From the NCBI GenBank assembly GCA_938035125.1, contig CALHNS010000092.1, positions 1 through 36,579 on the forward strand: 36,579 nt of DNA. The letters are read 5' to 3'. A program made the translations under genes and the position numbers. The notes beneath the pieces were generated by a model. It was not told where the DNA came from. It ran no database searches and saw only the letters and a list, made by a program, of their open reading frames with translations. This DNA comes from an uncultured Granulosicoccaceae bacterium (lineage in GTDB: Bacteria; Pseudomonadota; Gammaproteobacteria; Granulosicoccales; Granulosicoccaceae). Positions 1 to 36,579 of this stretch are shown one piece after another (the first letter of the stretch is position 1; each line of letters begins with the position of its first letter).

Positions 1-1
1 A

Positions 2-481
2 TTAAACCTAAGTGGAATTCGAACGCATACAGAAAATTCGATAACTTGGGAAGGTACTAGAGGATCATTTGTGGATGCCGATGTTAGTACCAATGTCGAA
101 TTTACCAATACGGTAACGGTTGTCGATGCAACCACTCGCCGGTTTGTTGAAGAAGTCATATCCCGTAGTTCTGCTTTTTACACTACCACCAGCAACACCA
201 GCACTAACCTGATAGGAGAATTAGTTGAAGGAAGCTCCACTTTGTGTTCTGCTGTTGCAGGAACGGTTACAAGAGAAATACAATCCAACAACCCAAGTTC
301 AAACCAAACGTTTACTTTTAGTAAAGAGATTGATGATCAATATTGGCGAGTAGTAAGTGATTCAGACGAATACTTTGCGCGCGAACTCCGAATATTCAGA
401 AGTAGCAATCTGACGTTTACTAATAGCGAGCCGGAGGATGCCTTTTTTTTATGTGACTTTGTCGATATCCAGCTGCCATAG
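2..481 (+). CDS. C-terminal part of an unrecognised protein, cut by the window edge
   Basis: The reading frame is open from the first bases of the window, so the GTG at 71 is probably internal and the gene begins upstream of the window. About 159 residues are visible, ending at TAA 479-481. The composition is rich in Thr, Ser, Asn and Val, with stretches such as NTVTVVDATT that look beta-rich and extracytoplasmic. Two cysteines lie far apart (in STLCSAVAG and near the end in FFLCDFVDI). I do not recognise a family. A signal peptide, if any, would be outside the window. The gene is followed by 161 bp before cytochrome c', so it is probably a separate transcription unit. Confidence 0.6.
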   Translation, partial: LNLSGIRTHTENSITWEGTRGSFVDADVSTNVEFTNTVTVVDATTRRFVEEVISRSSAFYTTTSNTSTNLIGELVEGSSTLCSAVAGTVTREIQSNNPSSNQTFTFSKEIDDQYWRVVSDSDEYFARELRIFRSSNLTFTNSEPEDAFFLCDFVDIQLP

Positions 482-642
482 ATACAGTTCTGCCATAAGT
501 TAACAACTCACTATTGCCTGATAGTGTTTAGCATCATCTGGTTTGAGTAGATATTCGCACAACCGCTATGTAATTAGTGTTTCGCCAGTTAGTTTGATAA
601 CCTAGATACCCTCTCACAACATACGGATAAAAAATTCTACCC

Positions 643-1125
643 ATGAAAAATCTAAAGCTAATTACAGCAGCGGCGTTAACCAGCTCAGTGCTTGCTATGA
701 CGGCTGTGGCTTTTGCAGCTGATGGCCCACATGATAAGGCCATCAAAGCTCGTCAAGCCATGTTTCAAACCTACAGTTTTAACGTGGGTATTTTGAGCGC
801 TATGGCCAAAGGCGATAAGCCATACGATGCAGATGTGGCAACCGAAGCAGCTAATAACCTAAGCGCGGCTGCTAATTTCGGGCAAAGCCAAATGTGGCCA
901 CAGGGCTCTGACAACGCCACCGATGGCAATGCACGAACCCGTGCGCTTCCAGCGATCTGGACAGAGTTCCCCGCGATCACTGAAAAAGCGGAAGGGTTAA
1001 AAACAGCCGTGGCAGCACTGGTTCCTGTTGCTGGAAATGGATTAGAAGCTCTGCAAGGTGCGATGGGTGATGTCGGCGCCTCTTGTAAAGCTTGTCATGA
1101 CGACTATCGAGCTAAAAGAAGGTAA
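643..1125 (+). CDS. Cytochrome c' (class II c-type cytochrome)
   Basis: A periplasmic haem protein of 160 residues. Residues 1-25 form a Sec signal peptide ending in AVAFA. The mature part begins ADGPHDKAIKARQAMF, typical of the first helix of the four-helix cytochrome c' bundle. The haem attachment motif CKACH is at C148, C151 and H152, close to the C-terminus as expected for class II. Family members bind NO or act in electron transfer; the precise role here is not visible. Start is the ATG at 643; no strong Shine-Dalgarno sequence is seen. The cytochrome b561 gene follows after 8 nt, suggesting co-transcription and that b561 may pass electrons to this cytochrome. Confidence 0.9.
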   Translation: MKNLKLITAAALTSSVLAMTAVAFAADGPHDKAIKARQAMFQTYSFNVGILSAMAKGDKPYDADVATEAANNLSAAANFGQSQMWPQGSDNATDGNARTRALPAIWTEFPAITEKAEGLKTAVAALVPVAGNGLEALQGAMGDVGASCKACHDDYRAKRR

Positions 1126-1133
1126 GTCATTCT

Positions 1134-1811
1134 ATGAACAAACCCGAACTGATAAAAATTTGGGATCTATGGGTTCGGGTTTTTCATTGGAGTCTTGCCA
1201 TTAGCGTTACCTTTATGCTGGTAAGCGGGAACACCGGCTGGATGTTTTTTGATTGGCATCGCACCGTTGGCGAAGTGGTAATGATGTTAATTGTATTTCG
1301 CTTGTTGTGGGGGGTTGTGGGCAGTGGTAATGCCCGTCTTTTTGCGCTTTGTAGAAATCCTCTTAAAGCTTTGAATCATTTGGGGGATTTGTTCAAACGT
1401 CGTTTACCGGTTGAACGCGGCCACAATGCCGCCGGTGGCTGGGCGGTTTTGCTGATGCTTATCTTGTTAGCCGTTCAAGCAGGTACCGGCTTCTTCATTG
1501 CTGACGAAGACGAACTGGTTGAAGGCGCGTTGTATGGAAGCTTTTCTGGCTCTGTAACCGATCTGCTTTACCGAATACACTATATGAATGCAGATCTCCT
1601 GCAGATCGTTGTCATCGTGCACGTTATTATGGTGTTCACCTACCTGCTTTATGGTCGCCAAAACCTTATTACTCCCATGATTCATGGATCCATGAAGTGG
1701 TTGTCCGACAGAGCCATCCCACCAGTAACATTTCAAGCGAACTGGGTTGGTGCGGTTGTGTTACTGGTATCGGTGGCTATTGTGGGGTATGTTGCTGGCT
1801 GGTACGGCTAG
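1134..1811 (+). CDS. Cytochrome b561 family protein (dihaem membrane cytochrome b)
   Basis: A 225-residue integral membrane protein. The N-terminus (KIWDLWVRVFHWSLAISVTFML) has the conserved RVFHW histidine of bacterial b561/HupC-like proteins, followed by further helices with histidines (FDWHRTVGE, YRIHYMNADLLQIVVIVHVIMVF) that can ligate two haems. Length and order fit the prokaryotic b561 family, which transfers electrons between quinol and periplasmic cytochromes. It begins 8 nt after the cytochrome c' stop, so the pair is very likely one operon. The last helix (VVLLVSVAIVGYVAGWY) ends the protein. Partner assignment to cytochrome c' is inferred from adjacency. Confidence 0.9.
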   Translation: MNKPELIKIWDLWVRVFHWSLAISVTFMLVSGNTGWMFFDWHRTVGEVVMMLIVFRLLWGVVGSGNARLFALCRNPLKALNHLGDLFKRRLPVERGHNAAGGWAVLLMLILLAVQAGTGFFIADEDELVEGALYGSFSGSVTDLLYRIHYMNADLLQIVVIVHVIMVFTYLLYGRQNLITPMIHGSMKWLSDRAIPPVTFQANWVGAVVLLVSVAIVGYVAGWYG

Positions 1812-1919
1812 TAGTAATATTGCCCTGCGCTCAACACAATTTGAAAAACCTGCTGTTCAAAGCGGGCTACGCCTTAGAAAACAACTATCTTTTCGACAAC
1901 TACGTTCCGGGGGAAATCA

Positions 1920-2825
1920 GTGCGCAACCGAATATTGGCAATCACCATACTCGTCGTTTTTTTCTCTACAGGTTGCAGTAGCACACAAGACAATCCTGGT
2001 GAGGTTAATACTGAGTTAACAAATCCACTGGAGGGCATTGGATCGGTACAACTCATCGCTAACGGATTTCGTTTTCTGGAAGGTCCTGCATACCGACCAA
2101 GCGATAACGCACTTTATTTTAGCGATATCCCTGCCAACACAATATTTCGTTTAAGTGCTGAAGGTTCTATAGAGCCTTATCGCGAAAACCAGCCTACCAA
2201 CGGACTGGTGTTCGATTCTCAAGATAGGCTGCTAATTGCAACTCAAAGTGGTCGCACGCTAAGTCGTGTAGTGGATAACGGCAGTGCCACGGTGTTGGCC
2301 GATCGGTTCGAAGGTGCCATCTTCAACTCTCCCAATGATCTTGCACTGCATACCAATGGCGATGTGTACTTCACCGACCCGCCTTTTGGTATCAGTCCCG
2401 AAACAAGCGAAACTGGCTGTGCTGGTGTTTATCGTTTAACAATGGAAGGCGAATTGTCGCGTTTTTGGTGCAACGGGATCAACACCCGACCTAACGGCAT
2501 TGCGCTATCGCCAAACCAAGACAGGTTATACGTCACTTTTTCCTCCGGCGGACAGATTCTCAGTTGGCCAATTGCAGCCGATGGTAACGTGGGAGAAGTA
2601 AGCACGTTTGCCACAACTGTAGGCTTCCCAGACGGGATGGTGGTTGATGCTGATGGCAATTTATTCGTTACATCGGTTGCAGGAATTGAAGTATTTGCAC
2701 CGGATGGTACGCGTTGGGGGGTAATTGAAATCCCCGAGCGGCCTGCGAATTGTGAGTTGGGCGGCCCCGATGGAAGTACGCTTTTTATAACGGCGCGAAC
2801 GGGGTTGTATAGCGTAGAGCTTTGA
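1920..2825 (+). CDS. SMP-30/gluconolactonase/LRE-like lipoprotein
   Basis: A 301-residue six-bladed beta-propeller hydrolase of the SMP-30 (regucalcin/gluconolactonase) family. GTG at 1920 is chosen as start because it follows the purine-rich GGGGGAAA and gives a complete lipoprotein signal: a hydrophobic stretch ending in FFSTGC, with C19 as the lipidated residue. The metal site expected from the family is present: E54 in FLEGPAY, N192 in RPNGIAL and D238 in FPDGM; NSPND (136-140) supplies another conserved substrate-side residue. Family members hydrolyse sugar lactones or related esters using a divalent metal. Lipid anchoring suggests a periplasmic or outer-membrane location. The substrate is unknown. 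Confidence 0.85.
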   Translation: MRNRILAITILVVFFSTGCSSTQDNPGEVNTELTNPLEGIGSVQLIANGFRFLEGPAYRPSDNALYFSDIPANTIFRLSAEGSIEPYRENQPTNGLVFDSQDRLLIATQSGRTLSRVVDNGSATVLADRFEGAIFNSPNDLALHTNGDVYFTDPPFGISPETSETGCAGVYRLTMEGELSRFWCNGINTRPNGIALSPNQDRLYVTFSSGGQILSWPIAADGNVGEVSTFATTVGFPDGMVVDADGNLFVTSVAGIEVFAPDGTRWGVIEIPERPANCELGGPDGSTLFITARTGLYSVEL

Positions 2826-2854
2826 TGCAAGCATCGATAATGATAAGGAAATCT

Positions 2855-3781
2855 CTAGCCTTGATTTGGCACCGCACTTCGCGCCTTGCCTGTTCGCTTA
2901 ATACCCAACCTGCGCTCTCGTTCAATGATGATGATGCCTGCGGTAACAATCAACGCAACACCTGCCATCATTATGCCGGTGGGCAGTTCATCAAAAATGA
3001 AGTAGCCCACCAGTAGTGCAAGAATGATGGAACAGTATTCAAAGGGTGCAATCACGGCCACTTCAGCAAAACGATAGCTTTCAGTAAGTAATATTTGCCC
3101 AACGCCACCGAGTAAGCCAGCCATAATGAGCAGCGAAAGCTCATAGGAGGTGGGAAACTTCCAGCCGAAAGGCATGGTCAGTAGCGCAAGTGTTGTCGAC
3201 ATGAGCGAAAAGTAAAATACGATTGACCCGGTTGTTTCTGTTGCTACCAATTTACGAGCAAATACTTGCGCCAGTGCAGAAAATACAGCGGCCATTAAGG
3301 CCGCCATCGCACCGATAGTTTGCAGCCGATTCGTCATTTCAGAATCTAGCACGGTAAGCCTTGGTGACAGTACCAGCAGCACCCCGAACATGCCCAGTAA
3401 TAAAGCAGAGAAACGTACCAGTCTAATTTTCTCACCCAGAAACATCGCCGCCAGCATGGTGACCAGCAAAGGTGCGGCGTAACCGATGGCAACAACTTCT
3501 GGTAAGGGTAGTAAACCTATGGCAAGAAAGCCTGATGCCATAGCAAACGTACCCATTAGCCCACGCCACACATGGCCCATTGGATCTTTAGCTTTCAGTT
3601 TTTGCGGAAAGTCTCCACGTACTATTAGCCAAATGAGCAGAACCGGTATGGCGAACAACGATCGAAAGAATACGGCTTCACCTGCGGGAATTTCCTGTGA
3701 CGTTGCTTTGATCAAGCCGAACATCGTGACAAATATCATCACGGATAGGACTTTTAAAGTAATGCCTCGAACCGGGTTCAA
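2855..3781 (-). CDS. EamA-family (DMT) transporter
   Basis: A 308-residue drug/metabolite transporter with ten predicted hydrophobic helices in two EamA repeats (first about residues 10-140, second about 160-290). Recognisable family segments are AGEAVFFRSLFAIPVLL in repeat 1 and the second-repeat stretch around FEYCSIILALLVGYFIFDELP. The start is TTG (complement of 3779-3781). The reading NPVRGITLKVLSV just after it matches the usual start of this subfamily, and a GGAAA sequence lies upstream on the minus strand. The C-terminus is basic and cytoplasmic. Probably exports or imports a small metabolite; the substrate is not predictable. It lies convergent to the SMP-30 gene, with 29 bp between them. 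Confidence 0.85.
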   Translation of the reverse strand: MNPVRGITLKVLSVMIFVTMFGLIKATSQEIPAGEAVFFRSLFAIPVLLIWLIVRGDFPQKLKAKDPMGHVWRGLMGTFAMASGFLAIGLLPLPEVVAIGYAAPLLVTMLAAMFLGEKIRLVRFSALLLGMFGVLLVLSPRLTVLDSEMTNRLQTIGAMAALMAAVFSALAQVFARKLVATETTGSIVFYFSLMSTTLALLTMPFGWKFPTSYELSLLIMAGLLGGVGQILLTESYRFAEVAVIAPFEYCSIILALLVGYFIFDELPTGIMMAGVALIVTAGIIIIERERRLGIKRTGKARSAVPNQG

Positions 3782-3790
3782 TGAGTTTCC

Positions 3791-3901
3791 ATGTATCTTG
3801 ATATAGCGGCAACCACTATAACTAATTCAGGCTATGCCGATGTTATCCGTAACTTCGAGGCCGGCCTAGATGAACACATTCAAGTTAGTGTGATTGAATA
3901 A
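3791..3901 (+). CDS. Possible 36-codon ORF or gene remnant between two minus-strand transporters
   Basis: An ATG-to-TAA frame fills almost the whole gap between the EamA and TauE/SafE genes on the opposite strand. Its second half (GYADVIRNFEAGLDEHIQVSVIE, read in two parts) has a protein-like composition, which raises the possibility of a decayed 3' end of a former gene. There is no convincing ribosome-binding site and no recognised family. An accidental ORF is equally possible. Confidence 0.2.
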   Translation: MYLDIAATTITNSGYADVIRNFEAGLDEHIQVSVIE

Positions 3902-3906
3902 AGTGT

Positions 3907-4665
3907 TTAAAACCCTTGATATAAAAAGTAACACCCACCTACAAACATCAGTGTTTCAACAATAACCGTATGCACTTCTATTTCGGTATTTTTGACAATC
4001 CATTTTCCTAAAAGACCACCAGGGATTGTACACACCCCCACCACAATACTTAAAGAAATCATTTCCTTATTTAATAAATCACCAAAACCAAACACCAGTG
4101 TTTTGGTAACGTTTAACGTTAAGCCCATTGCGGCAACCAACCCAACTAAGCCCTGCCCCACAATGCCAGCACCCAACAAGAAAGGCCCCAGTATCATGCC
4201 ACCACCAAAAACGGTTCCAGAAATTACACCGTAGATAATGGAAACATAAGATAAACCTCGATAACCAACCCGGTAGTTACGTTTTTTTAACACTCGCCGC
4301 AAAGGGATTGACAACAACAAGAAACTACCCATCACAATCGCTATGGCATTTACTGGCAGATATACAAATATGATGGCGCCAACCACAATGCCTGGTAAAC
4401 CCGTGATCATAATAGCCCGATAAGCTTTCCAATCAATTTGATTTCGAAACAGCATAATTCGATTGCAATTACTGATAATCATGGCCAGTGCAACAACGGG
4501 CACAACAGCACGCACACCAATTAACGGTGCAAGACACACCGATAGCAACAACGCACCTGCAAACCCTGCTACCGAATGAAAAAGTGCAGTTGTAAATGCT
4601 GCTAAGGCAACCAGTATTAATGTCAGAAAATCTAACTGACCAAGCAATGTTATTCCCGATTGCAT
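3907..4665 (-). CDS. TauE/SafE-family membrane exporter
   Basis: A 252-residue polytopic membrane protein with about eight hydrophobic segments arranged as two repeats. The first repeat contains HSVAGFAGALLLSVCLAPLIG, typical of the TauE/SafE (DUF81) family, and the second contains GTVFGGGMILGPFLLG. Family members are implicated in export of sulfite, sulfoacetate or other organic anions, but many have unknown substrates. ATG at the complement of 4663-4665 starts the gene. It lies 15 nt downstream of the CoA-transferase gene on the same strand, so the two are probably co-transcribed and the exported or imported anion may belong to that pathway. Confidence 0.85.
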   Translation of the reverse strand: MQSGITLLGQLDFLTLILVALAAFTTALFHSVAGFAGALLLSVCLAPLIGVRAVVPVVALAMIISNCNRIMLFRNQIDWKAYRAIMITGLPGIVVGAIIFVYLPVNAIAIVMGSFLLLSIPLRRVLKKRNYRVGYRGLSYVSIIYGVISGTVFGGGMILGPFLLGAGIVGQGLVGLVAAMGLTLNVTKTLVFGFGDLLNKEMISLSIVVGVCTIPGGLLGKWIVKNTEIEVHTVIVETLMFVGGCYFLYQGF

Positions 4666-4680
4666 TGCGATGCGCCTAAC

Positions 4681-5841
4681 TTATAGGGTCTTTAACCACT
4701 GACTAATCTCATCAGTGTGTTCACCTTTTTTAGGTGCATTATTTGAAGGTTGGTAGGCCTTAATTCCACCCAACCTAAATGGCAAGGTGGGTACATCAAT
4801 GCCATCATCAGTAGTCTGTACAAACCCGCGCGTTTTTATTTGTGCAGATTCCAAGGCTTCTGGCATGCTGCGCAATCGAGCGGATGGCACACCAGCAGAC
4901 TGCAACACAGGTTCCCACTCTATCGCTGTGCGTTTGGCTAATTCTTCTTCAATTTCTATCGCTAATTCAGATGCGTGCGCTTTACGTGTATCACGTTCTT
5001 TATAACGGTTATCACTCAACCAATCTTCTCGGCCAAGTGCTTTAGCTAAATTACTAAAATGCGATTCCTCGTTTACACCAAGCGACATCACCCCCTCTTT
5101 ACACGGGAAACTGCCCGCCCCGGGTGATCGGCTATTGGCTAAGTTGCCGCGGCGTTTGGGTTCATTCCCAGTTTTCAAATAATCGGTAACCGAAGAACTC
5201 ATTAAGGTTAAACCGGTTTCTAACATAGACACATCGATAAAAGTGCCTTGCCCAGTGGAGGCTCGTTCATATAGCGCTGCAGATACGGCAAAGCTAGCAG
5301 CTAGCGCGGTGCCATAATCCATCACTGGCGCACCGGTTCTAATAGGCCCACTCTCTTGAGTACCGGTTGCTTCCATCATTCCGCAGGCTGCCTGAATGTT
5401 GACGTCATAACCTGCTGTATTTTCCTGTGGCCCGCCTCGACCGTACGCTGTCATCGCACAATGAATTAAATGCGGGTGCTTAGCTGCAAGCGTTTCTTCA
5501 TCTAACTGCAAACTGCGCATCGTACAGGGCACATGATTCTCAACTAACACATCGGCACGCGCCAACAAGGCATGGAATTGGTTTATCCCTTTTACCGTTG
5601 CCAAATCAAGTGCAATGGATCGCTTACCCGCAGCTTGCGTTAAATACGAGGTACTCATGCCCGCACTTGCGGCAACCGCATCAGTGCCACCGCGATGTCG
5701 AATCGCATCCCCTTTGGATTCCGATTCAACCTTTATTACATTCGCCCCCAGCAGGCCAAGAAAATACGAACAAGCAGGCCCTGCTAATACGTGAGTGAAA
5801 TCGATGACCAGAATGTCTTCAAACGGGTGAGATTTCGACAT
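4681..5841 (-). CDS. CaiB/BaiF family CoA-transferase
   Basis: A 386-residue class III CoA-transferase. The N-terminal region IDFTHVLAGPACSYFLGLLGANVIKVE is the family signature, followed by GKRSIALDL and DVLVENHVPCTMRSL, which contains the position of the catalytic aspartate region. GYDVNIQAACGMMEATG and TGAPVMDYGTALAASFAVSAALYER continue the conserved core. Such enzymes move CoA between carboxylic acids without an external energy source. ATG is preceded by GAGG on the minus strand. It is the first gene of a probable two-gene operon with the TauE/SafE exporter and is divergent from tctC, which may supply its acid substrate. Acyl substrate unknown. Confidence 0.9.
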   Translation of the reverse strand: MSKSHPFEDILVIDFTHVLAGPACSYFLGLLGANVIKVESESKGDAIRHRGGTDAVAASAGMSTSYLTQAAGKRSIALDLATVKGINQFHALLARADVLVENHVPCTMRSLQLDEETLAAKHPHLIHCAMTAYGRGGPQENTAGYDVNIQAACGMMEATGTQESGPIRTGAPVMDYGTALAASFAVSAALYERASTGQGTFIDVSMLETGLTLMSSSVTDYLKTGNEPKRRGNLANSRSPGAGSFPCKEGVMSLGVNEESHFSNLAKALGREDWLSDNRYKERDTRKAHASELAIEIEEELAKRTAIEWEPVLQSAGVPSARLRSMPEALESAQIKTRGFVQTTDDGIDVPTLPFRLGGIKAYQPSNNAPKKGEHTDEISQWLKTL

Positions 5842-5918
5842 AAAGCCTCGTTTTTTGCCTGATTGATGAATTGAGAGAAATCACGATTCGCAGGAATCCA
5901 GTTATCGCAAGATTTAGT

Positions 5919-5948
5919 TTGAGTACAGCATGTAATCGGGTTTACAAT
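5919..5948 (+). promoter_or_regulatory. Candidate sigma-70 promoter for the tctC operon
   Basis: A -35-like TTGAGT (5919-5924) and a -10-like TACAAT (5943-5948) are separated by 18 nt, about 60 nt upstream of the tctC start. It lies in the 166-bp divergent gap between the CoA-transferase and tctC. Consensus match is 4/6 and 5/6. Confidence 0.4.
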
Positions 5949-6007
5949 CAGGGCTCAAGCAGTTGGCACATTGATGAACCGCTGATTGCATCATTTTGGA
6001 GGAAAGA

Positions 6008-6982
6008 ATGACTTTTGCAAAGAAAATCGCGATAAGCGTTGCTGCATCAACACTGCTTGTTACTGCAGCAGCTTCAGCTGAATACCCATCAAAGCCTGTC
6101 AAAATTATGGTTGGCTTCTCTGCCGGTGGTGGTACCGATACTACCGCACGTGGGTTTGCATCTTATATGCATGAAGCGCCTAGTATGAACGGCTTTCCGG
6201 CTTACATCGTGAACCTGCCCGGTGCATCTGGCCAAAAAGCGGCCAAAGAAGTGTTAGGTGAAGACTCTGACGGTCACACCTTATATATGATCAACATCGG
6301 AACCTTTATCGCTGGTGAGCTTGCCAAAGGCGATGAGCGTCCGTATCACATCCCTGACGATTTCGTAAACTTGGGTTGTGCATCTCAGCTGGTTACATCA
6401 CTGCAGGTACATACCTCAAACCCAGCTACAACCATGGCTGAATTCATTGAAAATGCTAAAGCATCGGACAAAGAAATTACATGGGGCACCTCAGGCGCTG
6501 CAACTATGCACGCTACCATCGGCCACATCTTCTTTGACACACACGGCATCAAGCATAAGAAAGTTCCTTTCCAAGGCGGTTCTAAAGCTCGCGCTGCATT
6601 GGTATCGCAATCGGTTGAAGCGGTATTCGGTGGTGTGAACACAACCGTTGGTTTTGAAGCTGACATCCGTGCGCTAGCATCAGCCGGTGCAGAACGCGAC
6701 CCAATGGCTGAAAACCTTGCCACCTTCAAAGAGCAAGGTACAGACGGCATCGATTTTACAGGTCTTATGTGCTTATTCGGTAAATCCGATTTGCCTGACG
6801 AAGTAAAAACCGACGTTGGTGCAGCTATTGAGCATATCGCTGGTATTGAAGGCTATCAGCGTTACATGCGCGGCAATGATTTAGCCTCTTTCTACACAGA
6901 TTCTGCAACAGCCACTGCGGCGCAAGACACCATGTTCACCGTGATGGGTCCGGTTGTTAAAGAAATCATCGCAAACCAATAA
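6008..6982 (+). CDS. tctC: TTT-system periplasmic substrate-binding protein (TctC/Bug family)
   Basis: A 324-residue Bug-type extracytoplasmic solute receptor. ATG at 6008 is chosen over the in-frame TTG at 5996 because GGAGG plus AAAG lies just before it and the signal peptide then starts cleanly: residues 1-24 end in AAASA, and the mature protein begins EYPSKPVKIMVGFSAGGGTDTTAR in the usual Bug manner. This glycine-rich stretch contacts the ligand carboxylate in the family. Further family segments are NLPGASGQKAAKEV and VPFQGGSKARAALVSQSVEAVFGG. It delivers a carboxylate to TctAB. An intrinsic terminator follows, before tctB. The ligand is not predictable. Confidence 0.92.
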   Translation: MTFAKKIAISVAASTLLVTAAASAEYPSKPVKIMVGFSAGGGTDTTARGFASYMHEAPSMNGFPAYIVNLPGASGQKAAKEVLGEDSDGHTLYMINIGTFIAGELAKGDERPYHIPDDFVNLGCASQLVTSLQVHTSNPATTMAEFIENAKASDKEITWGTSGAATMHATIGHIFFDTHGIKHKKVPFQGGSKARAALVSQSVEAVFGGVNTTVGFEADIRALASAGAERDPMAENLATFKEQGTDGIDFTGLMCLFGKSDLPDEVKTDVGAAIEHIAGIEGYQRYMRGNDLASFYTDSATATAAQDTMFTVMGPVVKEIIANQ

Positions 6983-7006
6983 GTTTGTAAATTCGGTAGC
7001 AATACG

Positions 7007-7042
7007 GAGGCAAGCCCTTATTTAGGGCTTGCCTCTTTTTTT
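7007..7042 (+). terminator. Intrinsic terminator/attenuator between tctC and tctB
   Basis: A 12-bp perfect stem (7007-7018 with 7024-7035) with a 5-nt loop is followed by seven T residues (7036-7042). It sits inside the operon, 25 nt after the tctC stop, so partial termination would give more binding protein than membrane subunits. Confidence 0.85.
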
Positions 7043-7072
7043 ACGTTCGGTGATGGTTCAATTACCGAACGT
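7043..7072. repeat. 9-bp inverted repeat just after the tctC terminator
   Basis: ACGTTCGGT (7043-7051) and ACCGAACGT (7064-7072) are perfect complements with a 12-nt spacer. It follows the terminator T-tract directly and ends about 20 nt before the tctB start. It could be an operator, an RNA-processing hairpin or a stabilising 5' stem for the tctBA message. Confidence 0.6.
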
Positions 7073-7093
7073 AGATCGATCATTGGAGCACCC

Positions 7094-7603
7094 ATGGGCA
7101 CCCAGCAGTACAAAATCAAAGTGGAATACGGCGTGGCAGCCGTTGTTCTTTTGGTTGGTCTCTTTTTTATCTTCCAAGCATTCACAATTGAAACATCACG
7201 CGAATCCATTGGCCCAAGAACCTTGCCACTTTTTCTGGCGATATCTTTAGTCGTTGGTGGTGTTTGGTTAGCATTGCGAGCCTTTCGCGGCAAAGTGGGT
7301 GAATTACAGGAAGGCTATGGCTTTTTAGAAAGTGACGGTAAACGGATATTTCTAGTCGTTGCCTGTGGTGTTTTGTTTATCGCCACGTTTTGGGGGTTTG
7401 GCTATTTCAGTGCGGTGATCGTTACTTTGTTCGCCATGTTATTAACATTCGGCGTTCGAAACTGGTTTGCGATGATAGTGGGCGCAGTCGTGTTAGCTTT
7501 CATTTTCCAATGGGTTTTTATGGGTGTGATGTTACTCAATGACCCCAAAGGTGCCATCGTCGATATGCGCCCCTACACCAATTGGATAACAGGAGCGCAA
7601 TAA
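7094..7603 (+). CDS. tctB: TTT-system small membrane subunit (TctB family)
   Basis: A 169-residue protein with four hydrophobic segments (about residues 13-30, 43-60, 85-125 as two helices, and 130-150), the size and topology of TctB. IGPRTLPLFLAISLVVGG is the usual TctB region after the first helix. It partners TctA to form the membrane transporter that receives substrate from TctC. ATG at 7094 follows GGAG at a normal spacing. The gene ends one base before the tctA start, so tctB and tctA are translationally close. Confidence 0.85.
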   Translation: MGTQQYKIKVEYGVAAVVLLVGLFFIFQAFTIETSRESIGPRTLPLFLAISLVVGGVWLALRAFRGKVGELQEGYGFLESDGKRIFLVVACGVLFIATFWGFGYFSAVIVTLFAMLLTFGVRNWFAMIVGAVVLAFIFQWVFMGVMLLNDPKGAIVDMRPYTNWITGAQ

Positions 7604-7604
7604 C

Positions 7605-9251
7605 ATGCAGAATCAATGTGCAGGCGTTGAAGCCTTCTTTGAGCCGCTAGGTTTTTTATCCATCTTTTTCGATATCACCTGCGGCTTTGTTATCCTATTT
7701 AACGATCCTTATGCGGTAATGTTTGTTGTGCTGGCAGCCTTTGTAGGCATTGTCTTTGGTGCACTACCAGGGCTTACTGCCGCTGCAGCTATCGCTATGA
7801 TGCTCCCCATTCTCATTGCCTACAATGATGAAATTGGCGGCTTGGCAGGCTTAGCGTTTTTATATGTCATCGGTAAATCCGGACGCTACGGCGGCTCTAT
7901 TGCGGCCATTTTATTCAACACCCCCGGCACCGCAGCATCGGCAGCTACCATGCAAGACGGCTACCCAATGACTCAAAACGGTAAGGCGGGTAAAGCACTT
8001 AAAACAGCAACGGTTGCCTCAGCCTATGGTGACTACTTCGGTGAAATCGTATTAATCTTTGGTGCCGTATCCATTGCAGCGTTTACGCGCCAATTTGGCC
8101 CGCCAGAAAACTTTGCCATTTACTTGATGGCCTTTATTGTTATCGGCTCTGTGGTGAGTGACAGCATCATCAAAGGCATTCTTTCCACCTTGTTTGGTGC
8201 GGTCGTTGGTTTAATCGGTGAAGACATCATCACAGGGCAATTCAAAATGACCATGGGCATCGATGAATTGGAATCAGGTATGGCACTGGTGCCGTTATTA
8301 ATTGGTGTGTTTGTTATTTCAGAAGTGATCATCCAAGCGGAGAAAGCGGCCAAGGTGAAGATGATTGATCTCGCCGCTCGCAAAGTGGAAGACCCAACTG
8401 CACACTACTTTACGTGGAATGAATTTAAGCGATGCTTTCCACTTATGTTTCGCTCATCTATCTATGGCTCCTTAATTGGCATGATGCCTGGGCTGGGTTC
8501 ATCCGTGGCCTGCTTCGTGGCCTACGGCGAAGAGAAACGCAAAGCCAAAAATAAAAAAGAATGGGGCACGGGCATCGTTGAAGGCATTGCCGCTCCTGAA
8601 TCGGCAAATAATGCCGTGTCAGGTCCGTCCATGATCCCACTATTAACGCTGGGCATTCCAGGTTCAACCATCGCTGCTGTGCTCATCGGTATGTTTTTAG
8701 TTAACGGATTGCAGCCAGGGCCAAGCATCTTTGCAACCGAACCGCCACTTTTTATGGGCGGCCAGCTTATTAGCCCAAGAGAGTTTATTTTTGGCGTTTT
8801 TGCGGCAGGATTAATTGGTATTGCCTGCTATGCATTAATTGGTTACTTTGCCGCCCCATTAATCGGGCGAGTGATCGCCATTCTGCCCACACAGTATCTC
8901 TACCCATTTATTTTTATGACAGCGCTAGCCGCAAGTTACTCTTCACGCGCATCCATTTGGGATGTAGGCTTTGCTTTACTGTTCGGCGTCATCGGTTATG
9001 CCATGCGACGAACAAATTTTTCCGCTGCCGCCTTTATCATCGCCTTTGTTTTAACGTCCAGTATGGAAGAAGCGTTTCGGCAATCCATGATCATCTCCGA
9101 CAAGGGCTTTTTTATATTCACAAGCTTTGAATATCAAGGCAAGTTCTCTTACGCACCGATATTTTTAATTATCGCCGCCGTGGTTATCCTCTTCCGCTCT
9201 TGGTCAACTTATCGCGCTAAACAAGCCGAGGATCAACAAACAACCCAGTAG
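7605..9251 (+). CDS. tctA: TTT-system large membrane subunit (TctA family)
   Basis: A 548-residue polytopic transporter subunit. It contains the two family signatures: GALPGLTAAAAIAMMLPI (about residues 52-69) and the loop GGSIAAILFNTPGTAASAATMQDGYPM (about 97-123), plus the second-half counterpart MPGLGSSVACFVAYGEEKR and GPSMIPLLTLGIPGSTIAAVL. The usual length is about 500, so it is slightly long, with an extra N-terminal segment containing two cysteines. ATG at 7605 follows AGGAG. It forms the cation-coupled translocation channel with TctB. The next gene starts 5 nt after its stop, indicating one operon. Confidence 0.93.
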   Translation: MQNQCAGVEAFFEPLGFLSIFFDITCGFVILFNDPYAVMFVVLAAFVGIVFGALPGLTAAAAIAMMLPILIAYNDEIGGLAGLAFLYVIGKSGRYGGSIAAILFNTPGTAASAATMQDGYPMTQNGKAGKALKTATVASAYGDYFGEIVLIFGAVSIAAFTRQFGPPENFAIYLMAFIVIGSVVSDSIIKGILSTLFGAVVGLIGEDIITGQFKMTMGIDELESGMALVPLLIGVFVISEVIIQAEKAAKVKMIDLAARKVEDPTAHYFTWNEFKRCFPLMFRSSIYGSLIGMMPGLGSSVACFVAYGEEKRKAKNKKEWGTGIVEGIAAPESANNAVSGPSMIPLLTLGIPGSTIAAVLIGMFLVNGLQPGPSIFATEPPLFMGGQLISPREFIFGVFAAGLIGIACYALIGYFAAPLIGRVIAILPTQYLYPFIFMTALAASYSSRASIWDVGFALLFGVIGYAMRRTNFSAAAFIIAFVLTSSMEEAFRQSMIISDKGFFIFTSFEYQGKFSYAPIFLIIAAVVILFRSWSTYRAKQAEDQQTTQ

Positions 9252-9256
9252 CCAAA

Positions 9257-10312
9257 ATGGACATTCGCTTTCTACCCATTTTTTTATTCGGTTTAATTGG
9301 TGGCTATTGTGCGTATTTAATCGGTGCTCCAATGCCGTTCATGTTGGGCGGCATTTTTGGCGCTGCGTGTTTTGTACTTTGGTACGAGCGCAAAGACAAA
9401 CGGCTACCCAAACTATCGCGATGGGTGCGTTTGGTGTTTATGTCGATCATTGGCGCGATGATCGGCACACGCTTTACCCCTGAATTTTTAACCCTGTTGC
9501 CTCAATTTTGGATCTCTGGCCTTGCGCTGATTCCCTTTATTTTATTAGCTCATGCGGGCAGCTACGCAATCATGCGAGGCTTGGGTGGATACGAAAGATT
9601 AGATGCCTATTTTGCTTCGCTGCCTGGAGGCATTATTGATTCTGCGGCTTTAGCGGAAGAGGCAGGCGCTGATCTTAGGATTGTGACCGCACAGCATTTC
9701 ATACGCATCATTCTTGTGGTGACATCCGTTCCCCTACTTTTTTTGTTTGTTCAAGGTGAAACGGTTGGCTCGGCCGCTGGCGAATCGATGGCATCCGTTG
9801 ACTACAACATGGCCGATATCGCATCAATCGTTGGGATTGCTTTAGTTGGTCTATTCCTCGGTAAATTAGCTAGGCTACCGGTGTCTCATATGTTAGGCCC
9901 GTTACTGTTAGCGTTAGCATTATCGGTTGGTGGCGTTATTGACCTCAACGTACCCCCTTGGCTTAGTCACGCCGCACAATATATGGTCGGTTCCGCTCTG
10001 GGCGCTCAATTCTCAGGCATTTCTAGAACACTGTTGATACGCGGCCTAGGCATGGGTTTGCTTTCAGGCACTTACATGCTAGGCCTTGCAGCAACGTTTG
10101 CAATAATCCTTGTGCAGTATGTACCTGCAGATTTCGGCGCTATGTTTATAAGCTTTGCAGCTGGTGGTCTTGCTGAAATGAGCTTGATAGCCTTGTCACT
10201 TAACTTTAATCCCATCGTAGTTGCAATTCACCATTTGGTTCGAATTCTAATGACGGTAGGGTTTGGTAATTTCCTATCGCGTCGCGTGTTCAAACTGGTG
10301 CCTGAAAATTGA
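9257..10312 (+). CDS. AbrB-family membrane protein
   Basis: A 351-residue membrane protein with about ten helices in two repeats, matching the AbrB (putative ammonia monooxygenase/transport regulator) family. The first repeat has LIGAPMPFMLGGIFGAACF and the second LPVSHMLGPLLLALALSVGG, the paired proline-and-glycine signatures of this family. LPGGIIDSAALAEEAGAD and FAAGGLAEMSLIALSL are the conserved loops. Despite an old annotation name it has no monooxygenase features, and it often accompanies TTT or carboxylate uptake genes. It starts 5 nt after tctA, and its stop overlaps the start of the thiamine-diphosphate enzyme. Its transported substrate is unknown. Confidence 0.85.
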   Translation: MDIRFLPIFLFGLIGGYCAYLIGAPMPFMLGGIFGAACFVLWYERKDKRLPKLSRWVRLVFMSIIGAMIGTRFTPEFLTLLPQFWISGLALIPFILLAHAGSYAIMRGLGGYERLDAYFASLPGGIIDSAALAEEAGADLRIVTAQHFIRIILVVTSVPLLFLFVQGETVGSAAGESMASVDYNMADIASIVGIALVGLFLGKLARLPVSHMLGPLLLALALSVGGVIDLNVPPWLSHAAQYMVGSALGAQFSGISRTLLIRGLGMGLLSGTYMLGLAATFAIILVQYVPADFGAMFISFAAGGLAEMSLIALSLNFNPIVVAIHHLVRILMTVGFGNFLSRRVFKLVPEN

Positions 10313-11967
10313 AAATTTTCGAAGCACTTGCTCATGCATTTTATCGTGAGCAAATTGAGTCTTGCTTTGCGCTACTCGGTGATGCCAATATGCACTGGGC
10401 CGGTGCATTAAGCGATTTGGGCATACGCATGATTTACACGCGTCATGAGCATGCAGCCGTAGCAGGTGCTACAGCTTACGCACGCGCAACCCATTCTGTG
10501 GGAGTTGCAAGCGTTACCTGTGGGCCTGGCTTAACTCAAATAATGACTATTCTGCCCATTGCCGTAAGGGCACGCATTCCGCTGCTTATCTTCGCTGGCG
10601 AAGCTCCAATAAATAAACCCTGGTATAACCAAGGCATTGCACAAAGACCATTTGTTGAAGCCTGCGGTGCGCAGTATCGAGCGTTACATAATCCCAGCTC
10701 AATGATTATCGATGTACATCAAGCCTTTGCTGATGCGAAAAAAACACAACAACCGATTGTTTTAGGCGTGCCGTTTGATTTACAACAGCAACCTTACAAA
10801 GATGATGCGACGCACCCAACTTCAGATAAATTATTCACACCATCATTACCACTAAGCCCAAATAATGCAGCGATTGAGACGGCAGCAGCTCTCATTGCAA
10901 ACGCGCAACGCCCCATCGTGTTGGCAGGCTTAGGCGCCATTGACGATAGCGCGACATCTGCCTGTATATCGCTTGCTGAACTCAGCGGCGCATGTTTCGC
11001 CACCACGCTTCCAGCCAAAGGCTTATTTCATGATCAGGCGTTTAACTTAGGCGTTGCAGGAGGTTATGCATCTGAAGGTGCAAAAAAACTATTCGCTGAA
11101 ACCGATCTAGTCATTGCTATTGGCGCGCGCTTAGCGGCGCACACGTTTGATGGAGGGAATCTGACACCCCACGCCAAAGTTATCCATATAGATATTGATC
11201 CACAAGAGACGGTTCAAGGCCGAAAAGCATCAGACGTAATGATTGCATCCGATGCGCGTTTGGGTGCAGAGGCATTAAGTTCTGCTTTAAGAAAAGAAGG
11301 GGCGCCTTTGAATGGCTGGCGTAATAAAGATCTACTGCAGCGCACCGAAGCTGCGATAACTTTACCCAACATATCCGCACACGAAACTCCCGATGGCGCC
11401 TTGCATCCAATGGCTGTCATCAAACAACTCAGTGATATCATTCCACCCCACTGCCACATCATTAATACATCTGGTCATTGCGCTTACTACACCGCGCAAA
11501 TGAATAAACATCCGCAAAGCCACTATACCGTTATCCGAGATTTTGGCGCAATTGGTAACGGAACCTCATTTGCAATGGGCATAGCAGCTGCGCACCCTGA
11601 ACGCCTTATCGTACTCATCGATGGCGACGGTTCTGCCTTAATGAATATTCAAGAACTAGAAACTATGCATCGACATAAAATGAATATTCTCACCATTGTG
11701 TTAAACGATGGTGCATACGGATCAGAAGTGCATAAGTTACGTGCCGATGGCGTCACAGATGCCGGTTCGGTATTTGGCCGACCCGACTTTGCAGGTATTG
11801 CAAGCGGGTTTGGCTTGCAGGGTAAATCGTTTACAACAATCGATAAGCTAGCGCAGAGTATGGATGAATTTTTATTAAAACCAACGCCTACGGTGTGGGA
11901 TATTCATATTTCTGATCAGATAGCCTCACCGCAAATATTGAAAGCCCATAAGGCGGCAAAAAATTAG
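10309..11967 (+). CDS. Thiamine-diphosphate-dependent enzyme, acetolactate synthase-like
   Basis: A 552-residue ThDP enzyme with three domains: N-terminal PYR domain (about 1-165), central domain (about 190-320) and C-terminal PP domain (about 360-530). The catalytic glutamate that activates ThDP is E47 in YTRHEHAAVAGATAYA. The ThDP-magnesium motif is IDGDGSALMNIQELE through LNDGAYG (about residues 437-470). TTG at 10309 overlaps the preceding stop as TTGA, implying translational coupling with the AbrB gene. It is not close to a named enzyme that I can identify; candidates are 2-oxoacid decarboxylases or carboligases. The operon suggests it acts on a carboxylate brought in by the TTT system. 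Confidence 0.85.
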   Translation: MKIFEALAHAFYREQIESCFALLGDANMHWAGALSDLGIRMIYTRHEHAAVAGATAYARATHSVGVASVTCGPGLTQIMTILPIAVRARIPLLIFAGEAPINKPWYNQGIAQRPFVEACGAQYRALHNPSSMIIDVHQAFADAKKTQQPIVLGVPFDLQQQPYKDDATHPTSDKLFTPSLPLSPNNAAIETAAALIANAQRPIVLAGLGAIDDSATSACISLAELSGACFATTLPAKGLFHDQAFNLGVAGGYASEGAKKLFAETDLVIAIGARLAAHTFDGGNLTPHAKVIHIDIDPQETVQGRKASDVMIASDARLGAEALSSALRKEGAPLNGWRNKDLLQRTEAAITLPNISAHETPDGALHPMAVIKQLSDIIPPHCHIINTSGHCAYYTAQMNKHPQSHYTVIRDFGAIGNGTSFAMGIAAAHPERLIVLIDGDGSALMNIQELETMHRHKMNILTIVLNDGAYGSEVHKLRADGVTDAGSVFGRPDFAGIASGFGLQGKSFTTIDKLAQSMDEFLLKPTPTVWDIHISDQIASPQILKAHKAAKN

Positions 11968-12065
11968 TTAAGCTCACCTATATTTATTTTGCATTGGGCT
12001 TTTGAAAGCTTGAACTCTTGCGATGCTAGATGCTAGATGTAATATACATAATGCCAAACGAGCGA

Positions 12066-12875
12066 CTAAATCGAAGGCACATCTGGCAGCCCTTCACGCT
12101 TAACCTTATCCAAATTTGCAACCGTTGATTGCGTCATCAAAGGTTCCACTCCCAGTTCGATTAGTTGCTCGGCCGATGCGACCATTTCGTGATATCGCCT
12201 CTCGGCATGAATGCCTGTACCTGTCACGAGCCGTTGCAGCATGTTCTTATCCATCACAGCAAACTGATCAACTAAGTTCTGCCAAAGCCACGCCTCACAA
12301 CCGGCTTTGTTAGCCCCTTCCATTGCTTCAATTAACAAACCTGAAAGCCCTTTTATGACAACACTACGCAGCAATTTACGCTCTGCCGCATCGCCTGCCT
12401 TGTCACTAACCACTTGCACAGGCATACCGAAACCACCGAGCAACTCACTTAATTCAGACGCGCCATTACCTGACAACATTGCCGGAGTTTTTATCCCATT
12501 GCCTGGCACCATAGCCATTAACGCCACATCGCAGAATTTAAAACCCGCACCACTTGCGGTTGAATGAAGTTGTCGTTTTAATCCAGCACTGGCGCTAGCA
12601 AAGTCAGCATAGATGGCTGTTGTTGGAACCGAGCTAATTGCTTGATTGAGTGCGGTTGTGGCATCTACAGATCCTGTAAAAGAAAAAACATAATCAGCGT
12701 TCTCAACCGCCTCTTCTGGCGTTGTAGTTCGAACCACACCATCGGGTGTGGCAACCTCTGCTGGATCATATCCGAACAGCTGCAATTCTTTGCCGTTGGC
12801 TTTACTAACGCTCAGTAGATCCAAGCCGATCAGAGTACCGGCTTCTCCCAGCCCGAAAATAGCGATATGAATCAT
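12066..12875 (-). CDS. NAD(P)-dependent 6PGDH-like dehydrogenase with DUF1932 domain
   Basis: A 269-residue oxidoreductase of the beta-hydroxyacid dehydrogenase superfamily. The N-terminus IHIAIFGLGEAGTLIGLDLL is a Rossmann dinucleotide-binding motif (GxGxxG), followed by a binding domain to about residue 165. The C-terminal part (LLRSVVIKGLSGLLIEAMEGANKAG, about 185-215) is the DUF1932 signature, with a lysine at the position of the superfamily catalytic lysine. Such proteins reduce or oxidise 3-hydroxyacids, but DUF1932 members are poorly characterised. ATG is the complement of 12873-12875. It is divergent from the enoyl-CoA hydratase gene and convergent with the ThDP enzyme gene. Confidence 0.8.
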   Translation of the reverse strand: MIHIAIFGLGEAGTLIGLDLLSVSKANGKELQLFGYDPAEVATPDGVVRTTTPEEAVENADYVFSFTGSVDATTALNQAISSVPTTAIYADFASASAGLKRQLHSTASGAGFKFCDVALMAMVPGNGIKTPAMLSGNGASELSELLGGFGMPVQVVSDKAGDAAERKLLRSVVIKGLSGLLIEAMEGANKAGCEAWLWQNLVDQFAVMDKNMLQRLVTGTGIHAERRYHEMVASAEQLIELGVEPLMTQSTVANLDKVKREGLPDVPSI

Positions 12876-12960
12876 GGGTTAATGGCCTTTGTAAATTTCA
12901 CGCATCTCTTCTCGAAACGCGTCAATAAAAACACTATACTGGATCCGGTACTTATTATAA

Positions 12961-13788
12961 ATGCGCAACACACTGCTTATGATGACTGAAATCGCTTTGC
13001 CAACCGATAAAATGCTTGCACACGTTGAAGGCGCGGTGGGCCATTTAATATTTAATAATCCTGATCGATATAACGCCGTGTCTTTAGAAATGTGGGACGC
13101 CGTTGAAACAGCTTTAACAGCCTTTTCTAAGGATGATCAAGTGCGTGTTGTGGTCTTATCCGGTGCGGGCGGCAAGGCGTTTGTCTCAGGAGCTGATATT
13201 TCCAAATTTGAAAAAGAGCGCGGCTCTAAAGAGGCGGTGCAGCATTACAACGAAAGGCTTAGCGTTGTCTACGAGATCATTGAAAATTTCCCCAAACCTA
13301 CCATCGCTATGATTAACGGTCATTGTATTGGTGGTGGTTTAAACCTTGCGGCCTGCACCGATTTTCGCATTGCATCAGCGAAATCACGCTTTGCCATGCC
13401 AGCCGCCAAATTAGCGCTGGGCTACCCGTTCGATGCTATCCGTCGTTTGGTTAATGCCGTGGGCGCATCAGCAACTAAAAAGCTTATGTTCACGGCTAAG
13501 TCCATTGATGCTGATACAGCTCTTCAACTTGGATTGGTGCAAGAAGTAGTTAGTGAAGAAACTCTAGTTGAACGAGTAAACGAAGTAGCAAGCACCATAG
13601 CAGACAATGCACCGCTAACTATTCGTGCAATGAAATACATCGCCACCCAAGTTATGCAACCTGATCCGTCAAAACGTGATTTAGCCCGTTGCGACGAAAT
13701 GGTGGCTGCCTGTTTTGCATCGGAAGATTACGTTGAGGGGCGCACAGCGTTTATGGAAAAGCGTAAACCAGAATTTAAAGGTCGATAA
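12961..13788 (+). CDS. Enoyl-CoA hydratase/isomerase family protein
   Basis: A crotonase-fold protein of 275 residues (or 269 if translation begins at the ATG at 12979; neither start has a strong ribosome-binding site). FNNPDRYNAVSLEMWDAVE is the usual beta1-alpha1 region. GAGGKAFVSGADISKFE forms the first oxyanion-hole strand, and AMINGHCIGGGLNLAACTDFRIAS the second, with the GGG that binds the thioester carbonyl. A catalytic glutamate at the usual second position is not obvious (AKLALGYPFDAIRRL), so isomerase or hydrolase activity is possible. It is convergent with the second CoA-transferase gene with only 7 bp between them. Acts on acyl-CoA esters in the cytoplasm. Confidence 0.88.
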   Translation: MRNTLLMMTEIALPTDKMLAHVEGAVGHLIFNNPDRYNAVSLEMWDAVETALTAFSKDDQVRVVVLSGAGGKAFVSGADISKFEKERGSKEAVQHYNERLSVVYEIIENFPKPTIAMINGHCIGGGLNLAACTDFRIASAKSRFAMPAAKLALGYPFDAIRRLVNAVGASATKKLMFTAKSIDADTALQLGLVQEVVSEETLVERVNEVASTIADNAPLTIRAMKYIATQVMQPDPSKRDLARCDEMVAACFASEDYVEGRTAFMEKRKPEFKGR

Positions 13789-13795
13789 TTATCGG

Positions 13796-14989
13796 CTAAA
13801 TAATGTGCTCTTCACGCATCCTATCGAATTGATCTTGTTCTACGCCCAATTCATTCAAAATTTCTTCGGTGGCGTTTCCGCGCTCAGGCGGGGCTACCTT
13901 AATACTACTTGGGGTGCGCTCAAGAATAACTGGCTGATTAATTAACGAAATGTCGCCCATCACTGGTGTGCTAACCGTAGAACACATATCCAAGTGCTTC
14001 ACTTGTGGGTCATTGAAGGTTTTATCAATGGTATAAATCGGGCCGCTTGGTACGCCCGCTTCACCAAAAATTTCAATCCAGTCTTCACTGGTACGCGTTG
14101 TGGTAATTTCATTAATAAGTGCATTTAGCTCATCACGATGTTCAGAACGCAGTTTCGCATCTTTAAAATGTGAATGATCGAGCCACTGTTCTTTATTAAC
14201 CGATTTACAGAACCGCTGCCACGTTGCCTCACCCGCAACGGCAATGTTGATATGACCATCTTTAGTTTCGAAAACACCAGTGGGTATGCTTGTTGGGTGA
14301 TTGTTACCGGCTTGTGCTGGAACTTGTTCATTGACGGTCCAACGGGCCGCCTGAAAATCCAGCATCGCTATCATGGCTTGTAACAATGAAGTATGAAGCC
14401 ACTGTCCTTTACCAGATTGTTCACGCTCATACAGCGCAAGTAAAATACCCTGCGCACAGAAGTGTCCAGCACAAAGATCGGCGATAGGAATGCCCACTCG
14501 CATTGGGCCATCACCTGGCACACCTGTAATAGACATTAGCCCGCCCATACCTTGGGCGACTTGATCAAAGCCTGGGCGTTTAGCATAGGGACCACTTTGC
14601 CCAAACCCAGAAATGCTGGCATATATTAGACGTTCATTGGTTTTCGCTAAAGTGTCGTAATCAATGCCTAACCGCTCTTTAACATCTGGGCGAAAATTTT
14701 CAACCACCACATCAGCGGTATCCGCCAGCTTGCGAAATATCGCCATGCCTTCCTCTGTTTTGAGGTTCAACGTTATGCTGCGTTTGTTGCGCTGCAAATT
14801 CTGAAAATCGGCTGTATGACGAGCGGCACCTAGGGAACCATCGGGTTCTAGGGCTTCAGGTTGCTCAATTCGAATAACATCAGCGCCCCAATCAGCCAAT
14901 TGCCTTACCGCTGTTGGGCCGGAACGTACGCGGGTTAAGTCCAATACACGCACTTTATCGAGTACTGCGGAGGCCGGTTGGTAAGGCAT
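13796..14989 (-). CDS. CaiB/BaiF family CoA-transferase (second copy)
   Basis: A 397-residue class III CoA-transferase. VLDLTRVRSGPTAVRQLADWGADVIRIE is the N-terminal signature, then NKRSITLNLKTEEG and ADVVVENFRPDVKERLGIDY, with the conserved VENFRPD; GFGQSGPYAKRPGFDQVAQGMGGLMSITG continues the core. It is complete and clearly diverged from the copy at 4681-5841, which has NHVPCTM at the VENFRPD position. The acid substrate is unknown. Convergent with the enoyl-CoA hydratase, it may supply or use the same CoA ester. ATG is the complement of 14987-14989. Divergent from the MFS exporter gene. Confidence 0.9.
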   Translation of the reverse strand: MPYQPASAVLDKVRVLDLTRVRSGPTAVRQLADWGADVIRIEQPEALEPDGSLGAARHTADFQNLQRNKRSITLNLKTEEGMAIFRKLADTADVVVENFRPDVKERLGIDYDTLAKTNERLIYASISGFGQSGPYAKRPGFDQVAQGMGGLMSITGVPGDGPMRVGIPIADLCAGHFCAQGILLALYEREQSGKGQWLHTSLLQAMIAMLDFQAARWTVNEQVPAQAGNNHPTSIPTGVFETKDGHINIAVAGEATWQRFCKSVNKEQWLDHSHFKDAKLRSEHRDELNALINEITTTRTSEDWIEIFGEAGVPSGPIYTIDKTFNDPQVKHLDMCSTVSTPVMGDISLINQPVILERTPSSIKVAPPERGNATEEILNELGVEQDQFDRMREEHII

Positions 14990-15142
14990 GGTTTAATCCC
15001 GAAGCTGAGTCGTTGTATTTTACGAATTCGTTGTTGGCTTTACCATACCCAAAAAAACACATCCTATCTGCATTTAAAGAACAAAGGCCGGTAGACTCTT
15101 AACTCCTCTCTAGAGGAAATTGCCTACAAGAATTCTAAAGCT

Positions 15143-16336
15143 ATGCGTTTACCGGTCATCTTTATATTCATAACCGTGGTGCTCGATTCCATGGGAATCG
15201 GGATCATTATGCCGGTGATGCCCGATTTGATTCAAGAAGTTGGAAACGTTGATCTCAGCCAAGCCGCAATTTGGGGCGGCACCTTAACCGTTGTTTTTGC
15301 CATTAATCAGTTTCTGTTCTCCCCAACGGTAGGAGGCTTATCGGATGCTTACGGTCGCAGGCCAGTTCTACTGATTGCCTTACTAGTGATGTCGCTCGAC
15401 TATTTGGTGATGGCTTTTGCGCAATCGCTCTGGCTATTGTTTGTTGGGCGTTTCATTGGCGGCATTACCGCAGCGACACACTCCACCGCTGGCGCATACA
15501 TGGCTGACATTTCCACCAGCGAAGACAAGGCTAAGAATTTCGGGCTTTTAGGTGCTGCGTTTGGTGTCGGGTTTATTCTAGGCCCGATGTTAGGTGGGTT
15601 ATTAGCTGAATACGGGTCTCGTGCTCCGTTTTTTGCAGCCGCCGCACTGGCCTTTGCCAATATGTTGTTTGGTTATTTCGTATTGCCTGAATCGCTCAAA
15701 AAAGAAAAACGGCGTGCATTTGATTGGCGGCGAGCCAATCCTTTCGGTGCTTTCAAACAAATGAAAACATTGCCAGGCCTTATGCCTATGTTGTTGGTAT
15801 TCCTTTTACTGAATATAGCGTTTTTCGTTTATCCATCTATCTGGGCATTCTTTGGGCGAGCACAGTTCAATTGGGATGCACGCATGGTGGGTTTTACACT
15901 CGCAGCTTATGGCTTGGGTATTGTGATTGTTCAAGGTGTGCTTATAAGGCCTATCCTCGCCCGTTTTGGTGAAAAAATAACCGCCTTGTTTGGCATGAGC
16001 ATGCACTTACTGTCATTCCTTGCCTATCAACTGATGACTGAAACGTGGCATGTCTTTGCGTTTATGCCCATCAGTGTGTTCAGTGCTGTCGCCGTACCTG
16101 CACTACAAGGTTTGATGAGCAACAGCGTTTCTGATAACGCGCAAGGTGAATTGCAAGGTGCGATGAGTTCACTCACAGCGCTTGCAACCATTATCAGCCC
16201 ATTTGCTATGACTCAAGTGTTCAGTTACTTTACGAACAGCAACGCACCTGTGTATCTACCTTCTGCACCCTTTTTACTGTCGGCCTTATCGATCATCGTT
16301 GCTTTTTATCTGTTCAGTCGATGGAAGCCAAGCTAA
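15143..16336 (+). CDS. MFS transporter, TetA/TCR-like
   Basis: A 397-residue major facilitator with 12 hydrophobic segments. FITVVLDSMGIGIIMPVMPDLI in helix 1 is typical of the TetA/TCR drug:proton antiporter group. Motif A is GGLSDAYGRRPVLL (residues 64-77) between helices 2 and 3. GAAFGVGFILGPMLGG matches the antiporter motif C region in helix 5. This suggests proton-driven efflux of a small molecule, though whether it is a drug or a pathway metabolite cannot be told. No regulator of the TetR type is adjacent. It is convergent with the ABC exporter gene, 33 bp apart. Confidence 0.88.
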   Translation: MRLPVIFIFITVVLDSMGIGIIMPVMPDLIQEVGNVDLSQAAIWGGTLTVVFAINQFLFSPTVGGLSDAYGRRPVLLIALLVMSLDYLVMAFAQSLWLLFVGRFIGGITAATHSTAGAYMADISTSEDKAKNFGLLGAAFGVGFILGPMLGGLLAEYGSRAPFFAAAALAFANMLFGYFVLPESLKKEKRRAFDWRRANPFGAFKQMKTLPGLMPMLLVFLLLNIAFFVYPSIWAFFGRAQFNWDARMVGFTLAAYGLGIVIVQGVLIRPILARFGEKITALFGMSMHLLSFLAYQLMTETWHVFAFMPISVFSAVAVPALQGLMSNSVSDNAQGELQGAMSSLTALATIISPFAMTQVFSYFTNSNAPVYLPSAPFLLSALSIIVAFYLFSRWKPS

Positions 16337-16369
16337 AGGCACATTTTCGCTAGTTACATGCAGCGATTA

Positions 16370-18205
16370 TCACGATTCTTCAACTCCCAAAAACCCACCG
16401 GATTGGCGCGACCACAAACTGGCATAAACACCTGCACTTCTCATTAGTGCTTCATGTGATCCTTGTTCAATCACACGACCTTTGTCGAGTACGACTATGC
16501 GGTCCATTTGCGCAATGGTGGATAGTCGATGTGCAATCGCTATAACTGTCTTGCCTTTCATAACGCCGTACAGTGTTTGCTGGATGGTTTGCTCAACTTC
16601 TGAATCCAATGCAGATGTTGCTTCATCCAATACAAGAATCGGAGCATCTTTTAATATTACCCGGGCAATTGCCACGCGTTGCCGTTGCCCACCAGAAAGC
16701 TTGACACCTCGCTCACCTACAAATGCATCATAACCATGACGGCCCTTAGGATCGGCAAGATCCATGATGAATTCATGCGCTTCAGCGCGTTTTGATGCGG
16801 CAATCATCATGGCATCGGTGGCATCAGGTTTGCCATAATTAATATTAGCTCGAACCGAACGGTGTAATAAGGAGCTGTCTTGGGACACCATGCCAATCGA
16901 ACTTCGCAAACTGTCTTGAGTTAGCGAACTAATGTCTTGACCATCAATCAGTATTTGCCCACTTTCTACATCGCTAAATCTCAACAGTAAATTAACAAGA
17001 CTTGATTTGCCTGCCCCAGATCGTCCTACCAACCCTACTTTTTCACCAGGCTTTATCGTTAGCGACACGCCTTCAAGCCCACCAACACCTCTACCATAGT
17101 GGTGCGACACGTTTCGAAATTCAATCTGAGCTCTATTGATAACCAATGCACGTGCATCGCTTCTATCGGTAACGGCTTGAGCAACAGCAATGGAGCGCAA
17201 TCCTTCACGAATGGTTCCTGCGTGTTCAAATAACCGTATAACCACCCAGGTAATCCAACCACTCATGCCATTGAGGCGAATCGTTAGTGCAGCGGATGCA
17301 GCAACTTCTCCAATGGAGACGATTTGGTGAATCCATAACCAAATGGCTAAAGACATGACACTGGTTATCAAAATGCCATTTAACACATTGAGCCCAAAAC
17401 TCAGCTCAGTCATCAGTCGTAAGAACCGTTGAAATCGCAGCCGCAAGCGACGCAATGCCGATAACGCGTATCGCTGCTCACGCTGCCCATGAGAAAACAG
17501 TTTAACGCTTTCGATGTTGGCGTATGCATCAACCAATCGCCCAGTAACCAATGACCTAGCATCAGACCACTTCTCAGAGGCCTGCGCTACACGCAACGCT
17601 ATGTTGCGTACATAAAGGATATAAAAAATTAACCAAATACCTAATGGCAATGACAATCGCCAGTCGATTTGTCCCATCAATATCATGGCACCCAACACAT
17701 AGGTTACGGCATACCAAATACCTTCAAAGGACATGTAAACCGCGTCCTCAACAGCGCCGCCCATTTGCATCACTCGGTTCGACAAACGTCCAGCAAAGTC
17801 GTTTTGAAAGAAACTCGATGACTGACCCAGTAAATGTTTATGAGCTCTCCACCTAACCTGTTCTTGCATGTTGCCTGCAAGCGTTTGTTCAAGCAGCAGA
17901 TGATTACAAGCGATAACCACCGGGCGCAGGAACAGAATGAAAGCCACGGCCAGTATCAACTCCCACGCATATTCACTCCAGAACGATTGCGACCCGGTTG
18001 AATTCATTAAGTCAATTATTCGACCTGAATAAAAAATTAACCCTGATTCCATTAACGCAACGGCAATCCCACTCAAAGCTAGCCACGGTAAAACACGCTT
18101 AAAAGGGATGAGATGGGTTTTTACATACGGCCACAATGCAGCAGGAGGAGTTTTTTCCTCAAAAGACTGAAAGGGATTAATTAGGTTTTCGAAAAATCGA
18201 AACAC
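16370..18205 (-). CDS. ABC exporter, fused membrane and ATP-binding domains
   Basis: A 611-residue half-transporter. The N-terminal type IV exporter membrane domain (about residues 35-330, six helices) is followed by an ATPase domain with Walker A GRSGAGKSS (about 395-403), Q-loop SQDSSLL, signature LSGGQRQRVAIAR, Walker B ILVLDEATSALDSE and the switch histidine in IAIAHRLS. It would dimerise to export lipids, peptides or drugs. Start is GTG at the complement of 18203-18205, with AGGAG 8 nt upstream. The first bases of the start region can pair with an upstream leader segment, and the leader contains a multi-stem element. The substrate is unknown. Confidence 0.92.
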   Translation of the reverse strand: MFRFFENLINPFQSFEEKTPPAALWPYVKTHLIPFKRVLPWLALSGIAVALMESGLIFYSGRIIDLMNSTGSQSFWSEYAWELILAVAFILFLRPVVIACNHLLLEQTLAGNMQEQVRWRAHKHLLGQSSSFFQNDFAGRLSNRVMQMGGAVEDAVYMSFEGIWYAVTYVLGAMILMGQIDWRLSLPLGIWLIFYILYVRNIALRVAQASEKWSDARSLVTGRLVDAYANIESVKLFSHGQREQRYALSALRRLRLRFQRFLRLMTELSFGLNVLNGILITSVMSLAIWLWIHQIVSIGEVAASAALTIRLNGMSGWITWVVIRLFEHAGTIREGLRSIAVAQAVTDRSDARALVINRAQIEFRNVSHHYGRGVGGLEGVSLTIKPGEKVGLVGRSGAGKSSLVNLLLRFSDVESGQILIDGQDISSLTQDSLRSSIGMVSQDSSLLHRSVRANINYGKPDATDAMMIAASKRAEAHEFIMDLADPKGRHGYDAFVGERGVKLSGGQRQRVAIARVILKDAPILVLDEATSALDSEVEQTIQQTLYGVMKGKTVIAIAHRLSTIAQMDRIVVLDKGRVIEQGSHEALMRSAGVYASLWSRQSGGFLGVEES

Positions 18206-18340
18206 GTTGGGCGCTCCTATATGAGCAAAATTTAAAAGTAACGAAAATGGCTGAATTTACTAGCTCAGCCCACACAGAATCTGGGGCTGGCTAGCCGTTA
18301 GGGTAGATTCTGTTTGACTTCATCGTTACTTCTCCAACGT
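18204..18340 (-). ncRNA. Candidate structured leader RNA or multi-stem element upstream of the ABC exporter
   Basis: Nested inverted repeats fill most of the 282-bp gap between the ABC exporter and hpaR. The outermost is 18204-18210 with 18334-18340 (7 bp), which on the minus strand overlaps the GTG start region. Inside is 18236-18244 with 18323-18331 (9 bp, perfect). Inside that are two interleaved pairs: 18260-18271 with 18284-18294 (11 bp, one bulge) and 18274-18282 with 18305-18313 (9 bp, perfect). Interleaving means either a pseudoknot or two mutually exclusive folds, as in a riboswitch. I could not match it to a known riboswitch class. A small non-autonomous mobile element or DNA operator is an alternative. 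Strand is inferred from the start-codon pairing. Confidence 0.4.
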
Positions 18341-18487
18341 TCGGTGAAACTATGTTAGCACACCTGTTTCTATAAACTCAAACATCATTCAATATAGGAA
18401 AAATGCAGTAACAAGAGGCTTAAATAAATTAAAATAAAATCCCAATATCGGCTGTTTTAATCTTTCAAAGCAGGCAAAGCTGGCTAG

Positions 18488-18952
18488 ATGACTTCGATGT
18501 CCATCAAAAAAACAAAAACATCTAAACTTCCTTCCACCTCACGGTCTCTGCCGATATTACTCATTCGTGCCCGTGAGGGAATCATGCCACCTATTCGGGA
18601 AATGTTGGCCGAATATGACATAACTGAACAACAGTGGCGGGTCTTACGGGTATTGGCCGAGTATGGTGCACAAGACACAACAACGGTTGCCCACCGCTCC
18701 TGCTTGTTGTTATCCAGCCTAACTCGAATCGCTAAAACTATGCACGAAAAAGGGCTGATCACCGTTTCGCGTGATAGTAACGATCGGCGTCGACAAACTC
18801 TTGAAATCTCAAAGGCTGGGCAACATATTGTTGATTGTAATCAGAATTCTGCCGCTAAAATTGTGAAGGGTTTTAAGAAAACATTGGGCGCTGACAATTA
18901 TGAGCAACTACTTGATTTGTTAGCACTACTAGAACCCGACGAAAATCAATAA
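18488..18952 (+). CDS. hpaR: MarR-family regulator, HpaR-like (homoprotocatechuate degradation)
   Basis: A 154-residue winged-helix regulator. SRSLPILLIRAREGIMPPIREMLAEYDITEQQWRVLRVLAEYG is the HpaR-type N-terminus, the DNA-recognition helix lies around SCLLLSSLTRIAKTMHEKGL, and the wing carries SRDSNDRRRQTLEIS. HpaR homologues repress the 4-hydroxyphenylacetate/homoprotocatechuate meta-cleavage operon and are released by the aromatic acid. A matching extradiol dioxygenase is encoded 3 kb away at 22083, supporting the assignment. It is divergent from the ABC exporter gene and convergent with the UPF0261 gene (4 bp apart). Two CAAAGC copies (18466-18471, 18475-18480) just before the start resemble the core of the operator-like motif near hpaD. 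Confidence 0.85.
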   Translation: MTSMSIKKTKTSKLPSTSRSLPILLIRAREGIMPPIREMLAEYDITEQQWRVLRVLAEYGAQDTTTVAHRSCLLLSSLTRIAKTMHEKGLITVSRDSNDRRRQTLEISKAGQHIVDCNQNSAAKIVKGFKKTLGADNYEQLLDLLALLEPDENQ

Positions 18953-18956
18953 CACA

Positions 18957-20189
18957 CTATTGGCGAATTTTCCCAGTAGCTACCCACTCATCAAAGACAC
19001 TCAATACAGCATCACTGAACGCTTGATCATTAATATGGGCGTTAACTTCAGTCATATCAGCAACTGATGGAATCGCTGTTCGCGCTTCATCAATGAGTGC
19101 TGCAAGCCCTTCTGCATCATGTGTTTCACCGCCCTCTTTATCCCACTCCTCAACACCACCAAGCGGTAAGAAAAAATGCACAGGCCCTTTGGCTGTTTGC
19201 AAACGCTCTGCCATAGCCTTAATCCAATGGCGTCGCTCTGCTGCATTGAATACTGATGACTTTATGAGTCGGTTATGTTCATGAAACGCTCGATCAGCGT
19301 ATTGTTCTGGAATCTCTTGCCAACCTGCAAAATCCAATAAATCGAGCGCACCGGGTGCCACCAATTGCGGTATGCCTGCACGCCCGGCATTAGTTAATCG
19401 ATCCGACCCACTAGATACAACCGAATCGGCTAGCATGTTGCCAAACTCTTGCATGCAAAAATCCATCACACACACAAACGCACCTTCACCCGCGAGTTTT
19501 TCAAACGCCATACCACCCATACCAGTGGAATGGAACACAGCGACTTCAAACCCGCGTTCTTCAAGCGCTGGCGATAGTGGCTTCATATATCGAAGACAAG
19601 ATGATCCCAGTGATGTCATGCCAATCAATGGTTTGTTTTTGTCTGGAACTCGTGCAGCCATAGCAGCACCGACAACCGAACCTGCCGCTTGCCGCAGTGA
19701 TGATTTGCAAATTGAATTAAGCCCATATAACCCACCTGCCCATAAAATCATTTGCACATCGGGTGCGAAACGATGCGGTGGAATGAGGGGGGAAAAGCTT
19801 ACTGTTGATGCGATAACCTTGGGCACACCTAGCGGTAGCGCCTGTGCACAATCGAGCGCAAGATCGGTTCCCATGGTACCGCCGATGGCAAGCATCGCAT
19901 CAAACTTTTTATCGTTGTAAGCAACGCTTACCACATTAGCAGCGCCTTCAGACATGACGCGAAATGCTTTGTTTTCATCACCTTGCGCGATGACTTCATC
20001 AATAGTCATTTTGGCGGCAGCGGCCACATCGTGCTTAGAAATATTTGTGGGTGTTTTCGGATCACCAAGCACTGATACATCCATCGTAACGACTTCAGCA
20101 CCAAGCTCATTGATCACCTCTTCTAAGAAGCGCATCTCTGGTTCTTTGGTATCGTAGGTACCAATCAGAAGAATTTTTTTATCAATCAT
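18957..20189 (-). CDS. UPF0261/Tm-1-like ATP-binding domain protein
   Basis: A 410-residue member of the UPF0261 family, related to the ATP-binding half of the plant Tm-1 resistance protein. Diagnostic segments are ILLIGTYDTKEPEMRFLEEVI at the N-terminus, AIGGTMGTDLALDCAQALPLGVPKVIASTVSFSPLI in the middle, MTSLGSSCLRYMKPL, and FHSTGMGGMAFEKLAGEGAF. Bacterial members are often next to a TIM-barrel phosphoenolpyruvate-hydrolase-like gene; no such gene is present here. The start is ATG, the complement of 20187-20189, 16 nt downstream of the aldehyde dehydrogenase stop, so the two are probably one operon. Biochemical role unknown. Confidence 0.88.
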   Translation of the reverse strand: MIDKKILLIGTYDTKEPEMRFLEEVINELGAEVVTMDVSVLGDPKTPTNISKHDVAAAAKMTIDEVIAQGDENKAFRVMSEGAANVVSVAYNDKKFDAMLAIGGTMGTDLALDCAQALPLGVPKVIASTVSFSPLIPPHRFAPDVQMILWAGGLYGLNSICKSSLRQAAGSVVGAAMAARVPDKNKPLIGMTSLGSSCLRYMKPLSPALEERGFEVAVFHSTGMGGMAFEKLAGEGAFVCVMDFCMQEFGNMLADSVVSSGSDRLTNAGRAGIPQLVAPGALDLLDFAGWQEIPEQYADRAFHEHNRLIKSSVFNAAERRHWIKAMAERLQTAKGPVHFFLPLGGVEEWDKEGGETHDAEGLAALIDEARTAIPSVADMTEVNAHINDQAFSDAVLSVFDEWVATGKIRQ

Positions 20190-20205
20190 AGGAATTGTTT
20201 AACGC

Positions 20206-21699
20206 TTACAGTTTGATCCAAGCGGTTTTTAACTCGGTGTATTTATTCAGGGCATGCAATGATTTATCGTGTCCGTTACCAGATTGGCCTACTCCACCCA
20301 ATGGCACTGTGTTGTCGGCACCGCCATAGGTATTCACATGAACAACACCCGTTCGAATGCCTTGCACCATACGGTGCGCACGCGCAAGATTTGATGTCCA
20401 AACACCTGCGGCCAGCCCGTACACCGTGGCATTAGCTTGCTCTAGGGCATCAGCCTCACTACTAAACGAGCTTACCCCCAACACAGGCCCAAACACTTCT
20501 TGTTGTGACAAGGTTGCAAACGGTGTGACCTTAGCCACAACAGTGGGTGCCATGTAGTAACCGCCAGTATCAGTCAAAATTCGCTTTCCACCGGTAACTA
20601 ATTCTCCGCCTTCTGACAATGCAGTATCGACAAAATGTAAATTTTGTTCTAGTTGTCGTTCTGAATTAACCGCACCAACATCGCTGTCTAATTGTAATGG
20701 GTCGCCTATTTTCATTTTCTGTGCAATATCGGATACCGCATTGACTAGCTCATCATGTATGGCATCTTCAACTAATAAGCGAGAGCCTGCCACGCATACT
20801 TGCCCTGAATTTCTAAAAATTCCAAACGCCACAGCTTTAGCTGACGCCATTAAATCAGGCGTATCGGCAAAAACAATATGAGGGGACTTGCCGCCTAACT
20901 CTAAGTACACACGTTTTAAATTAGACTGGGCTGAATACTGCAAAAGACGTCGACCCGTCGTGGCAGAACCTGTAAAGACAAGCACATCGATATCCATTGA
21001 AAGCCCCATCGCTTCACCGACAATAGCGCCCTCTCCCAATACAATGTTAAGTACGCCTTCAGGAAGCCCTGCTTCATGCGCAAGCTCAACCATTCGAACC
21101 AAACTTAAGGAGGCAGTCTCCGATGGCTTCAACACGACTGAATTGCCCATTGCTAATGCAGGACCTAGCTTCCATGCACCAATCATCATCGGAAAATTCC
21201 ATGGAATGATGGCACCAATTACGCCCACAGGTTCTTTGTGAATCATGCCCAGAACGTCGTCCGCTGTGGGCGCTATTTCCCCATACACTTTATCAAGCGC
21301 TTCAGCGTAATAACGAATAGTGGCGGCAGCTGAACCCGGTTCAGCTTTTATAGCCATCGAGATTTCGGTGCCGTTATCCTGAACACCCAAAACGGCAAGC
21401 TCTAATGCGTGCTTTTCTATAAGAGCGGACCATTTAAGCAGTACCTTCTTACGTTCTGCCGGTGACTTACCCGCCCATCGACGATCACCAAATGCATTGC
21501 GCGCTACTTTCGCAGCATGTTCTACATCGGCTTTTGCCCCTTTAGGAATTGTGGACAGTAAAGTACCGTCGATTGGCGACAATACTTCAAGGGTTTCATC
21601 GCTGGCAGAGGGATAAGAGCCGCCATCGATGAAATGATTCTGTGCAGAAACGCTTTTCAAACGTAGTGAGTCGATGTCAGATTGATTCATAGTGGTCAA
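20206..21699 (-). CDS. NAD(P)-dependent aldehyde dehydrogenase, PuuC-like
   Basis: A 497-residue ALDH superfamily enzyme. The catalytic cysteine is C302 in GQVCVAGSR, and the general-base glutamate is in YLELGGKSP about 33 residues before it. IIPWNFPMMIGAWKLGPALAMGNSVVLKPSE is the cofactor-side core. The C-terminus GVVHVNTYGGADNTVPLGGVGQSGNGHDKSLHAL resembles gamma-glutamyl-gamma-aminobutyraldehyde or guanidinobutyraldehyde dehydrogenases (PuuC group) rather than HpaE, so I do not assign it to the homoprotocatechuate semialdehyde step. ATG is the complement of 21697-21699. Probably co-transcribed with the UPF0261 gene and divergent from hpaD. Confidence 0.9.
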   Translation of the reverse strand: MTTMNQSDIDSLRLKSVSAQNHFIDGGSYPSASDETLEVLSPIDGTLLSTIPKGAKADVEHAAKVARNAFGDRRWAGKSPAERKKVLLKWSALIEKHALELAVLGVQDNGTEISMAIKAEPGSAAATIRYYAEALDKVYGEIAPTADDVLGMIHKEPVGVIGAIIPWNFPMMIGAWKLGPALAMGNSVVLKPSETASLSLVRMVELAHEAGLPEGVLNIVLGEGAIVGEAMGLSMDIDVLVFTGSATTGRRLLQYSAQSNLKRVYLELGGKSPHIVFADTPDLMASAKAVAFGIFRNSGQVCVAGSRLLVEDAIHDELVNAVSDIAQKMKIGDPLQLDSDVGAVNSERQLEQNLHFVDTALSEGGELVTGGKRILTDTGGYYMAPTVVAKVTPFATLSQQEVFGPVLGVSSFSSEADALEQANATVYGLAAGVWTSNLARAHRMVQGIRTGVVHVNTYGGADNTVPLGGVGQSGNGHDKSLHALNKYTELKTAWIKL

Positions 21700-22082
21700 C
21701 GTTTATGAGTGCCTTGAATGTTGCTATCGGCATCGGTTTTAACAGAGCTTAATTCTTTTAAGAACGTTTGTAGATAAATCACCAGTACAAAATAATTAGC
21801 ATAAAAACTATAAACGCGATGGGTCAATCGATCATATTTAACGCCGCTTTCAGTCTCGGAAGAGCCGATCGCAGCTTCACTTCCATAATACCACCAAGCA
21901 CCATATCACTGGGATACCGGCAGCGTTTAAACATCTGTATTCATCGCCGTTTTGGTATGCGTTGACAAAGCAATATAGATATTACTTGCTTTGTTAACCA
22001 ATGGCTTGCCTTGTTAAGTAATATTTGCCAAACTATATTTTCATTGCAGTGCAGTCTGCTACTGCCAAGGGATATTTATTCA
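21700..22082. promoter_or_regulatory. Divergent intergenic region, aldehyde dehydrogenase and hpaD
   Basis: 383 bp without a gene. The half nearest hpaD holds three copies of a 12-bp operator-like motif (annotated separately) and a promoter-like pair: TTGTTA (22011-22016) and TATATT (22034-22039), 17 nt apart. A Shine-Dalgarno AAGGGA lies before the hpaD ATG at 22083. A GTTTAAAC palindrome is near 21925. The half nearest the dehydrogenase (21700-21840) shows nothing I can name. Confidence 0.55.
21962..22017. promoter_or_regulatory. Operator-like array of three 12-bp half-sites
   Basis: TTGACAAAGCAA (21962-21973) and TTGCTTTGTTAA (21986-21997) form an inverted pair, 11 of 12 positions complementary, with a 12-nt spacer. 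A third copy, TTGCCTTGTTAA (22006-22017), repeats the second arm at 11 of 12 positions, exactly 20 bp further on, about two helical turns. The third copy covers the putative -35 box of hpaD, so binding there would block transcription. The likely binder is the HpaR-like protein, by context only. Confidence 0.6.
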
Positions 22083-23063
22083 ATGCCAATACCTGATCCG
22101 ATATTCGACCCACCGTTCAACATTATTCGGTTAAGCCATGTTGAGTTGGTTGTCACTGATCTTGCCAAAAGTCGAGCCTTCTATGTCGATACACTGGGCC
22201 TACAGGTGACCGATGAGGACAAAGATCGGATATATCTACGCGCCATGGAAGAACGCGGCCATCACTGCCTAGTACTGAAGAAAGGCAATGAGCCAGAAGT
22301 TGGAGAACTCGCCTTTAAAGTGTTTGATGAAGAACACCTAGATAAGGCTGCTCATTGGTTTTCGGCGCGCGGTTTACCAGTGAAATGGGTTGAGAGGCCT
22401 TACCAATCTAAAACTTTTTGCACACGCGACCCACATGGCATTCCATTGGAATTTTACGCACGCATGGATCGGTTGGAGTCTATTCACCAAAAATACGCAC
22501 TGTATAACGGAGTTAAGCCACTGCGCATTGATCATTTCAATTGCTTCAGCCCGAACGTAGATGAGTCTGTAGCGTTCTACAACGAGATGGGTTTTCGAGT
22601 TACTGAATACACAGAAGACAACGAATCCAGTAGCCTTTGGGCTGCATGGTTGCATCGCAAAGGCGGTGTACATGACATCGCATTTACCAATGGCCGCGGA
22701 CCTCGCCTTCATCATGTTGCGTTCTGGGTTCCAACACCATTAAATATCATTGATCTTTTAGACCTGATGTCCACCACCGGTTATGTTGCAAACATAGAAA
22801 GAGGCCCGGGTCGCCACGGGATTTCAAACGCCTTCTTTCTGTATATACTTGATCCCGATGGGCATCGCACCGAAATTTATTGTTCCGATTATCAAACCAT
22901 CGATCCAGACCATGAAGCAATTCGATGGGATTTAAAAGACCCGCAGCGCCAAACCCTTTGGGGTGCGGCTGCGCCAAAAAGCTGGTTTGAACACGGCACG
23001 CTATTTCAAGGTGCATCTGTTCGAGATGCCGACCTCACCGCCTCACCGATTATTGCGCCATGA
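22083..23063 (+). CDS. hpaD: Extradiol dioxygenase, 3,4-dihydroxyphenylacetate 2,3-dioxygenase type
   Basis: A 326-residue vicinal-oxygen-chelate (type I) ring-cleavage dioxygenase. ATG at 22083 is chosen because AAGGGA precedes it; a longer in-frame extension from 22011 has no such site and would run through the promoter. Two VOC modules are present. The second holds the iron ligands H151 (RIDHFNCF), H211 (LHHVAFWV) and E264 (HRTEIYC), at nearly the same positions as H155, H214 and E267 of Brevibacterium fuscum homoprotocatechuate 2,3-dioxygenase. Metal may be Fe(II) or Mn(II). Its stop overlaps the next gene's start (ATGA), coupling it to the FAH-family enzyme. Product would be a carboxymethyl-hydroxymuconic semialdehyde. 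Confidence 0.88.
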   Translation: MPIPDPIFDPPFNIIRLSHVELVVTDLAKSRAFYVDTLGLQVTDEDKDRIYLRAMEERGHHCLVLKKGNEPEVGELAFKVFDEEHLDKAAHWFSARGLPVKWVERPYQSKTFCTRDPHGIPLEFYARMDRLESIHQKYALYNGVKPLRIDHFNCFSPNVDESVAFYNEMGFRVTEYTEDNESSSLWAAWLHRKGGVHDIAFTNGRGPRLHHVAFWVPTPLNIIDLLDLMSTTGYVANIERGPGRHGISNAFFLYILDPDGHRTEIYCSDYQTIDPDHEAIRWDLKDPQRQTLWGAAAPKSWFEHGTLFQGASVRDADLTASPIIAP

Positions 23064-23938
23064 CCAATACACCTAAAGATCGAATCGCCACAATTTCTGC
23101 CAACGGCAAGTCTTTATACGGCGTTGTAACCGATGAAGGCGTTATAGCACTATCTGACGAATTTCCACAGTGGCCAACGTTAAGAGACGTTATTCACGAA
23201 GGTGCGCTTGATCAACTCATTCAAGCGGCTAACGGCCGTAGCGTGACACACCCAACAGGATCTTTTACCTGGGAAATACCCATTCCTGACCCAGGTAAAA
23301 TTATATGCGTGGGTGTGAACTTCCCAGATCGAAATGCAGAATACAAAGATGGCAATGAAGCGCCACCGAATATGTCACTGTTCATTCGTTTTCCAAGCTC
23401 TTTTGTAGGCCATGAAGTGCCATTAACGCGCCCACCTGAGAGTGAGCAGCTAGACTACGAAGGTGAAATCGCTGTCGTTATCGGTAAGGGTGGCAGACGT
23501 ATTCCTAAAGCAGAAGCACTGGATCATATTGCTGCGTTAACTATGTGCAACGAAGGCACACTTCGCGATTGGGTGCGGCACGCTAAGTTTAATGTGACGC
23601 AGGGAAAAAACTTTGATGGTTCTGGCGCGATGGGCCCATGGCTAGTGCCATTTACTGATCATAATCAAATTCTTGATGTAGCACTTGAAAGCAAGGTAAA
23701 CGCTGAAGTGCGTCAATCAGATAGAACGGGGCGCATGTTGTTCCCTGTTGCCCGACAGATTGAATATATCTCAACTTTTACCACACTAGCCCCTGGCGAT
23801 ATAATTGTCAGCGGAACACCCACCGGGGCTGGTGCTCGCTTTGATCCCCCACGCTTTTTGGTACCAGGTGATAATATTGAAATTATCGGCGAGGGCATAG
23901 GAACACTTAAAAATGGGGTAATAGACGAGCTAACATGA
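23060..23938 (+). CDS. Fumarylacetoacetate hydrolase family protein
   Basis: A 292-residue FAH-fold enzyme. IICVGVNFPDRNAEYKDG is the substrate-side signature; metal ligands are expected at E134 and E136 in LDYEGEIAVVIGKGGR, and a third at E165 in CNEGTLRDWVRH, where many relatives have Asp. VTQGKNFDGSGAMGPWLV and DIIVSGTPTGAGARFDPP complete the family pattern. Members hydrolyse, decarboxylate or isomerise ring-cleavage products (HpaG-like OPET decarboxylase/HHDD isomerase, or acylpyruvase). The 4-nt overlap with hpaD strongly suggests it works on the product of that pathway. It has a single FAH domain, so it would supply only one of the two HpaG half activities. Confidence 0.85.
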   Translation: MTNTPKDRIATISANGKSLYGVVTDEGVIALSDEFPQWPTLRDVIHEGALDQLIQAANGRSVTHPTGSFTWEIPIPDPGKIICVGVNFPDRNAEYKDGNEAPPNMSLFIRFPSSFVGHEVPLTRPPESEQLDYEGEIAVVIGKGGRRIPKAEALDHIAALTMCNEGTLRDWVRHAKFNVTQGKNFDGSGAMGPWLVPFTDHNQILDVALESKVNAEVRQSDRTGRMLFPVARQIEYISTFTTLAPGDIIVSGTPTGAGARFDPPRFLVPGDNIEIIGEGIGTLKNGVIDELT

Positions 23939-23947
23939 ACACGCTTA

Positions 23948-23999
23948 CCGTTTAAATTCGCCGTTTAAATTGGCCGTTTAAATTCGCCGTTTAAATTCG
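23948..23999. repeat. Tandem repeat, four copies of a 13-bp unit
   Basis: The unit CCGTTTAAATTCG occurs at 23948-23960, 23961-23973 (two last-part differences: TTGG ending), 23974-23986 and 23987-23999, then CCG begins a fifth. Each unit contains the palindrome TTTAAA. It lies in the 79-bp gap between two convergent genes. Confidence 0.9.
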
Positions 24000-24017
24000 C
24001 CGAAAATCATCGTTCGT

Positions 24018-24779
24018 TCAACATATCGTATATCCGCCATCAACCGTTACACTAGCACCTTGCATATAACTGGATTGATCGGAGAGTAAGAAGATGGCTG
24101 ATGCGGCAATCTCACTTGGATTGGCTAAACGCTTTTCAGGAATCGAGCTTGCAATCTCTTTAAGTTTTGCATCGATCTCTTCCTGTGACATTTTGTAACC
24201 ACGTTCTGATGCTAACATCGCCGTATTCGTCTCCCCCGGACGTATTTCGTTAACACGTACACCGGTACCTGCAAGATCCAGCGCAGCACTCTTTGTAATT
24301 TGGCTGACAGCACCCTTAGAAACACAATAGCCAAACACACCCGCGGCCGCGATATCACTCCAAATAGAACTGACGTTAACGATAGAACCAAAACCCTGCG
24401 CTTTCATTTCTCGTGCAGCGGCACGGCAAAGATAGAAGCACGCTTTAACGTTGGTGTTCATAACAAAATCAAACTCTTCGTCGGTACATTCGAGTAAACC
24501 GTTTCGCTTTATTACACCTGCAAAATTAACGATTCCGTCTAATTTACCTCGCTCCGTTTTCGCTTTTCGAATTAAGGCATCGCATTGATCTGAATAACCG
24601 ATGTCCATTTCACACAATTCAGCACCTGTTTCTTCGCAGGTATCTTTTAACGCAGAATAGTTACGATCAACCGCATAAACATGTGCGCCTAATTTTTTTA
24701 GTTCGATAGTGGTGGCGCGCCCCATGCCAGAAGCGGCGCCCGTTACGATGATAGTCCTATCGCTAAAATCATAATTCAT
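24018..24779 (-). CDS. Short-chain dehydrogenase/reductase (SDR)
   Basis: A 253-residue classical SDR. TIIVTGAASGMGRATTIEL contains the cofactor motif TGxxxGxG, FAGVIKRNG corresponds to the NNAG segment (here FAGV), and the catalytic residues are S (in IVNVSSIWSD), Y and K in YCVSK. The acidic residue in YAVDRN after strand 2 suggests preference for NAD(H). RPGETNTAML and the end SYMQGASVTVDGGYTIC are normal for the family. It reduces or oxidises an alcohol/ketone; the substrate is unknown. ATG is the complement of 24777-24779. It is convergent with the FAH gene and may take part in the same aromatic pathway, but nothing shows this directly. Confidence 0.9.
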   Translation of the reverse strand: MNYDFSDRTIIVTGAASGMGRATTIELKKLGAHVYAVDRNYSALKDTCEETGAELCEMDIGYSDQCDALIRKAKTERGKLDGIVNFAGVIKRNGLLECTDEEFDFVMNTNVKACFYLCRAAAREMKAQGFGSIVNVSSIWSDIAAAGVFGYCVSKGAVSQITKSAALDLAGTGVRVNEIRPGETNTAMLASERGYKMSQEEIDAKLKEIASSIPEKRLANPSEIAASAIFLLSDQSSYMQGASVTVDGGYTIC

Positions 24780-24832
24780 TCTAAGCGTGTATCCATGATG
24801 AATTTCAAACGACTACAACGTATTGCAAGGTA

Positions 24833-25411
24833 CTATTTCGACTGTGACTCACAACCCGGGGTGGGTACACTTAGCCCAGTTACGTGGTTATAGGATTCAG
24901 TAACAAGCTGCATAAGAACATCAAGTTCCTCTTCAGTATTCACAGAATACAGCATTACTAAGCCTTCCCATCCATCAAATCTATCCGCCCAAGGATGACG
25001 TTCACCCCAACCTTTCTTATCAAGCTCTACTGCACGCTCATAAGTAAACGCAGCGTGTAAGCTACCATCGGTGTGGATGTGAGCAAACTCGCGCCCAGCA
25101 ACGATGGCTTTGGGGAAAGCTACGGGTATGTCGCTGGCCAGCCACATACCCATTGCACCCGGCAACGACACAATTGTTGGGCGCTTCTCAACTCCTGGAA
25201 GTGAGAAAGCAAACTGCTTAAACTTTTCGTTAAGTTCATTGTTGGGGGTAACGTCTAACTGTGTGTGCGGAACCGAACCGGTTGTTCGAGTTCGTGGCCC
25301 ATCTTTTTCGGGCAAAGTATTTGAATCGCATGACTCTTTTTCTGACGAAAAAACGGGGTTTGCTAAACAACAGAACAATAAACTCATCCCAAAAGTACTA
25401 AGCAGTTTCAT
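24833..25411 (-). CDS. Exported luciferase-domain (DUF5519-like) protein
   Basis: A 192-residue protein. Residues 1-22 look like a signal peptide ending in NPVFS. The conserved block is AIVAGREFAHIHTDGSLHAAFTYERAVELDKKGWGERHPWADR, which I recognise from the PF17648 luciferase-like domain (histidine-containing strand followed by GWGERHP). In known proteins this domain occurs alone or as a C-terminal module; its activity is not established. ATG follows GGAGG on the minus strand. It lies 29 nt downstream of the lipoprotein gene at 25441-25950, suggesting a two-gene operon. The function is unknown; light emission should not be inferred from the domain name. Confidence 0.65.
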   Translation of the reverse strand: MKLLSTFGMSLLFCCLANPVFSSEKESCDSNTLPEKDGPRTRTTGSVPHTQLDVTPNNELNEKFKQFAFSLPGVEKRPTIVSLPGAMGMWLASDIPVAFPKAIVAGREFAHIHTDGSLHAAFTYERAVELDKKGWGERHPWADRFDGWEGLVMLYSVNTEEELDVLMQLVTESYNHVTGLSVPTPGCESQSK

Positions 25412-25440
25412 AAAACCTCCAATTCGCTAAACGTCAGTAT

Positions 25441-25950
25441 TTACTCAGCGCCTTTAAGTTGTTGCAAAGCGCCAGCCCAATCTTCTAGGTGATAGGAACG
25501 CACAATTTGACCATTTTCTACCGTGTGTATATCAATGGTTAGAATATCAAAGCTTTTGCCTTTTCCATCAACACCAAATAATGGGCCTTTTGGCGTGCCA
25601 GTTGCGCGACTTCTAACCACAACCGTATTGCCTTCTTGAACCATCTCTTGCACTTCCCAATTCAAATCTGGCATCAGCTTTGCGAAAAACCCACTGACCT
25701 GCCCAATAAACTCTTCGCGCTTTTTGTTTACGCCTGAATAGTCGCCTATGCTTTCCCAATTCTCCGACGTGGAATTTTTAAAGACTTGAGCATGTTCTTG
25801 TGATGCAGGATTACTTAAAAAGTCATAAAAACTTTGCACTACAGCCTTTTCACTTCCCATCTCATCAGATTTTGTGTTGGCCGTGGCACAGCCTGCCATG
25901 AAAATAAAGCCTAAGCTAGCGGCAACTAAGTAAGTTTTCAACGTGTTCAT
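25441..25950 (-). CDS. SnoaL-like/NTF2-fold lipoprotein
   Basis: A 169-residue protein with a lipoprotein signal: hydrophobic segment ending in FMAGC, C21 being the predicted lipidated residue. The mature part is a single NTF2-like (SnoaL/ester cyclase type) domain: EKAVVQSFYDFLSNPA as the first helix, REEFIGQVSGFFAKLMPDLNWEVQEMVQEGNTVVVRSRATGTPKG and the C-terminal strand region VENGQIVRSYHLEDW. Such domains bind hydrophobic small molecules in a conical pocket, with variable or no catalytic activity. ATG has AGAGAG upstream on the minus strand. First gene of a probable pair with the luciferase-domain protein. A 6-bp inverted repeat (25994-25999 with 26005-26010) lies upstream in its promoter area. 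Confidence 0.8.
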   Translation of the reverse strand: MNTLKTYLVAASLGFIFMAGCATANTKSDEMGSEKAVVQSFYDFLSNPASQEHAQVFKNSTSENWESIGDYSGVNKKREEFIGQVSGFFAKLMPDLNWEVQEMVQEGNTVVVRSRATGTPKGPLFGVDGKGKSFDILTIDIHTVENGQIVRSYHLEDWAGALQQLKGAE

Positions 25951-26153
25951 TATAACTCTCTCTATTATTGACGATAGTTATATTGAACAATTTTCTATTG
26001 ATTGAATAGATAGTACTAATAAATTGCACTGTTCGGAATAGTTTACTAATGTAAAAACAATCAAACAACAGCACTGTTTAACATAGCGCCAGTTGAGGCT
26101 GGAATTCAGAGAGCCTGTAAGAGATTGAATTATTGCACTAAGCCGTGCTGCAT

Positions 26154-27176
26154 TTAAAGTCGTTGTAATTCAATTCGTAAATTATCAGAGAAACTGTCGA
26201 ACTTATAACTCCATGTACGGGATTCATAACCTGTTGCATCAATGACGAGTTTGTGTTCCTGCCCACCTAATTCGGAAAATTCGAATGCACCGTTTTTATC
26301 TGTTAGCCTGAACCGATAAGAATAAGATTCAATACCTTCATGAACAAACTGTGCTGTCAAGACCACCCTAGCTTGTAATATGGGAGCACCAAGGTCATCA
26401 CTCACCCAACCCGATAAATGATAGCCGCCCTTATCAAGCATTAATATTAGGTTCTGATATTCATTGGGTTGCAAAGAGATACCACTTAATTTGAAATGGT
26501 CTTCTCCATCGGTGGAAAGTTGTAAATCACCTGCCGGAAATTCGTTAAGCTGAAAAAACCCCGATGAATCACTCACTATCTTGCTTCCGGGAAAAGCCAT
26601 ACCGATATTGCGAACTAAAATCTCAAAACCCGAAACCGGTAAATTGTCGACATCAACGATCATACCGTCGACCGACACCAGATCAATGGAATCTAGTGTA
26701 ATGGTAACTCTATCCATGTTGTTTTCAACCCGCAATGGGTTCAGAACATAACCAGCATAAGCGCCTGAACCAAATACTTCCAAACGATATTCATCGTTTG
26801 GAACAACACCGCGAATCACAAACTCACCGTTTGTATCGGTTGTTGCTGAGAAAATATCTTGTTGCCCAGCTGCGGTGTTCATTAAACTAAGTTCGATGAG
26901 CAACCCGTTGATACCTATACTTAATGAATCAATCACTTTTCCCTTTACATCTACTTCCAAATTCTTTGGCAAGGAACGAGTGGAGGCAACATCATCCGAG
27001 GCGGCATTGGTTTGCACATTTAAAAAGGGAGCAACCTCAACATCGTCTACCTCAATATTGCTCATTGGCGCATCGTTTTGAGTGGCTTGAGGCTTACTAT
27101 TGCTTTGCCAAATGTACACACCGATAACCAACATCAAAAAGGCGATTGTGTATAGCGAGGTTTTCCTAAACATCAT
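26154..27176 (-). CDS. Membrane-anchored protein with carboxypeptidase-regulatory-like repeats
   Basis: A 340-residue protein with an N-terminal membrane anchor (about residues 8-24, LYTIAFLMLVIGVYIW) and a low-complexity linker to about residue 70. The rest is a row of three beta-sandwich repeats of the CarboxypepD_reg/Cna-B type. Each shows the hallmark of a G..V.G.V.D...P...A.V followed by a T.D..G.F...G pattern: TTDTNGEFVIRGVVPNDEYRLEV, VSDSSGFFQLNEFPAG and LTDKNGAFEFSELGGQEHKLVI. These domains are usually structural or binding modules facing the periplasm. No enzyme domain is present. Two adjacent ATG codons start the gene (complement of 27171-27176). Role unknown. Confidence 0.75.
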   Translation of the reverse strand: MMFRKTSLYTIAFLMLVIGVYIWQSNSKPQATQNDAPMSNIEVDDVEVAPFLNVQTNAASDDVASTRSLPKNLEVDVKGKVIDSLSIGINGLLIELSLMNTAAGQQDIFSATTDTNGEFVIRGVVPNDEYRLEVFGSGAYAGYVLNPLRVENNMDRVTITLDSIDLVSVDGMIVDVDNLPVSGFEILVRNIGMAFPGSKIVSDSSGFFQLNEFPAGDLQLSTDGEDHFKLSGISLQPNEYQNLILMLDKGGYHLSGWVSDDLGAPILQARVVLTAQFVHEGIESYSYRFRLTDKNGAFEFSELGGQEHKLVIDATGYESRTWSYKFDSFSDNLRIELQRL

Positions 27177-27310
27177 CGTTTATTCTAAATCGATTAAACA
27201 GCCTATTCCAATTGTGCACGTCAATGGCTCAAAGGGGTTGCCTATTGGCCATATATTGGGCTCATTGCTGCCAAAGCGGAACCTGCATACACTCCATTGA
27301 ACTTATGATC

Positions 27311-27346
27311 ATCATTTTCGCTAAAAGTTATTCGAAATGATAATAT
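27311..27346 (+). promoter_or_regulatory. Inverted repeat upstream of the flavin monooxygenase
   Basis: ATCATTT (27311-27317) pairs with AAATGAT (27335-27341), extended by CG/CG with one bulged base. A -10-like TAATAT (27341-27346) overlaps the right arm, which would suit a repressor site. No convincing -35 box is seen. The rest of the 249-bp gap (27177-27425) holds nothing I can name. Confidence 0.3.
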
Positions 27347-27425
27347 TTGTAGAGATAACATAGCCTTTTGGGCCTACCAAATGGTGAAGGCAAGACGCGC
27401 TGTAAAAGATTGGGAAACGGCATAA

Positions 27426-28613
27426 ATGCGATTTGATCTGATACCAAATTTCAGTCCTGGTGAAACCATCCCTTGGGATCAGTCATTGGAGATGATGCGT
27501 GAACAAACTGGCCTTGCTGAACAAGCAGGCTTTACCACAGCTTGGTTTACAGAGCACCATTTTGCTCACAACGGGTATATGAACGCGCCACCTAATCCGA
27601 TTCAAATGTGCACACACATGGCAGCGCATTTTAATAAAATTCGCGTGGGCACCTGCCCCGTGGTATTACCTGATTGGCATCCATTGCGTGTTGCTGAAGA
27701 TGTAGCAATGCTAGATAACATGTCGCTTGGTCGTGTTGACTTCGGCGTGGCAAAAGGCATCAATGAGCGCGCTACGATTCAATTCAACACAGACGCTGAT
27801 AGACGCAACAACGATAAAGTTATGCGCTTGTATTTGGAATCCTTAGAAGTGATTTTAAAAGCGTGGACGAACGATGCGTTTACACACACAGGTGAGTTTT
27901 ACCAATTCCCAGTGCCGGGCTGGAAAGAAACCAACCGATTTTTCGAACCACTTGATCCGCGTTATCACGATGCTGATGGTGAATACAAAGCCATGTACCT
28001 GCACCCTCGCCCGTACCAAGATCCACACCCACCGGTTTGGTTGATGTCAAATGCCCCGCCCGCACATGGCATTGCAGCGTCGCAAGGCCAAGGCGTTATT
28101 TCAATGGCAACAGCTCCTAAAAGAACCTTAGCGTGTTGGGAACCCTACCGGGAAGAACTGAGTAAATTGAAAGGTTACGATGCAGAACTGGGTGAAGGCG
28201 TTGGTGTATGCGTGCCATTTTTTGTTGGTGAAACCATGCAACAAGCCATTGACACCATACGCCCAGCCATCAACGCGTACTATGAATTCTTAGGCGGTTC
28301 ACGTCCAGCAGGTGAATGGACAAAACACGGCTACCTTGATGTGGGTGAAGAGATGACAGCGGAAGATGAAAAATCTGACTGGTTTGATTTTCTCAATAAA
28401 CGAGGCATTATCGTGGTGGGTGATGCGCAATTCGTTATTGAGCGCTTCCAAGAACGAAGAGAAACCATCGGGCTGGATCATTTGGTGTTAATGCAGCAAT
28501 ATACCGGCGTGCCCTATGCCAATATACTGGCAAGTTGGGATCGGCTTTTTGAGAAAGTAGTGCCGCAATTTGGTACTTCTTCCATTGCTCAACGCCGGAC
28601 GCAAAAAACCTAA
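27426..28613 (+). CDS. LLM-class flavin-dependent monooxygenase (bacterial luciferase-like)
   Basis: A 395-residue TIM-barrel flavoprotein of the luciferase-like monooxygenase superfamily. LAEQAGFTTAWFTEHHFAHNGYMNAPPN carries the conserved EHHF after strand 2; RVGTCPVVLPDWHPLRVAEDVAMLDNMSLGRVDFGVAKG is the characteristic flavin and substrate region; and HPPVWLMSNAPPAHGIAASQG lies near the phosphate-binding end. It would use reduced FMN and oxygen supplied by a separate reductase, which is not encoded nearby. Substrates range from alkanals to heterocycles and cannot be assigned. It is the first of four same-strand genes (LLM, GST, hydrolase, SnoaL-like) with short gaps of about 60 nt. Confidence 0.88.
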   Translation: MRFDLIPNFSPGETIPWDQSLEMMREQTGLAEQAGFTTAWFTEHHFAHNGYMNAPPNPIQMCTHMAAHFNKIRVGTCPVVLPDWHPLRVAEDVAMLDNMSLGRVDFGVAKGINERATIQFNTDADRRNNDKVMRLYLESLEVILKAWTNDAFTHTGEFYQFPVPGWKETNRFFEPLDPRYHDADGEYKAMYLHPRPYQDPHPPVWLMSNAPPAHGIAASQGQGVISMATAPKRTLACWEPYREELSKLKGYDAELGEGVGVCVPFFVGETMQQAIDTIRPAINAYYEFLGGSRPAGEWTKHGYLDVGEEMTAEDEKSDWFDFLNKRGIIVVGDAQFVIERFQERRETIGLDHLVLMQQYTGVPYANILASWDRLFEKVVPQFGTSSIAQRRTQKT

Positions 28614-28672
28614 GTTGCTTACACACCTTCACAAAATTTTCACTTTATTCGCCAATAAACTAGAGCTTACCA

Positions 28673-29359
28673 ATGCCTGAATCACCAATTGAAATATGGG
28701 GCAGACCTTATTCCTCTAATGTCATCCCTGTGATCTGGGCGGCTGAAGAATGCAACCTCAACTATAAACTTAAGCTTGCAGGGGGCAGCTTCGGGCAATT
28801 AGATACCCCAGAATTCGGCAAAATGAATCCCAACAGAATGATCCCGACCTTACGTGACGGTGATTTTAGTTTATGGGAATCTCATACAATAGTTCGCTAC
28901 CTATGTGCAAAATTCGCAGCAGGCAGTTTATGCCCTGAGAACATTCAACAGCGTGCCGTAGCAGATCAATGGATGGAATGGAGTGGTACGCGCGCTTTTC
29001 CTCCTGTTATTCAATTATTTTTCGCCACCGTTCGAACTGCCCCTGAAAAAAGAGACTCGGCAATCATTCAATCTTATGCAAATGATGCAGCGAATGTTCT
29101 AAAGATACTCGAGATACATCTTGAACAGCATGACTATGTCGCTGGCAACGAATTCACAATGGGTGATATACCATTGGGCGCTGTTGTTTACCGTTACTTT
29201 AATATTGAAATTGAAAGGCCCTCACTACCCAATACGGAAGCTTGGTATAAAAGATTATGCGAACGATATGCCTATCAAAAACACGTCATGCGCTTTTTCG
29301 GCACTAATCCAGATGAGTGGCAAGCGCTGGAAATTGCGAGTGCATCGGAAGGTGATTAG
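28673..29359 (+). CDS. Glutathione S-transferase family protein
   Basis: A 228-residue cytosolic GST. The thioredoxin-fold N-terminal domain (about 1-82) begins IEIWGRPYSSNVIPVIWAAEE, where serine residues after RPY take the catalytic position of theta/beta-like classes. NPNRMIPTLRDGDFSLWESHTIVRYL contains the cis-proline and the glutathione-binding ES pair. The helical C-terminal domain carries EFTMGDIPLGAVVYR, the usual N-capping motif. Bacterial members of this group often serve in degradation of aromatics or xenobiotics by adding glutathione or removing halide. Position between an LLM monooxygenase and a hydrolase fits such a role, by inference. Confidence 0.88.
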   Translation: MPESPIEIWGRPYSSNVIPVIWAAEECNLNYKLKLAGGSFGQLDTPEFGKMNPNRMIPTLRDGDFSLWESHTIVRYLCAKFAAGSLCPENIQQRAVADQWMEWSGTRAFPPVIQLFFATVRTAPEKRDSAIIQSYANDAANVLKILEIHLEQHDYVAGNEFTMGDIPLGAVVYRYFNIEIERPSLPNTEAWYKRLCERYAYQKHVMRFFGTNPDEWQALEIASASEGD

Positions 29360-29420
29360 TACTTAACCGCTTCTTTATGCGAAGCCTATTGTTACAAACC
29401 TATACACACGAGGAACCAAA

Positions 29421-30299
29421 GTGATTGATCATTTAAGCTACCACGAACGTTTTAGTCCTGAAGAATTTGAATCACAGTACAACCTAAGACTTGGCAGGCC
29501 CGACTACGAAGAGACAGTGATACCCGATTGGTTAAAAAACAGCGAAGCAGCGCGCGCGACGATCAGTTGCCAACTAGACGTTCGCTACGGCGAAGGCGAA
29601 AAACAGAAATTAGATGTGTTCACCTGTGGCGATGCGAATGCGGCCACCTTGTTGTACTTTCACGGTGGATACTGGCAGCGCGGAGATAAATCCATTTACA
29701 GTTTTTTAGCTACTCCATTCATAAACGCTAATGTTAACGTCGTTGTGGCAGGTTACGATCTTTGCCCAGCAGTAACACTTACCCAAATTTCAGAACAAGC
29801 CAGACAAGCCGTTAGCTATGTTTACCGTCGATCCACCGACTTAGGTATAAACGGCAAGCGAATTACAGTCATGGGCCACTCGGCCGGTGGTCATATCACC
29901 GAAATGATGATGGGCACAGACTGGAGCCAGTACGCGAATGATTTACCCAAAGAATTAATCGTATCTGGCATCCCGATATCACCACTGAGTTTATTAGAAC
30001 CGGTGCGTCTAACCGCTGGTTTAAATACTGGCATAAGAATGGATGAGGCTGAGGCGGCAAGTGAAAGCCCAATGCTCAATCATCCACCAGCAACGAATGC
30101 ACCGCAGTTGGTCGCCGTAGGGGGTGCCGAAACTGATGAGTTTCATCGTCAATCACAAATGTACTTTGAAAAATTTAATACCAACGAGAGGCAAATTGAA
30201 CTTTACCATGTTCCAGGCGTGGATCATTTTGACGAACTCAATGTCTTGGCAGATCCATCAAGCCCGTTTTTTAAAAAGTCATTGGCATTGATGAGCTAA
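29421..30299 (+). CDS. Alpha/beta hydrolase, arylformamidase (KynB-like) type
   Basis: A 292-residue alpha/beta-hydrolase of the BD-FAE/kynurenine-formamidase-like group. The oxyanion motif HGGYW is at residues 81-85 and the nucleophile is S154 in GHSAGGH. A likely acidic residue is in GGAETDEF and the histidine in GVDHFDELN. N-terminal YNLRLGRPDYEETVIPDWLKNSEAAR resembles formamidase-like relatives. GTG at 29421 is preceded by GAGGAA at normal spacing. No other kynurenine pathway gene is nearby, so tryptophan breakdown is not supported; hydrolysis of an amide or ester made by the flanking monooxygenase is an inference. Confidence 0.82.
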   Translation: MIDHLSYHERFSPEEFESQYNLRLGRPDYEETVIPDWLKNSEAARATISCQLDVRYGEGEKQKLDVFTCGDANAATLLYFHGGYWQRGDKSIYSFLATPFINANVNVVVAGYDLCPAVTLTQISEQARQAVSYVYRRSTDLGINGKRITVMGHSAGGHITEMMMGTDWSQYANDLPKELIVSGIPISPLSLLEPVRLTAGLNTGIRMDEAEAASESPMLNHPPATNAPQLVAVGGAETDEFHRQSQMYFEKFNTNERQIELYHVPGVDHFDELNVLADPSSPFFKKSLALMS

Positions 30300-30368
30300 C
30301 GACCCTTTCAGTTACCATTAACTTTCTTTAACCACCTTTAATCAGTAACACCTAATCGGACAAATTCA

Positions 30369-30740
30369 ATGACAACAGTGACTAAAGAGCTTGTTGATGC
30401 CATTGGCGATGCGTTTAACAACAATGATATAGATGCGGTTATGCAGTACTTCTCAGAGGATGCAATATTTGATCATGCAGCAGGGCCTGATGTTCACGGC
30501 AAGCGCTTTGAAGGCAAGGAAACCATACGCAGCGTATTCAGTGGATTATTTGACAACGCAGAGAAAGTTCACTGGGAAACCCTAGATTGCCACATCAATG
30601 GCAACAAGGTCATTTGTGAATATCGCCGCACTGCGAAATTGAAAAGTGGAGAAGAACAAGATTTTTTAAGCGTAGATATTCTGACCATTGAAGACGGCTT
30701 AATTGTTCATAAAGATACTTACTATAAAAACCGAGCTTAA
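30369..30740 (+). CDS. SnoaL-like/NTF2-fold protein
   Basis: A 123-residue cytoplasmic protein made of one NTF2-like domain. LVDAIGDAFNNNDIDAVMQYFSEDAIFDHAAG is the opening helices and first strand, GKRFEGKETIRSVFSGLF the second helix pair, and IEDGLIVHKDTYYK the final strand. No signal peptide, unlike the lipoprotein copy at 25441-25950. Such proteins act as small-molecule isomerases, cyclases or hydrolases, or only bind ligand. It ends a run of four genes that begins with the LLM monooxygenase. It also marks the 5' boundary of the reverse transcriptase locus, which starts in the next intergenic region. Confidence 0.85.
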   Translation: MTTVTKELVDAIGDAFNNNDIDAVMQYFSEDAIFDHAAGPDVHGKRFEGKETIRSVFSGLFDNAEKVHWETLDCHINGNKVICEYRRTAKLKSGEEQDFLSVDILTIEDGLIVHKDTYYKNRA

Positions 30741-30794
30741 GTTAACTAGCCACTATCTCTTCATGCCCACATTCTAAGAATGTAAAAGATCAAA

Positions 30795-30846
30795 GCGATT
30801 CATTCCTTTTGCAAAGTTGAGCGATTCATTCCTTTTGCAAAGTTGA
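30795..30846. repeat. Perfect 26-bp tandem duplication upstream of the retron promoter
   Basis: Two identical 26-bp units (30795-30820 and 30821-30846) lie head to tail. Each contains the palindrome TTTGCAAA. The second unit ends within the TTGATTGATT stretch that may contain the -35 box of the ncRNA promoter. Confidence 0.95.
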
Positions 30847-30873
30847 TTGATTTTATTCAGTATTTCCCATAAT
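30843..30873 (+). promoter_or_regulatory. Candidate promoter of the retron ncRNA and RT
   Basis: A -10-like CATAAT is at 30868-30873, 8 nt before the first arm of the msr-msd (30882). TTGATT occurs at 30843-30848 (19-nt spacer) and 30847-30852 (15-nt spacer), neither ideal. Initiation about 7 nt after the -10 would place the RNA 5' end almost at the start of a1, as expected for a retron. Confidence 0.45.
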
Positions 30874-30880
30874 GTTCCGT

Positions 30881-31025
30881 TGCGGCACTCTGGATTCGTC
30901 AGCACTATATATTTTGCTGGGCTTTGGGGTTACCCCAAGGCAGGGTATTGCTTTCATTACACTGCAGGAACGGCAATGCACTGCGTGCATGGGCGTTCAT
31001 GCGAATACTTGAGCAGAGTGCCGCG
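30881..31025 (+). ncRNA. Candidate retron msr-msd RNA
   Basis: Arms a1 and a2 are GCGGCACTCTG (30882-30892) and CAGAGTGCCGC (31014-31024), an 11-bp perfect inverted repeat, with a further T-G pair at 30881/31025. Inside, in order: hairpin 1, CAGCA (30900-30904) with TGCTG (30915-30919) and a 10-nt loop; hairpin 2, 30921-30929 with 30933-30941, 9 bp, 3-nt loop; and a long imperfect hairpin spanning 30943-31010, made of 30943-30949 with 31004-31010, 30964-30966 with 31000-31002, 30968-30972 with 30994-30998, and 30976-30981 with 30985-30990. The first two would be the msr, the long one the msd (a cDNA of about 65 nt). The branching guanosine is not assigned. The RT gene starts 22 nt after a2. 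Confidence 0.75.
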
Positions 31026-31046
31026 TATCAACCACGAATGTAAACA

Positions 31047-32330
31047 GTGAACAAACAAACGTTTTTTATAAAGCACCTTGCTCAATGGCTTTTCGAAGTA
31101 GACTGGCATTACAACACCTTGGTTGGGATTTCTATCGAGTGCACTAATGATTTCCCAAGTGACGGTAACGAACTCATTAACGAGCTGTTGCTGCGATATC
31201 CTGTTAAGCCCACTCAGAACTCGATTACCAACTTTTTACTCGAATCCGATCGGATAACAAACTGGTTCAAATTCAAAATAAATCGCCCCACAATAAAGCG
31301 ATTTTCTCTTAAGCCTAAACCCTCATCACTGATTGAAAAACCACTGCCAACTATTGATAGTGTGGGAGATTTAGCTGAATGGTTATCGTTATCCGTAAGC
31401 GAACTTGATTGGTTTACGCAATGTTGGCGTGAAGATGCCTTCTCTTCTGAGCACTTTAAGCACTACCGATACGATTTACTGGAAAAACGCAGCGGAGGAA
31501 TGCGTTTAATCGAAAAACCAAAAACAAAGTTGAAAAAGGTACAACATAAAATTTACCATGAAATTTTATGCACATTAAACACACATCCAGCAGCGCACGG
31601 ATTTTGTATCGGTAGAAATTGTGTTTCGCACGCATCAAATCATATCGGTAAACGATATTTGATGTCGTATGACATTGCGGACTGCTTTCACTCCATCAAT
31701 TGGCCATTAATAAAGGCTGTGTTCCTACGTCTAGGTTATACAACCGAGGTGGCAAGTTATTTAACAGCGCTGTGCACACACCGTGTTCAGTTGAATTACA
31801 AAACATGGCGCTTGTTTAATTCAGCCCAACAATCGCGTTTAAAACAACGGCACTTACCTCAAGGTGCGCCCACCTCGCCTGCTCTTGCCAATGCAGCACT
31901 GCATCGTCTAGATTTCAGGTTAGCCGGGTTAGCTAAAAAGTTGGACATGGATTATTCACGCTATGCAGACGATATTGCCTTATCAAGTAATACCCACCGT
32001 GATTGGCGTTTTTTAGAACCACTGATAGGCAGTATTTGTCTTGATGAGGGTATATCACTGAACTACAACAAAACGCGCATTAAACGAAGCCATCAAAAAC
32101 AGCGCTTGGTGGGCATAGTGGTGAACACTAAAACAAATATTGATCGACAGTATTTCGATTCACTTAAGGCTACGTTAATTAACTGCAAAAGGTATGGATT
32201 AGATAGCCAAAATCGTAACGGCCATGCACATTTTCGTGAACACTTGTATGGTCGTATTCAGTATGTTAAATCTCTGAACAAACAACGAGGTGAAAAATTA
32301 GAACGCATTTATCACGAAATTGATGTTTAA
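31047..32330 (+). CDS. Retron-type reverse transcriptase
   Basis: A 427-residue RNA-directed DNA polymerase. Residues about 140-165 (HYRYDLLEKRSGGMRLIEKPK) are the RT1-like region, HPAAHGFCIGRNCVSHASNHIGKRY (180-204) matches the conserved retron segment before motif A, and motif A has catalytic D209 (SYDIADCF). PQGAPTSPALAN (271-282) is motif B, and YADD (306-309) the catalytic core. LVG at 354-356 replaces the usual VTG of retron RTs. Residues 1-105 are an extension with no recognised domain. The C-terminal thumb (SLKATLINCKRYG, NGHAHFREHLYGRIQYVKSLN) is like a widespread family of bacterial RTs. GTG at 31047 lies 22 nt after the candidate a2 arm. No maturase, integrase or Cas1 domain is present. 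Confidence 0.88.
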   Translation: MNKQTFFIKHLAQWLFEVDWHYNTLVGISIECTNDFPSDGNELINELLLRYPVKPTQNSITNFLLESDRITNWFKFKINRPTIKRFSLKPKPSSLIEKPLPTIDSVGDLAEWLSLSVSELDWFTQCWREDAFSSEHFKHYRYDLLEKRSGGMRLIEKPKTKLKKVQHKIYHEILCTLNTHPAAHGFCIGRNCVSHASNHIGKRYLMSYDIADCFHSINWPLIKAVFLRLGYTTEVASYLTALCTHRVQLNYKTWRLFNSAQQSRLKQRHLPQGAPTSPALANAALHRLDFRLAGLAKKLDMDYSRYADDIALSSNTHRDWRFLEPLIGSICLDEGISLNYNKTRIKRSHQKQRLVGIVVNTKTNIDRQYFDSLKATLINCKRYGLDSQNRNGHAHFREHLYGRIQYVKSLNKQRGEKLERIYHEIDV

Positions 32331-32410
32331 ACCATTTTTCACCCTAACAGCACGTTATTCACCCCAAATAATGATAGCTTAACTAGCTCTGTATTCTTAA
32401 TATAAGCGCC

Positions 32411-34132
32411 ATGCAAAACATCCACTATCGTTCAATCATTGAAGGATCCGCCAAAGGCGAGCTGCTGGTGTGTAACACTGGCTTAAGTTTTTGGGGCGGG
32501 GTTAATCCTAATAATGGGCTCATTATTGATAAGCACCATCCGTTAACTGATCATTCAGTAGATGGAAAAATACTGGCTCTACCCAGCGGAAGAGGCTCAA
32601 GCTCTGGTAGCGGTGTGATACTAGAATTATTACTCAATGATATTGCACCGGCCGCACTAATTTTTACAGAAACCGAAGACATACTTACTTTAGGTGTCAT
32701 GGTTGCAGAGGTTATGTTCAATAAAAGTATTCCAGTTTGCCGCATTAGTACCCAAGATTTCAGCTTATTAACCACAGGGGATACAGTTAAACTAAGTAAG
32801 GGCATCATTGGCAAAGATCATAACTTCGCACCAGATGAGAATGATGAACCAATCAAGCACACTCAATCAGCTTTAAATCTTACAAACGAAGATCAACAAT
32901 TACTGGATGGAACAAGCGGCAAAGCAGCACAGCTTGCCATGCAAATCGTTGTTCGCATGGCAGAAATACAAGGTGCGGAACAGTTAATAGATGTTGAACA
33001 AGCGCATATTGATGCCTGTGTTTACAACGGTCCATCCAGTTTGCTGTTTGCACAAAAACTTGTTGCACTGGGTGGGCATGTCAAAATTCCCACTACGCTC
33101 AATTCCCTTTCGGTGGATAAGCGTCGTTGGCAACAACAAGGGGTAAGCCATGAATTTGGTACACCGGCAAGCCAACTAGGAGATGCATACTTAGCCATCG
33201 GCGCAAAACCAAGCTATACCTGCGCACCTTATCTGCTCGATACAGCGCCCACTTTGGGTCAACAAATCGTTTGGGCAGAATCTAATGCGGTTACCTTCGC
33301 CAACAGTGTGATAGGTGCTAGAACACGAAAATACCCTGACTTCTTGGATGCTTGCATTGCACTTACCGCAAGAGCACCCGCAGGTGGTGCTCATTCTGAT
33401 GCAGGACGAGCACCAACGCTTAAAATTACAGTAAGCGATATCAACAAACAATCGATTGATGATTCGTTTTGGCCCCTATTGGGTTATCACATTGGCACGA
33501 TGAGTAAGAATGACATCCCTATCGTATTCGGTTTAGAACAGTTCTCGCCCACACTAGATAACCACAAAGCGTTTAGTGCAGCATTCGCAACCACCTCTTC
33601 CGTGCCGATTTATCACATTAACAACGTTACACCCGAAGCTAACGCTATGGCGAAATCATTGCCTTCTTCAGTTGCAACAATTGATGTGGGGCCCGCTGAT
33701 TTACGCGCAAGTTGGGATGAATTGAACAGCGCTAAAACTGAGCAAGTCGATGCGGTGTGTTTAGGTAACCCGCATTTTTCGACTACTGAGTGTGCCAATT
33801 TGGCTGAGCTTTGCGAAGGTAGGCATAAACACCCAAACGTAAGCGTTATCGTTACGTTGGGTAGGGATATTTACGATAAGGCCGCTGCTGCTGGGACCAT
33901 TGAAAAATTAGAATCGTTTGGGGTTAACATTATTAATGACACCTGTTGGTGCATGATTGAAGAGCCTATTATTCCTGAGGATGCGACAACACTCATGACT
34001 AATTCAGGAAAATATGCACACTACGGCCCAGGATTGGTTAATCGATCTATGCATTTTGGCAGCCTAGCTCAATGCGTAGAAGCGGCATGCACTGGAATAC
34101 ACAAGCTGCGTGATATTGAGTACATTAATTAA
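32411..34132 (+). CDS. Aconitase X, fused small (swivel) and large domains
   Basis: A 573-residue AcnX-family hydro-lyase. Residues about 1-140 are the DUF126 swivel domain (GKILALPSGRGSSSGSGVILELL, and PAALIFTETEDILTLGVMVAEV). The catalytic DUF521 domain follows: VYNGPSSLLFAQKLVALGGHVKIPTTLNSLSVD, KPSYTCAPYLL, ESNAVTFANSVIGARTRKYPDFLDACIALTARAP, CLGNPHFSTTE and DTCWCMIEE, with cysteines that could hold the metal or iron-sulfur site, ending TNSGKYAHYGPGLVNRS. Characterised bacterial members dehydrate cis-3-hydroxy-L-proline; archaeal ones act on phosphomevalonate. No proline-pathway partner is nearby. It starts 80 nt after the RT stop and looks metabolic, so it is unlikely to be a retron effector. 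Confidence 0.9.
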   Translation: MQNIHYRSIIEGSAKGELLVCNTGLSFWGGVNPNNGLIIDKHHPLTDHSVDGKILALPSGRGSSSGSGVILELLLNDIAPAALIFTETEDILTLGVMVAEVMFNKSIPVCRISTQDFSLLTTGDTVKLSKGIIGKDHNFAPDENDEPIKHTQSALNLTNEDQQLLDGTSGKAAQLAMQIVVRMAEIQGAEQLIDVEQAHIDACVYNGPSSLLFAQKLVALGGHVKIPTTLNSLSVDKRRWQQQGVSHEFGTPASQLGDAYLAIGAKPSYTCAPYLLDTAPTLGQQIVWAESNAVTFANSVIGARTRKYPDFLDACIALTARAPAGGAHSDAGRAPTLKITVSDINKQSIDDSFWPLLGYHIGTMSKNDIPIVFGLEQFSPTLDNHKAFSAAFATTSSVPIYHINNVTPEANAMAKSLPSSVATIDVGPADLRASWDELNSAKTEQVDAVCLGNPHFSTTECANLAELCEGRHKHPNVSVIVTLGRDIYDKAAAAGTIEKLESFGVNIINDTCWCMIEEPIIPEDATTLMTNSGKYAHYGPGLVNRSMHFGSLAQCVEAACTGIHKLRDIEYIN

Positions 34133-34276
34133 GAATACGACGGATAGAGAACTCCATGCGAAGAAAGTGTGACTCAAACCACACGAGCAGCGGCTAATCC
34201 ATGATAATTTTCGCGCTCAGTCTTTACATAACCAAGACACCAACTCGTTTTCGCGCCTAAATCGCGTGGAGGAAAA

Positions 34277-36103
34277 ATGAAAATTCATAATCTAACCGCT
34301 GCCAAAAATAACAACCCTATTCAATGCAGCAACCGTTCAGTCTTGCTCAAATCCCTTGTTGGGTTAGCGGTTTGTGCCGCTCTATCTTCAACTGCGAATG
34401 CAGCCGTATTCAATGTTTCTGATGCTGACAGCTTGAACACAGCATTAGCAACTGTTAACAGCAATGGCGCTGATGACGTAATCGATCTCCAGGGCAACAC
34501 CATTAGGCTGAATGACACGATATCGATTGTTGGTGATTCAAACTCTATTACTTTTCAAAACGGTACACTCGAACGCGTTTCTTCTGCCAATCCTTTTCAA
34601 CTAGTTAACATTGGTGGTAGTAGGAATGACGCAATAATCATCATGGACAACATGACCTTTATTGGTGGACTTGCGACCGCGAGTGACAATGAAACTAACG
34701 ATAGCCGAGGTGGTGGCGCAATATTCAGCTCTCGAGAATTGGAACTGACGAATGTAATCTTCAGAGATAATCAAGTGATGGGTAATGGTGCAGGCGGTGC
34801 GATAAACAGTACTGCCAAAGTAACCATAAAGAACGGAGAATTCAGAAATAACGTAGCCGAAGCCAATGATCTTGGTGAAACACGTGGCGGTGCTATAGAT
34901 ATAAGAGGTGCTAATGGCGTCATGCTCACCATTGAAAATTCAATTTTCACTGGTAATAAAGCTGGCCGCGGTGGCGCAATCTTTACTGATGTTTCAACTA
35001 GGGGCCTCAGGATCGAAGACTCTTTCTTCGCCGACAATGAGGCCACGGTTTCATTGGGCGGTGCAGTCTGGGCAGGTGTTTCCAGTGGTAATCCGATTGA
35101 AGTGGAAAATAGCACCTTTTTACGTAACAACGCACAAGTAGTTGGTGGAGCTTTCTACACGCAGGCAAACACCTCAATCAATTTTAATCACGTAACCTTC
35201 GCTTCTAACACAGCAGGTTCGGACGGCTTTGGACAAGGAAGCGCGATTAGGGCTGCAGGTACACAAACAAGCTTTACAATGAACAACTCGCTCATTGCAG
35301 ATACCGCTGGCGATATATGCTTATTAGATAATCCTGCCACTCTTTCAGGTGCAGGAAACTTGCTGAGTGATAATTCCTGTGGCGGTGCGCTTACGCTAGG
35401 GGGTTCTGAGCCATTAACACCACAAGAAATCAATGGATTATTTTTAGAAAATGTACAGTCCATAGCTGGCCCTCTTGCAAAACTCAGCCCCGGCTCAGTG
35501 GCAATCGACAATGCTGACACGGCAACCTGTGCAATGACGGACCAACGCGGAGTGGCACGACCAGATGGCATGTTAGTGCCTAATGCGCTGGCTAACTGTG
35601 ATGTAGGTTCTTTCGAGCTTATGCCGCCTCCAATTTGCGATGGTTTGGAAGCAACGGTATATGTTCAATACGGAATTGTCGTCGGTGGCCGCAACAATGG
35701 CCGACCTTATTTACCTAACAGCAATGGCGTGTATCGATTAAGAGGTACTTCTGGTGACGATGTTATTTATGGCACTAATAGAGGCGAGATAATCGCAGCA
35801 TTCGATGGTGACGACGTAATCTGCTCCTTAGATGGTGACGACATGATCACTGGTGGTGCAGGCGACGACATTGTCTTTGCAGGAGCCGGAGAAGATATAG
35901 TGGTAGCTGGCCAAGGTAACGACACAGTATTTGGATCGACTGGTAACGACACTCTTCGCGGTGGCCCTGGAAACGACATACTAATAGGTGAAGCAGGCGA
36001 CGACACACTGACTCCAGGTGGCGGCATTGATGAAGCTGATGGCGGTACAGGTATTAATGAATGCCTACGAGCAGAAACCGCAACAAACTGTGCGAGTGAA
36101 TAG
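34277..36103 (+). CDS. Secreted beta-helix protein with C-terminal RTX calcium-binding repeats
   Basis: A 608-residue protein. An extended signal peptide of about 42 residues ends in ALSSTANA. Residues about 43-450 form a right-handed beta-helix of the choice-of-anchor Q/polymorphic outer membrane type, with repeated GGAI..., N.F..N.A motifs (RGGGAIFSSRELELTNVIFRDN, GRGGAIFTDVS, LGGAVWAGVS) and end in the typical TDQRGVARPDG...CDVGSFE. Residues about 493-595 contain RTX-like nonapeptides (GGAGDDIVF, GNDTVFGSTGNDTLRGGPGNDILIGEAGDDTL), which bind calcium. GGAGG precedes the ATG. An N-terminal Sec signal together with C-terminal RTX repeats leaves the export route unclear. Possibly a surface adhesin. 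A strong terminator follows. Confidence 0.85.
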   Translation: MKIHNLTAAKNNNPIQCSNRSVLLKSLVGLAVCAALSSTANAAVFNVSDADSLNTALATVNSNGADDVIDLQGNTIRLNDTISIVGDSNSITFQNGTLERVSSANPFQLVNIGGSRNDAIIIMDNMTFIGGLATASDNETNDSRGGGAIFSSRELELTNVIFRDNQVMGNGAGGAINSTAKVTIKNGEFRNNVAEANDLGETRGGAIDIRGANGVMLTIENSIFTGNKAGRGGAIFTDVSTRGLRIEDSFFADNEATVSLGGAVWAGVSSGNPIEVENSTFLRNNAQVVGGAFYTQANTSINFNHVTFASNTAGSDGFGQGSAIRAAGTQTSFTMNNSLIADTAGDICLLDNPATLSGAGNLLSDNSCGGALTLGGSEPLTPQEINGLFLENVQSIAGPLAKLSPGSVAIDNADTATCAMTDQRGVARPDGMLVPNALANCDVGSFELMPPPICDGLEATVYVQYGIVVGGRNNGRPYLPNSNGVYRLRGTSGDDVIYGTNRGEIIAAFDGDDVICSLDGDDMITGGAGDDIVFAGAGEDIVVAGQGNDTVFGSTGNDTLRGGPGNDILIGEAGDDTLTPGGGIDEADGGTGINECLRAETATNCASE

Positions 36104-36158
36104 ACTGTACGAATGAAAGTATGTAAATGCTAATACTCTAATGAGCTATTAACCAAGG

Positions 36159-36199
36159 ACCCCAGCTACCGACTCATTGTTTGGTAGCTGGGGTTTTTT
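36159..36199 (+). terminator. Intrinsic terminator of the RTX protein gene
   Basis: A 12-bp perfect stem (36159-36170 with 36183-36194) with a 12-nt loop is followed by a run of T residues (36194-36199), 56 nt after the stop. The opposite strand lacks a T run, so it serves the plus strand only. Confidence 0.9.
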
Positions 36200-36245
36200 A
36201 TTTTATTAGAAAACGTTTCTTTTCCTATTTTTTGGTGAATGTTAA

Positions 36246-36578
36246 TTACCGCGGTTGTTTGAAACCAAAACGAGGCGTTTCCCTCAACGCATCGACAACC
36301 GATAAAGTTGTACTTTCAACACTAGCGTGCGCAATAGAATGGGTTGCCACAATATTGGGTTGCCAGTTCGGTGTTATGCGTTCAATAATCGTTTCTTTGT
36401 AGTCATCCAGTGTTAGGGTTTGAATTTCACTGATATTGAACCCATAGCCGTAGTCGTAACGACAATTCTGCGAAGGGCGATATAACTTCCCCTGCTCTCG
36501 GTATAAAGGCCCAGCAGGACGCGAACAACTCAAATCACTAACAATCGGGTTCAACGGATGAGGTCGCCAATCTGGGTT
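36246..36578 (-). CDS. C-terminal or internal end of a GINT1-N-like protein, cut by the window edge
   Basis: The minus-strand frame is open to the right edge, so the gene begins beyond the window; about 110 residues are visible, ending at 36246. The segment WRPHPLNPIVSDLSCSRPAG, with GKLYRPSQNCRYDYGYGFNISEIQTLTLDDYKE after it, resembles a beta-propeller-like domain found at the N-terminus of plant glucosamine inositolphosphorylceramide transferase 1 and in many bacterial proteins, sometimes with formyltransferase-like genes. The end TPNWQPNIVATHSIAHASVESTTLSVVDALRETP fits the last blade of that domain. Family placement is from memory of the motif and is moderate. It is convergent with the RTX gene. 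Confidence 0.5.
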   Translation of the reverse strand, partial: NPDWRPHPLNPIVSDLSCSRPAGPLYREQGKLYRPSQNCRYDYGYGFNISEIQTLTLDDYKETIIERITPNWQPNIVATHSIAHASVESTTLSVVDALRETPRFGFKQPR

Positions 36579-36579
36579 T

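Follow-up and report, generated by a model that had tools for sequence, protein, structure and literature searches.

A unit of about 1.5 kb in the 36,579-nucleotide window (the whole stretch of DNA analysed) is very likely a retron, consisting of a promoter, a noncoding RNA (ncRNA) built of a1, two msr hairpins, a linker, an msd hairpin and a2, and a reverse transcriptase (RT) gene (Table 1). Promoter, ncRNA and RT probably form one transcription unit. The RT belongs to a retron lineage, a1 and a2 surround the msr and msd hairpins ahead of it, and a G lies inside a1, as in retrons. A candidate msr-msd at this place had been proposed in a preliminary description made from the letters of the DNA, and the order of the parts, the unpaired G after a1, the class of the RT and the co-occurrence of RNA and RT all support that reading.

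Table 1. Features of the candidate retron, with positions in the window
Feature	Position	Strand	Remarks
Predicted promoter, TTGATT-N17-TAATGT	30847..30875	+	Ends 6 nt before a1
a1 arm	30882..30892	+	Perfect complement of 31014-31024; 6 of 11 pairs changed on both sides in 10 loci
Candidate branching (priming) guanosine	30893	+	Unpaired, directly 3' of a1; putative role
msr hairpin 1	30899..30920	+	6 of 8 pairs changed on both sides; 90% of cells paired
msr hairpin 2	30921..30941	+	9-bp stem, GGGG-NTA-CCCC tip; 100% of cells paired
Conserved linker	30942..30963	+	Sequence conservation; 3' end of the cDNA expected inside
msd hairpin	30964..31002	+	Lower stem, internal loop, 6-bp apical stem, TGC tip; 100% of cells paired in 10 loci
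Unpaired msd tail	31003..31013	+	Adjoins a2; 5' end of the cDNA expected opposite 31013, by analogy with known retrons
a2 arm	31014..31024	+	As for a1
Retron-class RT, 427 aa, GTG start at 31047	31047..32330	+	RVT_1 at residues 146-357

The arm at 30882-30892, GCGGCACTCTG, is the exact reverse complement of 31014-31024, the next outer bases being T and G and the next inner ones G and G. We could confirm the coordinates given earlier for the arms, for the two compact hairpins and the long imperfect one, and for the 22 nt between the end of the repeat and the RT start. The accompanying estimate that such a match would arise by chance less than once in 100 holds for the local stretch, where arms of at least 11 bp occurred in 1 of 2,000 dinucleotide shuffles of 30860-31046, but not for the whole window, where one 11-bp pair (loop 90-180) was observed against a mean of 1.4 in 20 shuffled windows. 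Taken alone, the repeat is weak evidence and not significant window-wide, and since it is ordinary at the 36.6-kb scale, other support is required. The fold of 30870-31046 was more stable than its shuffles (z -3.39), 2 of 200 of which were equally good. Rfam gave no family at its cut-off over the whole window and, at E up to 5 over 30820-31060, a single microRNA match far below cut-off.

We aligned 10 RNAs of the family over the whole element, that of the window among them and G060 left out. The 40-pair structure was paired in 97.3% of cells, with 14 pairs changed on both sides (6.7 in shuffled and 1 to 4 in slid controls) and 30 such cells (9.4 shuffled, 2 to 7 slid). These double changes fell on 6 of the 11 a1/a2 pairs, so that conservation of the arms upstream of close RT homologues, the test named in the preliminary description, was borne out; they also fell on 6 of 8 pairs in hairpin 1, on 1 of 9 in hairpin 2 and on 1 of 12 in the msd hairpin, whose stem is nearly invariant within the family, which thus says little there. 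With four distant loci added, in an alignment fitted to the model, double changes rose to 28 of 40 pairs and 83 cells, including 7 of 12 msd pairs. Covariation together with conservation among relatives indicates that the folded RNA is genuine.

Covariance model R1 recovered the held-out G060 at 171.6 bits and, outside the family, found L038, L046, L048 and L025 at E values of 1e-9 to 3e-5 and L024 at 0.039, while missing L026 and L047, the latter a near twin of L048; in one search L024, L026, L079 and L080 did not reach the threshold of E 0.0003. A wider model, R2, built from 14 rows without Actinomycetota, found the RNA in Tsukamurella (L026) at E 0.0014 and in Dietzia (L079) at E 0.0019, with gaps of 5 and 10 nt, respectively, to the RT; these E values are modest, and E values of covariance models are rough. 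R2 also matched L024, L080 and L081 (the place of L047) at E below 1e-15, close kin of all three being in its training set. At 14 loci of other RTs (L007, L016, L040-L044, L049-L051 and L075-L078, with L007 and L042 being one place), R2 returned nothing at E up to 1. Further R2 matches in L024 at E 0.4-0.7 were taken as chance. A purely accidental origin of arms and hairpins would agree with the 1.4 pairs expected at such spacing per shuffled window, but is made extremely improbable by the covariation, by the R2 matches in relatives and by the co-occurrence of RNA and RT described below.

All 10 aligned family loci have a G at the position of G30893, as do 13 of the 14 rows in the wide alignment. 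It lies one pair further in at L038, and at L046 an earlier G was read than the model-aligned one. Its context in the window is TGG, compared with the nAGC usual around retron branching guanosines (PMC6868368), and AAGC was read in Burkholderia, L038, L046 and L006. Tips resembling that of hairpin 2 read CTA in Burkholderia, TAA in L038 and Tsukamurella, TAT in L047 and CAA in Dietzia. From what is described for retron region Y (PMC6868368), hairpin 2 is perhaps the hairpin recognized by the RT.

The predicted promoter recurs in the family, TTGA(TT/CC)-N17-TA...T lying 0 to 2 nt ahead of the model start in all 11 loci, and given this position transcription would be expected to begin at a1. Among nine more distant loci, one had the strict form, three a looser form and five neither. 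The predicted -10 is a weak match to the consensus, and the promoter is absent from the listing of a generic promoter scan. Just before the predicted -35 ends a perfect 26-bp tandem duplication (30794-30845, two copies of AGCGATTCATTCCTTTTGCAAAGTTG), which was not seen in the upstream stretch of L003. Being directly before the start codon and in the same direction, and containing a weak terminator-like site listed by the scan at 30931-30947, the RNA might act as a cis-acting leader that controls RT expression and is not a template. Across the 12 loci measured, between 5 and 52 nt separate the 3' end of the model from the RT start. This variation argues against a leader, as does the architecture, which fits an msr-msd, and we regard a leader as very improbable.

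The RT matched Pfam RVT_1 at 8.4e-24 and, over nearly its full length, the PADLOC models RT_other (PDLC02949; 1.3e-125, residues 8-426) and RT_outgroup (PDLC03740, labelled retron; 1.5e-119, residues 16-426). Since these matches cover the N-terminal part, that part belongs to the class. Its approximately 130 residues had no Pfam match, and the first 127 reached an E value of only 1.4 against solved chains. L003, L020, L025, L026 and L047 likewise had RT_other and RT_outgroup as their two best models. The NCBIfam model for the retron St85 RT scored 182 bits, below its cut-off of 235. A YADD motif is present, region X reads HASNH in place of the retron NAXXH, and the place of VTG, where region Y opens, reads LVG. 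Relatives have VVG, IVG, LTG, LAG (as in L026) or VTG there, the G being kept in 10 of 10 aligned RTs. Variants of both regions are already known (PMC4244168): 2 of 16 verified retrons differ at the region X asparagine (PMC6868368), and a survey found this residue conserved in 62% of cases and VTG present in 47% of sequences (PMC4244168). The dN/dS ratio was 0.09 for the window against L003 or L004 and 0.11 for L019/L020, at dS values of 1.35-2.63 that are high or saturated; closer pairs gave 0.21-0.24 (three Burkholderia pairs) and 0.25 (L047/L048). Judged by these low ratios, the RT is under purifying selection and kept functional.

Of 48 genomes in the order, 11 (the window's own included) contained the RT at an E value of 1e-40 or lower, and R1, run here with stricter filters than in the other R1 search, found the RNA in the same 11, each time directly upstream of the RT. 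Eight other long RT copies, L005 among them, were 58-71% identical to that of the window, and contig ends truncate those of G001 and G060. L001 and L003, which lie at the same place, were counted once, and L004, L019, L021, L022 and L023, on the minus strand, were read turned. A weak antisense R1 match in G057 and antisense matches to parts of hairpins were taken as palindrome shadows.

In a tree of 29 RT rows, 16 rows (eight of the family, three Burkholderia, L038, L047, L048, Tsukamurella and Dietzia) separated as a clade, with 100/100 support, from the remaining 13. The tree does not include L005 and L046, which have in-frame stops, the partial sequences L006, L015 and L023, L008, in which no frame was usable, or L076. 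The region X asparagine is absent from all 16 clade rows, whereas NAXXH occurs in 12 of the 13 others, the 13th (L016) being unmatched by the pattern. Beside each of the 16 clade rows, most of which had served to train one model or the other, R1 or R2 placed the RNA with an E value no higher than 0.002, and it was not found beside the 13 non-clade RTs by R1 (10 of 13 searched) or R2 (13 of 13). By this comparison among loci, the RNA is shown to be kept by compensatory change and tied to the RT lineage of the window. More widely, RT_outgroup at E 1e-60 was found in 7 of 274 genomes of the class, the window's included (of these in the clade, only L038), and our own RT profile at E 1e-70 in 7 of 398 genomes of the phylum, the window's again included (clade members only L046, L047 and L048). 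We found no relative in viral_contigs, and only RTs below 60% identity in 27 phage and 146 plasmid records. The RT genes of L005 (near codon 13) and L046/L083 have an in-frame TGA, and the adjoining RNA still fits the model. In a sister group (L040, L042-L044 and L049-L051), the RTs are larger (515-698 aa) and have NAXXH and VTG, with a long N-terminal part in L040 and L042-L044 and a hydrophobic C-terminus in L040, L042 and L043; neither R1 nor R2 found the RNA at these loci.

The absence of the asparagine from the entire clade, the strict conservation of the msd tip within the family and the combination of RT and ncRNA without an effector, as reported for DRT2 and DRT9, would also suit an RNA that partners the RT as a scaffold or is otherwise primed, as in DRT systems, and is not a branched-primer template. 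The RT scores as a retron RT, and we rejected DRT membership, Drt2 and Drt3a reaching 36 and 27 bits against cut-offs of 390 and 200; moreover, a1 and a2 with a G at the inner end are a retron trait, and asparagine variants occur among verified retrons (PMC6868368). Such a DRT-like role is very unlikely, and a retron remains the preferred reading. Weighing against a retron are the HASNH and LVG motifs, the TGG context of the G, the loci that R1 missed or found only weakly, the modest E values in actinomycetes and the two RT genes with an in-frame TGA.

Among the 15 solved sequences matched, the closest was the RT of Retron-Eco1 (Ec86), at 1.5e-27 over residues 138-377; its 320-aa chain has no N-terminal part comparable to that of the window RT. 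Retron-Eco1 has its parts in the order of the window locus (a1, msr, msd, a2, RT) and carries an effector gene. It differs in having NAXXH and VTG (PMC12405507), where the window RT has HASNH and LVG. The extended RT N-terminus recalls, by description only, the myxobacterial Mx162, Mx65 and Sa163, of which Mx65 shows variation at the region X asparagine as well; the DNA of Mx162 measures 162 nt (PMC6868368), compared with 51-72 nt predicted for the window locus. Retron type XIII (RT_XIII) was the third-best RT model (2.8e-91), matching residues 90-425 only. Type XIII retrons have partner genes, and none was seen beside the window RT. We rejected membership of this type, RT_other and RT_outgroup scoring higher and the scanned neighbours in the window being metabolic or RTX-type.

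In known retrons, pairing of a1 with a2 puts the template next to the G, an msr hairpin is bound by region Y, and the RT, primed by the 2'-OH of this G, extends its copy in the direction of the msr (PMC6868368, PMC12405507). By analogy, a1 of the window RNA would pair with a2, the RT would bind an msr hairpin and prime on the 2'-OH of G30893, and copying would run from 31013 through the msd hairpin and stop in the linker (30942-30963). Trimming of the template by host RNase H would then leave a branched RNA-DNA molecule (msDNA) bound to the RT, with a DNA of about 51-72 nt, a bracket that includes the earlier estimate of about 65 nt. The RT-msDNA complex might be kept as a stand-alone unit and could conceivably act through the N-terminal part of the RT or through a protein encoded elsewhere.

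We compared stop-to-stop frames of at least 70 aa at 20 loci in two phyla and, among the matches listed, only the RT was common to all. The other frame matches listed were overlaps with RT or RNA, synteny between close relatives (L081/L082, L024/L080, and L031/L033, which have one gene in common with L032) or weak similarities (about 24-45% identity, in few loci and at differing places). Small frames seemingly shared beside the RT in L030, L031, L033 and L036 were discarded, since they overlap the RNA on the other strand. In a Pfam scan of 20 nearby ORFs, three overlapped the RNA (L029:1821-2165, L033:8238-8567 and L036:769-1167) and the remaining ones were of metabolic, regulatory or unknown type; the only kinds seen more than once were AHSA1 (L031, L032) and Beta-lactamase (L030, weakly L025). 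PADLOC gave no match in four window neighbours and a single weak desaturase-like match in 10 neighbours elsewhere. A linked effector, as in a tripartite defence retron, was thus not found at the 20 loci; by gene content the module is solitary, consisting of ncRNA and RT with no linked effector gene, a feature that the preliminary description does not mention, and a role in defence, as in other retrons, should not be taken for granted. The N-terminal part of the RT could be a fused effector.

Orphan retrons have been acknowledged in print (PMC8867640). The RT class of the window is already catalogued in PADLOC, and the effector-less lineage is the interesting part. RT_other and RT_outgroup are protein models only. 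Within the literature searched, in excerpts and outside Mestre 2020, we found no described ncRNA or effector for this class; nor was a description of the window ncRNA found there, Khan 2024, the Gonzalez-Delgado FEMS review and the PADLOC RNA models likewise lying outside the search. An orphan-retron lineage thereby gains a defined RNA, predicted ends and a testable RT part, together with a covariance model by which the RNA is located ahead of the RT in two phyla, and the function of orphan retrons becomes directly testable. One speculative extension, which we consider doubtful, is a two-part retron lineage of ncRNA and RT alone across Pseudomonadota and Actinomycetota, in which the RT-msDNA particle would do the work of effectors via the N-terminal part. 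Such a lineage would be marked by a region X that has lost its asparagine, a hairpin rich in G+C whose 3-nt tip is mostly NTA, an msd hairpin in two parts and an RT N-terminal part whose fold is unknown.

A retron in structure might also be selfish or neutral and do nothing for its host, which is compatible with the preferred reading. The sites differ between loci, close relatives excepted, distribution is patchy (11 of 48 genomes), and there is a single copy in the genome, all in line with a selfish element. On the other side, neither a mobility gene nor, in an unsystematic search, insertion ends came to light; purifying selection fits both readings. We hold a selfish or neutral retron to be possible, if on the unlikely side.

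An AHSA1-type gene lies upstream of the RT in L031, L032 and L033, all of one genus, and an ArsR-type regulator in L031 has its match in L033, hinting at common descent of the site in L031-L033, the other copies being at unrelated sites. In the window, the RT is flanked by genes for a SnoaL-like protein and a cis-3-hydroxy-L-proline dehydratase. Of 26 other genomes in the genus, 10 had a match to the downstream gene at E 1e-100, with identities of only 45-58%, and because of this low identity we dropped an empty-site comparison. The product of 32411-34132 is an Aconitase X family protein scoring above the NCBIfam cut-off for cis-3-hydroxy-L-proline dehydratase, and 34277-36103, two genes after the RT, encodes a protein of 608 aa that combines calcium-binding repeats of the RTX type with a choice-of-anchor Q domain.
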